Assembly (NCBI GenBank): GCA_021770755.1
Contig: JAETQI010000017.1
Location: forward strand, 1-64,000
Length of the DNA stretch: 64,000 nucleotides
Direction of reading: 5' to 3'
Source of the DNA: Lachnospiraceae bacterium
GTDB taxonomy: Bacteria; Bacillota; Clostridia; Lachnospirales; Lachnospiraceae
Made by a program: the position numbers and the translations under genes
In this document: positions 1-64,000 of the stretch, one piece after another
Layout of the letters: each line of letters opens with the position of its first letter
Numbering within the stretch: the first letter of the stretch is position 1
The notes under the pieces: model-generated
The model's input: only the letters and a program-made list of their open reading frames with translations
The model's database searches: none
Told to the model about the DNA's origin: nothing

Positions 1-162
1 CGCTTCGGGATCCAGATGGAGCAGGGAGCCGACAAGTCCTGCGAGAACTTTTGTATTTTTCTGCAGAACGGCGCGGAACATGTAGTCGTTGGTCATGTTG
101 TAGGGGATTTCTCCAACGGCATTTGCGAGGGACATTTTGCTGATTATATCTGAATGATTCAT
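1..162 (-). CDS. Rpn/PD-(D/E)XK family nuclease (putative transposase), N-terminal fragment
   Basis: Only the first 54 codons are inside the window; the gene runs off the left edge. The translation carries the block IPYNMTNDYMFRAVLQKN followed by a Leu-rich stretch. This is the usual N-terminus of the Rpn recombination-promoting nuclease / PD-(D/E)XK putative transposase family, which is abundant in Lachnospiraceae. The catalytic residues lie beyond the edge. The ATG at 162-160 follows an AAGGA about 15 bases upstream, which is long, so internal Met10 or Met23 is also possible. Family members are DNA endonucleases linked to recombination or to phage defence; which applies here cannot be told from the fragment. 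Confidence 0.6.
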   Translation of the reverse strand, partial: MNHSDIISKMSLANAVGEIPYNMTNDYMFRAVLQKNTKVLAGLVGSLLHLDPEA

Positions 163-377
163 ATGTTCAGGTCGTTATCCTTTCTTGTTATGTAATATTT
201 TTTCTGTATCCGATCGGTGTGGGACACATCGTAACATATCGGAAAAGCAACTGTCTACCCAAATGTAAAAATCAGCACGTGAAATGTCAAAAATAATACA
301 GATTTCGTTTATTCCGGTGAGAATATCAGACAATCATATTACACGGAAATCAATTTTGCGGTCAAAATGAATCTGAC

Positions 378-406
378 TTGCGTCACAGTCGGTTTTCATA
401 TAAAAT
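378..406 (+). promoter_or_regulatory. Possible sigma-A promoter of the methyltransferase gene
   Basis: TTGCGT at 378-383 and TAAAAT at 401-406 are separated by 17 bases, and the start codon lies about 35 bases downstream. The rest of the 163-441 gap is AT-rich and shows no other clear element. Confidence 0.35.
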
Positions 407-441
407 ATAAGGCAGACAACAATTTTAGAGAGGAGTATACC

Positions 442-1221
442 ATGGCAGAGAACTTTGAAAGAAATTTTGACAATGCGGCGGCGGATTATGAAAAAAGCCG
501 TCCGAATTATGTAAGTGGGATCTATGATGACATATTTCGTTATAAAAGGATCAGTCCGGACAGCCGGGTGCTCGAGATCGGCATGGGGACAGGCATAGCC
601 ACAAAACCGGTCCTTGATACAGAATGCAGATTTACCGGAATCGAGCCGGGAGGACATCTGATCGCTCTGGCACGGGAAAAGTTCCAAGGCTGCGGCAATT
701 TCACATCATACTGCCAGACGCTGCAGGATTTTGAGTGTCCCGATGAAACATTTGACCTGATCTACGCAGCCACTGCATTTCACTGGATCCCGGAAGAATA
801 CGGTTACAGGAGGGTCTGCAGTCTGCTGAAGAACGGCGGCGCGTTTGCACGATTTGCCTATCATGCGGGTCCGGACAAGGGACGCAGTGCACTGACTGAT
901 GAGATCCAGAAACTATACTGCCGGTACATGCATCAGGAGGATCCGCCCGCTGAATACAGCGATCAGAATGCGAAGGAGCTGGCTGACAGAATGACTGCGT
1001 ATGGCTTCAGGGATACGGCGTATAAATTGTATCACACGACAAAAGATTTCACCGCTGACGAGTATATGGCATTGTTAAGAACTTATCCGGATCATATGAG
1101 ATTGGATCCGGAAGACCGGAAACAGCTTTTTGCCGGAATTTACCATGCCATTGAAAGGAATGGCGGCACTATGACAGTATATTATACAATGGATCTGGAA
1201 CTGGCACGAAAAATAGATTGA
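442..1221 (+). CDS. Class I SAM-dependent methyltransferase
   Basis: A 259-residue protein. Residues 43-51 (VLEIGMGTG) are the glycine-rich motif I of Rossmann-fold SAM methyltransferases, followed by an acidic residue after the next strand (GIEPG) and a post-motif region DLIYAATAFHW. The N-terminus, with FDNAAADYEKSRPNY, resembles small-molecule methyltransferases of the UbiE/Methyltransf_11 type. The start at 442 was chosen because GAGAGGAG lies 6-8 bases upstream; the frame stays open to 367 but without a good ribosome binding site. The substrate cannot be inferred. It stands alone, with its own likely promoter and an inverted repeat after the stop. Confidence 0.85.
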   Translation: MAENFERNFDNAAADYEKSRPNYVSGIYDDIFRYKRISPDSRVLEIGMGTGIATKPVLDTECRFTGIEPGGHLIALAREKFQGCGNFTSYCQTLQDFECPDETFDLIYAATAFHWIPEEYGYRRVCSLLKNGGAFARFAYHAGPDKGRSALTDEIQKLYCRYMHQEDPPAEYSDQNAKELADRMTAYGFRDTAYKLYHTTKDFTADEYMALLRTYPDHMRLDPEDRKQLFAGIYHAIERNGGTMTVYYTMDLELARKID

Positions 1222-1228
1222 CAGAGGT

Positions 1229-1271
1229 GGTCTAATGTGTTAAACTAAAAACAGGTTTAATGCATTAGACC
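1229..1271. promoter_or_regulatory. Paired dyad, likely BlaI-type operator (or terminator-like hairpin)
   Basis: Two related 18-base imperfect palindromes, starting GGTCTAATG (1229-1246) and GGTTTAATG (1254-1271, ending CATTAGACC), lie with centres 25 bases apart, about 45 bases before the BlaI-family gene. They also pair with each other over 16 of 18 positions. BlaI/MecI dimers bind such dyads upstream of their own operon, so an autoregulatory operator is the best reading. The alternative is a terminator of the preceding methyltransferase gene, but no T-run follows. Confidence 0.5.
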
Positions 1272-1316
1272 CTTTGCGTTTAGTAAGATACACAGAAAAC
1301 AAGAAAGGCGGAGATT

Positions 1317-1679
1317 ATGATGGAGACACCAAAAATATTTGAGAGTGAGTACCGTTTCTGCGAGATATTGTGGGAAAACGAGCCCGTGACAAGCAGTGAG
1401 CTGGTACGTCTGTGCAACGAGCGTTTAGAATGGAAGAAATCAACGACATATACAGTGATCCGACGTCTCTCCGAGCGCGGTGTACTGAAATCCGAGGGGG
1501 CAGTTGTGACATCGCTCGTCTCCAGGGAGGAAGTACAGTCTGCCGAGAGCGCAGAAGTGATCGAGCGGACTTTTTCCGGTTCCCTGCCAAGCTTTATCGC
1601 AGCCTTTGCGCGGAAAAAGAATCTGTCCCGGCAGGAAGTTGACGAGATCCAGAAGATCATCGATGCATACAGGGAATAA
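1317..1679 (+). CDS. BlaI/MecI/CopY family transcriptional repressor
   Basis: A 120-residue winged-helix protein. The N-terminal half (ILWENEPVTSSELVRL followed by a recognition helix ending in TTYTVIRRLSERGVL) is the typical BlaI DNA-binding domain. The C-terminal helices (SFIAAFARKKNLSRQEVDEI) match the dimerisation and cleavage-linked region. Length agrees with the family (about 120-130). The start is ATG 1317 or 1320, both close to GGCGGAG. The next gene encodes an M56 membrane protease, the usual partner that inactivates BlaI when a signal is sensed. The paired dyad at 1229-1271 is the probable operator. The target genes probably include this operon itself. Confidence 0.9.
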   Translation: MMETPKIFESEYRFCEILWENEPVTSSELVRLCNERLEWKKSTTYTVIRRLSERGVLKSEGAVVTSLVSREEVQSAESAEVIERTFSGSLPSFIAAFARKKNLSRQEVDEIQKIIDAYRE

Positions 1680-1733
1680 CAGGGCATGGATACCCTTTCA
1701 GTTCCTGAGAAGTAAAGTAGCATGGAGGTTAAT

Positions 1734-4700
1734 ATGGAAAGATTATTTATCAATATAGTTCAGATGAGCATTCCGGCAAGCTATCTGATCCTGGCTGTTC
1801 TCATCGTGCGCTTTCTGCTGCGGAAGGCGCCGAAGGCAATGCGGAGTTTTCTGTGGCTTCTGGTCGGGATCCGTCTGCTGGTCCCGTTCTCGGTGGAATC
1901 CGTTTTCAGCCTGATCCCGGATACGCAGGAAGTAGATGCATACATCTATACCGCGGTACAGCCAGAGATCGACACGATGCCGGACACGCCTGCTATGAAT
2001 GCAAATGCATCGCTTAACCAGCCGATGCAAAGCACGGTCACACCTGCTGCCGAAAAACATATGAACAGAACACAGACAGCTATACGGATCGGTGCGAGGA
2101 TATGGCTGGCCGGAATGGCGCTGATGCTTGGCTATATGGTCATAAGCTGGCTGTGCCTTAAGAAACGTGTCAGAATGTCTGTGCCTGCGGAGGTTGCACT
2201 GGACAGCGGCGATACAAAGATCAGCCAGAAGATATACCGGAGTGAAGCGGTCGAAAATCCGTTTTTATTCGGGCTCATCAAGCCGCGGATCTACATTCCG
2301 AACCGCATTGCCGGCGAAGAGCTGTCATACGTAGTCCGGCACGAGATAATGCACCTGAAAAGAAAGGATCATCTGATCAAACCAGCCGGATTCGTTCTCC
2401 TGTCCGTTTACTGGTTCAATCCCTTTGTGTGGGCTGCCTATATCATGCTGTGCAAGGATATCGAGCTGATCTGTGATGAGAAGGTCGTCAGACAGCTTGG
2501 CGCATCGTGCAGAAAAGCGTACTCGCAGGCGCTTCTGAACAGTACCGTAAACCGCCGTGCGATCACGGCATGTCCGGTTGCCTTTGGCGGGATCGGCGTG
2601 AAGGAGCGTGTGAAAAATGTTCTGAATTACAAAAAGCCCGCATTCTGGGTGCTGGCGGCGGCAGTGCTGGCGTGTATCATCGTGCCGGTCTGCTTTATGA
2701 CACAGAAAAAGACAAATGCCGGAGAGACAGATAATTCAGCCAGTGCAGACGCACAGGACACAGAAGACTATTTTTTAGACGACACTTTGGCAATGGCAGG
2801 GGACTATATGATGCTCGATCCGGAACAATATCCCTTAGTCCCGTCGCTGCAGCTTGGCAGCGACGGTATATTTACCTTTTCCTACAGTGTGACCAGCTCC
2901 TATATGCCCTATGGCACTTATGAGCGAAAGGGAGATATCCTGACGGCATCGACGGACGACGGAAAATATCACTACCAATTTACCTGTGCCGGCGATGTGA
3001 ATAACAGCCTGCTGTTTTTTGATGCAGAACATTCCTCCGATGTGACAGATATTGATACCAGATTAAATGTTGATGCACCGGTCAGAGACGGATCGATATT
3101 CGTCAGGAACACCCTGTACCAGACAATTGCCGACGCGGGGGAACTGTCTCAATCCTTTCGCCAGAATACAGAACAGGGCACGGCAATGACCGCCCAGGAG
3201 CTTCAGGATCAGCTGGTGTCACTGACGGAATTGCAAAAACAGCTGACGATAGGAGAGACACAGACACAGCGGCTGCTGGAAAAAGCAAGAGAACTGCAGT
3301 TGACGCAGGAGGATTCAGCCGCTCTGGAGACAACACTGCAGGAGTGGATCCAGGAATCCCGGTCCGTCATGCAGCAGCTTGAGGAAGACCTGGATACCTG
3401 CAAGTCCATGCTCCATGCATCAGAAAACACCCGGACCGCATATGACACGATCGAGCAGTGGGCGCAGGCGTTCTGTGACCGCGACGGTGCTGCGATCGTA
3501 AAGCTTGCCGATGACAGGACAGAGCAGGATCTGGCGGACAGGGGGCTTTTGATCCAGGGCTTCGACGGGGAGAAGGACTATGTCGCTTTTGGCTGGTCGA
3601 GTCCGTGGCCGTGGGGCAGTGATTACGAGAGCGCACAGGCGGATAATTACCGTATCATCAGCGTGACAGACCGCTATGCGGAGATCTTATACTATGCATG
3701 GGTTTCCAATCCGCACGTCACGGTGTGGCGGGAGCAGCTTACGTTCAAGACAGAAAATGACACCTGTGTCATAACGTCGGAAACCCTGTATGATATGGAC
3801 AGCATCTGTACTGCTGAGGAATTCCGGCAGGCGTATCCTGACGGCATCACAGGGACGATGATGGACTATGTATCGTTCAATGGCGCCGGTGCGGCGCTGA
3901 ATGACCATGCCACATCAAACAGAGCGGACTGGTGGTATGGAAAACTGCTGGAGCCGACTTCCGCGGCAGTAACCCTGCTCAATATACTGGATAATCCCAA
4001 CAAGGTAGGAGTCCGCGTGGAAAAAACTGACACAGACAGCGATACCTGTACCGTGATTTTTGAATTTCATGAGGACGGAAATGCGGTCAGTGTACAGATG
4101 CTGCAGCCCTATGGTCCGGACGGCATCTGGGTTCCGTATACGCAGACTGATCAGACTGTGCAGGAAAGTGCATCGTCGGTATCGCCCAATATCATCACAA
4201 GCCAGAATGTAGATGACACGATCGCCGAGGACGCCAGACTGCTTGAAGCGCTGTTTCCGGATCATCATGAATCCACCCCGAACGTCTCATTTCCTTATCG
4301 TGTGGATCTGAACGGGGACGGCGTGGAGGAGCAGCTTGAGATTACCAATCTGGGCTACAACGGGGGAGACGGCGGCTATGCACTGACCGTCACGGATACC
4401 AGTACCGGAAATAAGATCCCGCTGCCGGACGGCTACACGGAGGAGGCGGGCTTTCCGATCTGGACTTATTATGCACACAGGATACATCCGACGGAAGATG
4501 ACCAGCAGGAGGAAGATGCGCGGCTCCTGATCCAGCTCGGGGAGGAAAAGCGCTGCCAGACCATAGCCACGATCATGCTGAATCCGCTGTACAGCATCTA
4601 TGAACGGCAAAACCTGTATGACGGATTTAAGGACGTTCTTCCGGACCATTCCGGCAGGATTGGCAGTGCAGACGCCCTGAGTGGGTGCAATGTTTTCTAT

Positions 4701-4970
4701 TATGAAAATGAACAAAATCCGGTCATTGTATTAAAAACTTACGTTTCCGGATTTCTGGGGCATGTCGATACGCTGGGTTATGTCATCACCGAATTAAGAC
4801 TTCAGGAAGACGATACATGGGTGTCAAAGCACTATTTTCTGCTCGACGGCTGCGGCGATATGTCCGTTATACAGCAGGAAATGAAAAGTCCGGCGGGGAA
4901 TGGAAATTCATTTCTTCCGTTTAGCGAACAAACAGACGTAGATTTTATACAATTAGCTCCGGAAAATTAA
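1734..4970 (+). CDS. M56 family (BlaR1-like) membrane metallopeptidase with a large extracellular tail
   Basis: A 1078-residue protein, about twice the size of classical BlaR1. Residues 1-300 hold membrane segments and the zinc protease site HEIMH (203-207) with a downstream ELICDE (244-249). A last membrane helix lies near 303-322. The remaining 750 residues should be outside the cell: a coiled coil at about 482-562 and a VCBS-like segment with an acidic DLNGDG loop near 857. No penicillin-binding SxxK sensor domain was recognised, so the signal is unlikely to be a beta-lactam by the known route. The start at 1734 was preferred over 1722 because GGAGG sits at 1724-1728. It forms an operon with the BlaI gene 54 bases upstream. 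Confidence 0.85.
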   Translation: MERLFINIVQMSIPASYLILAVLIVRFLLRKAPKAMRSFLWLLVGIRLLVPFSVESVFSLIPDTQEVDAYIYTAVQPEIDTMPDTPAMNANASLNQPMQSTVTPAAEKHMNRTQTAIRIGARIWLAGMALMLGYMVISWLCLKKRVRMSVPAEVALDSGDTKISQKIYRSEAVENPFLFGLIKPRIYIPNRIAGEELSYVVRHEIMHLKRKDHLIKPAGFVLLSVYWFNPFVWAAYIMLCKDIELICDEKVVRQLGASCRKAYSQALLNSTVNRRAITACPVAFGGIGVKERVKNVLNYKKPAFWVLAAAVLACIIVPVCFMTQKKTNAGETDNSASADAQDTEDYFLDDTLAMAGDYMMLDPEQYPLVPSLQLGSDGIFTFSYSVTSSYMPYGTYERKGDILTASTDDGKYHYQFTCAGDVNNSLLFFDAEHSSDVTDIDTRLNVDAPVRDGSIFVRNTLYQTIADAGELSQSFRQNTEQGTAMTAQELQDQLVSLTELQKQLTIGETQTQRLLEKARELQLTQEDSAALETTLQEWIQESRSVMQQLEEDLDTCKSMLHASENTRTAYDTIEQWAQAFCDRDGAAIVKLADDRTEQDLADRGLLIQGFDGEKDYVAFGWSSPWPWGSDYESAQADNYRIISVTDRYAEILYYAWVSNPHVTVWREQLTFKTENDTCVITSETLYDMDSICTAEEFRQAYPDGITGTMMDYVSFNGAGAALNDHATSNRADWWYGKLLEPTSAAVTLLNILDNPNKVGVRVEKTDTDSDTCTVIFEFHEDGNAVSVQMLQPYGPDGIWVPYTQTDQTVQESASSVSPNIITSQNVDDTIAEDARLLEALFPDHHESTPNVSFPYRVDLNGDGVEEQLEITNLGYNGGDGGYALTVTDTSTGNKIPLPDGYTEEAGFPIWTYYAHRIHPTEDDQQEEDARLLIQLGEEKRCQTIATIMLNPLYSIYERQNLYDGFKDVLPDHSGRIGSADALSGCNVFYYENEQNPVIVLKTYVSGFLGHVDTLGYVITELRLQEDDTWVSKHYFLLDGCGDMSVIQQEMKSPAGNGNSFLPFSEQTDVDFIQLAPEN

Positions 4971-5062
4971 ACAAATGTTTATAGAGTTTTGTGCAATGTG
5001 TATGATTTTTGTATCATAAAGTGATAAGCATGGGCTTTTCTCACAAAAAACGAATTATGAAG

Positions 5063-5091
5063 TTGACACTTGAAGTGATTCGTGATAAACT
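5063..5091 (+). promoter_or_regulatory. Sigma-A promoter of the DUF4854-like lipoprotein gene
   Basis: TTGACA (5063-5068), a 17-base spacer and TAAACT (5086-5091) form a strong promoter about 55 bases before the start codon. Confidence 0.7.
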
Positions 5092-5145
5092 GTCAAATTG
5101 TAAAACATGAAACAATTATTTATGGTTTTTATGAGGAGAGAAATA

Positions 5146-5691
5146 ATGAAGAAGAGAATTGTTAATGTATTATTATCAGTTGCAGTAGTCACAACAATGA
5201 TGTTTACAGTTACAGCTTGTGGTTCCAAGGATGATAAGGCACCGGCTGAGACAACAGCAGTGGACAATCGTACAGCGGACGCAGAGCCTGCAAGCGAAGC
5301 AAAGGAAGAGCCTTCCAGTGAAGTAGCAGATACGAATTCAGGCAGCATGAGTGCCAGCGACTGGGTAAACTCAGATGAGGCTTCTACATACACAAGCGTA
5401 TTCAACACAATGTTCGACGGTGCCATGACAGCAGCATTTGAGGCCGATGGCAATACATTGTCTATGGTATTTACGCTTTCAGAGGAGACACTTGGAACAG
5501 ACGGTTCTGATCTGACAGATGAGCAGAAAGAGGCGGCTCAGGCAATGATGCAGGAGCAGTATGACGCATCAAAGGGTGATTTTGAGCCTATGCGTGACGA
5601 GCTTAAGAAGTCGATCGGCGCTTCTGATCTTGTAGTGCGTATCGTATACAAGACAAGCAACGGCACAGAGCTGTTCAGCCAGGATTTATAA
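5146..5691 (+). CDS. Small secreted lipoprotein, DUF4854-like
   Basis: A 181-residue protein with a basic start (MKKR), a hydrophobic helix and a lipobox VTAC with the lipidated cysteine at residue 25, so it should be anchored on the outer face of the membrane. An acidic, low-complexity linker (rich in A, E, D, S) leads to a folded domain from about residue 65 onward. That domain resembles the DUF4854 lipoproteins of Lachnospiraceae; this is from memory and not searched. No catalytic motif is visible. The start at 5146 follows GAGGAGAG with 5 bases spacing; an upstream in-frame ATG lacks a site. It is monocistronic, with its own promoter and a terminator at 5734-5764. Confidence 0.75.
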   Translation: MKKRIVNVLLSVAVVTTMMFTVTACGSKDDKAPAETTAVDNRTADAEPASEAKEEPSSEVADTNSGSMSASDWVNSDEASTYTSVFNTMFDGAMTAAFEADGNTLSMVFTLSEETLGTDGSDLTDEQKEAAQAMMQEQYDASKGDFEPMRDELKKSIGASDLVVRIVYKTSNGTELFSQDL

Positions 5692-5733
5692 TCCAAAGCC
5701 GGTGATCGTTGACAATCTAAGATGACAGTTTGT

Positions 5734-5764
5734 AAAAGGCAGCAGATTTTTCTGTTGCCTTTTT
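5734..5764 (+). terminator. Rho-independent terminator after the DUF4854-like lipoprotein gene
   Basis: A stem formed by GGCAGCAGA and CTGTTGCC with one mismatch, a short T loop, then TTTTT. The structured repeat begins directly at the end of this T-run. Confidence 0.8.
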
Positions 5765-5902
5765 GCACACGGGCACCCAACGGAAACATGTCAGCAAAGG
5801 CTGACGGGTGCCCGGCGCACGGTAGGGGAAAAGAGCATTCCCCTACGCGATTACACAGACCCGTGCAAAGGAAATATGCCGCTAAGGCGGCGCACGGGTG
5901 CC
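5765..5902 (+). repeat. Structured intergenic repeat, copy 1 (two units)
   Basis: Unit A (5765-5820) starts GCACACGGGCACCC and folds as CGGGCACCC / GGGTGCCCG enclosing the unpaired AACGGAAACAT and an inner hairpin GTCAGC-aaag-GCTGAC. It is followed by a separate hairpin GTAGGGGAA...TTCCCCTAC, then CGATT. Unit B (about 5859-5902) folds as ACCCGTGC / GCACGGGT enclosing AAAGGAAATAT and GCCGC-taa-GGCGGC. The same architecture recurs at 59261-59362, and a 5' half recurs at 6395-6422. Stem sequences differ between units but pairing is kept. Confidence 0.8.
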
Positions 5903-5961
5903 AATATAAACACATATACACAGCAGCGGACAAGCTGCATCATGAGAAGGGGGAACGAAAC

Positions 5962-6351
5962 ATGAGTCTGACAGAACAGAAAAAAGCAGAGTGGGAAAAG
6001 ACGCTTCGGGACGCAGCGCTGATCGGTCCGGCGGACACGATCCAGGAACATACCAAAGGTGATTTCTGGGATCTCACATCACAGATCAGCGGAAATTATT
6101 TCTTTACGACAGAGAAGTTCGTGTTCGTCAGCGGCGGTCTGATCGGCAAGGTATCTTTCAGTATTCCGTACAACAAGATCACGGAACTTAAGCTTTGCAA
6201 CATAGGGGGACTGATCCCTCTCATCCCGACAGGCATCAAGGTTACATATACCGATGAGAATGGAAAGAACGTTAAAAAGAAGTGCTCTGTCATGAAGAGA
6301 AAGCAGTGGATCGAATATCTCCAGAAGAAGAGCGGCGTTTCTTCTAACTAG
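5962..6351 (+). CDS. Small PH-like (GRAM/bPH) domain protein
   Basis: A 129-residue cytosolic protein with no signal peptide or membrane segment. A short helical N-terminus (about 1-30) leads to a beta-rich domain with the pattern GNYFFTTEKFVFVSGG, FSIPYNKITELKL and VTYTDENG, ending in an amphipathic helix. This fits the bacterial pleckstrin-homology/GRAM fold (bPH), which in bacteria usually acts as a small oligomeric scaffold; the ligand is unknown. The start ATG at 5962 follows AAGGGGG with good spacing. It lies between two structured repeats, with its own terminator at 6361, so it appears to be transcribed alone. Confidence 0.65.
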   Translation: MSLTEQKKAEWEKTLRDAALIGPADTIQEHTKGDFWDLTSQISGNYFFTTEKFVFVSGGLIGKVSFSIPYNKITELKLCNIGGLIPLIPTGIKVTYTDENGKNVKKKCSVMKRKQWIEYLQKKSGVSSN

Positions 6352-6360
6352 ATCATGGTT

Positions 6361-6392
6361 AAAATCCCATCCCGGCAGATGGGATTTTCTTT
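6361..6392 (+). terminator. Rho-independent terminator after the PH-like gene
   Basis: AAAATCCCATC and GATGGGATTTT form a perfect 11-base stem around CCGGCA, followed by CTTT. The second repeat copy starts immediately after it. Confidence 0.85.
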
Positions 6393-6394
6393 AT

Positions 6395-6422
6395 GCACAC
6401 GGGCACCCGTGCAGAGGAAATA
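6395..6422 (+). repeat. Structured intergenic repeat, copy 2 (5' half only)
   Basis: GCACACGGGCACCCGTGC followed by AGAGGAAATA matches the 5' arm and conserved GGAAA bulge of the other copies. The inner hairpin and 3' arm are absent: the sequence runs straight into the ribosome binding site of the next gene. It looks like a truncated or partly overwritten copy. Confidence 0.7.
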
Positions 6423-6443
6423 TTTTCAAAGGAGGACAAACTG

Positions 6444-7220
6444 TTGAAACTGTTTCAAACAATAATCAGACTGATATTGCTATTGGCTGGCGTGGCTGGC
6501 TGTACGGGATTCGCCATTCCTTTTGTGATAAGGCGGATCCTCAATGCCGGAAATTTTGCAGGAATGATCGTCTGTGCCGCTATTGTCCTGTATGCGGTAT
6601 TGATGCCCAGAGTCCATCAGGGGATACGGTTATTCTGGCAGAAGACAAGCGGCAGGATCGTTTTGAGTGTGCTGGCTGCGGGACTGGCCATGGCGATCGT
6701 GCTGATCATTGTGATGACTTCCCTCATGGTCAGAGCCGCGCATACCAAACCGTCTGAAAACGCAACCGTGATCGTGCTTGGGTGCAAGGCGTACGGAGAG
6801 CGGCCCAGCATCCCGCTGGAAGAACGGCTGAAAGCTGCCATCAGATATCTGGATGACAATCCGGAAGCTGCGTGTGTCGTGTCGGGAGGACAGGGGGCAG
6901 ACGAGACTATGTCCGAGGCACAGTGCATGTATCTCTATCTGGTCGATCACGGCATTGCCCCCGGGCGGATCTACAGGGAGGACCGATCTACTTCGACACG
7001 CGAAAACCTTGCTTTTTCCTATGAGGTCATCAAGGAACACAGACTCAATGAAGAGATAGCGATCGCTACCAACAATTATCATGAATACAGGGCGGGCAAG
7101 GTCGCGGACAGTCTCGGACTGAAACACGGTGCCGCCTCCGGCAGTACCGCGCTGTGGCTCCTGCCGACCTACTACGCGCGGGAGCTGCTCGCGATACTGT
7201 ATGAGTGGGTATTTTTTTGA
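6444..7220 (+). CDS. YdcF/SanA-like (DUF218) membrane protein
   Basis: A 258-residue protein with three hydrophobic segments at about 6-28, 38-55 and 72-96, then an extracytoplasmic DUF218 domain. The domain shows the hallmark blocks ATVIVLGCKAYG (107-118), VVSGGQGADE (145-154) and the downstream ST-x-x-EN segment (EDRSTSTRENL). The DUF218 family includes E. coli ElyC, SanA and YdcF, linked to envelope integrity. The start TTG at 6444 was chosen because GGAGG lies 8 bases upstream; an in-frame ATG at 6393 lies inside the terminator and repeat copy and has no site. It reads as a single-gene unit. Confidence 0.8.
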   Translation: MKLFQTIIRLILLLAGVAGCTGFAIPFVIRRILNAGNFAGMIVCAAIVLYAVLMPRVHQGIRLFWQKTSGRIVLSVLAAGLAMAIVLIIVMTSLMVRAAHTKPSENATVIVLGCKAYGERPSIPLEERLKAAIRYLDDNPEAACVVSGGQGADETMSEAQCMYLYLVDHGIAPGRIYREDRSTSTRENLAFSYEVIKEHRLNEEIAIATNNYHEYRAGKVADSLGLKHGAASGSTALWLLPTYYARELLAILYEWVFF

Positions 7221-7230
7221 TTTAAGAGTG

Positions 7231-7257
7231 TTCAATTCTGGAAAAGTATGTTACAAT
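7231..7257 (+). promoter_or_regulatory. Probable extended -10 promoter of the HdeD-like gene
   Basis: TGTTACAAT (TACAAT at 7252-7257 with an upstream TG) is an extended -10; TTCAAT at 7231-7236 is a weak -35 with 15-base spacing. Confidence 0.4.
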
Positions 7258-7289
7258 ACTCCTATCGACAAAGGCTAGGAGGTAATAGA

Positions 7290-7868
7290 ATGAAATCGAT
7301 CATACAGGATATGAAGCAAAATTATTTTGTCAACGCAGTCATTATGGTAGTTCTGGGGCTGGTTCTTGTGATCTGGCCGCACATTCTGGGCGTCATGCTG
7401 TGCTACCTGCTCGGAGGCGCGCTGATCCTGATGGGTGTCATACAACTGATCAGTTTCCTGCGCGGTGAGCGGCTTGGCTTTTACAACAAATTTAATATGA
7501 TCATGGGGATCGTGCTCGTGCTGCTTGGGATATGGATCTGTACACAGCCGCGTATCGTACTGTCGATCATTCCGGTCGTGGTGGGGATCATCGTGCTGAT
7601 CCACGGCCTGATGGATATCCAGTACACGCTCGACATCAAGAAGACCGGAAACACGAAGTGGTGGATCGCGCTGATCGCGGCAATCCTCACCCTCGTGGTC
7701 GGCGGTCTGCTGGTATTCAATCCGTTTACGGCATATGAGATCACAATGGTACTGCTGGGGATCGCTATGCTTTACGACGGCGGTTCCGATCTGGTGCTTT
7801 TGATCTTTTCCTATCTGGCACAGAAGGATACCGACAGAAGAGTCCGTGAATTTAAAGGAAATGAATAG
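7290..7868 (+). CDS. HdeD-like (DUF308) integral membrane protein
   Basis: A 192-residue protein made almost wholly of six hydrophobic helices. They are arranged as three pairs with repeated patterns such as VVLGLVLVIWPHILG, MGIVLVLLGIWI and LTLVVGGLLVFNP. This tandem two-helix pattern with W/N-P turns is typical of the HdeD/DUF308 family. E. coli HdeD is associated with acid resistance; the molecular role is unknown. The ATG at 7290 follows TAGGAGG with 7 bases spacing. The gene shares a bidirectional terminator with the convergent lipoprotein gene. Confidence 0.8.
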   Translation: MKSIIQDMKQNYFVNAVIMVVLGLVLVIWPHILGVMLCYLLGGALILMGVIQLISFLRGERLGFYNKFNMIMGIVLVLLGIWICTQPRIVLSIIPVVVGIIVLIHGLMDIQYTLDIKKTGNTKWWIALIAAILTLVVGGLLVFNPFTAYEITMVLLGIAMLYDGGSDLVLLIFSYLAQKDTDRRVREFKGNE

Positions 7869-7882
7869 GATCTGCTAAAATA

Positions 7883-7923
7883 AGACGGTTTCCGATAGCA
7901 TTATTCGGAAACCGTCTCATTTT
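7883..7923. terminator. Bidirectional terminator
   Basis: AGACGGTTTCCGA and TCGGAAACCGTCT form a perfect 13-base stem, flanked by A-run and T-rich ends on both sides. It serves the HdeD-like gene and the convergent lipoprotein gene, whose last codons lie inside the 3' arm. Confidence 0.85.
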
Positions 7924-8500
7924 CATTTATATCATCCGCATCGTCTTCCTTGTCGCCTGACAGCCACTTGTCAAGAAGATGCTCGTCGTTTGTGATCTCG
8001 TACACAGTTACATTGTCGCCTTCCGGTATCTTTTCACCAAGCAGCAGCATCCCGATATACTGGATACTTTCCATAGAATACATATAGTGTTTGTATGCCG
8101 CATCTGCGTAATTTTCTTCAAACACTTCTGATTCAAACGCGGTATGGTAGCAGGCTACCGCCTGTGCCATCTGCTCGCTCGCATTCAGTGCAAGTCCCGG
8201 AACGCTCTCGAACTGGTCGGGTGCCTGATCCTCGGCAAGCCTTGCAAACTCTGCAAATTCCGCCTCCATGCCGTCAAGGATCTCCAAGAGCTCACTGACG
8301 GATTCTCTCTGCCTGACATCAAGATTATTGATCCTCGCGTCCGCCTCCAGTATATAATCCTTAAAATCAGCGACAGAAGAGTAGAAGACCGCAAGCTCCT
8401 GTTCCTTGTCACTCTGATTCCCGCAGCCGGACAGACTGAGCACCCCGGTCAGGGCAGCCGTGACCAGCAGACCTTTTCTGTTGATAATCCATTTGTTCAT
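7901..8500 (-). CDS. Lipoprotein of unknown function
   Basis: A 199-residue protein with a basic N-terminus, a hydrophobic helix and the lipobox LSGC (cysteine 26), so it should be a membrane-anchored surface lipoprotein. The mature part is helical and acidic (YSSVADFKDYILEADARI, LLEILDGMEAEFAEFARLAED), ending in a disordered acidic tail. No known family was recognised; it has the look of a helical-bundle sensor or binding protein. The start is supported by AAAGGA 9 bases upstream. It is divergent from ilvB and shares a 203-base intergenic region with it. Confidence 0.7.
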   Translation of the reverse strand: MNKWIINRKGLLVTAALTGVLSLSGCGNQSDKEQELAVFYSSVADFKDYILEADARINNLDVRQRESVSELLEILDGMEAEFAEFARLAEDQAPDQFESVPGLALNASEQMAQAVACYHTAFESEVFEENYADAAYKHYMYSMESIQYIGMLLLGEKIPEGDNVTVYEITNDEHLLDKWLSGDKEDDADDINENETVSE

Positions 8501-8558
8501 TTCTGTGATTCCTTTGCATGATCCGTTGCTGATGATGGACCTTCATTGCTATTCTTAT

Positions 8559-8587
8559 ACTTTATCATAATACACTCGCAAAAGCAA
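8559..8587 (-). promoter_or_regulatory. Possible promoter of the helical lipoprotein gene
   Basis: On the minus strand TTGCTT (8587-8582), 17 bases and TAAAGT (8564-8559). The -10 is imperfect; an overlapping TATTAT is an alternative. Confidence 0.4.
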
Positions 8588-8635
8588 CTTTTTCATATGT
8601 CAAAATTTATATGTCAAAATTATTTGAAATAATGG

Positions 8636-8664
8636 TTTACTTAATCTGCAATTTTATGTATAAT
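8636..8664 (+). promoter_or_regulatory. Sigma-A promoter of ilvB
   Basis: TTTACT (8636-8641), 17 bases and a perfect TATAAT (8659-8664), about 40 bases before the start codon. Just upstream an ATGTCAAAATT motif is repeated in tandem (about 8597-8620). There is no room for a T-box or long attenuator. Confidence 0.6.
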
Positions 8665-8703
8665 TAAATATGTTTTTGGCAAATCAGAATTGAAAGGATA
8701 AGA

Positions 8704-10332
8704 GTGAACATCATGATCGGTGCTGACGCAATCGTAAAATGTCTCGAGAATGAAGGTGTTACGACGGTATATGGTTATCCCGGTGTAGCGATCTGTCCGT
8801 TTTATAACAGCATTCTCGACTCAACCATCAGAACAATATTAGTGAGAACAGAGCAGAATGCTGCGCATGCAGCGAGCGGAGAAGCCCGAGTCACCGGTAA
8901 AGTCGGCGTGTGCGCTGTCACGAGCGGACCGGGCGCTACCAACCTGATCACAGGGATCGCGACGGCTTTTGCAGACAGCATCCCCATCGTATGTATCTCA
9001 GGACAGGTAAAGAGTGAACAGATCGGAAGCGATGTATTTCAGGAGGCAGATATCACAGGCGCTGTGGAGTCTTTTGTCAAGTACAGCTATCTGATCAAAA
9101 ATGTGGAAGATATCCCGCGCGTGTTCAAGGAAGCCTTCCATATCGCAAACTCCGGGCGGAAGGGACCTGTGCTGATCGATGTTCCCATTGATATACAAAA
9201 TGCAGCCATCAAGAATTTCAAATATCCAGAGGCAGTGAACATCCGCGCTTACAAACCGACTGTAAAAGGAAATCCTGTCCAGATCAAGAAGGTCATCAAA
9301 GAGCTGGAAAAGGCAAAGAGACCGATCATCTGTGCGGGCGGCGGCGTGCATCTGAGCGAGGCGGTTTCAAAACTGCGCACTTTTGCGGACAATTACCGGA
9401 TCCCGGTGGTATCCACCATGATGGGGATCGGCGTTATGCGCACGGAGGATCCGATGTATTTCGGCATGGTCGGCAACAACGGCAAGGCGTATGCAAACCG
9501 CGCCATGAACGAGTCCGATCTTCTGATCATGGTCGGCGCGCGTGTCGCGGACAGGGCGATCAGCCAGCCAGACCTGATCATGACCAACAAGATCCTGATA
9601 CATATTGATGTGGACCCGGCTGAGATCGGCAAGAACGTCGGACCCTCGATCCCGCTCGTGGGCGATGCAGGGCATATCTTTGAAGATATCATGAAAGAGG
9701 AGTTCACCTGTGAGCATGAGGAATGGATCCGGACGCTGGAGGAATACCGTGAGACCATGGTCCAGAAGCGCGATCCAAACCCGGATTATGTGGATCCCGC
9801 AGCGTTTATCACGATGCTCTCCAACGAGATGAAAAATGATGCGGTGTATGTTGCTGATGTAGGACAGAACCAGATATGGAGCTGCAATTACCATATCGTC
9901 AAGGACGGACGTTTTCTGACTTCCGGCGGAATGGGAACCATGGGGTATTCGATCCCCGCTGCCATGGGGGCAAAGCGCGGCGCCATGGACAGGCAGGTCA
10001 TCGCAGTGTGCGGAGACGGTTCGTTCCAGATGTCCATGATGGAGCTTGCAACCATCATGCAGCACCACATTCCGGTGAAGATCATCGTGATCAAGAACAA
10101 CTATCTCGGTATGGTGCGCGAATTCCAGCACTATACCTACAAGGATAATTATTCTGTCGTCGATATCAAGGACGGTACGCCGGATCTCGAGAAGCTTGCC
10201 GCCGCGTATGACATTCCGTTCATCCGGGTGGAAAACATGTCGCACGCACAGGAGAAGATCCGGGAATTATTGGCGGAGGACAACACGATGCTCATGGAGT
10301 GTCTGGTAGATCCGATGGACTTAGTAAAGTAA
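8704..10332 (+). CDS. ilvB: Acetolactate synthase, large (catalytic) subunit
   Basis: A 542-residue ThDP enzyme making 2-acetolactate or 2-aceto-2-hydroxybutyrate, the first common step of valine, leucine and isoleucine synthesis. The N-terminal PYR domain has GYPG and the catalytic glutamate E50 in RTEQNAAHAASG, and the PP domain has the ThDP motif GDG (437-439) to NN (465-466). The block VTSGPGATNLITGIA is diagnostic. GTG at 8704 is preferred because AAGGA lies 5 bases upstream; ATG 8713 is the alternative. It is followed by two genes for regulatory subunits and ilvC. Confidence 0.95.
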   Translation: MNIMIGADAIVKCLENEGVTTVYGYPGVAICPFYNSILDSTIRTILVRTEQNAAHAASGEARVTGKVGVCAVTSGPGATNLITGIATAFADSIPIVCISGQVKSEQIGSDVFQEADITGAVESFVKYSYLIKNVEDIPRVFKEAFHIANSGRKGPVLIDVPIDIQNAAIKNFKYPEAVNIRAYKPTVKGNPVQIKKVIKELEKAKRPIICAGGGVHLSEAVSKLRTFADNYRIPVVSTMMGIGVMRTEDPMYFGMVGNNGKAYANRAMNESDLLIMVGARVADRAISQPDLIMTNKILIHIDVDPAEIGKNVGPSIPLVGDAGHIFEDIMKEEFTCEHEEWIRTLEEYRETMVQKRDPNPDYVDPAAFITMLSNEMKNDAVYVADVGQNQIWSCNYHIVKDGRFLTSGGMGTMGYSIPAAMGAKRGAMDRQVIAVCGDGSFQMSMMELATIMQHHIPVKIIVIKNNYLGMVREFQHYTYKDNYSVVDIKDGTPDLEKLAAAYDIPFIRVENMSHAQEKIRELLAEDNTMLMECLVDPMDLVK

Positions 10333-10349
10333 GGAGGTTTTGTTTTATT

Positions 10350-10832
10350 ATGAAGAAAATATATTCCGTATTGGTAGAAAACAGATCCGGTGTACTCTGC
10401 AAAGTCTCAGGTCTGTTCTCGAGAAGATGCTTTAACATAGACAGCCTGGCGGTGGGAGAGACGGACGATCCGGCAGTTTCCTGCATGACGATCGTAAGCT
10501 CCGGCAACCAGCGGACGATCGAACAGATCGAAAAACAGCTCAACAAGAAGATCGACGTCATCAAGGTAAAGACTTTTGACGAGAAGGACAGCATCAGCAG
10601 GGAGCTTATGCTGATCAAGGTCAAGTACAACAGAGGCACCCGCCGCGACATCATGGAGATCTGCGAGATCATGAAGGCGGATATCGTAGATATGTCGAAC
10701 AACAATATGATCATACAGATCTGTGATATGCCGGAGCGGATCAAGGTCATGCTTGACATGCTCAAATCGATCAGCATCGTAGAAGTGGCAAGGACAGGGA
10801 CATTGGCTTTGCCGAAATGTATTGACAATTAA
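10350..10832 (+). CDS. ilvN: Acetolactate synthase small (regulatory) subunit, first copy
   Basis: A 160-residue ACT-domain protein beginning MKKIYSVLVENRSGVLCKVSGL, the IlvN/IlvH signature, with the second block FNIDSLAVGETDDP. The small subunit activates IlvB and confers valine feedback inhibition. The ATG at 10350 has AAGGAGG about 12 bases upstream and lies 17 bases after the ilvB stop, so the two are co-transcribed. The usual GYNI motif reads CFNI here, and the C-terminal half is more diverged than in the second copy, so its effector response may differ. Confidence 0.9.
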   Translation: MKKIYSVLVENRSGVLCKVSGLFSRRCFNIDSLAVGETDDPAVSCMTIVSSGNQRTIEQIEKQLNKKIDVIKVKTFDEKDSISRELMLIKVKYNRGTRRDIMEICEIMKADIVDMSNNNMIIQICDMPERIKVMLDMLKSISIVEVARTGTLALPKCIDN

Positions 10833-10850
10833 TATCAGAATTGCTAGAAT
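10822..10850 (+). promoter_or_regulatory. Internal sigma-A promoter before the second ilvN
   Basis: A perfect TTGACA (10822-10827), 17 bases and TAGAAT (10845-10850) with an extended TGC. The -35 overlaps the last codons of the first small-subunit gene. Confidence 0.75.
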
Positions 10851-10890
10851 AAAATTTGGTTATTTATGCAATTTAAGGGAGTGTATCTTT

Positions 10891-12509
<1,619 letters not shown>

Positions 12510-12553
12510 AATATATACATAATATTGGATTAATTTGTCAAAAAGTTATTCAA

Positions 12554-12592
12554 AAGGGAGAAATTAGAAACATACGTTTCTTTTTCTCCCTT
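12554..12592 (+). terminator. Likely terminator of ilvC
   Basis: AAGGGAGAAA and TTTCTCCCTT form a 10-base outer stem with an inner GAAAC-atac-GTTTC stem. No T-run follows, so it is weaker than a classical terminator. Confidence 0.55.
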
Positions 12593-12606
12593 ATTGAATT
12601 AATCTG

Positions 12607-12615
12607 TGTTATAAT
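12607..12615 (+). promoter_or_regulatory. Extended -10 promoter of ruvA
   Basis: TGTTATAAT with a perfect TATAAT at 12610-12615 and a TG one base upstream; no good -35 at the expected distance. Confidence 0.45.
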
Positions 12616-12652
12616 AAATATCGTTTTAGAATGTATGGTGGAGGTATGGGAA

Positions 12653-13261
12653 ATGTATGCGTATATCAAAGGTCAGATCGTTGACATCTCGGAGGACAGC
12701 CTGGTGCTGGAATGCAATAATATCGGTTACAATATCAGGATACCTCTGAGTGTGGCAAAACGCCTGCCAGGGATCGGTGCTGCGGTAAAGATCTATACCT
12801 ACACAAGTGTGCGCGAAGATGCCTTCCAGCTATTTGGTTTTCTCTCCAGGGACGATCTGGAGATCTACAAGAAACTGATCGCGGTGAACGGGATCGGTCC
12901 CAAAGGTGCGCTGAGCATCCTGTCGGCTATGAGCGCTGACGACCTTCGGTTTGCCGTGCTCTCCGGAGATGCCAAGGCGATATCCAAGGCTCCGGGAATC
13001 GGCAATAAGTCGGCGGAACGGATCATTCTGGAACTGCGGGACAAGGTTCACCTTATGAGCGGCAATACTTTGGATACCGCTGTCTCTGCTGCGGACATGC
13101 AGTCCGATTCCGAGGCGTTCAACGAGGCTTTAGAAGCGATGACCGCGCTGGGGTATGCCCCGTCGGAGGCACTAAAAGCACTAAAGCAGGTCCAGGTCAC
13201 AGAGGATATGGATTCCGGCGCTGTGCTGAAACAAGCCTTAAAGATTATCAGTACTATGTAA
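12653..13261 (+). CDS. ruvA: Holliday junction branch migration complex subunit RuvA
   Basis: A 202-residue protein that binds four-way junctions as tetramers and loads the RuvB motor. The N-terminus MYAYIKGQIVD is the family start. Two helix-hairpin-helix regions (IAVNGIGPKGALSIL and KAPGIGNKSAERII) and the C-terminal domain that contacts RuvB are present. The start at 12653 follows GGAGG by 9 bases; a more upstream ATG is less likely. ruvB follows. Firmicutes lack RuvC and use RecU, which is encoded at 45026. Confidence 0.95.
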   Translation: MYAYIKGQIVDISEDSLVLECNNIGYNIRIPLSVAKRLPGIGAAVKIYTYTSVREDAFQLFGFLSRDDLEIYKKLIAVNGIGPKGALSILSAMSADDLRFAVLSGDAKAISKAPGIGNKSAERIILELRDKVHLMSGNTLDTAVSAADMQSDSEAFNEALEAMTALGYAPSEALKALKQVQVTEDMDSGAVLKQALKIISTM

Positions 13262-13285
13262 ATGCAAATGTTTTTGGAGGGTTCT

Positions 13286-14284
13286 ATGGCAGCCAGAGTG
13301 ATAGAGACAAAACTTTTGGACGAGGATGTGAAGATCGAGGGGAGTCTTCGTCCCCAGACGCTAAAAGATTATATCGGGCAGAAAAAGGCAAAGGAGATCT
13401 TAAGGGTCTATATTGAAGCTGCAAGGCAGAGGGAGGACTCCCTGGATCATGTCCTGTTTTACGGTCCTCCCGGTCTGGGAAAGACGACGCTTGCCGGAAT
13501 CATCGCAAACGAGATGGGTGTCCATATCAAAGTGACGAGCGGGCCTGCCATTGAGAAACCCGGGGAGATCGCTGCGATCCTGAACGGGCTTCAGGAGGGG
13601 GATATCCTGTTCATCGATGAGATCCACCGGCTGAACCGGCAGGTGGAGGAAGTGCTTTACCCTGCCATGGAGGATTTTGCGATCGATATCATGATCGGGA
13701 AGGGCACGTCTGCGCGTTCCGTGCGTCTTGACCTGCCCCGGTTTACGCTGATCGGAGCCACGACGCGTGCCGGGCTTCTGACTGCGCCGCTGAGAGACCG
13801 TTTTGGCGTCATACAGCACCTTGAATTTTACTCTGTCGACGAGTTGAAGCTCATCATCCAGCACTCGGCGCGCGTGCTGAATGTACAGATCGATGAACAG
13901 GGCGCGCTGGAGCTTGCCAGGCGGAGCCGCGGGACGCCGCGTCTTGCCAACCGCATGCTTCGCAGGGTACGGGACTTTGCGCAGGTAAAATACGATGGTC
14001 GGATCACTCTGGAGGCGGCAAACACGGCGCTTGACATCCTGGATGTCGACAAACTCGGGCTGGATCAGACAGACCGCACGATCCTGATGACAATGATCGA
14101 CCGTTTTAACGGCGGGCCTGTGGGACTGGACACGTTGTCAGCCGCCATCGGGGAGGACAGCGGTACGATCGAGGATGTGTATGAGCCGTATCTGATCAAA
14201 AACGGTTTCATCACACGCACACCGCGCGGCAGAGTCGTGTCTGAACTTACATACCGTCATTTCGGACTTGAAATACCGGAATAG
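13286..14284 (+). CDS. ruvB: Holliday junction helicase RuvB
   Basis: A 332-residue AAA+ motor that drives branch migration with RuvA. Walker A GPPGLGKT is at 60-67, followed by Walker [11 protein letters not shown], sensor GATTRAG and the C-terminal winged helix ([12 protein letters not shown]). The start at 13286 lies 5 bases after GGAGGG; an ATG directly after the ruvA stop lacks a site. It is co-transcribed with ruvA. Length is normal for the family. Confidence 0.97.
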
Positions 14285-14297
14285 TTTTTGATATAAT
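14268..14297 (+). promoter_or_regulatory. Promoter before zapA
   Basis: TTGAAA (14268-14273), 18 bases and a perfect TATAAT (14292-14297), overlapping the end of ruvB and about 43 bases before the zapA start. Confidence 0.5.
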
Positions 14298-14339
14298 ATA
14301 AAAAATTTACAATATGCATATTGGAAAGGGGGCAGGATC

Positions 14340-14750
14340 ATGTCTGCCAAAACAGATACAGAAGTGATCATCGGCGGCAAAGTGCTGACCGTCAGCGGTA
14401 ACGAAAGCGCTGAATATCTGCAGAAGGTCGCCGCATATATCAATAATAAGGTCAATGAGTACGCCAAGCTGGATAGTTTTAAGAGACAGTCTGTCGACAA
14501 ACAGAACATGCTGATCCAGTTGAATATCGCCGACGATTATTTTAAAGCCAAAAAACAGATCGAGCTTCTCGAACAGGATCTGAAAGCCAAAGACAATGAG
14601 CTGTATGACCTAAAGCATGAGCTGATCGCCACGCAGATCAAACTCGACAACACCTCAAAATCCTTGAAAGAAGCAAATGATGCTTTGAATGAGAATTCGA
14701 AGCAGATCATCCGGCTCGAGACAGAGTTGAAGGAATCGAAAAAAGCATGA
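14340..14750 (+). CDS. zapA: Cell division protein ZapA-like
   Basis: A 136-residue protein with an N-terminal ZapA fold (TEVIIGGKVLTVSGNESAEY and VAAYINNKV) and a long C-terminal coiled coil from about residue 60. ZapA binds FtsZ and bundles protofilaments at the division site. It is longer than the roughly 85-residue B. subtilis protein but similar to clostridial members. The start at 14340 follows AAGGGGG. Its end overlaps the next gene by 4 bases, so the two are translationally coupled. Confidence 0.8.
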   Translation: MSAKTDTEVIIGGKVLTVSGNESAEYLQKVAAYINNKVNEYAKLDSFKRQSVDKQNMLIQLNIADDYFKAKKQIELLEQDLKAKDNELYDLKHELIATQIKLDNTSKSLKEANDALNENSKQIIRLETELKESKKA

Positions 14751-16948
14751 TGGAACAAAAAGTGGAACTGTTGGCACCTGCCGGCGATTTCGCCTGCTTT
14801 CGCGCCGCGGTCAACGCCGGAGCCGATGCAGTGTATCTGGGCGGAGAGCAGTACGGCGCGCGCGCATATGCCGGAAATTTCTCACCGGATGAGATCATCA
14901 ACGCGCTGCGCATTGCCCATCTGTCTGGCAGGAAGATCTATCTGACTGTCAATACCCTTGTGAAAGAGAGTGAATTTGCCGGTCTGATACCGTATGTCGC
15001 GCCGCTGTACGACGCAGGGCTTGACGGCGTGATCGTACAGGATATCGGCGTACTGAACTGTCTGCGGGAAAGCTTTCCCGGTCTGGCGCTGCATGCGAGC
15101 ACCCAGATGACCATCACCGATGTATACGGTGCGGCGTATCTGCAGCGGCTTGGCGTCTGCCGGGTTGTCCCCGCGCGGGAGCTGTCGCTTGATGAGATCA
15201 GGGGGATCAAGGATCAGACCGGGCTTGAGATCGAGTGCTTTATCCATGGCGCTATGTGTTATGCGTACTCCGGACAATGCCTTTTCAGTTCAATCCTGGG
15301 CGGAAGGAGCGGAAACCGCGGACGCTGTGCAGGTCCGTGCCGCCTGCCTTACACTGACAGAAGGAACCGGACGCAGTATCCGCTCAGTTTAAAAGATATG
15401 TACACGCTTCCGATCCTGCCAGAGCTGATGCAGGCGGGCATCGACTCCTTCAAGATCGAGGGGAGGATGAAAAGTCCCGAGTATGTAGCCGGAGTCACAG
15501 CCATGTACAGGAAATACATCGATCTGTATCTGCAAGATCCCAAAAGGGCCTACAGCGTCACTCCGTCGGACGAACAGGTCATAAGGCAACTGTACATACG
15601 TTCCGACACCTGCACCGGATATTATCAGCGGCACAATGACAGATCCATGGTCACGCTTGGGGAGCCTGGATATTCGGGGAGTTCACCGGCGGTCTTGAAC
15701 GACATTCAGAATCGGTTCATCGCGCACAACGTCCTGCTGCCGGTAACAGGGCATGCAGCGGTACGCGCAGGGGAAACGGCAAAACTGACGCTGGAACACA
15801 ACGGCATATCCGTGACAGTGACGGGAAAAGCGGCAAGCCAGGCAGTGAACAAGCCGCTGAGCCGGGCAGATATCGCACAGAAGCTCGGAAAGCTTGGCGA
15901 TACCAGCTTTACACTCACCGACCTGACGATCGATACGGACGGGGCTTCTTTTATGCCGGTAAGAGAGTTGAACGAGCTGCGGCGCACGGCAGTTTCAGGA
16001 CTGGAAGAAGCGCTCCTAAAGCAGTATGAACTGGATCGAAAGACGGATCATGTCAAAACGGATCGAAAGCCAGCCGGCAGCAGGGCGCGGGGGCGGAAAG
16101 ATGCAGATGCGGAAGTGAACGAGTTCTGTGTATATGTCACTACATACGAACAGCTTCTGACGGTCAGTGCCTTTCCTGGAATACGCAGTCTTTATGTGAA
16201 TGCCGATCTGTTTCATGACAGGATGGAGGCGCTTTCGTCCCTGCAGCCGGGCAAAGAGTACATTCTCGTGCTGCCCCATATATTGCGGAAGCGGACATAT
16301 CCGTATCTTCCGGCTTACGAAAAGCTGCTTGGGAGCGGCAGCTTCTCGGGTGTCATGGTACGGAATTACGGGGAGCTGCAATGGCTGTACGGGATCGGTT
16401 ACGCGGGGAGGATCGAGTCTGATCACACGGTATATGCATGGAACAATGCCTCCCTTGCCTTTCTGGCGGATCAGCTTGACTGCATTACGCTTCCTCTGGA
16501 ACTGAACAGAAAAGAACTGGACAGACTTTCCGCAGACTACAGTACCAGCTTCGTGCTGTATGGATATATTCCGCTGATGTACTCGGCGAACTGTGTCAGA
16601 AAGACATTGGAGCATTGTATAAACGATGTCAGATCCGCAGATAATAAGTATGATCTGACAGACCGCTACCGGAATCCCTTCACAGTGACCCAGAATTGTA
16701 TACACTGTTACAACATCCTGTATAATACAGTACCCTTGTCACTCCATGGACATCTTGATGCGGTTCTGGAAAAAAGAAAATATAACAGGCTGCGGCTTGA
16801 TTTTTCGATCGAGAGTGCGGCGCAGACAAAGGCTGTGCTCAGTTATTACCTAAGCCGGATGACAAAGGTTCCTCATAAGGAGATGCCGCCAGAGGTATTT
16901 CCCTATAAAGAATTTACCAACGGACATTACAAGCGTGGAGTAGAGTAG
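14747..16948 (+). CDS. U32 family peptidase-like protein (RlhA/DUF3656 type)
   Basis: A 733-residue protein. The N-terminal TIM-barrel (LLAPAGDFACFRAAVNAGADAVYLGG) and the cysteine cluster CFIHGAMCYAYSGQC...CAGPCRLPY define the U32 family, with DUF3656-like C-terminal parts. Characterised relatives are prephenate-dependent RNA hydroxylases (TrhP on tRNA, RlhA on 23S rRNA) that use an Fe-S cluster rather than acting as proteases; the long form resembles RlhA. It overlaps zapA by 4 bases, and the division-type SEDS-PBP gene starts 2 bases after its stop. The exact RNA target is inferred, not shown. Confidence 0.85.
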   Translation: MMEQKVELLAPAGDFACFRAAVNAGADAVYLGGEQYGARAYAGNFSPDEIINALRIAHLSGRKIYLTVNTLVKESEFAGLIPYVAPLYDAGLDGVIVQDIGVLNCLRESFPGLALHASTQMTITDVYGAAYLQRLGVCRVVPARELSLDEIRGIKDQTGLEIECFIHGAMCYAYSGQCLFSSILGGRSGNRGRCAGPCRLPYTDRRNRTQYPLSLKDMYTLPILPELMQAGIDSFKIEGRMKSPEYVAGVTAMYRKYIDLYLQDPKRAYSVTPSDEQVIRQLYIRSDTCTGYYQRHNDRSMVTLGEPGYSGSSPAVLNDIQNRFIAHNVLLPVTGHAAVRAGETAKLTLEHNGISVTVTGKAASQAVNKPLSRADIAQKLGKLGDTSFTLTDLTIDTDGASFMPVRELNELRRTAVSGLEEALLKQYELDRKTDHVKTDRKPAGSRARGRKDADAEVNEFCVYVTTYEQLLTVSAFPGIRSLYVNADLFHDRMEALSSLQPGKEYILVLPHILRKRTYPYLPAYEKLLGSGSFSGVMVRNYGELQWLYGIGYAGRIESDHTVYAWNNASLAFLADQLDCITLPLELNRKELDRLSADYSTSFVLYGYIPLMYSANCVRKTLEHCINDVRSADNKYDLTDRYRNPFTVTQNCIHCYNILYNTVPLSLHGHLDAVLEKRKYNRLRLDFSIESAAQTKAVLSYYLSRMTKVPHKEMPPEVFPYKEFTNGHYKRGVE

Positions 16949-16949
16949 A

Positions 16950-19682
16950 ATGCTTAGAGCAGTAATAGAATTGTCAAAATATATCCTGGTAGTCAATATC
17001 TTATTGTATACATTGACCAGTTATATCGTACTTCGGCGGGATGACAGGGAACGCAGGGGATTTGTTTTTGCGCTCCAGTACCTTATGATCTTTGTCAACC
17101 ATATGACGGGCAGTCTTGTTCTGCTGTCATCAAGAAAAGATTTTACATACCTTTTCCTCCCGCTTTTTCAGGTGATTACAGTGTTTGCCTTTCTGGTGCT
17201 GATGCGCGCGATCTATCCAAGGGCTGACAGACTGATCCAGAACCACATAGCGCTTCTGTTGTCGATCAGCTTTGTGATCCTGACACGGATATCCCTGACG
17301 CGTTCGATCCGACAGTTCACGATCGTGGCGATATCGCTTGTGATCGCGCTGATCATTCCGGCTTTTATGAAATATATCCGGCTATTGAAGAGCTGCGAGT
17401 ACATTTTTGCGGCAGCCGGTATATTGATACTGGGCGTCGTACTGATCAGCGGAAGTATCACAAACGGCTCCAAGCTGTCCTTTTCCATCATGGGGATGTC
17501 CTTTCAGCCGTCGGAGTTCGTGAAGATCATCTATGTGCTGTTTCTGGCGGCGATCCTGTCAAAAGCGGAGCGTTTTATCCATGTTGTGCTCTCCGCGGTG
17601 CTGGCGGCTGTCCATGTACTGTTTCTGGCAGCATCCAAGGATCTGGGAAGCGCCTTGATCTATTTTATCACTTACATCATTCTCCTGTTTGTCGCCACAC
17701 GGAAGGTCCGCTATCTGATCCTCGGTCTTGCAGGAGGCTCTGCTGCGGCGTATGCCTCGTATTTCATGTTCGCCCATGTGCGCGTGCGTGTCGCGGCATG
17801 GCTTGATCCGTGGAATGACATCAACGCCACGGGTTATCAGATCGCCCAATCCCTGTTTGGCATCGGGACAGGCGGATGGTTTGGCATGGGGATCGATGCC
17901 GGTACGCCGGGTACGATACCTTATGTGGAGCAGGATTTCATCTTTTCCGCTATCTGCGAGGAGTTCGGGATCCTGTTTGGCATCTGCCTGATCGCTGTCT
18001 GTGTCAACCTGTTCTTGGAGATCGTCCACACAGCGCATTCCTGCCATGACTCTTTCATGAAATATTCCGTTTATGGGCTGGGAATCATCTATATCGTACA
18101 GTTGTTCCTTACCATCGGCGGAAACAGCAAGTTCATACCGCTTACAGGCGTGACGCTGCCGCTGATCAGCTACGGCGGAAGCTCGGTACTTGCTTCCCTG
18201 ATCATGTTTTCTGCCGTTCAGGGATTTTACATCAACAATGATCTGTATGACGGGAACGAGGACAGCGAGGGGCAGGAGAACTGCCGCACAGGAAAGCTTC
18301 CCATGAACATCGTCGCCGGCGTGTTTGCGGGACTGTTTGTCGCGATCAGCGGATATCTGGCGCACTACGTATATTTTGACAGTCCGCAGGTCATCAACAA
18401 TTCCTACAATGCAAAGCGGCAGGACATCGTGGCTGCCAAGACGATTCGCGGGGATATCCTCTCCGCGGACGGACAGGTATTGGCCACCACATTGTCCGAT
18501 ACAGATGAGCGGTATTACCCTTTCGGTGAAGTCTTTGCGCATGCGGTCGGCTATGCCTCCCACGGGAGGATGGGCGTGGAGCAGAGCGCGAACATGTTCC
18601 TTGTCTCCTCGAACATATCGCTGGGAAGCAAGCTGCAGAATGACCTGGCAGACGAGAAGCATATGGGAAACACGGTAGTCACCACATTTGACACGAGACT
18701 GCAGAAGATAGCCTTTGATGCCATGGGCGTGTACAGCGGAGCCATCATCGTGACAGAGCCGTCGTCCGGCAAGATCCTTGCAATGGTGTCAAAGCCGGAT
18801 TTTGACCCCAACACGATCAGCGTGATCTGGGAGGAACTCCTGGCCGACACCACGAGTTCGGTCCTGCTCAACAGAACTACGCAGGGTCTGTATCCGCCGG
18901 GATCCACCTTCAAGATCCTCACGGCACTGGAGTATATCCGGGAAAATCCGGAGCATTACGACGATTATCATTTCCAGTGCACCGGGAAATTCTCGGATGG
19001 CACGAACACGATCAACTGTTTCCACGGCACCAATCATGGCTCTGTCGATTTTGTGAAGTCCTTTGCAAAATCCTGCAATTCGTCCTTTGCCAACATCGGG
19101 CTTCTGCTTGACAGGGACCAGTTCAGGCAGACGCTCGACGATCTGTATTTTGGCAGCAGCCTCCCTGTCGATTTCCCGGCGAATATCAGCCGCATCTGCG
19201 ATGATATATCGGACAACGGCGTCATGCTGCAGACGGTGATCGGTCAGGGAACGACACAGATGACACCGATCCAGATCGCCATGATCACGGCGATGATCGC
19301 CAACAACGGTGAGATGATGACACCGTACATGATCGACCATATCGAGACTGCGGACGGCGACGTGATCAAAAAATATACGCCGGTATCTCTTGGGCGTCTG
19401 ATCTCGGATCAGGAGACTGCCGCATTGCAGGAAATGATGGCAGCGGTCGTGCAGGACGGCACCGGAACCCGCCTGATCAGCGAGGGTTACAGCGCGGCGG
19501 GCAAGACAGGATCCGCGGAATACAATGCCTCATCCGACTCGCATGCGTGGTTTACGGGTTATACTTACGACACAGAATCGCCTGTCCAGATCACGGTGAT
19601 CTTGGAGGGCGCAGGGAGCGGAGGCGAGTTTGCCGTGCCGATGGCGAGAAGGATCCTGGATCAGTATTACAGTGTGAAATAA
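16950..19682 (+). CDS. SEDS (FtsW/RodA/SpoVE) glycosyltransferase fused to a penicillin-binding protein transpeptidase
   Basis: A 910-residue single polypeptide. Residues 1-430 are a polytopic SEDS domain with the conserved block containing the predicted catalytic aspartate D329 (YVEQDFIFSAICEE) and GVTLPLISYGGSS. A linking membrane helix at about 450-472 leads to an extracellular class B PBP with all three active-site motifs: S652-x-x-K655 (GSTFK), S708-C-N710 and K852-T-G854. Normally a SEDS polymerase and its PBP are separate, interacting proteins. The frame is continuous, with no sign of a sequencing frameshift. It follows zapA and the U32 gene by 2 bases, suggesting a septal or elongation role. 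Confidence 0.93.
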   Translation: MLRAVIELSKYILVVNILLYTLTSYIVLRRDDRERRGFVFALQYLMIFVNHMTGSLVLLSSRKDFTYLFLPLFQVITVFAFLVLMRAIYPRADRLIQNHIALLLSISFVILTRISLTRSIRQFTIVAISLVIALIIPAFMKYIRLLKSCEYIFAAAGILILGVVLISGSITNGSKLSFSIMGMSFQPSEFVKIIYVLFLAAILSKAERFIHVVLSAVLAAVHVLFLAASKDLGSALIYFITYIILLFVATRKVRYLILGLAGGSAAAYASYFMFAHVRVRVAAWLDPWNDINATGYQIAQSLFGIGTGGWFGMGIDAGTPGTIPYVEQDFIFSAICEEFGILFGICLIAVCVNLFLEIVHTAHSCHDSFMKYSVYGLGIIYIVQLFLTIGGNSKFIPLTGVTLPLISYGGSSVLASLIMFSAVQGFYINNDLYDGNEDSEGQENCRTGKLPMNIVAGVFAGLFVAISGYLAHYVYFDSPQVINNSYNAKRQDIVAAKTIRGDILSADGQVLATTLSDTDERYYPFGEVFAHAVGYASHGRMGVEQSANMFLVSSNISLGSKLQNDLADEKHMGNTVVTTFDTRLQKIAFDAMGVYSGAIIVTEPSSGKILAMVSKPDFDPNTISVIWEELLADTTSSVLLNRTTQGLYPPGSTFKILTALEYIRENPEHYDDYHFQCTGKFSDGTNTINCFHGTNHGSVDFVKSFAKSCNSSFANIGLLLDRDQFRQTLDDLYFGSSLPVDFPANISRICDDISDNGVMLQTVIGQGTTQMTPIQIAMITAMIANNGEMMTPYMIDHIETADGDVIKKYTPVSLGRLISDQETAALQEMMAAVVQDGTGTRLISEGYSAAGKTGSAEYNASSDSHAWFTGYTYDTESPVQITVILEGAGSGGEFAVPMARRILDQYYSVK

Positions 19683-19731
19683 TGCCTTTTCTGCTTTTTG
19701 TATAAAATATCACAAAATTTTGAAGAATACT

Positions 19732-19760
19732 TTGTAATTTTTTGCGAAAGGGTGTATATT
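19732..19760 (+). promoter_or_regulatory. Promoter of the CheX-CheY unit
   Basis: TTGTAA (19732-19737), 17 bases and TATATT (19755-19760), 40 bases before the start codon. Confidence 0.45.
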
Positions 19761-19800
19761 AATATTAGATAGAATTTTTATGGTAGAAGGGAGCCCAAAA

Positions 19801-20673
19801 ATGATTAACCGCTTATTTGGAAATTATCTGGTAGAAAAACAAATATTGACGCAGAACCAGCTTGACGACCTACTTCCTGTCCAAAAAGATTTTAAGGCTG
19901 AAGTGGCGACAATAGCAGTTATCAATAAAGTTCTTTCATCGGCAGCAGCACAGGATCTTTTGAGACAACTCGACCAGGGCAATGAGCGCTTTGGCGATGC
20001 GGCGATCGAGGCAGGTTATCTCAGCGATGAAAAGCTGGACGAGATACTGACCTATCAGATGAATACTTTTATGAAATTTGTTCAAAGTCTTCTGGACCGG
20101 GGGGCATTTAGCCTGGAACAGATCAATCCTTTTTTGGACGAGTTTCAACGGCTTGGAGGATACACGGATGCCCAGATCAGTTCACTGATCCACGACGACC
20201 TTGAAGAGTGTCTCCACATTTTTGTTCCCTTGAAATCAGAACAGCTCAAGGAGTTTACCCTGACGCTTGTCCGGACGATCCGCAGACTGATCGACGCCGA
20301 CGCATATCTGGACAAAGCATACACGGCGCGCTCCCTGCAGCTTGACAAATATGCATGTCAGGTGATCGTCGGAGATATGCATATGAAAGTATACATAAGT
20401 GCACCCGGCGACGACCTGCTCGCTATTGCCAATTACTTTACGGAAGACACTTACGATGCAGTTGACGAGGATGCCCTGGACAATGTCGGAGAATTTATCA
20501 ACTGTGTAAATGGTCTGTTTGCCACGAATCTGAGTTACGATGATGTCACGATCGATATGAATTCGCCCGAATATTCCGTGGACGGACCGTTTATCAGCAA
20601 CGAGAAACTGTATGTCCTTCCGATCCATGCCAACGGTTACAGTTTCAGGGCTGTTTTAGAAGTATATGAATAA
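19801..20673 (+). CDS. CheX-like protein with MshEN-like N-terminal repeats
   Basis: A 290-residue cytosolic protein. The C-terminal part (about 150-290) looks like a CheX/CheC phosphatase domain: the helix GEFINCVNG carries the E231-x-x-N234 pair expected at the active site. The N-terminal 90 residues contain three copies of a 24-residue pattern: LFGNYLVEKQILTQNQLDDL (5-), a degenerate one from 35, and RFGDAAIEAGYLSDEKLDEI (63-), each ending near a Gln. This resembles the MshEN/GspE_N motif, known in some proteins to bind cyclic di-GMP. The next gene encodes CheY, the natural substrate of CheX. The start at 19801 follows AGAAGGGAG. Confidence 0.7.
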   Translation: MINRLFGNYLVEKQILTQNQLDDLLPVQKDFKAEVATIAVINKVLSSAAAQDLLRQLDQGNERFGDAAIEAGYLSDEKLDEILTYQMNTFMKFVQSLLDRGAFSLEQINPFLDEFQRLGGYTDAQISSLIHDDLEECLHIFVPLKSEQLKEFTLTLVRTIRRLIDADAYLDKAYTARSLQLDKYACQVIVGDMHMKVYISAPGDDLLAIANYFTEDTYDAVDEDALDNVGEFINCVNGLFATNLSYDDVTIDMNSPEYSVDGPFISNEKLYVLPIHANGYSFRAVLEVYE

Positions 20674-20716
20674 GATATGCTTTGCAAAGTATAAGAAGAA
20701 TTAAGGAGATTAAGAA

Positions 20717-21073
20717 ATGAGTACTGTTTTGATAGTTGATGATTCCAAGACATCCAGATATATGCTTCGCCATATTCTTGTCGAAAATGGCTATGAGGTG
20801 ATCGCGGAGGCTGAAAATGGGCAGGAGGGATACGACAAATACTGTGAGCTCGATCCTGATTTTGTCACGCTCGACATTACCATGCCCGTGATGGATGGGA
20901 TCGAAACCCTTGTCAAGATCAAAGAATACGATGAGGAAGCCAAGGTCATCATGGTGACGGCATCGGGTCAGAAGAACAAGATGCTCGATGCGATCAAGCT
21001 CGGCGCTGCTGATTTTGTCACGAAACCTTATGAGACCAATCAGATCATAAGCATCATGGACAGCATGAAATAA
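20717..21073 (+). CDS. CheY-like single-domain response regulator
   Basis: A 118-residue receiver domain with the acid pair D8/D9, phosphoacceptor D53 (TLDITMPVMDG), switch T81 (VTASGQ) and K103 (TKPYE), so all catalytic residues are present. There is no output domain, so it must act by protein contact. It lies 43 bases after the CheX-like gene with its own GGAG. No histidine kinase or flagellar gene is nearby, so the phosphodonor and target are encoded elsewhere. Confidence 0.93.
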   Translation: MSTVLIVDDSKTSRYMLRHILVENGYEVIAEAENGQEGYDKYCELDPDFVTLDITMPVMDGIETLVKIKEYDEEAKVIMVTASGQKNKMLDAIKLGAADFVTKPYETNQIISIMDSMK

Positions 21074-21102
21074 AATATACGCACCATACAGGAGGAAACA
21101 GC

Positions 21103-21552
21103 ATGATTCAAGCTACTAGCTGTGGTGGCGTAGTCATTTTCAGGGGGAAAATATTACTTTTATACAAAAATTTCAAGAACCGGTATGAGGGGTGGGTTCT
21201 GCCAAAGGGTACTGTCGAGACCGGAGAGAAGCATGTGGAGACTGCCCTGCGCGAAGTGTTTGAGGAATCGGGCGTAAAAGCCACTGTCATGAAATATATC
21301 GGAAAAAGTGAATATACCTTCAATGTACCTCAGGATATCGTAGAAAAAGAAGTTCATTGGTATCTGATGATGGCGGATAATTATTACAGCAAGCCACAGC
21401 GCGAAGAATTTTTTGTGGATTCCGGGTATTACAAATACCATGAGGCGTATCATCTGCTTAAATTTTCAAATGAGAAGCAGATCTTGGAGCAGGCGTATCA
21501 GGAATACCTGGATCTTCGGAAAAAAAAACAATGGATAAAACCACGTCTATAA
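21103..21552 (+). CDS. NUDIX hydrolase
   Basis: A 149-residue protein with a perfect Nudix box from G36 to V58 (G-x5-E42-x7-R50-E51-V-F-E54-E55-S-G57-V). Such enzymes hydrolyse nucleoside diphosphates linked to another group, with Mg2+. The N-terminus (SCGGVVIF) is like diadenosine-polyphosphate hydrolases (MutT/Ap4A type), but the substrate is not certain. GGAGG lies 7 bases before ATG 21103. The stop codon lies within the 5' arm of the terminator that follows. Confidence 0.9.
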   Translation: MIQATSCGGVVIFRGKILLLYKNFKNRYEGWVLPKGTVETGEKHVETALREVFEESGVKATVMKYIGKSEYTFNVPQDIVEKEVHWYLMMADNYYSKPQREEFFVDSGYYKYHEAYHLLKFSNEKQILEQAYQEYLDLRKKKQWIKPRL

Positions 21553-21592
21553 AGAAGGTCGGTTCTGACCTTCTTTATAGACGTAGTTTTTT
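21543..21592 (+). terminator. Strong Rho-independent terminator
   Basis: ACGTCTATAAAGAAGGTC pairs perfectly with GACCTTCTTTATAGACGT (18 bases) around GGTTCT, then AGTTTTTT. The stem includes the last codons and stop of the NUDIX gene. Confidence 0.93.
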
Positions 21593-21621
21593 AGAAAGTC
21601 TATTAGAGAGCAGTGATAAAG

Positions 21622-21936
21622 ATGCGTTTCAGCAGAAAATTATACATCAGTCCGTCTTTGGATAAAAAGTGCGGAAAAGTGAAATGGAAGCTGCGGACCG
21701 GCAGACCGCAGCCTGCCATATATATTATCGCCCTTGCGAAAAACAACGATCTACTTGAGATCTATCACAGCGGGCTTCTCAAGCAAAAATACTACAGGAA
21801 AAAAAAGAATGCGCCCTATATCGTCGGCATTGCCGCAGGATACGGCGGGGCTGTCGATCTGGTCATGGAGATCATCCAGGACGTATTGCGCGAGACCGGA
21901 GCTTACGATGTAAAGACCTATTTCGCAAATCAATAA
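21622..21936 (+). CDS. Conserved hypothetical protein, about 104 residues
   Basis: A small basic protein (about 20 Lys/Arg in the first 65 residues) with the blocks KLYISPSLDKKCGKVKWKL and IYIIALAKNNDLLEIYHS, then a glycine-rich turn IVGIAAGYGGAVDLV and a C-terminal helix. No signal peptide or membrane helix. I do not recognise a named family. It lies between the NUDIX gene terminator and a DUF2953-gerW pair and probably shares their transcript (17 bases). GTG 21613 is an alternative start; ATG 21622 has better spacing to AGAGAG. Confidence 0.7.
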   Translation: MRFSRKLYISPSLDKKCGKVKWKLRTGRPQPAIYIIALAKNNDLLEIYHSGLLKQKYYRKKKNAPYIVGIAAGYGGAVDLVMEIIQDVLRETGAYDVKTYFANQ

Positions 21937-21953
21937 ATCATTAAGGGGTACTT

Positions 21954-22895
21954 ATGCTATCAATACTATTAACTGTTTTGAAAGTGATCGGGATCGCGAT
22001 CCTGGTCATTCTCGGGCTTGTTTTGTTCATATTGCTGCTGGTTGTGTTCGTGCCAGTCCGATACCGTGGCAGCGGTAGCTATGGCGCCGCTTCATATGAT
22101 GTCCGGATGCGCGCGTCATGGCTTTTGCACATGATATCCGTGCAGGGCGAATATCAGAATGAGCAGGCGCTCCACATATACCTGAAAATCCTGGGAATCC
22201 CGTTATATGACAATCTTAAGATCAGGAATAAAAAAAAGAAATTAACGAAAACTAAGGCAGAGAATACTGTTGAGATCCAGGCGGCTTCGGCGGAGGATCC
22301 CGCACCGGAAGATTTTTCTTCTGAACTGGCCGCGGAGGCGATCCCCAGTGGGGATCGCCTTGCCGCCGAGATGACAACTGATGCCGATACATGGGACAAA
22401 TCGACCGATAATAACGAAAAAAAGCCGGGAATTGTTCAAAAATTTAAGAATTTTTTAATAAATTTTGTAAATTTTTTCAAAAATTTGAAGTTCACAATCC
22501 ACAAAGTTTGTGATACAATAGTGAAGATAAAAGATAACATAAAATATTACCTTGGCGTACTGCAGCTTGACAGCACAAAGCGGGCATTCACCAACTGCCA
22601 GAAGCAGTTCGTGCGCGTCCTCAAAAAAATATCTCCGCGAAAATATCATGTCAGCCTTCATCTTGGTTTTGACGATCCGGCGGTGATGGGGGAGGTTCTT
22701 GCTGTGTGGGGAATGTTCTACCCGCTGCATCAGGGAAATATTGACATACAGCCTGAGTTTGATCAGACTGTGATGGAAGGCAGCTTTTCCTTCCGGGGGC
22801 GTGTCAATGTATTTGTATTTGCGCGTGCTTCATGCATACTGTTTTTTGACAGGGACATCAGGCAATTGATCAGGCAATTAAAGAATCATCAATAA
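21954..22895 (+). CDS. DUF2953 membrane-anchored protein (YtfI-like)
   Basis: A 313-residue protein with one N-terminal membrane helix (about 3-33), a beta-rich segment (VPVRYRGSGSYG, YDVRMRASWLLHMISVQGEY), a charged variable linker and a C-terminal part (VSLHLGFDDPAVMGEVLAVWG) typical of DUF2953. In Bacillus the homologue ytfI precedes ytfJ (gerW), the same order as here, and the pair is linked to sporulation. The start at 21954 follows AAGGGG. Function is unknown. Confidence 0.8.
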   Translation: MLSILLTVLKVIGIAILVILGLVLFILLLVVFVPVRYRGSGSYGAASYDVRMRASWLLHMISVQGEYQNEQALHIYLKILGIPLYDNLKIRNKKKKLTKTKAENTVEIQAASAEDPAPEDFSSELAAEAIPSGDRLAAEMTTDADTWDKSTDNNEKKPGIVQKFKNFLINFVNFFKNLKFTIHKVCDTIVKIKDNIKYYLGVLQLDSTKRAFTNCQKQFVRVLKKISPRKYHVSLHLGFDDPAVMGEVLAVWGMFYPLHQGNIDIQPEFDQTVMEGSFSFRGRVNVFVFARASCILFFDRDIRQLIRQLKNHQ

Positions 22896-22928
22896 ATGAC
22901 GCGGTGAGATTTGATTTGGAGGTATAGA

Positions 22929-23318
22929 ATGGCTGATAATAGTTTTAACGAAGTAGTGAATTCCATGATGCAGGGGATGGAAAGCTTTCTCTCATCCAAG
23001 ACAGTGGTCGGCGAACCTACACAGGCAGGGGATACAACGATCATTCCGCTGGTGGATGTGACCTTTGGCGTTGGCGCCGGTGCATCTTCCCAGGAAAAGA
23101 AAAGCGGCGGTGCCGGCGGGATGACAGGAAAAATGTCTCCCAGTGCAGTGCTTGTGATCAAGAACGGACAGGTGAGGCTTGTCAATATCAAGAATCAGGA
23201 TACGGTCAATAAGATCATCGATATGGTGCCGGATCTGATCGACCGGTTTACCTCCAGGAAAGAGGATATGCCCAGTGATGACGAGGTGATCAGCACAGCT
23301 TTCCCTGACGACAAATAG
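22929..23318 (+). CDS. gerW: GerW/YtfJ family sporulation protein
   Basis: A 129-residue protein with the family core TVVGEPTQAGDTTIIPLVDV and VTFGVGAGA, a Gly/Ser/Lys-rich insert and the segment SPSAVLVIKNGQVRLVNI. GerW is needed for normal germination in Bacillus spores. The start at 22929 follows GGAGG by 6 bases; an upstream in-frame ATG was rejected. Its presence, with ylbJ, indicates a spore-forming lineage. Confidence 0.92.
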   Translation: MADNSFNEVVNSMMQGMESFLSSKTVVGEPTQAGDTTIIPLVDVTFGVGAGASSQEKKSGGAGGMTGKMSPSAVLVIKNGQVRLVNIKNQDTVNKIIDMVPDLIDRFTSRKEDMPSDDEVISTAFPDDK

Positions 23319-23377
23319 GGAAATAAACAGGACACACCGCGCATATAATGAATAAAGATGTGCCGGGGTGTATGTTT

Positions 23378-23518
23378 ATGCGTAAACTGATAGGTTATAC
23401 CCTGTTCTGGATCGCAGTCGGCATGCTCTTTATGCTGGTGATCGGCAATACGTGGGTCGGGCTGATACTCATTGCCATTTTCATTATTTCAGGGTATTTT
23501 CTATTTGACTGCAAATAA
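23378..23518 (+). CDS. Small two-helix membrane protein (46 residues)
   Basis: A short reading frame with a basic start (MRKLIGYTLFW) and two hydrophobic stretches, about 6-24 and 28-42, ending FDCK. GGGGTG lies 7 bases before ATG 23378; the ATG at 23372 is too close to it. The codon use and hydrophobic pattern look genuine, and I recall similar tiny proteins in other Lachnospiraceae, but function is unknown. The final bases TGACTGCAAATAA are repeated directly after the stop (23521-23534). Confidence 0.6.
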   Translation: MRKLIGYTLFWIAVGMLFMLVIGNTWVGLILIAIFIISGYFLFDCK

Positions 23519-23568
23519 GGTGACTGCAAATAAAGTACATTTCTTATACAAAGAGGGAGTAGATCAAT

Positions 23569-24129
23569 ATGTTGGATTTTGATGAAGAGCTCATGAAGGC
23601 TGAGGCACCGGATGACATCAAAAAGATGAAAACCTGGATGTTTCAGGAGCAGGTCAGAATTCAGGCAAAGAGGGACGAGCTTCAGGAACTCAACCGTGAA
23701 CTGCAGGATCTAAAGAGAAGACTGGAGCGGGAAAAGAATGCACTCGAAGTGCGGGAAAAGATGATCAAAAAGCGGTTTGATGACAACGAGATCTTTATCG
23801 CCAAAAAACAAAAGATTATCGAGGACGCATACCAGCAGCTTGCGCTCGACCGGAAAGCCCTGGAGTGTGAACGCCTGAATTTTGAACACGAGCGCAACAA
23901 ATACAGACGCCAGAAAATGTCCGGCCCCAAGCCCGTACATCAGTACGAATCGGGGGCTTATGAGAGTACAAGCTTTTTCAGGGGCGTTGACAACGATATG
24001 GCGCTGCGCAAGCGGTACAAGGAACTGTTGAAGATATTCCACCCCGACAACAAATGCGGTGATACCAAGACCTTGCTGCGCATCCAGACAGAGTATGAAA
24101 GTTTAAAGAGCCGGTACTATGAAAGTTAG
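23569..24129 (+). CDS. Coiled-coil protein with a C-terminal J-domain-like segment
   Basis: A 186-residue protein. Residues about 20-118 form a continuous charged coiled coil. The C-terminal 40 residues read LRKRYKELLKIFHPDNKCGD followed by a helix, matching helix II, the HPD loop and helix III of a J-domain; helix I is not clear. J-domains stimulate DnaK/Hsp70, so this may be a recruiter, but it lacks the rest of DnaJ. GGGAG precedes ATG 23569. Confidence 0.65.
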   Translation: MLDFDEELMKAEAPDDIKKMKTWMFQEQVRIQAKRDELQELNRELQDLKRRLEREKNALEVREKMIKKRFDDNEIFIAKKQKIIEDAYQQLALDRKALECERLNFEHERNKYRRQKMSGPKPVHQYESGAYESTSFFRGVDNDMALRKRYKELLKIFHPDNKCGDTKTLLRIQTEYESLKSRYYES

Positions 24130-24147
24130 ATCGTACCGGCTCTTTTC
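24106..24147 (+). terminator. Terminator after the J-domain-like gene
   Basis: AGAGCCGGTAC and GTACCGGCTCT form an 11-base stem, then TTT. The 5' arm lies within the coding end. Confidence 0.75.
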
Positions 24148-24165
24148 GTAAATATGAAAAGGTAT

Positions 24166-24194
24166 AAAAAAAGAAGCCCAACGCTTCTTTTTTT
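24166..24194. terminator. Bidirectional terminator beside rpmB
   Basis: AAAAAAAGAAGC-ccaac-GCTTCTTTTTTT; a perfect 12-base dyad with A-run and T-run on both strands. It ends rpmB on the minus strand. Confidence 0.85.
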
Positions 24195-24199
24195 GTCAA

Positions 24200-24385
24200 C
24201 TACGCGCGCTCAACAGCTCCGGAACGCAGACATCTTGTGCATACGTGCATTCTCTTAGCAGCTCCGTTCACTTTGCATTTCACTTTTTTTACATTGGAAT
24301 TCCAAATTGCATTGGATCTTCTATGAGAATGGCTTACGTTATTGCCGAAATGAACGCCTTTGCCACAAATATCACACTTTGCCAT
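24200..24385 (-). CDS. rpmB: 50S ribosomal protein L28
   Basis: A 61-residue protein with the zinc-type pair CDICGKG near the N-terminus and CTRCLRSG at the C-terminus, plus SHSHRRSNAIWN, diagnostic for L28. The start MAKCDICG at 24385 follows GGAGG; the frame stays open a few codons upstream without a better site. It is transcribed alone on the minus strand, with its own promoter and terminator. Confidence 0.97.
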   Translation of the reverse strand: MAKCDICGKGVHFGNNVSHSHRRSNAIWNSNVKKVKCKVNGAAKRMHVCTRCLRSGAVERA

Positions 24386-24434
24386 CGTTAGCACCTCCTC
24401 GACTAAACTAAGTCATCCGACTCACAACAGTAGT

Positions 24435-24463
24435 ATCTTATCAGAAAAAGTAACATTTGGCAA
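24435..24463 (-). promoter_or_regulatory. Promoter of rpmB
   Basis: On the minus strand TTGCCA (24463-24458), 17 bases and TAAGAT (24440-24435), 50 bases before the start codon. Confidence 0.7.
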
Positions 24464-24523
24464 GATATTTTTAACAAAAAATATAACTTTTTATAAATGT
24501 TGGAAATTCTCTTAAAATATATG

Positions 24524-24552
24524 TTTCCTTTTTCCCAAAAAACGGTTATAAT
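24524..24552 (+). promoter_or_regulatory. Promoter of the Asp23-fakA unit
   Basis: A perfect TATAAT (24547-24552); the -35 TTTCCT (24524-24529) at 17 bases is weak. Divergent from the rpmB promoter. Confidence 0.5.
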
Positions 24553-24583
24553 AATAGCATTAATGTTTTAAGGAGGATTTCAT

Positions 24584-24940
24584 ATGAAAGGATCTATGAA
24601 TACCCACATGGGTAATATCTATATTGATCCTGAGGTTATCGCCCAGTATGCGGGAAGTGTTGCTGTCGAGTGTTTCGGGATCGTCGGCATGGCCTCAGTA
24701 AATGTGAAGGACGGCTTGGTGAAGCTGCTCATGAAGGAAAGCATCACTCATGGAATATCGGTCAATATTGTAAATAATAAATTGATTCTTGATTTTCACG
24801 TTATCGTGTCATACGGCGTGAGCATCATCACCGTGTGCGACAATCTGATTAACAATGTAAAATACAAAGTTGAAAATTTCACAGGTCTCGAAATCGAAAA
24901 GATCAACATCTTTGTTGAAGGCGTTCGAGTGATTGATTAA
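24584..24940 (+). CDS. Asp23/Gls24 family envelope stress protein
   Basis: A 118-residue protein with the family patterns GNIYIDPEVIAQYAGSVAVECFGIVGMA and FHVIVSYGVSIITVCDNLINNVKY. Asp23 proteins associate with the membrane and the alkaline or envelope stress response. In Firmicutes a member is regularly found directly before the DAK2/YloV (fakA) gene, as here (14 bases apart). GGAGG precedes ATG 24584. Confidence 0.92.
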   Translation: MKGSMNTHMGNIYIDPEVIAQYAGSVAVECFGIVGMASVNVKDGLVKLLMKESITHGISVNIVNNKLILDFHVIVSYGVSIITVCDNLINNVKYKVENFTGLEIEKINIFVEGVRVID

Positions 24941-24954
24941 GGAGGATTTCTGAA

Positions 24955-26685
24955 GTGGGATTAAATGTAATCGATGCGAAAATGCTTTCAAAGATGTTTC
25001 TCGCCGGAGCAAAGAATTTGGAGCATAAAAAAGAATGGATCAACGAGCTGAACGTTTTTCCAGTTCCGGATGGTGATACCGGCACGAATATGTCCATGAC
25101 GATCCTGTCAGCCGCACGGGAAGTTGCCGCCATAGAAGAGCCGGATATGGCATCTCTCGCAAAAGCGATATCATCAGGCTCCCTGAGAGGCGCGCGCGGA
25201 AACTCCGGTGTTATCTTATCGCAGCTCTTCAGGGGCTTTGCAAAAGTCATCAAGGAATACGACGAGATCAATGTAGCGATCCTTGCCTCCGCCTGTGACA
25301 AGGCTGTGGAGACAGCGTACAAGGCTGTCATGAAGCCCAAGGAGGGCACGATCCTGACCGTTGCAAAAGGGGCCGCGAAGAGGGCGGACGATCTGGCAAT
25401 GGCAGGGGAGAAGGATCTGGAGGTATTTATTAGCGAAGTCATCAAGGAGGCGGACGCTGTCCTTGCCCAGACACCCGAAATGCTTCCGGTGCTGAAACAG
25501 GCGGGTGTGGTCGATTCCGGCGGACAGGGGCTTGTGGAAGTTTTGAAAGGCGCTTATGACGCCTTCCTTGGCAAAGAGATCGATCTCTCTCTCGAGATTC
25601 CGGAAAAGCAGGCACCCAAAACAGGTACAGCAACCTCCACAACTTCCAATATCGAAGTTCAGGCGAATGCCGAGATCAGGTTCTGTTACTGTACACAGTT
25701 TCTGATCATGCTCAGCAAGCCGTTCAACATCAAGCAGGAGATGGACTTCAAGGATTATCTCTCATCGATCGGCGATTCGATCGTCGTCGTCGCTGACGAT
25801 GAGATCGTCAAGGTGCATGTGCACACAAACGATCCGGGACTTGCGATGCAGAAGGCTTTGCGGTATGGTTCGCTCACGACGATCATCATCGAAAATATGC
25901 GTCTCGAGCGCGATGAAAAAGTGTCTGACATGATGGAGAAACAGATGCAGCGCACAGAACTCCCGGACAGGTCGAAACCGGATTCCGGCAGCCTGGATGC
26001 GGCTTCCTCTGAGCATCCCGAGCATAAGGAGACCGGATTTATCGCCGTCTCCATCGGGGAAGGCATGAATGAGATCTTCCGCTCGCTTGGCGTCGACTAC
26101 ATCATTGAGGGCGGCCAGACGATGAACCCCAGCACAGAAGATATGCTAAACGCCATCGAGAAGATCAATGCGGACAATATTTTTATCTTCCCGAACAATA
26201 AAAATATTATCCTCGCGGCGAATCAGGCAAAACAACTGACGACTGACAAAAACATCATCGTGATCCCCACAAAGACCGTACCGCAGGGCATCACAGCGAT
26301 CATCAACTATGTGCCCGACATCTCGATCGGGGAGAATGAAGCTGTCATGACGGAAGAGGTACAGCGTGTCGCGACAGGACAGGTAACATACGCCGTGAGA
26401 GACACCATGATCGACAACAAAGAGATCCATCAGGGAGACTTTATGGGGATCGGCGACAAGGGCATCCTGGCTGTCGGAACGGATCTGCATGACGTGGCAT
26501 TCAATATGGTAAAAGAAATGATGACAGATGAGTACGAGCTGATCAGCATTTATTACGGCGATATCATCAAGGAGGATCAGGCTCAGAAGTTAGCGGATAT
26601 GGTACAGGCTGAGTTTGGCGGCTGCGACGTAGAACTACAGTTTGGAGGCCAGCCAATCTATTCCTATATTATCTCTGCAGAATAG
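24955..26685 (+). CDS. fakA: DAK2 domain protein YloV, fatty acid kinase FakA-like
   Basis: A 576-residue protein. The N-terminal DAK2 kinase domain has NVFPVPDGDTGTNM (nucleotide/Mg binding) and SLRGARGNSGVILSQ; the middle and C-terminal parts match YloV/FakA (FCYCTQFL, VKVHVHTNDPG). FakA phosphorylates fatty acids held by a FakB (DegV) protein, feeding them into phospholipids. GTG at 24955 follows GGAGG by 9 bases. A DegV gene lies 2 kb downstream in the same direction, so the pair may work together. Confidence 0.9.
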   Translation: MGLNVIDAKMLSKMFLAGAKNLEHKKEWINELNVFPVPDGDTGTNMSMTILSAAREVAAIEEPDMASLAKAISSGSLRGARGNSGVILSQLFRGFAKVIKEYDEINVAILASACDKAVETAYKAVMKPKEGTILTVAKGAAKRADDLAMAGEKDLEVFISEVIKEADAVLAQTPEMLPVLKQAGVVDSGGQGLVEVLKGAYDAFLGKEIDLSLEIPEKQAPKTGTATSTTSNIEVQANAEIRFCYCTQFLIMLSKPFNIKQEMDFKDYLSSIGDSIVVVADDEIVKVHVHTNDPGLAMQKALRYGSLTTIIIENMRLERDEKVSDMMEKQMQRTELPDRSKPDSGSLDAASSEHPEHKETGFIAVSIGEGMNEIFRSLGVDYIIEGGQTMNPSTEDMLNAIEKINADNIFIFPNNKNIILAANQAKQLTTDKNIIVIPTKTVPQGITAIINYVPDISIGENEAVMTEEVQRVATGQVTYAVRDTMIDNKEIHQGDFMGIGDKGILAVGTDLHDVAFNMVKEMMTDEYELISIYYGDIIKEDQAQKLADMVQAEFGGCDVELQFGGQPIYSYIISAE

Positions 26686-26708
26686 AAAAACAAAGAGAAG
26701 AGAAGATT

Positions 26709-28799
26709 ATGTATTTGAATGATCCGATTACGGCGCTGAAAGGGATCGGGGAAAAGACTGCGGCTTTGTATCACAAGCTGAATATTTTTACGATCAATGA
26801 TCTGATCAGACATTATCCGAGAGATTACGAGGAGTGGCGTGATATCGTCAAAGTCGGGGAGCTGAGGGCAAATCAGGTGCATGCGATCCGCGCCGTGGTC
26901 ATCAGCGCGCCCCAGACTGTGCATATAAGGAAGAATATGACGATCACCACCCTGCGTGTCAGGGACGACAGCGGCGCCTGCGATATCACATACTTCAATA
27001 TGCCTTATATCAAAAACAACTTCCAGCCGGGAAAGCAGTATATCTTCCGCGGGCGCGTGATGTTAAAAAACAACCGCATTACCCTTGACCAGCCCAAGAT
27101 CGTAAGTCCGCATGAGTTTGTCCGGAATGTGAACAGGCTTTCTCCGATCTACCCGACGACAAAGGGGCTTACGATCGCCGCGATCACCAAAGCGGTCCGC
27201 GCAGCGATCGATGCCCTGGAGCTCACCGGGGATTACATACCTGAATCTATGCGCATGAAATACGGGCTCCCGGATCTAAAGACTGCCCGGTCAGGCATTC
27301 ATTTCCCCGCAGACCGCGCCGCGATGCTTGCCTGCAGGAAACGGATCGTGTTCGAAGAATTTCTGTTTTTTATCGTGTCTGTCCTGTTTTTAAAAGATAT
27401 GGCGACACAGGAGATCAACGATGCGCCGATGATGCGGATCGATGCCTGTCAGGATTTTATCGGGAAGCTTCCCTACAAGCTCACGAATGCACAGAAAAAG
27501 GTATGGGCTCAGATCGAGGAGGATCTGTGTTCGACACATCTTATGAACCGGCTGGTGCAGGGCGATGTCGGTTCCGGCAAGACGATCGTGGCAGTCCTTG
27601 CGATGTTCATGTGTGTGATGAACCACCATCAGGCGGCATTTATGGCGCCCACAGAAGTGCTTGCCAGGCAGCATTACGAGTCCATCTTAAAGTTGGTCGA
27701 GGATTATGGTCTGCCCTTCAAACCGGTTCTGCTGACCGGCTCCCTGACAGCAAAAGGAAAGCGAAGGGCGAAGGAGAGCATCATCCTTGGCACTTGCAAT
27801 GTCATAGTCGGGACACAGGCACTGCTCCAGGATGACGTTGATTTTTACGATCTGCGTCTGGTCATCACGGATGAGCAGCACCGTTTCGGCGTAAAGCAGC
27901 GCGAGACCTTTGCACAGAAGGGGATACAGCCGCATGTACTTGTCATGAGCGCTACGCCGATCCCAAGGACGCTCGCGCTCATTTTATACGGGGATCTGGA
28001 TATCTCCGTGATGGACGAACTGCCGGCAGACAGGCTTCCCATCAAAAACTGTGTCGTCAATACCGATTTCCGGAAAAAGGCATACGAGTTTATCGCAAAG
28101 GAAGTGGCTGCCGGCAGACAGGCTTATGTGATCTGTCCCATGGTGGAGGCGGGTGAGGAGCTTATGGGGGATCAGCCTGTTCTGGAAAATGTGATCGAAT
28201 ATACAGAAAAGCTTAGGAAAGTCCTGCCGGATACTGTGCGGGTGGAATACCTTCACGGGCAGATGAATCCCAAAGCCAAGAACTATGTGATGGAAGAGTA
28301 CGCCGCGCATCATATCGATGTCCTGGTGTCCACCACGGTGATCGAGGTCGGTATCAATGTGCCAAACGCAACGGTGATGCTGGTGGAAAACGCGGAGCGT
28401 TTCGGGCTGGCGCAGCTCCACCAGCTCCGCGGGCGCGTCGGGCGCGGCAGGGAACAGTCGTACTGTATCTTTATCACGACATCGAGCCAGAATGATACGC
28501 TGGAGAGACTGCAGGTGTTAAACAAGTCAAACGACGGATTTTTCATCTCATCAGAGGACATGAGGCTGCGCGGTCCCGGGGATCTGTTCGGTATCCGGCA
28601 GAGCGGCCAGTTTCAGTTCCGGCTGGGCGATATCTACCAGGATGCCGCGATCCTGCAGGAAGCACAGAGCTGTGCGTCGGCACTGTATGACGCTTATGTC
28701 CACCATCAGGCGGCTGCGGACGAGACTGATGAATATCACGGCTTCTGGAAATATTATGAGGAGAATGTCAATGCCAATGTTGACTTTATCAATATCTGA
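26709..28799 (+). CDS. recG: ATP-dependent DNA helicase RecG
   Basis: A 696-residue enzyme that regresses stalled forks and branches Holliday junctions. It has the N-terminal wedge OB domain (TTLRVRDDSGACDITYFN), Walker A GDVGSGKT (285-292), the family box DEQHRFGVKQR, SATPIPRTLAL and the C-terminal TRG-like region (QLHQLRGRVGRG). Length is normal. It lies 23 bases after fakA; this order is common in Firmicutes. Confidence 0.97.
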   Translation: MYLNDPITALKGIGEKTAALYHKLNIFTINDLIRHYPRDYEEWRDIVKVGELRANQVHAIRAVVISAPQTVHIRKNMTITTLRVRDDSGACDITYFNMPYIKNNFQPGKQYIFRGRVMLKNNRITLDQPKIVSPHEFVRNVNRLSPIYPTTKGLTIAAITKAVRAAIDALELTGDYIPESMRMKYGLPDLKTARSGIHFPADRAAMLACRKRIVFEEFLFFIVSVLFLKDMATQEINDAPMMRIDACQDFIGKLPYKLTNAQKKVWAQIEEDLCSTHLMNRLVQGDVGSGKTIVAVLAMFMCVMNHHQAAFMAPTEVLARQHYESILKLVEDYGLPFKPVLLTGSLTAKGKRRAKESIILGTCNVIVGTQALLQDDVDFYDLRLVITDEQHRFGVKQRETFAQKGIQPHVLVMSATPIPRTLALILYGDLDISVMDELPADRLPIKNCVVNTDFRKKAYEFIAKEVAAGRQAYVICPMVEAGEELMGDQPVLENVIEYTEKLRKVLPDTVRVEYLHGQMNPKAKNYVMEEYAAHHIDVLVSTTVIEVGINVPNATVMLVENAERFGLAQLHQLRGRVGRGREQSYCIFITTSSQNDTLERLQVLNKSNDGFFISSEDMRLRGPGDLFGIRQSGQFQFRLGDIYQDAAILQEAQSCASALYDAYVHHQAAADETDEYHGFWKYYEENVNANVDFINI

Positions 28800-28832
28800 A
28801 ACGTTACAAATATTATAGGGAGAGAGAAGGAT

Positions 28833-29702
28833 ATGTCGAAAATAGCAATCGTTACGGACAGTAACAGCGGTATTACACAAAATCAGGCAAAGGAACTTGG
28901 TATCCATGTACTGCCGATGCCTTTCATGATCGATGGGGAGACCTATTATGAGGAGATCACGCTCAGCCAGGAGGAGTTTTATCAGAAGCTTGCCCAGAAT
29001 GCAGATATCTCCACCTCACAGCCATCGCCGGAATCCATCATGCAGCTCTGGGATACACTCCTGAAGGAAAATGATGAGATCGTCCATATCCCGATGTCCA
29101 GCGGACTGAGCGGCTCCTGCCAGACGGCGGTCATGCTGGCGCAGGATTATGACGGCAAAGTCCATGTCGTCAATAACCAGCGGATATCCGTCACGCAGAA
29201 GCAATCCGTTTTCGATGCCCTGGAACTTGTCCGGGAGGGAAAGGGCGGCTGTGAGATCAAGAATATTCTGGAGGAAGATAAGTTTAACTCCAGCATCTAC
29301 ATCATGATCGATACATTGTATTATCTGAAAAAAGGCGGACGCATCACACCTGCTGCTGCGGCGCTGGGCACCCTGCTGCGTTTAAAGCCGGTACTCCAGA
29401 TCCAGGGAGAAAAGCTCGATGCTTTCGCAAAGGCAAGGACTGTGACACAGGCAAAATCCATCATGATCAATGCGATCAGGAGCGATATCGAGAAGCGTTT
29501 TGGCGGTCTCACCCCGGATAACCAGATCTATCTGGCGCTCGCCCACACACAGAATGAGGAAGCCGTGAAAATATTCAAAGAAGAAGTGCAGGCGCAGTTC
29601 CCTGATTATCCGGTCATTGCAGTTGACCCGCTGTCATTGAGCGTTTCCTGCCATATCGGACCGGGATCGCTGGCGGTGACATGCTGTAAGAAACTAAGAT
29701 AG
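28833..29702 (+). CDS. DegV family fatty-acid binding protein (FakB-like)
   Basis: A 289-residue protein with the hallmark start KIAIVTDSNSGI, the SSGLSGSCQTA loop that binds the fatty-acid carboxylate, and the C-terminal HIGPGSLAV motif. DegV/FakB proteins present fatty acids to FakA for phosphorylation. The internal GGRITPAAAALG block is intact. Close linkage to a fakA-like gene supports this role. A free-standing start with GGGAGAGAGAAGG precedes ATG 28833. Confidence 0.93.
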   Translation: MSKIAIVTDSNSGITQNQAKELGIHVLPMPFMIDGETYYEEITLSQEEFYQKLAQNADISTSQPSPESIMQLWDTLLKENDEIVHIPMSSGLSGSCQTAVMLAQDYDGKVHVVNNQRISVTQKQSVFDALELVREGKGGCEIKNILEEDKFNSSIYIMIDTLYYLKKGGRITPAAAALGTLLRLKPVLQIQGEKLDAFAKARTVTQAKSIMINAIRSDIEKRFGGLTPDNQIYLALAHTQNEEAVKIFKEEVQAQFPDYPVIAVDPLSLSVSCHIGPGSLAVTCCKKLR

Positions 29703-29730
29703 CGTTGACTTGATATGGAGGTGTGTTTTG

Positions 29731-30030
29731 ATGGTAGATGTAAACAAAAGAATGACGATAGACCAGATCAATAGCGAATTTAAAGGCAGTTATGTCATTT
29801 TGGAGGATGTGGCATATCAGTATCCGGAATATTCTGGAAGTGATATAAGCGAAGCTACTGTTATAACACAGGTGATGAAAGATGAGAAACCAGGAGAGAT
29901 TGTCCGTGAAATGCGCAAAAATGGAAGGCATTGCTTTTTCATGCGTGTATTAAGTGATGCCGATAAAAATGCTGATATTGAGTATTCCTGCTGTTTTGGA
30001 AAACCCTTTGAGGGAGGCGTTCTGAAATGA
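29731..30030 (+). CDS. Small protein of unknown function, partner of the retropepsin gene
   Basis: A 99-residue protein without signal peptide or membrane helix. The start (MTIDQINSEFKGSYVILED) has a faint likeness to DUF5678-type small domains that accompany bacterial retropepsin-like genes, then DEKPGEIVREMRKNGRHCFF and a C-terminus with two adjacent cysteines. No confident family. GGAGG precedes ATG 29731 by 9 bases. Its stop overlaps the next gene by 4 bases (ATGA), so they are coupled. Base composition is lower in G+C than the flanking genes. Confidence 0.6.
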   Translation: MVDVNKRMTIDQINSEFKGSYVILEDVAYQYPEYSGSDISEATVITQVMKDEKPGEIVREMRKNGRHCFFMRVLSDADKNADIEYSCCFGKPFEGGVLK

Positions 30031-30497
30031 CAGAAACCTTTCACATTGATCTGATCGATGGCAGACCAATGATCCATATCCAGTCTGAATATGCACCAAT
30101 AAGGGCACTGATCGATACAGGGGCAAATTTACCGATGTTCTCAGGAACCTTTGCAGATCTTCAAAATATCTTTCCTGATGCAGTACTGATGAACAATACG
30201 GTACTGATCGGAGGCATCAACACCTACGCGGAGTATCATTTAGTCAATATTCCGCTATTTCAAGTGGGTTCCATAAGCTTTAAACAGTTTAAGGCTGCTG
30301 TTTGGAATAAAGCAAAATATGAATATGATTTTCTGCTAAGTGAAACTATGTTCGAAAAAGCTGATTTGAATATCCATTTTAGGGAAGAAACGCTGATGAT
30401 CCGGACAGACCGGAATGAGTTTGGCACAATACTTGTTGATGTCGGATCTGAAGTGAATGGACGGGTTCACAAACGCTTAAAGATTTTGGCAATGTAA
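30027..30497 (+). CDS. Retropepsin-like aspartic protease
   Basis: A 156-residue cytosolic protein. ALIDTGANLP (27-36) contains the D30-T-G-A33 active-site triad of the retropepsin fold, followed by a glycine-rich turn (LIGGINTYAEYHL) and beta strands (VNIPLFQVGSISFKQF). One lobe of this size would have to dimerise to form a complete active site. The N-terminus lacks a signal peptide. It is translationally coupled to the preceding small gene and ends at a strong terminator. Confidence 0.75.
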   Translation: MTETFHIDLIDGRPMIHIQSEYAPIRALIDTGANLPMFSGTFADLQNIFPDAVLMNNTVLIGGINTYAEYHLVNIPLFQVGSISFKQFKAAVWNKAKYEYDFLLSETMFEKADLNIHFREETLMIRTDRNEFGTILVDVGSEVNGRVHKRLKILAM

Positions 30498-30512
30498 ATC
30501 ATTTAACTTCGT

Positions 30513-30555
30513 GAGCATGAAAAAAGGAAACATACTGTTTCCTTTTTTCATGCTC
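30513..30555. terminator. Bidirectional terminator between the retropepsin gene and pta
   Basis: A 19-base perfect stem, GAGCATGAAAAAAGGAAAC against its complement, loop ATACT, with T-runs in both directions. Confidence 0.93.
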
Positions 30556-30571
30556 ATATGTACAAATATCA

Positions 30572-31558
30572 TTATACAAGTGCGGCAGTGATGATTGCCA
30601 TAGAATACACCTCGATCGCGTTGCAGCCGCGGGAGAGGTCATTCACCGGCGCATTCAGTCCGAGAAGGATCGGACCATACGCCTCGAAATTACCCATTCT
30701 CTGTGCGATCTTGTAGCCCATGTTTCCGGAGCTGAGGTCTGGGAAGATAAAAGTATTGGCATGGCCTGCCACTTCAGATTTCGGGCATTTGGTGCGCGCC
30801 ACACGCGGTGACACGGCTGCATCGAACTGCAATTCGCCCTCGATCGGTGTGGTTGGATACTTCGCCTTCGCCTTTACCGCCGCATTTCTCATCTTTTCCA
30901 CATCAGGTCCCTTGCCGGAGCCGAGTGTAGAGTAGCTGAGGAATGCAACCTTCGGATCAACACCGAAGATCTTAGCGCACTCGATCGTCTCGCCGCAGAT
31001 CTCCACAAGTTCGTCCTCCGTAGGATTAATGTTGATCGCGCAATCACTCATCGCCAGCACTTCATTCTCGCCGGTCGCACCGGGACGGACAAGGATAAAG
31101 CATGAAGATACGATGCTGTTGCCCGGCTTTGTCTTGATGATCTGAAGAGCAGGACGCACCGTGTCGGCAGTGGAATAAGTCGCACCGCCAAGGAGTGAAT
31201 CGGCAACGCCCATCTCCACAAGCATGGTGCCGAAGTAGTTTGGCTGTCTCAGCGTCTTTCTCGCCTCCTCCGGCGTCATGCCTTTGCCCTTGCGCAGCTC
31301 ACAGAAGCGCTCAACCATCTCGTCCATCCGGTCGTAGTTGTTACTGTCGATGATCTGTGCGCCACGGATATTGTAGCCTGCTTCCTCGGCAGCGTTCAGC
31401 ACCTCCTCCTCGTTGCCGACAAGGATCGGATGGAGGAAGCTGCTTGCCAGAAGGCGGGAAGCTGCCTCGAGTATACGCGGGTCCGTACCCTCCGTAAATA
31501 CAATTGTCTTCGGGCTTTTTTTCAGTTGCTGAATCATGGTACCAAATCCATACATCAT
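30572..31558 (-). CDS. pta: Phosphate acetyltransferase
   Basis: A 328-residue enzyme interconverting acetyl-CoA and acetyl phosphate, the first step of acetate production. Motifs include VFTEGTDPRILEAA near the start, NYFGTMLVEMGVADSLLGGATYSTADTVRPALQ, and the C-terminal PDLSSGNMGYKIAQR. Length matches the stand-alone class I enzymes. AAGGAAGG lies 5-6 bases before ATG 31558. ackA is not adjacent. A cre-like site (31616-31629) lies upstream, suggesting CcpA control. Confidence 0.95.
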   Translation of the reverse strand: MMYGFGTMIQQLKKSPKTIVFTEGTDPRILEAASRLLASSFLHPILVGNEEEVLNAAEEAGYNIRGAQIIDSNNYDRMDEMVERFCELRKGKGMTPEEARKTLRQPNYFGTMLVEMGVADSLLGGATYSTADTVRPALQIIKTKPGNSIVSSCFILVRPGATGENEVLAMSDCAININPTEDELVEICGETIECAKIFGVDPKVAFLSYSTLGSGKGPDVEKMRNAAVKAKAKYPTTPIEGELQFDAAVSPRVARTKCPKSEVAGHANTFIFPDLSSGNMGYKIAQRMGNFEAYGPILLGLNAPVNDLSRGCNAIEVYSMAIITAALV

Positions 31559-31615
31559 TTTTAATCCTTCCTTTTCTTTAATATAGTTTTGTAATATCGT
31601 TTTGCAGCCAACCTG

Positions 31616-31629
31616 TGAAAGCGTTTACA
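31616..31629 (-). promoter_or_regulatory. CcpA cre site upstream of pta
   Basis: On the minus strand TGTAAACGCTTTCA matches the consensus TGWAANCGNTNWCA at every position. It ends 58 bases before the pta start. A possible -10 (TATATT, 31585-31580) has no good -35, and the cre would lie around -50, the position from which CcpA activates pta and ackA in Bacillus. Confidence 0.65.
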
Positions 31630-31739
31630 TCGTGATGTTTAAAGGGCTTAATTGTGTTTCTAAATACTATTGTATACAAATTTTTTTCATTTGCAATGGT
31701 TGTATCGAAAATAATGCAGAAAATTTTTTTAGGAATAAA

Positions 31740-31770
31740 GCACAAAAATGTATGTTCGAAATTTTTGTGC
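31740..31770. repeat. Inverted repeat in the pta-parE intergenic region
   Basis: GCACAAAAAT and ATTTTTGTGC form a perfect 10-base dyad around an 11-base loop, ending 8 bases before the parE -35. It could be an operator or a minus-strand hairpin; no binding family is recognised. The rest of the 297-base gap is AT-rich and holds the two promoters. Confidence 0.55.
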
Positions 31771-31778
31771 AAAAGTAT

Positions 31779-31806
31779 TTGCAATGTTGGAAAAATGTGT
31801 TATACT
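31779..31806 (+). promoter_or_regulatory. Promoter of the parE-parC unit
   Basis: TTGCAA (31779-31784), 16 bases and TATACT (31801-31806) with an extended TGT. Confidence 0.6.
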
Positions 31807-31855
31807 CTAAAAGTCGAATTTTTTGAAAATAAATTCAGAAAGGCATGGTTGCTCT

Positions 31856-33784
31856 ATGGCAAAAACGGATAACAATGTATATGACGCCTCCAGTATCACT
31901 GTCCTGGAGGGATTGGAAGCTGTCAGGAAAAGACCTGGCATGTACATAGGAAGTGTGTCCACAAAAGGGCTGAATCACCTGATCTATGAGATCGTCGATA
32001 ACTCGGTGGACGAACATCTCGCGGGCGTGTGCAGCGAGATCCGCGTCACGCTCGAAAAGGACGGTTCCGCCACCATATCGGACAACGGCAGGGGCATCCC
32101 GGTGGGGATGCACCAGAAGGGCGTCAGCGCGGAGAGAGTCGTGTTCACGACCCTCCACGCGGGCGGTAAATTTGATAACAGCGCATACAAGACCAGCGGC
32201 GGTCTGCACGGTGTTGGCTCCTCCGTCGTCAACGCGCTCTCAACGCAGCTCACTGTCACAGTCCGGAGCGACGGACTGATCCATCAGGACAAGTACGAAT
32301 ACGGCAATCCCGTTGTCGAACTGGTCGACGGACTTCTTCCTGTGATCGGAAAGACAAGGGAAACGGGTACTACCATTAATTTTACGCCGGACCCGTCGAT
32401 ATTTGACAGAACGCGTTTCAAAGCGGAGGACGTAAAGAGCCGGCTTCATGAGACGGCTTACCTCAATCCGAAGCTCACGATCATTTTCTCGGATCTGCGC
32501 GGGGATACCCCGGAGACGATCACTTACGCTGAGCCGGAGGGGATCATCGGGTATGTCAAGGATCTGAACAAAAATAAGGAAACGCTGCATGATATCATCT
32601 ACTTCACAGGCGTCAGCGAGGAGATCACCGTGGAGTGCGCGTTCCAGTATGTCAACGAATTTCATGAAAATGTGCTGGGCTTCTGCAACAATATATACAA
32701 CGCGGAGGGCGGTACGCACCTGACCGGATTCAAGACGATGTTCACGACGATCATCAACAACTACGCGAGAGAACTAAATATCCTGAAAGAGAAAGACGTC
32801 AATTTCACAGGCGCAGACGTGCGCAACGGCATGACAGCCGTCGTCTCCATCAAGCATCCGGCGCCGCGTTTTGAGGGGCAGACCAAGACAAAGCTCGACA
32901 ACCAGGACGCTTCCAAGGCTGTGAGTAAGGTCACAGGCGACGAGGTCCCGCACTATTTTGACAGAAACGTCGAAGTGCTAAAGAGCGTGATCTCCTGCGC
33001 GGAAAAGGCGGCAAAGATCCGCAAGACGGAGGAAAAAGCGAAGACAAACATGCTTACCAAACAGAAGTTTTCCTTTGACTCAAACGGAAAACTCGCAAAC
33101 TGTGAGTCCAAGGATTACAGCAAATGCGAGATCTTTATCGTGGAGGGCGACTCTGCGGGCGGCAGTGCCAAAACTGCGCGGAACAGAAATTACCAGGCGA
33201 TCCTGCCGATCCGTGGAAAGATCCTCAACGTTGAGAAGGCAAGCATTGACAAGGTGCTCGCAAACGCCGAGATCAAGACGATGATCAACGCTTTTGGCTG
33301 CGGCTTTTCAGAAGGGTACGGCAATGATTTTGACATTTCCAGGCTCCGCTATAACAAGATCGTGATCATGGCGGATGCCGACGTGGACGGTGCGCATATC
33401 AGCAACCTGCTGCTCACGCTGTTTTACCGCTTCATGCCGGAGCTGATCTATGAGGGTCACATCTATATCGCGATGCCGCCTCTGTACAAGGCAATGCCCG
33501 CGAAGGGAAAAGAGGAGTATCTCTATGATGAGAAGGCGCTCGAAAAGTACCGCAGGACACACAAGGGAGCCTTTACCCTGCAGCGGTATAAGGGACTTGG
33601 CGAGATGGATGCGGAGCAGCTCTGGGAGACGACCTTAAATCCAGAGACCAGGATCTTAAAGCAGATCGAGATCGAGGATGCACGCATGGCGTCCGAGATC
33701 ACGGAACTGCTGATGGGGACAGATGTCCTTCCGCGAAGGACTTTTATCTATGAACACGCGACAGAAGCAGAGCTTGATATATAA
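31856..33784 (+). CDS. parE: Type IIA topoisomerase subunit B (ParE-like)
   Basis: A 642-residue ATPase subunit. GHKL motifs: E45-x3-N49 region (YEIVDNSVDEHLAG), DNGRGIPVG and GGLHGVGSSVVNALS; the Toprim domain has EGDSAGGSA and DADVDGAHI. It forms an operon with the A subunit 12 bases downstream. The partner lacks a GyrA box, so this is more likely topoisomerase IV than gyrase. Databases often call such proteins gyrase B. ATG 31856 is preferred; AGAAAGG is rather far (13 bases). Confidence 0.88.
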   Translation: MAKTDNNVYDASSITVLEGLEAVRKRPGMYIGSVSTKGLNHLIYEIVDNSVDEHLAGVCSEIRVTLEKDGSATISDNGRGIPVGMHQKGVSAERVVFTTLHAGGKFDNSAYKTSGGLHGVGSSVVNALSTQLTVTVRSDGLIHQDKYEYGNPVVELVDGLLPVIGKTRETGTTINFTPDPSIFDRTRFKAEDVKSRLHETAYLNPKLTIIFSDLRGDTPETITYAEPEGIIGYVKDLNKNKETLHDIIYFTGVSEEITVECAFQYVNEFHENVLGFCNNIYNAEGGTHLTGFKTMFTTIINNYARELNILKEKDVNFTGADVRNGMTAVVSIKHPAPRFEGQTKTKLDNQDASKAVSKVTGDEVPHYFDRNVEVLKSVISCAEKAAKIRKTEEKAKTNMLTKQKFSFDSNGKLANCESKDYSKCEIFIVEGDSAGGSAKTARNRNYQAILPIRGKILNVEKASIDKVLANAEIKTMINAFGCGFSEGYGNDFDISRLRYNKIVIMADADVDGAHISNLLLTLFYRFMPELIYEGHIYIAMPPLYKAMPAKGKEEYLYDEKALEKYRRTHKGAFTLQRYKGLGEMDAEQLWETTLNPETRILKQIEIEDARMASEITELLMGTDVLPRRTFIYEHATEAELDI

Positions 33785-33796
33785 GGAGCATAGAAA

Positions 33797-36034
33797 ATGG
33801 AAGAGAGAATCATAAAAACCGAGTACGCGGAGACCATGCAGCGGTCCTTTATCGACTATGCCATGAGTGTCATCATCGCGAGGGCGCTGCCTGATGTCCG
33901 TGACGGCTTAAAGCCGGTCCAGCGGCGCACGTTGTATGACATGCATGAACTGGGGATCCGCTACGACCGTCCCTATCGGAAGAGCGCCCGTATTGTCGGT
34001 GATACGATGGGTAAATACCACCCGCACGGCGACAGTTCGATCTACGATGCGCTGGTTGTCCTCACGCAGGATTTTAAAAAGGGGATCCCGCTGATCGACG
34101 GGCACGGAAACTTTGGCAATATCGAAGGCGATGGCGCGGCTGCCATGCGATATACGGAGGCGCGGCTGCAGAAGATCACGCAGGACGCCATTTTATCAGA
34201 CCTCGACAAAGATGTCGTTGATTTTGTCCCGAACTTTGACGAGACAGAGAAGGAGCCAAGCGTCCTTCCCTGCCGGTTTCCCAATCTGCTCGTAAACGGA
34301 TCCGAGGGGATCGCCGTCGGCATGGTCACAAGCATTCCTCCGCACAATCTGGGAGAGATCATCGATGCGACAAAGGCGTACATGCTCAATGAAAACATCA
34401 CCACGCGCGAGCTGATGAAATATGTGAAAGGTCCGGATTTTCCGACAGGCGGCATAGTCTGCAATAAGGACGACCTGTTATCCATCTATGAGACCGGCGT
34501 CGGGAAGATCAAGCTGCGCGGCAAAGTCGATGTGGAGAAGACAAAAGGCGGAAAGCTGAACCTGGTGATCACCGAGATCCCATACACGATGATCGGCGCG
34601 AACATCGGCAAATTCCTGCAGGATGTCGCTGCCCTGTACGAGCAGAAGAAGGCTCCCGAGATCCTCGACATCTCCAACCAGTCCTCCAAGGAGGGGATCC
34701 GCATTGTCATTGAGCTGAAAAAAGACACGGATGTCGAGAATTTTAAGAATCTGTTATACAAAAAGACCCGTCTGGAAGATACCTTTGGCGTCAATATGAT
34801 CGCGATCGCTGGCGGGCGTCCGGAGACCCTCGGGCTAAAGAGCATCATCGCACAAAATGTTGCATTTCAGTACGAGATCGCTACCCGGAAGTACACAACG
34901 CTCTTAAACAAAGAACTGGAAAAGCGCGAGATCCAGGAGGGTCTGATCCGCGCGTGCAATATCATAGACCTCATCATCGAGATCCTTCGCGGTTCCAAGG
35001 ACAGAAATATGGTCAAAAACTGCCTGACAAGCGGTGTCACCGATGGGATCAGATTCCGCTCCAAAGAATCCTCCCTGATGGCACAGCAGCTAAACTTTAC
35101 GGAAAGACAGGCAAACGCTATTCTCGACATGCGTCTGTACAAGCTGATCGGTCTGGAGATCGAGGCGCTCATGGCAGAGAACAAGGAGACAAACGCCAAT
35201 ATTTACAAATACGAGGACATTCTCGACCGCCGGGATTCCATGGCACAGGTCATCATGCAGGAACTTGACGCATTGAAGAAAGAGTATGCGAAAAAGCGCA
35301 AAACGCGCATTGAGAATGCCGAGGAGGCAGTCTATGAGGAGAAAAAACTCGAGGAGATGGATATCATGTTCCTCATGGACAGATTCGGATACTGCAAGAC
35401 CATCGACATGAACACCTACGAGCGCAACAAGGAGGCAGCGCACACGGATTTCAGATATGTCGTGAAATGCCGCAATACAGGGAGGATCTGCCTCTTCACG
35501 GACACCGGACAGCTCCATACGATCAAGGTGGCGGATATTCCTTTTGGCAAATTCCGGGACAAAGGTCTGCCTGTCGACAATATCAGCAATTATAATTCCG
35601 GCACGGAAGAGATCGTCAATATCGCAAGTCAGTCAGAGCTGAATCTGTACCGGCTGCTTTTTGTCACGAGACAAGGTATGTGTAAGATCGTCAGCGGCGG
35701 CGAGTTTGACGTGACAAAACGCACGGTTGCCGCCACCAAGCTCGGCGAAGATGACCGTCTGCTCGACATCGAAGTCGTGACAGAACACCAGCACATCATC
35801 CTGCAGAGCAGGAACGGTTATTTTCTGAGATTTGATACCGATGAGATCCCGGAGCTGAAAAAAACGGCAGTCGGCGTGCGGGGTATGCGGCTGGGGACAG
35901 GTGATGAGATCGAAAATGTATACTATTGTAATCCCGGATCCGAAGGTACAATATTATATAAGGACAAGGAGATCCCGATAAATAAATTAAAAGTTAATAA
36001 AAGAGATACCAAAGGAACCAAAATTAGGGTATAA
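33797..36034 (+). CDS. parC: Type IIA topoisomerase subunit A (ParC-like)
   Basis: A 745-residue DNA breakage subunit. Catalytic tyrosine Y119 ([10 protein letters not shown]). The quinolone region reads [11 protein letters not shown], with S80 and D84 at the E. coli GyrA S83/D87 positions, so unmutated. The C-terminal beta-pinwheel is present, but no QRRGGKG-type GyrA box is seen, which argues for decatenase (topoisomerase IV-like) rather than supercoiling activity. It is shorter than typical GyrA (over 800). GGAG precedes ATG 33797. Confidence 0.88.
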
Positions 36035-36067
36035 TGGTATCAAATCGGTTCACTGACGGAGGAATAT

Positions 36068-36619
36068 ATGAGAGTAATTGCAGGAACAGCCCGGCGTCTT
36101 TTGTTAAAGACGCCCGACGGCTTGGATACCCGGCCTACAGCAGACCGGATCAAGGAGACGCTTTTTAATATGCTCATGCCGGATCTGCCGGATGCCGTGT
36201 TCATCGATCTCTTTTCAGGGAGCGGCGGTATTGGGATCGAGGCATTGAGCCGCGGGGCAAGGAAGGCTTATTTTATCGAAAACAATTCCAAAGCGATCGC
36301 ATGTATCACAGATAATATAGAACACACACACCTGGCGGACAAGTCTGTCGTGCTGAAACAGGATGTATTTGCCGCGCTCAGGGGAAGCATCAAAGAGACT
36401 GCCGATATCATATTTCTTGACCCGCCGTATGGTCAGGAGTACGACAGGAAGGTTCTCGAGATCTTACAGAATGCCCCGTATGTGAGCGGGGATACTCTGA
36501 TCGTAGCAGAGGCTGCGCTTAAGACTCCATTTGATTACGCAGAGGCGCTGGGATTTACGGTCACGAAAGAAAAGCGGTACAAGACGAACAAGCACGTTTT
36601 CATCAAAAAAAGTGTATGA
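36068..36619 (+). CDS. rsmD: 16S rRNA (guanine966-N2)-methyltransferase RsmD
   Basis: A 183-residue methyltransferase. RVIAGTARRLLLKTP is the family N-terminus; FIDLFSGSGGIGIEALSRGA is SAM motif I, and LDPPYGQ is the catalytic (D/N)PPY motif. It modifies m2G966 in 16S rRNA. In Bacillus the homologue is ylbH, directly before coaD (ylbI), the same order as here. GGAGG lies 5 bases before ATG 36068. Confidence 0.95.
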   Translation: MRVIAGTARRLLLKTPDGLDTRPTADRIKETLFNMLMPDLPDAVFIDLFSGSGGIGIEALSRGARKAYFIENNSKAIACITDNIEHTHLADKSVVLKQDVFAALRGSIKETADIIFLDPPYGQEYDRKVLEILQNAPYVSGDTLIVAEAALKTPFDYAEALGFTVTKEKRYKTNKHVFIKKSV

Positions 36620-36641
36620 GATTGGGAGGAAATGAGATATC

Positions 36642-37133
36642 ATGAATGCTGCGATCTATCCGGGCAGTTTTGACCCTATGACACTCGGTCATCTTGACAT
36701 TATCAAACGTGCATCGAAGATGTTTGACGAGCTGACGGTGAGCGTTTTGGATAATAAGGCAAAGAATGCGTTGTTTTCTGTCGAAGAACGTGTTAGTATA
36801 TTAAAAGAAGCGACAAGGGATCTGGCCAATGTGACCGTGGATTCCTTTAACGGGCTTCTCATTGACTATGCAAGGCAAAAGAATGTCCATATCTCAGTGC
36901 GCGGTCTGCGCGCCATTACGGATTTTGAATATGAACTACAGACTGCCCAGACAAACAGGATGCTGTCGGGCGGGGAACTTGATACGGTATTTCTGACGAC
37001 AAGTCTCGAGTATGCGTACCTCAGTTCTTCCAGTGTCAAGGAAATTGCTGCGTTTAACGGCGATATTTCCCAGTGCGTGCCGGATTTTGTAGCCAGACTT
37101 GTATATGAAAAATACAATATGAGAACGAATTGA
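36642..37133 (+). CDS. coaD: Phosphopantetheine adenylyltransferase
   Basis: A 163-residue nucleotidyltransferase of coenzyme A synthesis. [15 protein letters not shown] contains the T/HxGH site, and the later motif [15 protein letters not shown] and SSSVKEIA are characteristic. Normal length. It lies 22 bases after rsmD, the conserved ylbH-ylbI order. Confidence 0.97.
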
Positions 37134-37179
37134 GATCCCTGTTTTGCAGACAGGGAGACGGAATGTATGGAGGAGTAAT

Positions 37180-37770
37180 ATGAGCAGCAGAATAGAGCAG
37201 TTGATCGATGAGATCGAGGAGTACATAGATAACTGCAAATACAAGGCGTTTTCGACGGATGTGATCATGGTGAACAAGGCGGAGATCGACGATCTTCTGC
37301 GTGAACTGCGCATGAAAACACCGGAGGAGATCAAGCGCTATCAGAAGATCATCTCAAACAAGGAAGCGATTTTAAACGATGCCAGACAGAAGGCGCAGAC
37401 TTTGATCGACAATGCCGAAGTGCAGACGACGGAGCTTGTCAGCGAGCATCAGATCATGCAGGAAGCATACGCACAGGCAGAAAAGATCGTCGAGATGGCT
37501 ACCCAGCAGGCACAGGAAATACTGGACACTGCAACGATCCAGGCAAATGATATGAAAGCTGCCGCGACACAGTACACGGACAGCATGCTTGCCAATCTCG
37601 AAAATATATTGAAACAGTCCATCGAAATATCCACGCGGGACTACAATGCTTTGATCGGCCATCTGCAGGAGATCGACCATGTTGTCACGGCGAACCGGGC
37701 CGAACTTGTTCCGGTAGATGAGATCATCGAGGCGGCACAGGGCACTGACAGCGCAGGCATGGATAATTAA
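37180..37770 (+). CDS. Coiled-coil protein, function unknown (ATP synthase b-like helix)
   Basis: A 196-residue protein that is almost all helical. The first 65 residues (IEQLIDEIEEYIDNCKY, DDLLRELRMKTPEEI) are followed by a long Ala/Gln/Glu-rich coiled coil (AEKIVEMATQQAQEILDTATIQA). It resembles the clostridial proteins between coaD and ylbJ that are annotated as ATPase or DivIVA-like, but no catalytic motif exists. GGAGGAG precedes ATG 37180. It is co-transcribed with coaD and the amidase. Confidence 0.7.
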   Translation: MSSRIEQLIDEIEEYIDNCKYKAFSTDVIMVNKAEIDDLLRELRMKTPEEIKRYQKIISNKEAILNDARQKAQTLIDNAEVQTTELVSEHQIMQEAYAQAEKIVEMATQQAQEILDTATIQANDMKAAATQYTDSMLANLENILKQSIEISTRDYNALIGHLQEIDHVVTANRAELVPVDEIIEAAQGTDSAGMDN

Positions 37771-37792
37771 AGCATTTTCAAGGAGGCATCTG

Positions 37793-38842
37793 ATGAGATC
37801 ATCATTTAATCGAATAGGGAAGATTCTTGCACTCATTCTGTGCATTGCCGTAACAGCGGTTCCCATTTCCGCGTTACCCGTGTGCAGGGCTGACGCGGCG
37901 GAGCCGGTCGTGGTGGTCATCGATCCCGGGCACGGCGGCAGCAATCTCGGTACAGATTATCTGCCGATACCGGAAAAGACCTACATCATGGTGGTCGCCA
38001 TGTACATGAAGGAGCAACTGGAAAAGTACCAGAACGTGGAAGTGTACCTGACCCACACCAAGGACGTGGACATGTCCCTCAAAGAGCGGGCGGAATTTGC
38101 ATCCAGCGTGAATGCAGACTTTCTCTTTTCGCTGCATTTCAATATGTCCCTTTCCCATTCCCTTTATGGGAGTGAGGTATGGGTGCCGTCGACCGGGCAG
38201 CTCTACAGCCAGGGATATTCTGCTGCCAATGAATTTCTGACGCAGTTTGAGGAGATGGGGCTGTTTAACCGCGGGATCAAGACCAGGATCGGGAGCAGCG
38301 GCAAATCAGATTACTACGGCATCATACGCGAGAGCAGCCTGCGCGATATCCCCGCAGTCATTGTAGAACATTGCCATGTGGACAATATCAATGATACACC
38401 GTATATACAATCGCCGGACCGTCTAAAGGAATTCGGTGTGCGCGATGCAGAAGCCGTTGCCAGGTATTTTGGACTCATATCAAAGGACGGCAGGACAGAT
38501 TACAGTGATTACGCACCGCTTGCAGTCCCGGTTCCGTCGAGCCGTGTGTGCGATGACACCACACCGCCTACGTATGTCACTGCAGATCTGATCAAATACG
38601 ACCAGACAGGAAAATACGCGACAGTGGAGCTGACAGCAGTCGATGAGGAATCCGCGATCCAGTACTATTCCTACTCTTACGATGGCGGTCTGACGTGGTC
38701 TGCACTGCAGCCGTGGGCAAAGGGCAGTCCAACCGTGACGGTATCTGTCAGCATGGGATACGGCAGGAAGGATACCCTGATCTTTAAGGCATACAACCTG
38801 TATGACAGAAGCACGGAGTCAAATGTCGTGAAATTAAAGTGA
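37793..38842 (+). CDS. Secreted N-acetylmuramoyl-L-alanine amidase (Amidase_3)
   Basis: A 349-residue protein with a signal peptide (about 1-36, ending near ADA). The amidase domain has the zinc ligands H47 (DPGHGG), E61 (PEKT), the histidine of FSLHFN, and the late acidic residue in VIVEHCHVDN. The C-terminal 90 residues are a beta-rich domain (QYYSYSYDGGLTWSALQPW) that may bind the wall. It cleaves the lactyl-peptide bond of peptidoglycan. GGAGG precedes ATG 37793. It sits in the coaD-ylbJ region. Confidence 0.88.
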   Translation: MRSSFNRIGKILALILCIAVTAVPISALPVCRADAAEPVVVVIDPGHGGSNLGTDYLPIPEKTYIMVVAMYMKEQLEKYQNVEVYLTHTKDVDMSLKERAEFASSVNADFLFSLHFNMSLSHSLYGSEVWVPSTGQLYSQGYSAANEFLTQFEEMGLFNRGIKTRIGSSGKSDYYGIIRESSLRDIPAVIVEHCHVDNINDTPYIQSPDRLKEFGVRDAEAVARYFGLISKDGRTDYSDYAPLAVPVPSSRVCDDTTPPTYVTADLIKYDQTGKYATVELTAVDEESAIQYYSYSYDGGLTWSALQPWAKGSPTVTVSVSMGYGRKDTLIFKAYNLYDRSTESNVVKLK

Positions 38843-38864
38843 AATCAATTTAGATCGCTCCGTC

Positions 38865-39785
38865 TTAAAACGGTCTGGTGATCACAAAATAATATACTGC
38901 ACAGATCAGGGTTGTCACCACTTTGTGTTTCAGGTAATGACTGAGTGACAACCCTGATTTTTCAAGGAAACTGCTCGTCTGCATGATGCACGACACGCCG
39001 CCAAAGCACAGCGCCGTCATGATCCAGAAAACCTTCTGCTCCGGCAGAAGCGTCGTGGTGTAGATCGCCTGGACGCCGCCGATAATCTCGAGAAAACTGG
39101 ACAGGAGGTTTTTGTTGTTGGCGGATATCGGTATCAGATCAAGGAATATCCGAAACGCATTGGTAAATGTGATGTAGCCGCCCAGGATGATAAGCGCCTG
39201 TGTGTTGTCCATACAGGATCTTTTCAGCGCTGAAGCCAGAGAACTATGCGGAGCAGACGGCTTGATCCATTGCGCGCCGGCAGACGGCGCACTGTGCAGA
39301 CGGCCTATCACGATCCCATATATTGCAGGGATTCCATACATTCCGAACACGAAGGGCAGCGTATTGTGATAGCCGCACTCGCGCAGTATCGGCATGATGA
39401 TTCCCATAAAATATGCCGGACCTATGTTATTGCAAAAGGCAAGCAGGGTGTCTGCCTCGGACCGGCTGATCCTTTCTTTGTCATACAGGTCGCTGACGAC
39501 TTTGGCGCCCATGGGAAAACCGCAGAAAAAGCCCATGAATATGGCATACAGACCATAGTTGCTGTACCGGTATATTTTTTTGAGAACACGGCTCAGCATA
39601 TTGCCCAGTTCCAGATCGGCGCCGCTGTATACCATGATGGAACTGATCATCATAAATGGAAACAGCGTCGGGACCATTTTTGCCGCCCACTGGTATAATC
39701 CTTCATAGGCGTACTGAAACGTAGCCTCGGGTCTGCCAAGTATGATGATGATAAGCAAAAGATACGCCAACGTTCTGACCAGCAT
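38865..39785 (-). CDS. ylbJ: YlbJ-like sporulation membrane protein
   Basis: A 306-residue polytopic protein with the nucleoside-recognition/Gate fold: TLFPFMMISSIMVYSG, FCGFPMGAKVVSDLY and FCNNIGPAYFMG are typical YlbJ blocks. In Bacillus ylbJ follows rsmD and coaD and is induced in the mother cell during sporulation. Here it is on the opposite strand, with a coiled-coil and an amidase gene between. GGAGG lies 6 bases before its ATG. Confidence 0.88.
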   Translation of the reverse strand: MLVRTLAYLLLIIIILGRPEATFQYAYEGLYQWAAKMVPTLFPFMMISSIMVYSGADLELGNMLSRVLKKIYRYSNYGLYAIFMGFFCGFPMGAKVVSDLYDKERISRSEADTLLAFCNNIGPAYFMGIIMPILRECGYHNTLPFVFGMYGIPAIYGIVIGRLHSAPSAGAQWIKPSAPHSSLASALKRSCMDNTQALIILGGYITFTNAFRIFLDLIPISANNKNLLSSFLEIIGGVQAIYTTTLLPEQKVFWIMTALCFGGVSCIMQTSSFLEKSGLSLSHYLKHKVVTTLICAVYYFVITRPF

Positions 39786-39875
39786 ACGAAACCTCCGCGG
39801 GATCTGTGTCTGTTACATTTTATATGGGATCTGCCAAAATTATGTGTGATTCTTGCTTTTGGGGAGGGCATCGGT

Positions 39876-40592
39876 ATGAGACTGGACAAATTTTTGTGTG
39901 ATATGCAGCTTGGCACGCGGAGCCAGATCAGGGAATCGGTCAGGAAAGGGCTTGTATCTGTCAATGGCGTGCCTGTCAAAAGTCCTGATCACAAAGTGGA
40001 CGAAAAGCGGGATTCCGTGACATATATGGGCGAGGCATTGACGTATCAGTGCTTTTATTACTATATGCTCCACAAGCCTGCCGGGGTTGTCACCGCCACC
40101 AGGGACCGCAGGGAACCCACTGTGATGGGGCTTATGTCTGATGCCCGCGGAAAGGACTTGTTCCCTGTGGGGCGGCTTGATAAGGACACGGAGGGACTGC
40201 TGTTAGTCACAAACGACGGGGAACTGGCACACAGGCTGCTCGCACCCAGAAAGCACGTGGAAAAAATGTATTATGTGGAGTGTACCGGTGTACTCACCGC
40301 AGACGGGATCGCTTCGCTGGAGAGCGGCGTCGATATCGGTGATGAAGAACGCACCCTGCCGGCAAAAGTCCGGCTGGTCTCCCAGACAGAAAACGCGTAC
40401 GTCATGGAGCTTGCCATCACGGAGGGCAGGTTCCATCAGGTCAAACGGATGGTTCAGACTGTCGGCGGTTCGGTCACATACTTAAAACGTCTGTCGATGG
40501 GGACATTGACGCTGGATGCCGGTCTGCCAAAAGGCTCCTACAGACCGCTTACGGAAAAGGAGCTGTTAGATCTGAGATCATGCGCGGATTAA
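39876..40592 (+). CDS. rsuA: 16S rRNA pseudouridine synthase RsuA-like
   Basis: A 238-residue enzyme with an N-terminal S4 RNA-binding domain ([20 protein letters not shown]) and the RsuA/RluB catalytic block [12 protein letters not shown] with aspartate D102. [10 protein letters not shown] is also conserved. It probably forms pseudouridine 516 in 16S rRNA. The start at 39876 has GGAGG 8 bases upstream, after an in-frame ATG without a site. Confidence 0.9.
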
Positions 40593-40617
40593 ATCGATAG
40601 GAATGGAGGGCGAAGTA

Positions 40618-42570
40618 TTGTCACTTGCGAATGGTTTTCTTCCGATGACGATGGAAGAAGTGCTGGAGCTTGGAATAAAGCAGTTGGATTTTGTATATGT
40701 CACGGGAGATGCCTATGTGGATCATCCGTCCTTTGGGCACGCGATCATCACCCGCGTCCTCTGTGCCCACGGATATCATGTCGGTATCATATCACAGCCC
40801 GACTGGAAAGATGACGAGAGCATCACCGTGCTGGGCACGCCGCGGCTTGGTTTTCTGGTATCGTCTGGAAATATGGATTCCATGGTGAACCATTACTATG
40901 TGTCCAGGAAACACCGCGAGACGGACGCCTACACGCCTGGCGGCGCCGCATACAAAAGACCGGATCACGCCACAGTCGTGTACAGCAATCTCATCCGCAG
41001 AAAATATAAGAACATACCGATCATTATCGGCGGCATCGAGGCAAGCCTCCGGCGCATGGCGCATTACGATTACTGGTCTGATTCCTTCAAGCGGTCGATC
41101 CTGCTCGACAGTCAGGCGGACATCGTCTCGTACGGTATGGGCGAAAAGTCGATCATAGAGATCGCCGATGCGCTAAACAGCGGTATCTCAGTGCGGGACT
41201 TGTCCTTTATCGCGGGAACCGTGTACAAGACGAAAGATATCTCCGGTATATACGATTATGAACTTCTGCCTTCCTACGATGAGATGATGGCGGATAAGAT
41301 CCTCTATGCCAGAAGTTTCAAGATACAGTATGACAATACGGATCCCTTCAACGGCAGGACACTGGTCGAACCGTATCCAAACGGCGTGTATGTCGTGCAG
41401 AACATCCCGCAGAAACCGTTATCCACACAGGAGATGGATGATGTCTATGCACTCCCGTATCAGAGGACCTATCATCCTTCCTATGAGGCGCAGGGCGGTG
41501 TACCGGCGATCGCGGAGATCAGATTTTCCCTGATCAGCAGCCGCGGCTGTTTTGGCGGGTGCAATTTCTGTGCCCTCACATTCCACCAGGGTCGGATCAT
41601 ACAGGTGCGCAGTCATGAATCCATTGTGGAAGAAGCACAGCGCATCACACAGGATCCGGACTTTAAGGGTTACATCCATGATGTGGGCGGTCCGACGGCG
41701 AACTTTAGACAGCCCTCCTGCCAGAAGCAGCTACAGGCAGGCGTCTGCAAGCACAGACAATGCCTGTGTCCGAAGCCGTGTCCCAACCTTGAAGTGGATC
41801 ATTCCGATTATTTGTCGCTCCTGCGCAAGCTGCGAAAACTGCCAAATGTCAAGAAAGTGTTCGTGCGCTCCGGGATCCGGTTCGACTACCTGATGCTGGA
41901 CAAGGACGATACCTTCTTTAAAGAACTCGTTGAACACCACATCAGCGGACAGCTCAAGGTAGCGCCGGAACATATCTGCGATGCCGTTCTATCCCGCATG
42001 GGAAAACCGGAAAACGCTGTATATGAGGCATTTACCCAAAAATACCACAGGCTGAACCAGCAAATCGGCAAAAACCAGTTCCTGGTTCCGTATCTGATGT
42101 CGTCGCACCCCGGCTCCACACTAAAGGAGGCTGTCGCACTTGCCGAGTATCTGAGGGATATCGGCTATATGCCCGAACAGGTGCAGGATTTTTATCCCAC
42201 GCCCTCGACGATGTCGACCGTGATGTACTATACAGGTGTAGACCCCGCGACCCTAAAGCCGGTCCATGTCTGCAGGAATCCGCATGAAAAGGCGATGCAG
42301 CGCGCGCTGATCCAGTACCGCAACCCCAAAAATCAGGATCTTGTGCGGGAGGCGTTAAAGCTTGCAGGGCGTGAAGATCTGATCGGCTTTGATAAGAAAT
42401 GTCTGGTCAGACCGCGCAAACTTGCAGACGAGGCCATGCAAAATTATGGCAGGAAAAGCGGACAGGGCACGCATGCGCGCACAGTTCGGAAAAAAGAAGC
42501 ACAGAAGCCAGCCAAGAAAAGAACCATTCGGAATGTACACAGGCAGAAGAATGAGACAAGAGGGCATTAA
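40618..42570 (+). CDS. YgiQ family radical SAM protein
   Basis: A 650-residue protein with the family N-terminus ([20 protein letters not shown]), a radical SAM cluster C311-x3-C315-x2-C318 ([10 protein letters not shown]), and a second cysteine-rich block ([23 protein letters not shown]). Function is not established. The basic C-terminal tail is disordered. TTG 40618 has GGAGG 8 bases upstream; ATG 40603 is the alternative (655 residues). Confidence 0.9.
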
Positions 42571-42622
42571 GAAACCGCGATCCGGATAAAATAAGAAAAA
42601 AGATCAAAGGAAGGAACAGAGT

Positions 42623-43384
42623 ATGAATATTATTGTAATCACAGGAGCCTCCTCCGGCATTGGCGTGGAATTTGCGCTGCAGCTTGACAATGTTTTCAGC
42701 AATATCGACGAGATCTGGATGATCGCACGGCGCAAAAAAGAAATGCTCGAGGTCGCGCAGTATATGGAGCATACGACGCGCATTCTTGACATGGATGTCA
42801 CGGACGGGAAACAGATGGAGCGGTTTGAGAAGCTGCTTGCGGACGAGAAACCGGTTATCCGTATGCTGGTCAACTGCGCGGGGTACGGCATTATGGGAGA
42901 ATTTTCCGCTTCCAATATCGGTGAAGAACTTGGTATGATAGATGTGAACTGCAGGGCGCTGACCCAGATGACGTATCTGTGCATTCCATATATGCGCAAA
43001 AACAGCCGGATCATACAGCTTGCATCCAGCGCCGCGTTTCTGCCCCAGCCGGATTTTGCAGTGTATGCGGCGACCAAATCGTATGTGTACAGCTTTTCCA
43101 GGGCTTTGAACCAGGAGCTTCGGTCAAAGAAGATCTATGTGACTGCGGTGTGCCCCGGCCCGGTGGACACCCCATTCTTTGATATTGCCGAAAAAACCGG
43201 CAGCACGCTTGCAGTGAAGAAGCTCACGCTCGTCCGCGCAGACCAGGTTGTGGAAAGGGCGATCTCAGACTCTTACCACAGGCGCGAAAAATCCGTGTAC
43301 AGCGCCTGGATCAAGAGTTTTGATGCCGCAGCCAAGATCATTCCGCACAAAGCCATCCTGCAGGCGATGCGGTTTCTAAAATAA
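42623..43384 (+). CDS. Short-chain dehydrogenase/reductase
   Basis: A 253-residue SDR with the cofactor motif TGASSGIG, NCAGYG after the fourth strand, and the catalytic S and Y-x3-K (SSAAF... VYAATK). VCPGPVDTPFF is also typical. Substrate unknown. AAGGAAGG precedes ATG 42623. Confidence 0.9.
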   Translation: MNIIVITGASSGIGVEFALQLDNVFSNIDEIWMIARRKKEMLEVAQYMEHTTRILDMDVTDGKQMERFEKLLADEKPVIRMLVNCAGYGIMGEFSASNIGEELGMIDVNCRALTQMTYLCIPYMRKNSRIIQLASSAAFLPQPDFAVYAATKSYVYSFSRALNQELRSKKIYVTAVCPGPVDTPFFDIAEKTGSTLAVKKLTLVRADQVVERAISDSYHRREKSVYSAWIKSFDAAAKIIPHKAILQAMRFLK

Positions 43385-43402
43385 ATAAAAGGTAGACAAC
43401 AG

Positions 43403-43969
43403 ATGAGCATACCAAGGCAGAAAAAGGGGGAATTCGGATATCCCCCCTACGAACGAAAACGGGTGATCCTTCGCACCGCGGCATACTTCCTGATATCGAT
43501 CGCGGTGTTTCTGTTAGGATATTTTTCTACAGGCCAGAAGGAAAACCTCCTGACGATCGTTGCCGTTTTAGGATTGCTGCCATCGAGCAAAAGTCTCGTG
43601 TCAGTTATCATGTATTTTAAGATCCCGAAATTCAGCGAGGCGCTCTATCAAGAGATCGCCGCCCAGGAGGGCAGTGTGCCGGTCATTTACAGCCTGTATC
43701 TGACCTCATACCAGAACAATTTCCCGATCAACTGCTTCGCCGTGCGCGGCGGCAGCCTGATCGGTTACACCGAGTTTCCATCCTGTGACGCGTCCGCCTG
43801 CGAAGCACACATACAAGGGATCCTAAAACAGAACGGCATCAAGAATATGACGATCAAAATTTTTCATGAAAAGGCTCGTTTTATGGAGCGCCTAAACCAG
43901 TTACAGGCACTAGAGGACGGCAGGAAAGAGTCGGAGGTTCTGACAATCCTGTGTGATATTTCCCTGTAA
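43403..43969 (+). CDS. Conserved hypothetical membrane protein
   Basis: A 188-residue protein with two adjacent hydrophobic helices (about 24-42 and 49-70) and a cytosolic or extracellular C-terminal domain (VYLTSYQNNFPINCFAVRGG-like). No family recognised; I believe it is confined to Lachnospiraceae. It is co-transcribed between the SDR and RluA-type genes, with 18 bases before and a start of the next gene shortly after its stop. Confidence 0.6.
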   Translation: MSIPRQKKGEFGYPPYERKRVILRTAAYFLISIAVFLLGYFSTGQKENLLTIVAVLGLLPSSKSLVSVIMYFKIPKFSEALYQEIAAQEGSVPVIYSLYLTSYQNNFPINCFAVRGGSLIGYTEFPSCDASACEAHIQGILKQNGIKNMTIKIFHEKARFMERLNQLQALEDGRKESEVLTILCDISL

Positions 43970-44002
43970 GTGTACAACAGGAATCGGAAAGAGAATGCGC
44001 TT

Positions 44003-45019
44003 ATGATTTCAACAAAGATTTCTTCAAATGAAGCAGGGCAGCGTTTTGACAAATATTTAAAAAAGCAGTTGAAAAACGCGCCGGACAGTTTTATATACAG
44101 GATGCTGCGAAAGAAGAATATCACTTTAAACGGAAGAAAGGCTGACGGCAGGGAAAAATTATGCCTCAATGACGAGGTCCGCTTCTTCCTTGCCGACGAT
44201 ACCTTTTGGAAATTCAGCCGACAAACGGAGATGGGCGGCGTTGATCTGTCACAGTACATGCGCGCCTATGATACCTTGCGGGATTTACATATTTTGTACG
44301 AAGATGACCATGTCCTGATCGTTGAGAAGCCCTCCGGCATCCTGTCCCAGAAATCCAGACCGGATGAGATCAGCGTCAACGAGTGGCTGACAGGATACAT
44401 GCTCTCACAGCACAAGCTTTCGGCAGATTTACTTGCGACTTTCAGACCGTCTGTCTGCAACAGGTTAGACCGCAATACCTCCGGCATGGTCGTCTGCGGA
44501 AAGACGCTTGCCGGAAGCCAGTATCTGAGCCGCATTGTCAGGGACAAATCCCTCGAAAAGTATTATTACTGTCTGGTATCAGGCAGGCTGACGGTCGATG
44601 AGCGCGTGACGGGTTATCTATATAAAGATACCGCGCAAAATAAAGTGACTGTTTATCACAGTGAGACAGATATCCCTGATCCGTACAAAAAGGACTCCGT
44701 GTATATCGATACGGCTTTTCGTTCTGTCCGCGCAGCCAGTCACATAACACTGCTGGAGGTACAGCTTTTTACCGGAAAGACGCACCAGATCCGTGCCCAT
44801 CTGTCCTCATTGGGGCATCCGATCATCGGGGACGCCAAATACGGCGATGCTGCCGTCAACCGGCAGTATGTCCCCAAGGGTGTCCACAGCCAGCTACTGC
44901 ATGCGCACAAGCTGGTATTCCCTACAACTTCCGATCCAGCATTTTGCGGGATTTCCGGAAGAGTCGTGGAGTGTCCGCCTCCTGCGATATTCGGAAAGCT
45001 GATGTACCAGAAGGAGTAA
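44003..45019 (+). CDS. RluA family pseudouridine synthase
   Basis: A 338-residue enzyme with an N-terminal S4-like domain (GQRFDKYLKKQLKNAP) and the catalytic block NRLDRNTSG (aspartate D156), TGKTHQIRAHL and GHPIIGDAKYG. This is RluC/RluD-like; the target uridine is not certain. ATG 44003 is preferred, with GGAAAGAG 8 bases upstream; the open frame starts at the previous stop. Confidence 0.92.
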   Translation: MISTKISSNEAGQRFDKYLKKQLKNAPDSFIYRMLRKKNITLNGRKADGREKLCLNDEVRFFLADDTFWKFSRQTEMGGVDLSQYMRAYDTLRDLHILYEDDHVLIVEKPSGILSQKSRPDEISVNEWLTGYMLSQHKLSADLLATFRPSVCNRLDRNTSGMVVCGKTLAGSQYLSRIVRDKSLEKYYYCLVSGRLTVDERVTGYLYKDTAQNKVTVYHSETDIPDPYKKDSVYIDTAFRSVRAASHITLLEVQLFTGKTHQIRAHLSSLGHPIIGDAKYGDAAVNRQYVPKGVHSQLLHAHKLVFPTTSDPAFCGISGRVVECPPPAIFGKLMYQKE

Positions 45020-45025
45020 TACAGT

Positions 45026-45571
45026 ATGTCTACATGGAATTCCAGGGGGCTTCGCGGTTCCCTTTTGGAAGAGATGATCAATATGACGAATGAAAAATAC
45101 AGGGATAACGGACTGGCTCTGATCCAGAAAGTGCCAACACCGATCACACCGATCACGATCGACAAGGAGACAAGGCATATCACGCTTGCCTACTTCGACC
45201 AGAAGAGTACGGTTGACTATATCGGTGTCGTCCAGGGAATCCCTGTCTGCTTTGATGCCAAAGAATGCGCGGTCGATCTGTTCACGCTCCAGAAGATCCA
45301 CCCGCATCAGGTTCAGTTCATGAGGGACTTCGACAGACAGAACGGCATCGCGTTCTTTCTGATCTATTTTACTGCGCGCGATGTCATGTACTATATGAGC
45401 ATACGGGAACTGAACCATTTCTGGGAACGGATGGAAAACGGCGGCAGAAAGAGTTTCCGGTTCGAGGAGCTGAAAGCGTCGTATTTCATGAAACACAAGG
45501 GCGGACAGATCGTCCCTTATCTGGATCTGATACAGCTCGATCTGAATGACCGGGAGACAGATCATGGTTGA
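45026..45571 (+). CDS. recU: Holliday junction resolvase RecU
   Basis: A 181-residue nuclease replacing RuvC in Firmicutes. Key residues: D64 in STVDYIG and D77-A-K79 in FDAKE; the usual EAKE is DAKE. SRGLRGSLLEEMINMTNEKY and the TPI repeat (PTPITPITI) are family traits, and the C-terminus has FRFEELK. It works with RuvAB, encoded at 12.6 kb. It starts 6 bases after the pseudouridine synthase stop. Confidence 0.88.
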   Translation: MSTWNSRGLRGSLLEEMINMTNEKYRDNGLALIQKVPTPITPITIDKETRHITLAYFDQKSTVDYIGVVQGIPVCFDAKECAVDLFTLQKIHPHQVQFMRDFDRQNGIAFFLIYFTARDVMYYMSIRELNHFWERMENGGRKSFRFEELKASYFMKHKGGQIVPYLDLIQLDLNDRETDHG

Positions 45572-45596
45572 CACGGCAGGCAAAAAAGTGTATACT
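45568..45596 (+). promoter_or_regulatory. Strong promoter of the his operon
   Basis: A perfect TTGACA (45568-45573), 17 bases and TATACT (45591-45596). The -35 overlaps the recU stop codon. Confidence 0.75.
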
Positions 45597-45628
45597 GCGT
45601 ATAATGCACTGTGCTAATTCGTTAACAT

Positions 45629-45662
45629 GGCAGCGCGTTAATCTATTAAAGTGCCTGCTGCC
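45629..45662 (+). promoter_or_regulatory. Leader hairpin before hisZ
   Basis: GGCAGC and GCTGCC pair around an inner TTAAT-ct-ATTAA, and the stem ends next to the hisZ ribosome binding site (GGAAAGG, 45663-45669). It could affect translation start. No T-box pattern or his-codon leader peptide is visible. Confidence 0.4.
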
Positions 45663-45676
45663 GGAAAGGATTTACT

Positions 45677-46873
45677 ATGGATTTTATCGGAAAACGGCTC
45701 GTACATACGCCCGAGGGCGTGCGTGACATATACGGAAAGGAATATGCCGTCAAGCAAAATGTCCAGAGACTGTTCGGCGACAAGCTCCACAGTTATGGAT
45801 ATCAGGATATCCAGACGCCGACCTTCGAGTTTTTTGATGTGTTCAGCCGCGAGATCGGTACGACGCCCTCCAAGGAGCTGTACAAGTTCTTTGACAAGGA
45901 AGGCAACACGCTGGTGCTCAGACCGGACTTTACACCTTCCATAGCGAGATGTGCCGCCAAATATTTCCCGGTTGAGAGCATTCCGCTGCGGTTCTGCTAT
46001 CTTGGAAATAATTTTATCAACACCAGTGATCTGCAGGGAAAATTAAAGGAGACAACGCAGATGGGGGCAGAACTGCTCGGCGACGGTTCCCCGCAGGCAG
46101 ACGCGGAGATGATCGCCATGCTTGTGGAAGCGCTGTTGAACGCCGGACTGAAAGAATTTCAGGTGTCCGTAGGGCAGATCGATTATTTTAAGGGACTGTG
46201 TGCGCACGCACAGCTTGACGAGGAGACCGAGCTGGCGCTGCGTGAATTTATATCCAACCGGAATGAATTTGGCGCCCAGGAGCTTTTGCTGGGCAAAAAG
46301 ATTCCAGACCAGTCCATACAGACGCTCCTTGGCGTAAACAGCCTGTTCGGTTCCTGTGAGATCCTGGACCGGGCGCTGGAATCCGCTGACAATCCGCGTT
46401 CCCAGAAGGCGATCGAGCGGTTAAAACAGGTATATGAACTGTTAAAGATCTACGGTGTGGACCAGTACATATCTTTTGACCTTGCAATGGTCAGCAAGTA
46501 CAATTATTATACAGGCGTCATTTTCAACGCGTACACTTATCAGGCCGGCAGTGCGATCGCAAAGGGCGGCAGATATGACAATCTGCTGGAAAAATTCGGC
46601 AAGCCCGCACCTGCGACCGGTTTTGTCGTCATGATCGACGACCTTGTGACAGCGCTCACCAGACAGAAGATCTGTCCCGAGCCGGAGAACAGAAATCTAC
46701 TGCTGATCTACACAGAAGATTTTGACGGCGCGGTGGCAAAAGCGAGAGATTACCGGGCGCAGGGCTATGCCGCAGTGCTGATGAAGCAGGAGCAGCCCCG
46801 GGAACAGTACACGAAATTTGCTGCGGACAACAATTTTTCAGAGGTTGTCTTTATCGAAAAGGAGGGAATGTGA
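45677..46873 (+). CDS. hisZ: ATP phosphoribosyltransferase regulatory subunit
   Basis: A 398-residue HisRS-like protein without tRNA-synthetase function. TPEGVRDIYGKEYA, motif 2 LRPDFTPSIAR and the C-terminal YYTGVIFNAY and AKGGRYDNLL are HisZ marks. It joins short HisG to give a regulated enzyme. GGAAAGG precedes ATG 45677. Confidence 0.94.
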   Translation: MDFIGKRLVHTPEGVRDIYGKEYAVKQNVQRLFGDKLHSYGYQDIQTPTFEFFDVFSREIGTTPSKELYKFFDKEGNTLVLRPDFTPSIARCAAKYFPVESIPLRFCYLGNNFINTSDLQGKLKETTQMGAELLGDGSPQADAEMIAMLVEALLNAGLKEFQVSVGQIDYFKGLCAHAQLDEETELALREFISNRNEFGAQELLLGKKIPDQSIQTLLGVNSLFGSCEILDRALESADNPRSQKAIERLKQVYELLKIYGVDQYISFDLAMVSKYNYYTGVIFNAYTYQAGSAIAKGGRYDNLLEKFGKPAPATGFVVMIDDLVTALTRQKICPEPENRNLLLIYTEDFDGAVAKARDYRAQGYAAVLMKQEQPREQYTKFAADNNFSEVVFIEKEGM

Positions 46874-46874
46874 T

Positions 46875-47510
46875 ATGCGATACCTTACCTTTGCACTTGG
46901 CAAGGGACGGCTTGCCAGTAAGACACTCGAACTCCTTGAGAAGATCGGCATTACCTGTGAGGAGATGAAGAATAAGGACTCCAGAAAACTGATCTTTGTC
47001 AATGAAGCGCTGAAACTCCGCTTTTTTCTCGCCAAAGGTCCCGATGTGCCAACCTATGTGGAATACGGCGCGGCAGATATCGGCGTGGTGGGCAGCGATA
47101 CCATTCTGGAAGAAAACAGGCGCGTGTACGAAGTCCTCGATCTTGGTTTTGGCAAGTGCCGTATGTGCGTGTGCGGACCCGCCTCGGCAAAAGAACTGCT
47201 GCAGCATCACGAGATGATCCGTGTGGCGAGCAAATATCCCAAGATCGCCAAGGATTACTTCTACAACCAGAAGCATCAGACCGTCGATATCATCAAGCTG
47301 AACGGTTCCGTCGAGCTTGGACCGATCGTCGGACTCAGCGACGTCATCGTCGACATCGTAGAGACCGGCTCTACACTAAAAGAAAACGGTCTCGAAGTCC
47401 TAGAGGAGATCTGTCCGCTCTCTGCGCGCATGATCGTCAATCAGGTCAGTATGAAGATGGAGGCAGAACGAATCAAAAAGTTATTGCAGGCACTGAAGGA
47501 GGAGCTATGA
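46875..47510 (+). CDS. hisG: ATP phosphoribosyltransferase, short form
   Basis: A 211-residue catalytic subunit of the first histidine step. It has the short form lacking the C-terminal regulatory domain, consistent with hisZ beside it. LTFALGKGRLASKTLELL, VEYGAADIGVVGSDTI and the PRPP loop IVDIVETGSTLKENGL are diagnostic. GGAGGG precedes ATG 46875, 2 bases after the hisZ stop. Confidence 0.96.
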   Translation: MRYLTFALGKGRLASKTLELLEKIGITCEEMKNKDSRKLIFVNEALKLRFFLAKGPDVPTYVEYGAADIGVVGSDTILEENRRVYEVLDLGFGKCRMCVCGPASAKELLQHHEMIRVASKYPKIAKDYFYNQKHQTVDIIKLNGSVELGPIVGLSDVIVDIVETGSTLKENGLEVLEEICPLSARMIVNQVSMKMEAERIKKLLQALKEEL

Positions 47511-48802
47511 GAATTGTAAGATTAACAGATGATACGAAACAGAATCTGCTTGAAAATCTATTGAAAAGAAGCACGAACGATTACGGTGATTACGAGAAGG
47601 TCGTGGCAGAAATCATCGAAAATGTCAGGGAACGAAAGGAAGATGCGATCTTTGAGTACTCCCTGAAATATGATAAATGCACCACGACAAGGGAAACCTT
47701 TCAGGTTACCAGGACGGAGATCGACGCGGCATACCAGGAATTGGATGCCCACTTCATACAGGTGATGCGCGACGCTGCCGCCAATATCCGTACATACCAT
47801 GAGAAACAGAAACGAAATAGCTGGTTTGACGCCAAAGAGGACGGCACCATATTAGGGCAGAAGATCACACCGATGCAGAATGTCGGCGTCTACGTTCCCG
47901 GCGGCAAGGCTGCCTATCCGTCTACGACGCTCATGAACGTGGTTCCTGCCAAAGTCGCAGGAGTCCCCAACATTATCATGACAACACCCGCAGGCGCTGA
48001 CGGAAAGGTAAATCCCGCGACGCTTGTGGCAGCAGATATCGCAGGTGTGGACACCATATTCAAGGTTGGCGGCGCGCAGGCGATCGCGGCGCTTGCCTAT
48101 GGCACAGAGATGATTCCAAAGGTTGACAAGATCGTTGGCCCCGGCAACATCTTTGTGGCACTTGCAAAGCGCGCTGTATATGGACATGTCAGCATTGATT
48201 CGATCGCCGGTCCTTCCGAGATCCTTGTGCTCGCGGACGAGAGTGCTGCGCCGAGATATGTGGCTGCGGACCTGCTGTCCCAGGCAGAGCACGATGAGCT
48301 TGCATCCGCGATCCTGATCACCACAAGCGAGGCGCTGGCCCAGAAGGTTTCTGACGAAGTCGACGGCTTTGTGAAGGTGCTCGAGCGCAGGGAGATCATC
48401 CAGAAATCACTTGACAACTACGGATATATTCTCGTGGCGCCTGACATGGAGACCGCCATCGAGTCTGTCAACGAGATCGCTTCCGAGCATCTCGAGATCC
48501 TGACCAGAAATCCGTTTGATACCATGACACGGATCCGCAATGCCGGTGCGATTTTCCTTGGCGAATACTCCTCCGAACCGCTCGGCGATTATTACGCAGG
48601 TCCCAACCACGTCCTTCCGACGAACGGGACGGCAAAATTCTTCTCGCCGCTGAATGTCGACGACTATGTGAAGAAATCCAGCGTCATCGCATATTCCAGG
48701 GAAGCGCTGGAGAAGGTGCATGAGGATATTGAGCTGTTTGCCAGCAAGGAAGGGCTCACCGCACACGCAAATTCGATCCGTGTGCGTTTTGAGACAGAAT
48801 AA
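47507..48802 (+). CDS. hisD: Histidinol dehydrogenase
   Basis: A 431-residue zinc enzyme that oxidises histidinol to histidine, the last two steps. [37 protein letters not shown], and [11 protein letters not shown]-type and QAEHDELAS blocks are conserved. The start at 47507 overlaps hisG by 4 bases (ATGA) after GGAGG. The frame is open far upstream through hisG but without a real start. Confidence 0.96.
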
Positions 48803-48820
48803 AAAGGAATTAAAAGGGTT

Positions 48821-49408
48821 ATGGACAGAATCGCAGAAGTAAAGAGAACAACCAAAGAGACAGATATCTATATGAAGCTGAAACTGGACGGGAACGGAAG
48901 TTCATCAGTCAGCACAGGGATCGGCTTTTTTGACCATATGCTGGAAGGCTTTGCAAAACATGGCTTCTTTGATCTGGATGTCCGCATAGAGGGCGACCTC
49001 CATGTGGACGGCCACCACACGGTTGAAGATGCCGGTATCGTACTTGGAAACGCGATCCGGGAAGCGGTCGGTGACAAGAAGGGGATCCGGCGGTACGGCT
49101 ATTTTATCCTGCCGATGGATGACGCCCTGGCACTGTGTGCAGTTGATCTATGCGGAAGACCGTATCTTCAGTTTGACTGCAGTTTTCCCAATGATATGGT
49201 CGGCAGCTTTGACACATCGCTGGTAAAAGAATTTTTCTATGCCGTATCGTACAGCGCTGCCATGAACATTCATATCAGGATGCTCAGCGGTGAGAACAGC
49301 CACCATATGATCGAAGCTGTCTTCAAAGCGTTTGCAAAGGCGCTGGACAGCGCAGTGTCCATGGATGCGCGCATCGAGGATGTGCTGTCAACAAAGGGAA
49401 GTTTGTAG
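48821..49408 (+). CDS. hisB: Imidazoleglycerol-phosphate dehydratase
   Basis: A 195-residue monofunctional enzyme. FFDHMLEGFAKHGFFDL and HHTVEDAGIVLG carry metal ligands, and GENSHHMIEAVFKAFAKAL the second half. Normal length for the dehydratase-only form. It is the last his gene here: hisC, hisH, hisA, hisF and hisI/E are absent, so they must lie elsewhere. Confidence 0.96.
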   Translation: MDRIAEVKRTTKETDIYMKLKLDGNGSSSVSTGIGFFDHMLEGFAKHGFFDLDVRIEGDLHVDGHHTVEDAGIVLGNAIREAVGDKKGIRRYGYFILPMDDALALCAVDLCGRPYLQFDCSFPNDMVGSFDTSLVKEFFYAVSYSAAMNIHIRMLSGENSHHMIEAVFKAFAKALDSAVSMDARIEDVLSTKGSL

Positions 49409-49425
49409 GGAAGGAAAGGTTACTG

Positions 49426-50961
49426 ATGAAAAAAATTACACAGATCATTTGCGTGCTCCTTGCCGTGTGTATGCTCTGCAGCGTACCGGCTTTTCAGTCA
49501 GAAGCGGCAGCCATAGAAAAGGGAATCGATGTCTCAAAATACCAGGGAGCGGTCAACTGGCAGGCGGTGGCACAGAGCGGTGTCTCGTTTGCCTTCATCA
49601 AGGTCGGAAGCATGAAGTCGGGGATCGATCCGTATTTCAATTACAATATGATCGCGGCTCAACAGGCAGGGATCAAGACAGGCGTCTATATCTATTCTTA
49701 CGCCAGGAGCGTTGAGGAGGCGGCAGCAGAGGCACAGTTCGTGTTAAATGCCATCCAGAATGTCCAGGTATCGTATCCTGTCGTGTGGGATGTCGAGGAC
49801 AATGTCCAGAAATCCCTTTCTCCGGAAACGTTGTCTCTCATGGCAAACACATTCTGCGCCATGATCGAGGCGGAGGGATATCATCCGATGGTCTATACCA
49901 GCACCAGTTGGTTCCGCGACCGGATCGGTCCCGTCTTTTACGACAAATGGGTAGCGCAGTGGGCGGCGGCATGTGAGATCCCGGACGCATCTGTGTGGCA
50001 GTATTCCAGCAAGGGAAGCGTTCCCGGGATCATCGGCGACGTCGATCTGAATTACGCCTTGAAGGATTATTCCACCACCATTGTCAACACAGGATGGGTT
50101 CCGAGAAAAGGATTTTTGTATTTCTATATCAACTATAAGATGCAGCGGGGCTGGCTTGATCTGGGGACCGCAAAGTATTATCTTGATCCTGCGGGACGCA
50201 TGGTGACAGGATGGCTGCCGCTCGATAACAGCATGTACTATCTGCAGCCGGACGGCGTCATGGCGGTAGGATTTACGCCGATCGGACTGGGAATGTACTG
50301 TTTTGGCGCGGACGGCAAAATGCTCACGGGACTCCAGAACTTAAATGGCCTGTTCTACTATTTTGCACCGGATGGCGCCATGTATGTCGGATTTCTCGAT
50401 TTCCCTGACGGAAAGCGGTTCTTCTCGACGGACGGCCACATGCTCACGGGCTTAAGTATTGTCAACAATCAATATTATTACTTTGATGCAAACGGGATCA
50501 TGCAGACCGGATGGCAGACGATCGGCGATCAGACATTCCTGTTTGCTGCGGACGGTTCGATGGTATACGGCTGGTTCAATGACGGCGCATACAGCTATTA
50601 TCTGTCGATGGCGGATGGTCACAGACTGACCGGATGGCAGACGATCGAGGGCAAAACCTATCTCTTTGACGAATTGGGACGCATGATGACAGGCGTTGTG
50701 AATCTGAACGGTCTGACGTACCTGTTCGGCGCAGACGGCGTGATGTATACAGGCTGGTTTAACGACGGCGTCTCTGCAAGATATTACGAGGCAGACGGGC
50801 ATATGGCGGTCGGTATGGTGACGATCAACGGAAGCATTTACTATTTTGATATCAACGGAAACATGCAGACGGGAATTGTTGAGATCGACGGGATTCCATA
50901 TATCTTCGACGTGGACGGCAGGATGCTTCCGCAGCCAGCCTTGCCGCAGCTTCCGCAGTAG
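49426..50961 (+). CDS. Secreted GH25 lysozyme with cell-wall-binding repeats
   Basis: A 511-residue protein with a signal peptide (about 1-29), a GH25 muramidase domain (GIDVSKYQGAVNWQ, YPVVWDVED with the catalytic acidic residues) and about 12 aromatic-rich cell-wall or choline-binding type repeats of about 20 residues (pattern GLFYYFAPDGAMYVGF, YYFDANGIMQTGW). It cleaves the sugar backbone of peptidoglycan. It lies 17 bases after hisB with its own GGAAAGG, so it should be transcribed with the his genes. Confidence 0.92.
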   Translation: MKKITQIICVLLAVCMLCSVPAFQSEAAAIEKGIDVSKYQGAVNWQAVAQSGVSFAFIKVGSMKSGIDPYFNYNMIAAQQAGIKTGVYIYSYARSVEEAAAEAQFVLNAIQNVQVSYPVVWDVEDNVQKSLSPETLSLMANTFCAMIEAEGYHPMVYTSTSWFRDRIGPVFYDKWVAQWAAACEIPDASVWQYSSKGSVPGIIGDVDLNYALKDYSTTIVNTGWVPRKGFLYFYINYKMQRGWLDLGTAKYYLDPAGRMVTGWLPLDNSMYYLQPDGVMAVGFTPIGLGMYCFGADGKMLTGLQNLNGLFYYFAPDGAMYVGFLDFPDGKRFFSTDGHMLTGLSIVNNQYYYFDANGIMQTGWQTIGDQTFLFAADGSMVYGWFNDGAYSYYLSMADGHRLTGWQTIEGKTYLFDELGRMMTGVVNLNGLTYLFGADGVMYTGWFNDGVSARYYEADGHMAVGMVTINGSIYYFDINGNMQTGIVEIDGIPYIFDVDGRMLPQPALPQLPQ

Positions 50962-50985
50962 GAAATTGTTAAGGGAAAGAATTTT

Positions 50986-52860
50986 ATGAGAAATTTAGCG
51001 TTGAGCGACGAGATATTGCTGAGCGTCGAGAAGCCGGCGCGCTATATCGGCAATGAAGTGAACAGTGTGATGAAAGACAAAGGTGGGATCGCCGTCCGGT
51101 TTGCGATGTGTTTTCCCGACGTCTATGAGATCGGCATGTCACACCTTGGCATCCAGATATTGTACGATATGTTCAATCGTTTTGGGGATACCTGGTGTGA
51201 GCGTGTCTACTCGCCATGGCCGGATCTCGATGCAGTCATGCGTGATAAAGAGATTCCCTTATTTGCACTGGAATCGCAGGATCCGATCAAAGACTTTGAC
51301 TTTCTGGGCATCACGATCCAGTACGAGATGTGCTACACAAATATTTTACAGATTTTGGACCTGTCCCAGATCCCTTTGCTGGCAGCAGAGCGGACCTGGG
51401 AACATCCGATCGTGATCGGAGGCGGTCCCTGCAGCTATAATCCCGAACCGATCGCCGATTTTTTTGATATTTTCTATATCGGAGAGGGGGAGACACAGTA
51501 TCGCCCCCTTCTGGATCTGTACAAAAAATGCAGGGCAGACAACGCGTCGAGAGAAGATTTTCTGGCGGAGGCAGCAAAACTTCTCGGTATATATGTTCCG
51601 CGTTTTTATGAAGTGCGCTATCATGAGGACGGTACGATCCAGTCCTTTGCGCCGACGCGTCCCGATATTCCTGAAAAGGTCACGAAAGAGATCGTCACGG
51701 ATCTATCTGATACCTACTATCCGGAAAAACCTGTCGTACCTTTTATCAAATGCACACAGGACAGGGTTGTGCTCGAGATCCAGCGGGGCTGTATCCGCGG
51801 CTGCCGTTTCTGTCAGGCAGGGCAATTGTACCGGCCCGTGCGGGAGCGCAGTGTGGAGATGCTCAAGGAGTACGCGGTCAAAATGCTGGACAATACAGGG
51901 TACGATGAGATCTCCTTAAGCTCCCTAAGTTCCAGTGATTACTCAGGGCTTGAAGAGCTAGTCACTTTCCTGATCGACAAGTGTCGGGAGAAAAAGGTCA
52001 ACATCTCCCTTCCGTCTCTCAGGATCGACGCTTTTTCGCTCGATGTCATGGAAAAAGTACAGGATGTCAGGAAGAGCAGTCTCACCTTTGCACCGGAAGC
52101 CGGAAGCCAGCGGCTGAGAAATGTGATCAACAAAGGTCTGACAGAAGAAGTCATATTAAAGGGCGCCACACTGGCATTTGAAGGCGGCTGGAACAGGGTA
52201 AAGCTCTATTTTATGCTCGGTCTGCCAACGGAGACAGAAGAAGATATCCAGGGGATCGCCGAGCTTTCCAACAAGATCGCCGTCGCCTTTTATGAGACGG
52301 TTCCGAAGGAAAAGAGAAACGGAAAAGTACAGATCGTTGCCAGCACCTCCTTCTTCATCCCCAAGCCGTTTACACCATTCCAGTGGGCACCGCAGTGCAC
52401 AAAGGAGCAGTTTTTGGAGCGGGCTTACATGACAAGAAAAGCGATCTCGCAGCAGCTAAATCAAAAGAGCATCAAATACAACTGGCATGAAGCCGATGCC
52501 AGCGTCATGGAGGGAATACTTGCCCGCGGTGACAGGCGTCTGTGCCAGCCGATCTTAAAGGCTTATCAAAAGGGCTGTATCTTTGACGCGTGGGGAGAGT
52601 ACTACAGACATGATATATGGATGGAAACATTTGCGGAATGCGGCATAGATCCAGGCTTTTATACGACACGTGAGCGCAGTCTCGACGAGATCTTTCCATG
52701 GGATTTTATCGACTGCGGCGTCTCAAAAGAGTTTTTAAAGCGGGAATGGCAGCGGGCACTCGATGAACAGGTGACGCCAAACTGCCAGCAGCAGTGCAGT
52801 GCCTGCGGTGCCGCGCGATTCAATTGCGGGATCTGTGTCACGGACCGCAGTGATCCATGA
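50986..52860 (+). CDS. TIGR03960 family B12-binding radical SAM protein
   Basis: A 624-residue protein with an N-terminal B12-binding-like region (GMSHLGIQILYDMFN) and the radical SAM cluster C269-x3-C273-x2-C276 (GCIRGCRFC). The C-terminal CQQQCSACGAARFNCGIC is another cysteine set. It pairs with the next gene (TIGR03936, DUF2344) in many Firmicutes, always before rng-rplU; the reaction is unknown. AAGGGAAAG precedes ATG 50986. Confidence 0.9.
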   Translation: MRNLALSDEILLSVEKPARYIGNEVNSVMKDKGGIAVRFAMCFPDVYEIGMSHLGIQILYDMFNRFGDTWCERVYSPWPDLDAVMRDKEIPLFALESQDPIKDFDFLGITIQYEMCYTNILQILDLSQIPLLAAERTWEHPIVIGGGPCSYNPEPIADFFDIFYIGEGETQYRPLLDLYKKCRADNASREDFLAEAAKLLGIYVPRFYEVRYHEDGTIQSFAPTRPDIPEKVTKEIVTDLSDTYYPEKPVVPFIKCTQDRVVLEIQRGCIRGCRFCQAGQLYRPVRERSVEMLKEYAVKMLDNTGYDEISLSSLSSSDYSGLEELVTFLIDKCREKKVNISLPSLRIDAFSLDVMEKVQDVRKSSLTFAPEAGSQRLRNVINKGLTEEVILKGATLAFEGGWNRVKLYFMLGLPTETEEDIQGIAELSNKIAVAFYETVPKEKRNGKVQIVASTSFFIPKPFTPFQWAPQCTKEQFLERAYMTRKAISQQLNQKSIKYNWHEADASVMEGILARGDRRLCQPILKAYQKGCIFDAWGEYYRHDIWMETFAECGIDPGFYTTRERSLDEIFPWDFIDCGVSKEFLKREWQRALDEQVTPNCQQQCSACGAARFNCGICVTDRSDP

Positions 52861-52882
52861 TCCTGTCACGAGGAGGTTTGCT

Positions 52883-53590
52883 GTGAAACTAAGAGTAAAA
52901 TTTTCAAAGCATGGCGTGCTCAGATTTATCGGCCATCTGGACGTTATGCGATATTTTCAGAAAGCGATCCGCCGTGCGGGTATCGATATCGCCTACTCGG
53001 CAGGCTTTAGCCCGCACCAGGTCATGTCCTTTGCGGCACCGCTCGGTGTCGGACTTGAAAGCAACGGCGAATACATGGATATTGAAGTCAACTCCCTGAC
53101 GAGTGCCAGCGAATTTGTCGACACGCTCAATGCCCAGATGGCAGACGGCATCAGGATCCTTGAAGTCCGCCTTCTTCTGGACAACGCCGGTAACGCTATG
53201 GCAAGTGTCGCGGCAGCGCGTTACACGATAACATTTCGCGAAGGCTGCCGCCCCTGTTTTTTGACCGGTTCGGTTGTAGATGACTTCTATAGTCAAGAAT
53301 CGATCATGGTAACGAAAAAGACGAAAAAGAGTGAATCAACCTTTGACATGAAGCCGTATATCTACGCATGCAGTTATGATGACAAGAACGATCGCCTGGA
53401 CCTGACCGTCGATGCGAGCAGTGCAGGAAATATCAAGCCCGCACTTGTTGTCAGCGCGTTATTTGACTACAGTCACCAGGCGCTGGATGAATCCGGACTG
53501 ATGATCACGCGGGAAGAGACCTACACCAATACCGGGACAGCAAAGGAAGTCCGGCTCGAACCGCTCGGATCTGTCGGGAGCGATTATTGA
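52883..53590 (+). CDS. TIGR03936 family radical SAM-associated protein (DUF2344)
   Basis: A 235-residue protein with the family N-terminus VKFSKHGVLRFIGHLDVMRYFQ and GFSPHQVMSFAAPLGVG. It is the partner of the preceding radical SAM gene. GTG 52883 follows GAGGAGG by 5 bases. Its stop overlaps the next gene by 1 base. No catalytic motif is visible. Confidence 0.9.
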   Translation: MKLRVKFSKHGVLRFIGHLDVMRYFQKAIRRAGIDIAYSAGFSPHQVMSFAAPLGVGLESNGEYMDIEVNSLTSASEFVDTLNAQMADGIRILEVRLLLDNAGNAMASVAAARYTITFREGCRPCFLTGSVVDDFYSQESIMVTKKTKKSESTFDMKPYIYACSYDDKNDRLDLTVDASSAGNIKPALVVSALFDYSHQALDESGLMITREETYTNTGTAKEVRLEPLGSVGSDY

Positions 53591-54807
53591 TGAACGAGAT
53601 GCGCTATATCATAACAAAATACGGCGGGGGCATCTTGTCGTTTGCAGTCAATACCAAGACAGGCAGGATGGATTCCGTCAACTTTGTCCATGCCGGTCAA
53701 GGCGCGGACGATGTGACGATCGGCGATATCTTTGTCGCCAAAGTGAAAAATATTGCAAAGCAGCTCAACGCGGCTTTTATCGATTATGCCCCCGGCAAAA
53801 GAGGGTATCTGCCCATTTCTGACGGATATATCCCCCTCCTGACAAACCGCAGGTATGACGGCAGGATTCTGGCAGGAGATGACATTATCGTACAGCTTGA
53901 AAAGGAAGCTGTGCGCACAAAAGAGCCTGTGTTCACTACTAATCTGTCCATGGCAGGTAAATACAGCGTCGTTTCTTACGGCAACACCTACAAAGGCGTA
54001 TCCAAAAAATGTTCAAAACAGGAGCGGGAACAGCTCCGGGCTGCGATCCCGCAGGACATTGACTACGGTGTCGTCATCCGGACAAACGCCGCAGGTCTTC
54101 TGGAATGTGCATGTCAGGAAGCGCTGCAGCCTGTCACAAACGAGATCCGGTATCTAAGCGATAAAATGTCCGCTTTGATCCGCGATGGCGTCCACAGAAC
54201 ATGCTACAGCCGGATCTGGAGCGCCGCACAGCCTTATCTGACCAGGATGCGCGACGCCGGAACGGCATTCGAACGGATCGTTACAGACGATGCGCAGATC
54301 TATGATGAACTTACGGATTTTATGACGATATACATGCCGGAACAGCTTGACGGGATTTTCATGTATCAGGACGAGACCTACCCGCTGTACAAGCTCTACC
54401 GCGTCGAGACACAGCTCGACGAGCTGCTCTCCAAAAAGGTCTGGCTCAAGTCCGGCGCCTATCTGGTCATTGAGAAGACAGAAGCGATGTATGTGATCGA
54501 CGTCAACTCGGGGAAAAATATCACCCCAAAAGACAATGCAGCATATATCTGCCAGATCAATCTCGAAGCTGCCGATGAGATCATGCGTCAGATCCGGCTG
54601 AGAAACCTCACCGGAATGATATTGGTGGATTTCATCAATATGGAAGATCCCGGGAAAGACGATTCCCTGCTGCGGGAACTTCGGATCCTTGCCAAAAAAG
54701 ACCCTATCCAGACGACTGTCGTCGATATGACCGCACTCGGGCTTGTCGAGATCACCCGCAAAAAGACCACAAGATCGCTGGCGGAGCAGTTAAAAATAAT
54801 AAAATAA
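53590..54807 (+). CDS. rng: RNase E/G family ribonuclease, short form
   Basis: A 405-residue endoribonuclease. The S1-like domain DIFVAKVKNIAKQLNAAFID and the DNase-I-like catalytic site (VIDVNSG and LVDFINMED, giving the two metal-binding aspartates) are present. The usual C-terminal zinc-link CPxCxG is absent: the protein ends soon after GLVEITRKKTTRSL. E. coli RNase G has 489 residues. The 5'-monophosphate-dependent activity is likely, but tetramer formation through the zinc link is not. Confidence 0.85.
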   Translation: MNEMRYIITKYGGGILSFAVNTKTGRMDSVNFVHAGQGADDVTIGDIFVAKVKNIAKQLNAAFIDYAPGKRGYLPISDGYIPLLTNRRYDGRILAGDDIIVQLEKEAVRTKEPVFTTNLSMAGKYSVVSYGNTYKGVSKKCSKQEREQLRAAIPQDIDYGVVIRTNAAGLLECACQEALQPVTNEIRYLSDKMSALIRDGVHRTCYSRIWSAAQPYLTRMRDAGTAFERIVTDDAQIYDELTDFMTIYMPEQLDGIFMYQDETYPLYKLYRVETQLDELLSKKVWLKSGAYLVIEKTEAMYVIDVNSGKNITPKDNAAYICQINLEAADEIMRQIRLRNLTGMILVDFINMEDPGKDDSLLRELRILAKKDPIQTTVVDMTALGLVEITRKKTTRSLAEQLKIIK

Positions 54808-54833
54808 ATAATGAAAATAACGGTAAAAACACA

Positions 54834-54862
54834 TTGACAACTGCCCGCAACAATGCTAATAT
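54834..54862 (+). promoter_or_regulatory. Promoter of rplU-prp-rpmA
   Basis: A perfect TTGACA (54834-54839), 17 bases and TAATAT (54857-54862) with an extended TGC. Confidence 0.75.
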
Positions 54863-54945
54863 ATATGAGTATGCCGCATAACCAGGTTCAAGTGTATTTT
54901 CAAAATACCACCAAAGTTAGCGAGTAATTATTTAGGAGGTGCAAT
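54863..54945 (+). ncRNA. Putative L21 leader (ribosomal protein autoregulatory RNA)
   Basis: About 80 bases of 5' UTR lie upstream of rplU, with a small hairpin GTATT-ttcaa-AATAC, a conserved-looking AACCAGGTT, and the GGAGGTG site at its end. Firmicutes have an L21 leader in this place (Rfam L21_leader). The match is by position and general structure, not by a model search. Confidence 0.5.
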
Positions 54946-55251
54946 ATGTACGCAATTATTGCAACAGGTGGAAAGCAGTACAAGGTTTCCGAAGGCGATG
55001 TGATCAAGGTGGAGAAGCTTGACGTCGAGGAAGGAAGCACTGTAACTTTTGACAGTGTTATTGCTGTTAGCAATGATTCTCTCAAGGTAGGCGCTGATGT
55101 CGCGAACGCATCTGTATCCGCAACTGTCATGGAGCAGGGCAGAGACAGAAAGATCATCGTTTACAAGTACAAGAGAAAGACAGGCTATCACAAGAAAAAC
55201 GGTCATAGACAAGCATACACTCGGGTTAAGATTGATAAAATCAACGCTTAA
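54946..55251 (+). CDS. rplU: 50S ribosomal protein L21
   Basis: A 101-residue protein with [17 protein letters not shown] and the C-terminal [15 protein letters not shown], diagnostic for L21. AGGAGGTG precedes ATG 54946. It is the first gene of the L21-Prp-L27 group. Confidence 0.98.
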
Positions 55252-55274
55252 TAGATGTTGTTCGTTCAGATGAT

Positions 55275-55640
55275 ATGACTACGATTGTTATTTTTAAATC
55301 CAAAAACAGTTACAGAGGGTTCACCTGTATGGGACATGCGGGCTTTGGCCAGTCCGGCAATGATATCGTATGTGCCGCGATCTCGGTCTTGGTGATCAAC
55401 ACGCTAAATTCGATAGAGAAGCTGGCGATGGAGAATGTGATCACAAAGAGCGACGAAAGAGAAGGCTGTATCGAATGTCATTTTCCAGATGAGATCAACG
55501 ATCAGACAAAGCTTTTGATGGACTCCATGGTGATGGGTTTAAAAGAGATCGAAAAGAATTACGGTGGAAAGAAGAGCCCTTTTGCTTCAAAGAATCCGAA
55601 GAAAGGGCGATATTTCGAACTCATAATCAAGGAGGTGTAA
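55275..55640 (+). CDS. prp: Ribosomal-processing cysteine protease Prp
   Basis: A 121-residue protein with the histidine and cysteine active site in [18 protein letters not shown]. Prp removes the N-terminal extension of L27 in Firmicutes. It lies between rplU and rpmA, the normal place (24 and 5 bases). Length is normal. The partner L27 has the expected cleavage sequence. Confidence 0.95.
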
Positions 55641-55644
55641 TACC

Positions 55645-55932
55645 ATGATGAAGTTAGATCTTCAGTTTTTTGCTCATAAAAAGGGAGTTGGTTCTACAAA
55701 AAACGGTAGAGATTCCGAGTCTAAGAGATTAGGTGCAAAGAGAGCAGATGGTCAGTTCGTAAAGGCAGGCAACATTTTATATAGACAGCGCGGAACAAAG
55801 ATTCATCCGGGCACAAATGTTGGAATCGGCGGAGACGATACATTGTTTGCATTAGTTGACGGTGTACTCAGATTCGAGAGAAAAGGAAGAGACAGAAAAC
55901 AGGCTTCCGTTTATCCTGTAGAAGAGAAATAA
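55645..55932 (+). CDS. rpmA: 50S ribosomal protein L27 with Prp-cleavable extension
   Basis: A 95-residue protein. The first nine residues, MMKLDLQFF, form the extension; the Prp site lies between F9 and A10 (QFF-AHKKG). The mature start [15 protein letters not shown] is the conserved arm that reaches the peptidyl-transferase centre. GGAGG lies 9 bases before ATG 55645. Confidence 0.98.
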
Positions 55933-55952
55933 GACCGCGTTACGAATCTACT

Positions 55953-55981
55953 AAGGCTTCAGGTTTCACCTGAAGCCTTTT
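55953..55981 (+). terminator. Terminator after rpmA
   Basis: AAGGCTTCAGGT and ACCTGAAGCCTT form a perfect 12-base stem, loop TTC, then TT. Confidence 0.88.
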
Positions 55982-56013
55982 CCATATGATCTTACAGAAA
56001 GGTTTTGAGAGAA

Positions 56014-57309
56014 ATGTTTGCAGACAGAGCCAAAATATATATCAGAAGCGGCAAGGGCGGTGACGGACATGTATCCTTCCGGCGCGAAAAATACGTACCA
56101 AACGGCGGTCCCGACGGCGGTGACGGCGGCAACGGCGGAAGTGTGATCTTTGAGGTGGATGAAGGTCTCAACACACTGACTGATTTTCGTCACATCAGAA
56201 AATACTGCGCCCAGGACGGCGAACAGGGCGGTAAACGAAACTGCCGCGGAAAAAACGGTGAGGACATCATCATAAAAGTTCCCGAAGGAACGGTCATAAA
56301 AGAGTTGGAGTCAGGCAGGATCATCGCTGATATGTCCGGTGAAAATCGCAGACAGATCTTATTGAGCGGCGGAAAAGGGGGCAACGGCAACCAGCATTAT
56401 GCCACCTCCACCATGCAGGCGCCCAAATATGCGCAGCCTGGACAGCCCGCTAAGGAACTCAATCTTTTCCTTGAACTGAAAGTGATCGCGGACGTCGGTC
56501 TTGTCGGATTTCCAAATGTCGGGAAATCCACACTGCTGTCCCGCGTCACAAACGCAAGACCAAAGATCGCCAATTATCATTTTACCACCCTAAATCCTAA
56601 TCTCGGGGTTGTAGATCTCGATGGCGGGAAAGGATTTGTGATCGCCGATATCCCGGGACTGATCGAAGGCGCCTCCGAGGGTGTGGGACTGGGACATGAA
56701 TTCCTGCGCCATATCGAGCGCACCAAAGTACTGATCCATCTGGTTGACGCTGCCTCGACAGAGGGACGTGATCCCATTGAGGATATCTATGCGATCAACA
56801 AGGAACTCGAAGCGTACAACGCAGATATCGCGCACAGACCCCAGGTGATCGCTGCCAATAAGATCGACGCGATCTATGCCGGAAGCGATGTGGATCCTGT
56901 CGCTAAGATCAGGGGAGAATTTGAACCAAAGGGAATCAAAGTATTTCCGATCTCGGCTGTCTCGGGACAGGGATTGAAGGAACTGCTGTATTATGTAGAA
57001 GACCTGCTTTCCCAGATCAACGAACCGCCCACTGTCTTTGAACCGGAATTTGATCCGGATACGGATATTGTCGTGGGAAATGAGCCGTATACGGTTGAAT
57101 ATGACGAGAAGAAGAACGAATATGTCGTGGAGGGACCGCGCATCGAAAAAATGCTTGGATACACGAATCTCGAATCAGAGCGCGGATTTAAATTTTTCCA
57201 GGAATTTCTGAAAAAGAATGAAATACTCGATGCGCTCGAACAGCTCGGGATCCAGGAGGGCGACACCGTGCGGATGTACGGATTGGCATTTAGTTATTAT
57301 AGAGAGTAA
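56014..57309 (+). CDS. obg: GTPase Obg (CgtA)
   Basis: A 431-residue ribosome-assembly GTPase. An N-terminal Obg domain (KIYIRSGKGGDGHVSFRREK; glycine-rich, about 1-158), a G domain with GFPNVGKS and ANKID, and a C-terminal OCT domain are present. Involved in late 50S assembly and the stringent and sporulation responses. The start MFADRAKI at 56014 is like other members; an upstream TTG is less likely. Confidence 0.96.
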   Translation: MFADRAKIYIRSGKGGDGHVSFRREKYVPNGGPDGGDGGNGGSVIFEVDEGLNTLTDFRHIRKYCAQDGEQGGKRNCRGKNGEDIIIKVPEGTVIKELESGRIIADMSGENRRQILLSGGKGGNGNQHYATSTMQAPKYAQPGQPAKELNLFLELKVIADVGLVGFPNVGKSTLLSRVTNARPKIANYHFTTLNPNLGVVDLDGGKGFVIADIPGLIEGASEGVGLGHEFLRHIERTKVLIHLVDAASTEGRDPIEDIYAINKELEAYNADIAHRPQVIAANKIDAIYAGSDVDPVAKIRGEFEPKGIKVFPISAVSGQGLKELLYYVEDLLSQINEPPTVFEPEFDPDTDIVVGNEPYTVEYDEKKNEYVVEGPRIEKMLGYTNLESERGFKFFQEFLKKNEILDALEQLGIQEGDTVRMYGLAFSYYRE

Positions 57310-57337
57310 AAGAAAGGAATAGGAAGGGAAGTACATT

Positions 57338-57628
57338 ATGACAAGCAAGCAGAGATCTTACCTGAAAGGACTGGCGATGAACTTAGAGCCTGTATTTCAG
57401 ATCGGAAAATTATCAGTCACACCTGAAAATGTTGAGGCAATTTCAGAAGTTTTCAATACCCATGAGCTGGTCAAGATCGCAGTCCTGAAAAACTGCGTCG
57501 ACGATCCCAAAGAGATCGCAACAGTTATCGCCGAGCGCACACATGCACAGGTTGTCCAGGTGATCGGAAAGAAGATCGTACTATATAAGCCATTTAAGGA
57601 GAACCCCAAGATCGTTCTGCCAAAATAA
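57338..57628 (+). CDS. yhbY: RNA-binding protein YhbY (CRM domain)
   Basis: A 96-residue protein with the CRM fold: LTSKQRSYLKGLA-like start and the EPVFQIGK and VIGKKIVLYKPF blocks. It associates with pre-50S particles. It lies between obg and nadD, as in many Firmicutes. AGGAAGGGAAG precedes ATG 57338. Confidence 0.95.
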   Translation: MTSKQRSYLKGLAMNLEPVFQIGKLSVTPENVEAISEVFNTHELVKIAVLKNCVDDPKEIATVIAERTHAQVVQVIGKKIVLYKPFKENPKIVLPK

Positions 57629-57641
57629 ACGGAGGTATTCC

Positions 57642-58253
57642 ATGAAAAGCGGAAAGCGAATCGGAATCATGGGCGGCACGTTTGATCCCATCCACAACGG
57701 TCATCTAAAGCTGGCCCAAAGGGCGCAGGAACAGGCTGCATTGGATAAAGTCCTGTTTATGCCAAGCGGCAATTCCTACATGAAAAGCAATGTTTTGGAA
57801 ACGCAAAAACGGGTTGAAATGGTGGCGCTGGCAATAGAGCAGTATCCCAATTTTGAACTGTCCCTGATCGAAGCCAGGAAACCAGGCAATACCTACACCT
57901 GCGAGACACTGCAATCCCTGACGGCATCCCATCCGGATATGCAGTACTATCTGATCATGGGGGCAGATATCCTGTTCCAGATAGAGCAGTGGCGGAATCC
58001 GGAACAGATCTTTCAGATGGCGGTGCTGGTATGTGCAGTGCGCGATGATCATGATCTGAACGCGATCCGGAAAAAAGGAAGCCTTCTTGCGGCATCCGGC
58101 GCAGATATCATTTATCTCAATATGCCGAAATTAGAGATATCCTCTACAGATATAAGAGCAAAAGTGAAAAGCAGCCTGTCCATCTCGGAGCTGGTTCCTC
58201 CGGCGGTTGCACACTATATAGAACAGGAGCATTTATATTATGAAGAAGATTAA
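57642..58253 (+). CDS. nadD: Nicotinate-nucleotide adenylyltransferase
   Basis: A 203-residue nucleotidyltransferase of NAD synthesis. GIMGGTFDPIHNGHLKLA contains the HxGH site, and ISSTDIRAK the C-terminal ISSTxxR motif. GGAGG lies before ATG 57642. Its end overlaps yqeK by 14 bases. Confidence 0.96.
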   Translation: MKSGKRIGIMGGTFDPIHNGHLKLAQRAQEQAALDKVLFMPSGNSYMKSNVLETQKRVEMVALAIEQYPNFELSLIEARKPGNTYTCETLQSLTASHPDMQYYLIMGADILFQIEQWRNPEQIFQMAVLVCAVRDDHDLNAIRKKGSLLAASGADIIYLNMPKLEISSTDIRAKVKSSLSISELVPPAVAHYIEQEHLYYEED

Positions 58254-58839
58254 AAAATACTTAAAGAAACATTTGACTAAAGACCGATATCATCATACAC
58301 TTGGTGTTGCGTATACGGCGATCGCGATGGCAATGCGGTACAACCATGATCCCGGCAATTCTGATTTCATAAAGAGAGCTGAGACTGCAGGGCTTCTTCA
58401 TGACTGTGCCAAATGCATGGATAACGACAAGAAACTTCATATATGCGAGAAAAACAATATCCCATACAGCAGTTTCGAGGCAAGTCACCCGTACCTTTTG
58501 CACGGAAAAGTGGGCGCGTATATCGCCAAAACCAAATTCGGCATCCAGGATGAGGACATTCTCCAGGCGATCACATGGCACACTACCGGACGTCCCGATA
58601 TGTCGCTGCTCGAAAAGATCATCTTCATTGCAGATTATATAGAGCCTTCCCGCAACCCAATCCCGGAGCTTGATCTGATCCGGCAGATTGCATTTATCGA
58701 TATCGACAAGGCCATGGAGAAGATACTGGCTAACACCCTCAAATTCCTTGAGACAAAAGGAAATCCCATAGATGTTATGACACAGACAACTTATGATAGC
58801 TATGTACGGCCTGCATATAAAGGAGGAAATTTCGCTTGA
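58240..58839 (+). CDS. yqeK: HD-domain phosphohydrolase YqeK (Ap4A hydrolase)
   Basis: A 199-residue HD protein with H-D pair in LLHDCAKCMD, a first histidine in RYHHTLGVAYTA and HTTGRPDMS later. It hydrolyses diadenosine tetraphosphate symmetrically. Translation is coupled to nadD (14-base overlap) and to rsfS (4-base overlap). Confidence 0.94.
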   Translation: MKKIKKYLKKHLTKDRYHHTLGVAYTAIAMAMRYNHDPGNSDFIKRAETAGLLHDCAKCMDNDKKLHICEKNNIPYSSFEASHPYLLHGKVGAYIAKTKFGIQDEDILQAITWHTTGRPDMSLLEKIIFIADYIEPSRNPIPELDLIRQIAFIDIDKAMEKILANTLKFLETKGNPIDVMTQTTYDSYVRPAYKGGNFA

Positions 58840-59189
58840 ACAACATTAACATTACTTTAAAGACCGTTTTAAATGCCCTTGAAGATAAGAAGGCAGAAGA
58901 TATTGCACTTATTGATATCCATGAAGTGTCTACGATCGCAGATTACTTTGTGATCACAAACGGTACAAACACGAGCCAGATACAGGCATTGGCAGATCAT
59001 GTGGAAGAGCAGCTCGCCAGGAGCGGTGTCCATCCCAGGAGTGTGGAAGGCTATAATGCCGCAAACTGGATCCTGATGGACTACAATGACATCCTTGTAC
59101 ACGTATTTGACAAGGAGAGTCGTGGATTCTATGACCTGGAGCGCATGTGGCGCGACGGAAAGGTTGTTGATATCAGGACGATGCAATAA
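58836..59189 (+). CDS. rsfS: Ribosome silencing factor RsfS
   Basis: A 117-residue protein with KAEDIALIDIHEVSTIADYFVITNG and GYNAANWILMDYNDILVHVFD, diagnostic for RsfS (RsfA). It binds L14 and blocks 30S joining in starvation. The start is TTG 58836, overlapping the yqeK stop (TTGA), with GGAGG upstream. End of the operon. Confidence 0.95.
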   Translation: MNNINITLKTVLNALEDKKAEDIALIDIHEVSTIADYFVITNGTNTSQIQALADHVEEQLARSGVHPRSVEGYNAANWILMDYNDILVHVFDKESRGFYDLERMWRDGKVVDIRTMQ

Positions 59190-59221
59190 GTGATACATGT
59201 TTCCAATACATGCAAATGTAC

Positions 59222-59259
59222 AAAAAGCGGTCAGATACGAAAGTATTGACCGCTTTTTA
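59222..59259 (+). terminator. Terminator after rsfS
   Basis: AAAAAGCGGTCA and TGACCGCTTTTT form a perfect 12-base stem. The third structured repeat begins two bases after the T-run. Confidence 0.93.
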
Positions 59260-59260
59260 T

Positions 59261-59362
59261 GCACACGGGCGTTCAGAGGAAAAATGTCAGCATGCGCTGA
59301 CGGACGCCCGGCGCACAAGTAGGGGAAGAAGAGGCTCTTCCCTACTCGATTGCACACGGGCG
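59261..59362 (+). repeat. Structured intergenic repeat, copy 3
   Basis: GCACACGGGCGTTC starts the 5' arm; it pairs with GGACGCCCG around AGAGGAAAAAT and GTCAGC-atgc-GCTGAC. Then follow the GTAGGGGAAG...CTTCCCTAC hairpin, CGATT and the start of a second unit (GCACACGGGCG) that breaks off. Against copy 1 the outer stem has changed on both sides (ACCC/GGGT to GTTC/GGAC), keeping pairing with one G-T pair. Confidence 0.8.
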
Positions 59363-59382
59363 AAATACTCACCGATCACAAT

Positions 59383-60000
59383 TTAGTGATATAAACGAAA
59401 TACACCGTATACTTTTCCCAGAATTTCTACATCATCTAAGATAATGGGATCCATCGTATCGTTCTCCGGCTGAAGTCTGTAATGTCCGTCTTCCTTATAG
59501 TATGTCTTGACAGTCGCGGAATCATCCACCAGAGCCACAACCGTATCACCGTTTTCAGCGGTATTGCACGCGTGAATAAAGATCTGATCACCGTTAAAAA
59601 TACCTGCATTGATCATACTGTCACCTTTCACCTTTAATACAAAGGACTCGCCGGCCGGCACCATCTCCGCCGGGATCGGGAAGTATCCCTCGATGTTCTG
59701 CTCTGCAAGGATCGGTAAGCCGGCAGCAACCGTTCCCACGATCGGCACGCTTGTCATCTCGAGCCGGACCATCTGGAAGCTGTCATCCATGATCTCGATC
59801 GCGCGGGGCTTCGTCGGATCCCTTCTGATATATCCGTTCTTTTCAAGTGTCTCGAGATGTGAGTGAACAGAAGAAGTGGACTTTAAGTTTACTGCCTCGC
59901 AGATCTCCCGGACTGATGGCGGATAACCTTTTCTGAGAATCTCCGCTTTGATAAATTCCAAAATTTCTTTTTGTTTTGCTGTTATTTTTCCATATGCCAT
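59383..60000 (-). CDS. lexA: SOS repressor LexA
   Basis: A 205-residue repressor-protease. The N-terminal winged helix is followed by the self-cleavage site A93-G94 (VGTVAAGLPILAE) and the catalytic dyad S128 (KGDSM) and K165 (SATVKTYY). It turns off SOS genes until RecA filaments trigger cleavage. AGGAGG precedes ATG 60000. LexA-like boxes in its own promoter predict autoregulation. Confidence 0.97.
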   Translation of the reverse strand: MAYGKITAKQKEILEFIKAEILRKGYPPSVREICEAVNLKSTSSVHSHLETLEKNGYIRRDPTKPRAIEIMDDSFQMVRLEMTSVPIVGTVAAGLPILAEQNIEGYFPIPAEMVPAGESFVLKVKGDSMINAGIFNGDQIFIHACNTAENGDTVVALVDDSATVKTYYKEDGHYRLQPENDTMDPIILDDVEILGKVYGVFRLYH

Positions 60001-60063
60001 ATGTAATGCCTCCTTTTTTGTGATCGTTTCCCGAAATTTTAATATTCTCCGAGACCCTATGTT

Positions 60064-60092
60064 ATTATAACATACTTTTCTGAAAAATGCAA
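60064..60092 (-). promoter_or_regulatory. Promoter of lexA
   Basis: On the minus strand TTGCAT (60092-60087), 17 bases and a perfect extended TGTTATAAT (TATAAT 60069-60064). A LexA-like box overlaps the -35. Confidence 0.65.
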
Positions 60093-60119
60093 ACGTATAT
60101 TCCGAAAAATTGTTTGGAA
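60090..60119. promoter_or_regulatory. LexA-like boxes D and A
   Basis: Box D, minus strand GGAATATACGTTTG (60103-60090), fits the Firmicutes box CGAACRNRYGTTYC at 11 of 14 positions. Box A, TTCCGAAAAATTGTTTGGAA (60100-60119), is a 20-base near-palindrome with the same spacing. They overlap and cover the lexA -35. Confidence 0.55.
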
Positions 60120-60135
60120 ATTTTTCATAAAAGTA

Positions 60136-60164
60136 TTGACAATCAAAACTTTGTTCTGTATAAT
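60136..60164 (+). promoter_or_regulatory. Consensus sigma-A promoter of the LysM gene
   Basis: TTGACA (60136-60141), 17 bases and TATAAT (60159-60164); both hexamers perfect. A promoter this strong implies repression. Confidence 0.85.
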
Positions 60165-60170
60165 CTGTTT

Positions 60171-60198
60171 AAACAACTGTTCGGAATAATTGTTTGGA
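60171..60198. promoter_or_regulatory. LexA-like boxes B and C
   Basis: Box B, minus strand CGAACAGTTGTTT (60183-60171), is close to the LexA consensus. Box C, CGGAATAATTGTTTGG (60182-60197), follows it. Both lie just after the -10, in place to block the LysM gene. Then TTGTTTGGAAATC is repeated in tandem (60190-60215). Confidence 0.5.
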
Positions 60199-60250
60199 AA
60201 TCTTGTTTGGAAATCTTGTTCGTTCTATTTCTGTAAAGGAGAAATATACT

Positions 60251-60625
60251 ATGAATGCTACCGATTATACGACAAAGGCACTGCTCAACAGGCAAAAACG
60301 CAAAAGACAGGTAAGACATCATATGATCGCTTTGATCCTGTCCCTTATCATTATGATCACCGTATCATTTCTGCTGGCTTCTTTTTCAACGGAAGCCAAT
60401 GATATGGAACATCAGCCATCTTACAAATACTATAAGAGCATCGAGATCGCAAAGGGGGACACCCTCTGGTCGATCGCCAACGACAATTTTGATCCGGATC
60501 ATTACAAGGATATCTATGAGTATGTCTCAGAAGTAAAGAAGCTGAATACCCTTTCTTCTGATGCAATTGTCGCTGGCAACTACGTTATCGTTCCATACTA
60601 TGCGTCTGATTTTGTGAATGATTAG
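60251..60625 (+). CDS. Membrane-anchored LysM protein, YneA-like SOS division inhibitor candidate
   Basis: A 124-residue protein: a basic cytosolic start (NRQKRKRQVRHH), one membrane helix (about 24-44) and an extracellular LysM domain (about 60-118, IEIAKGDTLWSIA). Size, topology and position divergent from lexA match YneA of Bacillus, which halts division during SOS. Sequence likeness beyond this is modest. AAAGGAG precedes ATG 60251. Its end overlaps the convergent recombinase gene by 4 bases. Confidence 0.75.
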   Translation: MNATDYTTKALLNRQKRKRQVRHHMIALILSLIIMITVSFLLASFSTEANDMEHQPSYKYYKSIEIAKGDTLWSIANDNFDPDHYKDIYEYVSEVKKLNTLSSDAIVAGNYVIVPYYASDFVND

Positions 60626-61683
60626 CGTTTTTCCCTTAATATAACTGCTTTCGCTGCCTGACGGCGTCTGTCCTCCTCGAGAGCAGCGTAATGCTTTCTG
60701 GTGGTATTTACATCCTTGTGGCCAAGTACGTCTGCCACAAGGTAAATATCCCCAGTTTCCCTATAGAGGGTCGTACCGTAAGTACTCCTCAATTTGTGGG
60801 GAGTGATCTTTTTCAGCGACGTGACCACAGATGCATATTTTTTGACCAGATTTTCTACAGCGCGCACAGTGATCCGTTTATTCTGCATAGACAGAAACAG
60901 GGCATCCTCATGTCCCTGAACAGGCGTCATGTTCGACCGCTGTTCCAGGTAATCAAGGAGTGCCAGCTCGACCTCCTCGCCAAAATATACAACGGCTTCA
61001 TACCCGCCCTTGCGCCGTATTTTGATTCCGTTGTTCTTAAAGTCGACATCCTGTATATCAACGCCGACACACTCGGATACACGGATTCCTGTACCAAGCA
61101 TCAGTGTGAGCAGTGCGATGTCCCTCAGCTTGTTCTTCTCGTGATATTGGAGCTGTTTTTTGGTGAGGTTCTCCCCTGTCTCGACAGTATCCAGCAATAT
61201 GGCGACCTCATCGGGGTCCAGCCTGATGATCTCCTTGTCATGCAGTTTTGGCATCTGAACAAGGGCGGCAGGATTTTTTTCGATCATCTCGTTCCTGAAA
61301 AAGTAATTATAAAAGCTTCTCAGGGAGGCGAGCTTCCTAGCCTTCCCCCGCTCATCGTTCATGTATTCCTTGCCATCCTTTGTATAGTAAGTACAGTGCT
61401 CCAGATATTCCTCGATATCCATCCGCGTGATCAGATCAAGGATCTCGAGCCGATATTCCTTGATCGGCGTTTTCTTGAAAACGGAATTATTATCATGCAG
61501 GTATTCGAAAAACACACGGATGTCGTACGCGTAGGCAACCCTGGTCCTGCTCGATATGTATTCCTGCATTCCTCTGAAATATTGCCCGCAGAAGGGTGGA
61601 AGAGTGTCCAGCAGTTCTCTCAAGTGCATGATATTCTTCTTATTTACTTCGTCATGATAGGTTGATTTGTTTACTTTTTCCAC
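60622..61683 (-). CDS. Tyrosine recombinase (XerC/XerD-like integrase)
   Basis: A 353-residue protein with an N-terminal core-binding domain (SSRTRVAYAYDIRVFFEYL) and a catalytic domain with R (GTGIRVSECVG), HxxR (HKLRSTYGT), H (GHKDVNTT) and the nucleophile Y (RKHYAAL). All active residues are present. No other mobile-element genes are near, so it may be a chromosomal Xer-type enzyme. GTG 61683 has GAGGAG 10 bases upstream; an ATG at 61734 would give 370 residues. Confidence 0.88.
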   Translation of the reverse strand: MEKVNKSTYHDEVNKKNIMHLRELLDTLPPFCGQYFRGMQEYISSRTRVAYAYDIRVFFEYLHDNNSVFKKTPIKEYRLEILDLITRMDIEEYLEHCTYYTKDGKEYMNDERGKARKLASLRSFYNYFFRNEMIEKNPAALVQMPKLHDKEIIRLDPDEVAILLDTVETGENLTKKQLQYHEKNKLRDIALLTLMLGTGIRVSECVGVDIQDVDFKNNGIKIRRKGGYEAVVYFGEEVELALLDYLEQRSNMTPVQGHEDALFLSMQNKRITVRAVENLVKKYASVVTSLKKITPHKLRSTYGTTLYRETGDIYLVADVLGHKDVNTTRKHYAALEEDRRRQAAKAVILREKR

Positions 61684-61738
61684 CTGAATGCAACTCCTCT
61701 TAATTAATAAAACTTTAGTATAATTATCTGCCATAATG

Positions 61739-61747
61739 TGCTATAAT
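61739..61747 (+). promoter_or_regulatory. Extended -10 promoter of the AI-2E transporter gene
   Basis: TGCTATAAT with a perfect TATAAT at 61742-61747; no good -35. Confidence 0.45.
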
Positions 61748-61813
61748 CATTCTATACCATTTTACAAAATAAATCCAATAAAAAATTGGACAAGATAGGA
61801 GATAAGTCAGAGA

Positions 61814-63199
61814 ATGAGAAATAATAAAGACTATATTAAATGGGGACTTACAGCATTTTTTGTGGTTCTTGGGGGATTTTTGAGTTATTATGTGATATTC
61901 CACATTGATAGTTTTTCATTGAGGATCAGAAATCTTCTCACAATATTGATGCCGATCATCGACGGATTCATCCTCGCGTATTTACTTGCCCCGCTTGTAA
62001 ATGCTACAGAACGCGTTATCACAACCCCCTTATTTGCACTGATCAAAAAAGAAAACAAGAAAAATCCGAAGCGTTTTCTTTCCATTATCATTACAGATGT
62101 GTTGGTCTTGTGGGTGCTGTTTGCTTTTTTCTCAGTCGTTATACCGCAGATCGCCAATAGTATCAGAACCATTTTAGAGCAATTTCCAAGTTATATCAAC
62201 ACATTTAGCTTATGGATATCCCAGCTCCTAAATGACAATCCCGAATTTCAAAAGAGTGTGATGGATTTTCTGGCGCAGTCTTCCATGAGTTTTTCGACGG
62301 TGATCAACAACGAAGTGCTGCCTCAGCTAAACAGTATCAACAATGTCACGGAAATGCTGTCACAGTTTAGCGGGATCATCAATGTGATCACATCCGTTTC
62401 GATGAGTGTTTACTCTATATTTAAGGAGCTTTGGAATTTTGTGATCGGGTTTATCATATCGATCTATCTGTTAGCCAGCAAGGAACTGTTTGCCGCGCAG
62501 GCGAAGAAGATCGTGTACGCCTTTTGCTCTGTCAACCGTGCGAACCGTTTTATCAGCAATGTACGTTTTGCACATAAAACTTTCGGCGGATTTTTTGTCG
62601 GCAAGATCCTGGATTCCATCATTATCGGCGTGATCTGTTTTGCGGTGACAAGTATTCTCGGAACGCCGTTCTGTGTGCTGATCAGCGTGATCATCGGGGT
62701 AACGAATATCATTCCTTTTTTCGGACCTTTTTTGGGAGCCATTCCGTCCACATTGCTGATCCTTTTTATTGATCCATTGCAGGCGCTTTATTTTGTAATA
62801 TTCGTTATCATACTGCAGCAGGTTGATGGAAACATCATAGGTCCCAAGATCCTTGGCAGCTCCACAGGCTTATCAAGCTTCTGGGTTATCTTTTCGATCA
62901 CGTTGTTCGGCGGTATCTGGGGAATCCTGGGAATGGTCGTGGGTGTTCCGATCTTTGCGATATTATTTGCATTCATGAAGTCCCTGATCGAAACCAGGCT
63001 GGCGGCAAGGGATTTATCGCCGGATACGATGAAATATCTGAGATTATTGTATATCGATACAGCCTCGAGTAACTATGTGGAAATTCCAGAGAATGCCAGA
63101 AAACCTTTTGCAGATATCACGAAAATCTTAGTCAAGGGACACGAAAATCATAAAGTGGATCAGGCTTCCAAAGATGTGAAGGAAGATAAACCAAAATAA
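61814..63199 (+). CDS. AI-2E family transporter
   Basis: A 461-residue polytopic protein with about 8 membrane helices. IDGFILAYLLAPLVN near the start and the family block GVTNIIPFFGPFLGAIPS plus GSSTGLSSFWVIFSI are diagnostic (UPF0118/PerM). Members export autoinducer-2 or act as Na+/H+ antiporters; which is unknown here. The C-terminal 60 residues are cytosolic and charged. TAGGAG precedes ATG 61814. Confidence 0.92.
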   Translation: MRNNKDYIKWGLTAFFVVLGGFLSYYVIFHIDSFSLRIRNLLTILMPIIDGFILAYLLAPLVNATERVITTPLFALIKKENKKNPKRFLSIIITDVLVLWVLFAFFSVVIPQIANSIRTILEQFPSYINTFSLWISQLLNDNPEFQKSVMDFLAQSSMSFSTVINNEVLPQLNSINNVTEMLSQFSGIINVITSVSMSVYSIFKELWNFVIGFIISIYLLASKELFAAQAKKIVYAFCSVNRANRFISNVRFAHKTFGGFFVGKILDSIIIGVICFAVTSILGTPFCVLISVIIGVTNIIPFFGPFLGAIPSTLLILFIDPLQALYFVIFVIILQQVDGNIIGPKILGSSTGLSSFWVIFSITLFGGIWGILGMVVGVPIFAILFAFMKSLIETRLAARDLSPDTMKYLRLLYIDTASSNYVEIPENARKPFADITKILVKGHENHKVDQASKDVKEDKPK

Positions 63200-63223
63200 G
63201 CCAATAACAAAAACTTTTAAGGC

Positions 63224-63259
63224 AGCCCTATATGGATTGATCTATGTAGGGCTATTTTT
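63224..63259 (+). terminator. Terminator after the AI-2E transporter gene
   Basis: AGCCCTA and TAGGGCT pair around a 16-base loop, then ATTTTTG. Confidence 0.7.
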
Positions 63260-63423
63260 GCCATATCGGTATAGGGTATCTGAAACTATTCGTTAAAGTA
63301 TGCTTTTGCGAATAAAAGGTTGCCACTTCTATTTCATTAAAATTTTACAATAGATTGTGATAATCGGCTAATTTCTGAACAGTTTCTTGTACACTTACTT
63401 TAAAAGTCATTAAAATGTATCAA

Positions 63424-63448
63424 GAAACCACGCAAAGCGTGGTTTTAT
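63424..63448. terminator. Terminator of the GGDEF gene (minus strand)
   Basis: GAAACCACGC-aaa-GCGTGGTTTT; a 9-base stem with a T-run on both strands. The 63260-63423 gap before it is AT-rich, with nothing else clear. Confidence 0.75.
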
Positions 63449-64000
63449 TGTGAATTATATGGTGTCACAACAAGGTTCTTACCATTTTGTTTCCCGTGAT
63501 AGAGTCTGTTGTCTGCATGTTTGATCGTATCCTCGATGATCGTACCTGCACGATGACCTGCGACACCAAGCGTAAGCGTACAATGCAGCTCCTTTCCTCG
63601 GCATCGGAATACATGTTCCTCCACATCATGACGGATGCGCTCTGCAGCCTCGCATGTGTGATCGAGGCTATCGGTACTCAGGATCAAAATCTCCTCCCCG
63701 CCCCACCGGCACACATAGCCTTTATCCTTCATCTGCTGCTGTGCGATATGGGCGATTTCTTTTAATACCACATCACCAAAATCATGTCCATACGAGTCAT
63801 TCACCCGCTTGAAATTATCAATATCGCACATGATCAGGCTGAAATCGATCTCCGCCTTCAATACACGGTAAAAAAAATCCTGCATACTCCTGCGATTGTA
63901 AAGTCCGGTCAGCGGATCGATGCTTGCCATGGTGTCAAGGGCAACATTCTGGCTGCGCAACTGCAGTGTGATCCGCTGCATGTCCCACACAAAGATCACG
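63445..64000 (-). CDS. GGDEF domain protein (diguanylate cyclase), C-terminal part
   Basis: The gene runs off the right edge; 184 complete residues are visible. ASIDPLTGLYNRRSM begins the GGDEF domain, CDIDNFKRVNDSYGHDFGD follows, and the active site reads RWGGEEI, a GGEE[F] variant ending in isoleucine. The inhibitory RxxD site upstream is absent. It probably makes cyclic di-GMP, but the sensor part lies outside. No start can be assigned. Confidence 0.9.
   Translation of the reverse strand, partial: VIFVWDMQRITLQLRSQNVALDTMASIDPLTGLYNRRSMQDFFYRVLKAEIDFSLIMCDIDNFKRVNDSYGHDFGDVVLKEIAHIAQQQMKDKGYVCRWGGEEILILSTDSLDHTCEAAERIRHDVEEHVFRCRGKELHCTLTLGVAGHRAGTIIEDTIKHADNRLYHGKQNGKNLVVTPYNSQ

Follow-up and report, generated by a model that had tools for sequence, protein, structure and literature searches.

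The window, a stretch of 64,000 nt that was analysed as a whole, carries copies of a short structured repeat that behaves like a group II intron at its target and shares the 3' end of some such introns. We put at about an even chance the interpretation that this repeat is a miniature, non-autonomous, domain-V-less retroelement allied to group IIC introns and moved in trans. Each unit opens with G[CT][AG]CA, continues with a stem that holds an unpaired AGAGGAAA-like bulge and an inner hairpin, and closes with a further hairpin ending CTACTCGATT; 57 of 78 complete first units measure 87-89 nt, within a range of 78-102 nt. The stems belong to two families, alpha with GGGCACCC or GGGCGTCC arms and a GTCAGC inner hairpin, and beta with GACCCGTGC arms and a GCCGC inner hairpin, which have in common the AGAGGAAA-like unpaired bulge and the same following hairpin, gamma (CGAGTAGGGG..CCCCTACTCGATT). 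The tie to group II introns was absent from the preliminary description of this DNA, which had proposed either a mobile REP- or MITE-like element or a read-through RNA structure.

Reading of the sequence located the element at the places given in that description (5765-5902, 6395-6422 and 59261-59362). Copy 1 is a complete unit (5765..5852, plus strand) with an alpha stem, a CGGAAA bulge and a hairpin ending CTACGCGATT; the covariance model R1 matches it at C65:5758-5861 (105.7 bits, E 1.0e-19), and its insertion target is an intrinsic-terminator-like hairpin with a T-run, read from the sequence 3' of the upstream gene (5738..5764, plus strand). Stacked behind it is copy 2, a beta unit (5853..5899, plus strand) whose stem is whole and whose terminal hairpin is missing, covering 47 of 87 unit positions by path assignment. 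A terminator-like hairpin followed by TTTTCTTTAT, also read from the sequence (6361..6394, plus strand), is the target of a 5'-anchored, 3'-truncated unit fragment that was found by 5' motif scan (6395..6423, plus strand). The remaining place lies between two convergent genes, named by reading as rsfS and lexA, where a terminator-like hairpin with TTTTTAT (59227..59260, plus strand) precedes copy 3, a complete unit (59261..59351, plus strand) with an alpha stem, a AGAGGAAAAAT bulge and a hairpin ending CTACTCGATT (R1 match C65:59254-59360, 107 bits, E 5.2e-20). Copy 3 is followed by the opening 11 nt of a next, truncated unit (GCACACGGGCG; 59352..59362, plus strand; 11 of 88 positions by path assignment). 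The design proposed earlier is borne out in these copies, namely an outer stem, an unpaired GGAAA-type bulge on its 5' side, an inner hairpin, a linking GTAGGGGAA hairpin and CGATT.

Copies are numerous in the host genome (4.74 Mb, 122 contigs). A blast search with one window place gave 57 matches among the best 40 candidates scored, and R1, which was built from 19 units, gave 125 matches at E <= 0.01 among the best 150 candidates, the weakest of which may be chance, at 105 sites. The scan of this genome and its relatives with a covariance model, proposed earlier as a check, thus recovered many copies beyond those in the window. Among relatives, R1 matched 35 of 78 genomes at E <= 0.01 (36 of 79 with the own genome; 32 of 38 in the genus), with counts per relative taken from the best 50 candidates each, and a wider scan at E <= 1e-4 with the best 13 candidates per genome recovered the element in 27 of 299 genomes of the family and 26 of 298 genera, the own included. 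Among 84,980 species genomes the exact gamma pattern was present in 21 stretches, and the titles of their records all name Lachnospiraceae or Eubacterium. The same pattern gave 0 stretches in viral contigs, and phage carriage was rejected as a candidate on this result. In one Lachnospiraceae contig (L288) four tandem gamma matches follow one another every 87 nt. Free-standing gamma-like hairpins occur around G000:C96:7740 (L147) and C25:15850 (L106), the former with CGATTTTT on both strands and looking like an ordinary bidirectional terminator. Complete first units of the host genome have a median pairwise identity of 0.81 (alpha) or 0.85 (beta), and 5 of 51 alpha and 5 of 27 beta units have a relative at >=0.97 identity; on average, the copies in this genome are not young. 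Among the best-matching titles and abstract beginnings, in mostly openly accessible literature, there was no prior description of such an element.

The pairing of the unit was evaluated on an alignment of 64 units from relatives, including other genera and one other family, which leans towards the model structure because it was fitted to that model. In this alignment 96.8% of cells pair and 22 of 29 pairs changed two-sidedly, with 201 cells changed on both sides compared with a shuffled mean of 47.1; 0 of 500 shuffles reached 201, and slid controls fell to 20-32 cells. The stems therefore covary, both arms changing together, as had been claimed from the few units of the window. One locus from another genus (L074) has entirely different stem sequences and an unchanged plan. 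On the plus strand G.U pairs outnumber A.C pairs by 98 to 32 when one flanking U-G pair is omitted and by 68 to 32 when the most variable pair is omitted too, an excess that the fitted alignment favours and that suggests the plus strand as the folding strand. A known RNA family was rejected as an identity for the element, since the window has no Rfam match at gathering scores and a permissive search of five loci produced, over the units, only chance-level matches (E 0.87 and worse) far below those scores.

The 5' end was compared over 99 sites, at which the first base is G in 94, the second C or T in 96, the third A or G in 97, the fourth C in 95 and the fifth A in 93; the start sequences include GCACA (56), GCGCA (26) and GTACA (4). 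Just before the unit the seven bases usually read TTTTTAT: position -1 is T at 96 of 99 sites and position -2 is A at 85 of 99, so that the element starts directly 3' of TTTTTAT and not, as first described, within 0-3 bases of a T-run. A hairpin with dG <= -8 kcal/mol abuts this T-run at 65 of the 99 sites, a figure that is probably low because some terminators that the eye can recognise escape the hairpin test; a further 5 sites have one of -5 to -8 kcal/mol, and 29 a weaker one or none. Among control T-run sites, 300 sampled in each class, such a hairpin was present at 23% of intergenic sites on the same strand, 11% on the other strand, and 15% and 10% of coding sites. The fraction of hits that start at terminators, which the preliminary description had asked for, is thus 65 of 99 against 10-23% of controls, and the excess over the 23% of same-strand intergenic controls indicates that terminators are preferred and not required. 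The statement that the element is always placed at a terminator stands for the window, where reading shows a terminator at all three places; genome-wide it does not, with 29 of 99 sites having, by this test, no hairpin or one weaker than -5 kcal/mol. Elements 3' of terminator-like hairpins at G000 C16:1917, C16:25080, C1:17471 and C110:7505 have just downstream of them genes named by reading as rimM, rnc, mnmE and uppS, which are usually cotranscribed. A T-box leader (L002:1209-1475; Rfam, 109.5 bits) lies upstream of an element site on contig C64. At the other end, 40 of 105 sites have their 3' limit within two bases of a unit CGATT, 40 inside the first stem and 19 inside gamma, with 6 having no recognisable 5' start; 59 of 99 copies end inside a unit, that is, are 3'-truncated.

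The element is oriented along the G-excess strand (positive GC skew) at 100 of 105 sites, and the G-rich strand is the lagging-strand template. This bias is not a by-product of gene direction, because 25 of the 26 copies whose nearest upstream reading frame runs opposite, as called by a simple custom caller, are still on the G-rich strand. The same 25 copies point to replication-linked insertion and make the read-through RNA that had been offered as the second possibility somewhat less probable.

Evidence for insertion comes from copies inside genes. A pattern scan of the retrieved loci, covering 88 units, found 4 between long open frames, 2 of them in phase, a number that chance alone could produce. 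The first in-phase copy interrupts a gene of the PD-(D/E)XK family (PDDEXK_9 in the downstream piece), where the filled site reads GAGCG-TTTTTAT/89 nt/CACGGG (slashes mark the junctions), and uninterrupted paralogues in the same genome read GAGCG-CTTTTAT/CATGGC (two) and GAACG-TTTTTAT/CACGGA. From this comparison, exactly G..CGATT was added, give or take one T, with no target duplication and nothing lost. The second in-phase copy is in a gene for an FtsX-family permease (FtsX in the downstream piece), for which 0 uninterrupted relatives were found. Dispersed copies, an exact insertion point and uninterrupted paralogues support the earlier proposal of a mobile, non-autonomous element that targets terminators; the label MITE-like does not fit an element with no terminal inverted repeats (its ends are GCACA and CGATT) and no target duplication. 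Several PD-(D/E)XK paralogues with a PERFYHGFVLG motif are present in the one genome (L172 and L100; G000:C44, C19), and two of these paralogues share their contig with a Y1 transposase frame that contains two stops.

Between the genomes G015 and G037, which are 99.7% identical over 392 kb, no indel read corresponds to an element copy; the indels read measure 11, 35, ~215 and ~333 bp, in addition to a replaced stretch of ~2 kb that was examined at its ends only. The comparison of empty and filled sites suggested earlier thus gave no element indel between these strains, and was answered by the same-genome paralogues, which show a clean insertion. The ~215 bp stretch (L254:10483-10696 in G037, compared with L234 in G015) is present in one genome, has a strong inverted repeat (GGGTTATACCCC..GGGGTATAACCC) and is perhaps a different small mobile element. 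At the rsfS-lexA site the element is absent in those relatives that could be read, and in the loci of relatives such as L174 and L176 a terminator is present there on its own; these loci are too diverged to give exact insertion ends. By reading, 3 of the 19 G037 copies looked at share their position with a copy in G000. One such pair, upstream of a gene named by reading as lon, consists of G000:C48:58796 (L118) and G037:C57:73138 (L259); the element occupies the same place in two diverged species, with its pairing decayed in one, and shows that old insertions can persist at orthologous sites.

Units are frequently stacked head to tail; of the 99 sites with a 5' end, 55 consist of a single piece, 33 of two and 11 of three, partials included. 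Among 15 arrays unit 1 is closer to the consensus than unit 2 in 11, farther in 3 and tied in 1 (sign test p 0.057), and 38 of 44 arrays end in an incomplete piece; both observations favour stacking. That the first unit is complete in all 44 of these arrays follows from the method itself and carries no weight. A 5' motif scan found 45 5'-anchored fragments among the matches listed, some of them chance, and such fragments first suggested target-primed reverse transcription with abortive 3' ends. This interpretation was dropped, because stacking by the T-run with decay, and selection to keep the terminator, explain the fragments equally well.

A search of the host for reverse transcriptases returned two strong matches and a third below the cut-off, and both strong matches lie within group II introns (Rfam group-II-D1D4-3, 119 and 139 bits). 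The C15 intron, 1866 nt in length, is located 3' of an apparent tRNA end and a terminator with TTTTTTTA, and element units follow it without a gap. The 3' end CTACT[CT]GATT is present in 6 of 9 introns read (C15, C38, G007:C122, G019, G035 and G001), and these ends were set by hand from this motif, in part on account of the likeness to the element. The introns G036 and G023 and a second one of G007 have different 3' ends. The G007:C122 intron lies directly 3' of a terminator and TTTTTAT, the element's own target, and among the six readable intron 5' flanks one has exact TTTTTAT, others have TTTTTTTA, TTTTTCATTT, TTTTTCTT and CTTTTCAAT, and one has no T-run. From their place behind terminators, together with general knowledge of the class, we infer that these introns belong to class IIC. 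According to the portions of the literature consulted, class C introns insert immediately 3' of Rho-independent terminators (PMC8919778, PMC4424553) and prefer the lagging-strand template (PMC8919778), and the structure of a Eubacterium rectale IIC intron indicates recognition of a DNA stem-loop, a spacer and a CTTT/T target (PMC10190682).

In some introns the likeness extends to the terminal hairpin. In 9.2 kb of intron sequence, R3, a model of the gamma hairpin of the element, matched domain VI of G007:C122 (L277) with 16.9 bits (E 0.026), followed by domain VI of C15 (E 0.14) and of G019 (L279; E 0.21), with a chance-like match next at 0.25. For domain VI of C38, G035, G001, G036, G023 and the second G007 intron the E value of R3 was above 2 or there was no match; three of these six introns end CTACTCGATT. 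An nhmmer scan of 1.59 Mb of own-genome stretches and 8 intron pieces ranked L277 sixth (E 0.0011) and L279 eighth (E 0.038) outside element sites, and several of the other matches there look like element fragments. By local alignment the hairpin's best match in the C15 intron is its last 16 nt (p ~0.05, 300 shuffles), and against L277 the p value was ~0.003, the minimum obtainable from 300 shuffles. The end of the element resembles the CUACUCGAU-like 3' terminus of domain VI, the similarity lying in the 3' strand of the hairpin, and judged by sequence the 3'-terminal hairpin appears to match the end of domain VI (..CCTACTCGATT) in some group II introns of the same genus.

No other part of the element has significant similarity to the introns by local alignment, p values of the 5' half ranging from 0.15 to 0.82 for the C15 intron and from 0.19 to 0.99 for four other pieces. 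A likeness of the GGAAA bulge region to the start-codon region of the intron is attractive by eye and was rejected as not significant, and a likeness of the bulge to the maturase-binding arm is unsupported because the 5' half has no significant similarity. The position that we take to correspond to the bulged branch-point A is paired in 61 of 64 units; by reading, the A of CCUACUCG is partnerless in the introns with an R3 match and opposite a U in the element. The domain V model RF00029 did not match the element among the best 150 of 367 candidates, where the C38 intron was over the cut-off and C57 weak (E 0.10), an imperfect test because the C15 intron was also missed. The permissive Rfam search of five loci matched the introns and a T-box, and its D1D4 models matched only two introns and none of the element. 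The 5' consensus of group II introns is GUGYG, in place of which the element mostly has GCACA, GCGCA or GTACA. Because it gives no match to domain V or the D1-D4 scaffold, does not open with GUGYG and pairs its putative branch A, we do not class the element as a group II intron; the class IIC traits present are the terminator and T-run target, the lagging-strand template, clean insertion and the domain VI-like terminus.

To account for these traits, we hypothesise that the RNA of a core-less unit with an intron-like 3' end would be reverse-spliced by a group IIC ribonucleoprotein acting in trans, whose reverse transcriptase would copy the inserted unit RNA into DNA, the RNA intermediate, the supply in trans and the splicing being steps that we infer. 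New copies would land beside the T-run, pushing older copies outward, and could also land behind the terminal hairpin of an older copy. Since the terminal hairpin together with its CGATT resembles a hairpin followed by T-rich sequence, it would provide the next landing site and arrays would form, the outermost copies decaying from the 3' side. RVT_1, a profile that is not specific to group IIC, is matched in 16 of the 21 genomes that have >=10 R1 matches and in 10 of the 17 below that number (Fisher p 0.31), and its Spearman correlation with R1 number was 0.28 (p 0.09), uncorrected for relatedness, genome size and completeness and with R1 numbers from the best 50 candidates. RVT_1 presence therefore relates weakly to element number, and Y1 slightly better. 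No RVT_1 match was found in G011, G031 and G032, each >=91% complete, despite 16, 13 and >=50 R1 matches; in such genomes old copies could have outlived their driver, or the bins could be without mobile genes, arguments that would excuse the absence and do not count as evidence.

A bolder proposal, which we advance only tentatively, is that the elements are bacterial counterparts of group III introns, ~88-nt RNAs that use a resident group IIC active site and protein in trans. Their own ribozyme core would have been wholly shed, the intron's active site and protein being borrowed for DNA insertion and possibly for splicing from transcripts, and the GGAAA bulge may serve as a docking site for the protein or as a pairing guide to the T-run. 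If this is true, the element would represent, in a form alive today, a stage midway from group II introns that are self-contained to introns that depend on a common spliceosome-like machinery. It would also be a parasite that lacks domain V and exploits a bacterial retroelement much as SINEs do.

The main rival to a group IIC-allied retroelement is a single-stranded DNA element of the REP/IS200-IS605 type, for which a Y1 (HUH) transposase would cut after a T-rich target on the lagging-strand template and paste hairpin DNA, and the likeness to intron ends would be convergence on hairpin-plus-T targets. IS200/IS605 elements have a T-rich 5' target, no target duplication, lagging-strand-template orientation and hairpin ends, all shared by the element, and Y1 (PF01797) is somewhat commoner in element-rich genomes: of the 21 genomes that have >=10 R1 matches 14 have it, compared with 6 of the 17 below that number (Fisher p 0.10; Spearman correlation with R1 number 0.37, p 0.02, uncorrected for relatedness, genome size and completeness, R1 numbers from the best 50 candidates). 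The host itself has two Y1 frames; one is free of stops, sits at the end of a contig and does not cover the first 12 positions of the profile, and the other is interrupted by two stops. However, within 8.8 and 12.1 kb around these two places there is no R1 or R2 match, the flanks read there have no unit-like ends, and five genomes with 26 to 44 R1 matches (G006, G012, G014, G030 and G034) have no Y1 match. A Y1 transposase also leaves the matching domain VI end unexplained and does not alone explain the preference for terminators, and we consider this origin rather doubtful.

It is improbable, in our estimation, that the element combines a group IIC-like target and hairpin with machinery of its own, either a small ribozyme RNA or a protein of another kind. 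The strong pairing constraint, the conserved unpaired bulge common to two unrelated stem families and the weak relation to RVT_1 would fit such a system, for which there is so far no candidate gene. Selection for a functional RNA or DNA signal at gene ends (read-through control, an mRNA 3' end, a protein sponge or a replichore-oriented signal) could likewise produce the stem covariation and the 100 of 105 orientation bias, and would be in keeping with the 3 of 19 G037 copies at the places of G000 copies, one of them upstream of lon. However, copies inside two reading frames, 3'-truncation of 59 of 99 copies, the lack of a copy at readable rsfS-lexA sites and a patchy distribution across genera (26 of 298) make a signal of this kind very improbable.

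Hairpins behind terminators can be mobile elements rather than regulatory RNA, and should be interpreted with this caution. A high-copy bacterial family that has the IIC target, strand and 3' end and no core would offer a tractable test of whether a group II ribonucleoprotein can serve core-less RNAs in trans, a step that has been proposed on the way to the spliceosome.

Among known systems, BOX-type repeats consist of modular units in variable number, and the element resembles them in modularity and is unlike them in its fixed insertion target and orientation. REP sequences with their RAYT proteins (IS200/IS605) are short, dispersed, hairpin-forming and mostly extragenic with a T-rich target, as is the element; unlike them, it has no Y1 gene near the copies looked at and its end matches an intron. 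The element does not keep a ribozyme, in contrast to the ORF-less group II introns of Thermosynechococcus elongatus, which reportedly retain theirs with domain V. It is like those introns non-autonomous and multi-copy, and the sections consulted of one study describe their mobilisation in trans by the protein of a related intron (PMC2882425). With group IIC introns it has in common a target of terminator hairpin and T-rich sequence and the lagging-strand template, traits described for these introns in the parts of the papers cited above, and the CTACT[CT]GATT end found in 6 of 9 introns; it differs from them in measuring ~88 nt, in giving no match to D1-D4 or domain V, in having no ORF for a reverse transcriptase, in pairing its putative branch A and in its 5' GYRCA.

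The closest known kind is the group III intron, which the element resembles in unit length (57 of 78 at 87-89 nt), in having no domain V match and in its domain VI-like end, and from which it differs in being bacterial and mostly outside genes. The stem with a GGAAA bulge has, to our knowledge, no counterpart in group III introns; compared with the introns as a possible DI-like remnant, the 5' half of the element has no significant similarity, and the gene copies that bear on splicing are the two in-phase ones only. A paper on bryozoan mitochondria is said to speak of group III introns as well. In the excerpts consulted of one review, the group III introns of Euglena chloroplasts are ~90-120 nt long, may keep only DI and DVI motifs, are without domain V, occur in many copies and are thought to share machinery in trans (PMC4424553). 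The same excerpts describe degenerate introns without domain V from Euglena chloroplasts, and predict that few bacterial ORF-less introns have been overlooked unless their domain V is unlike known ones (PMC4424553).
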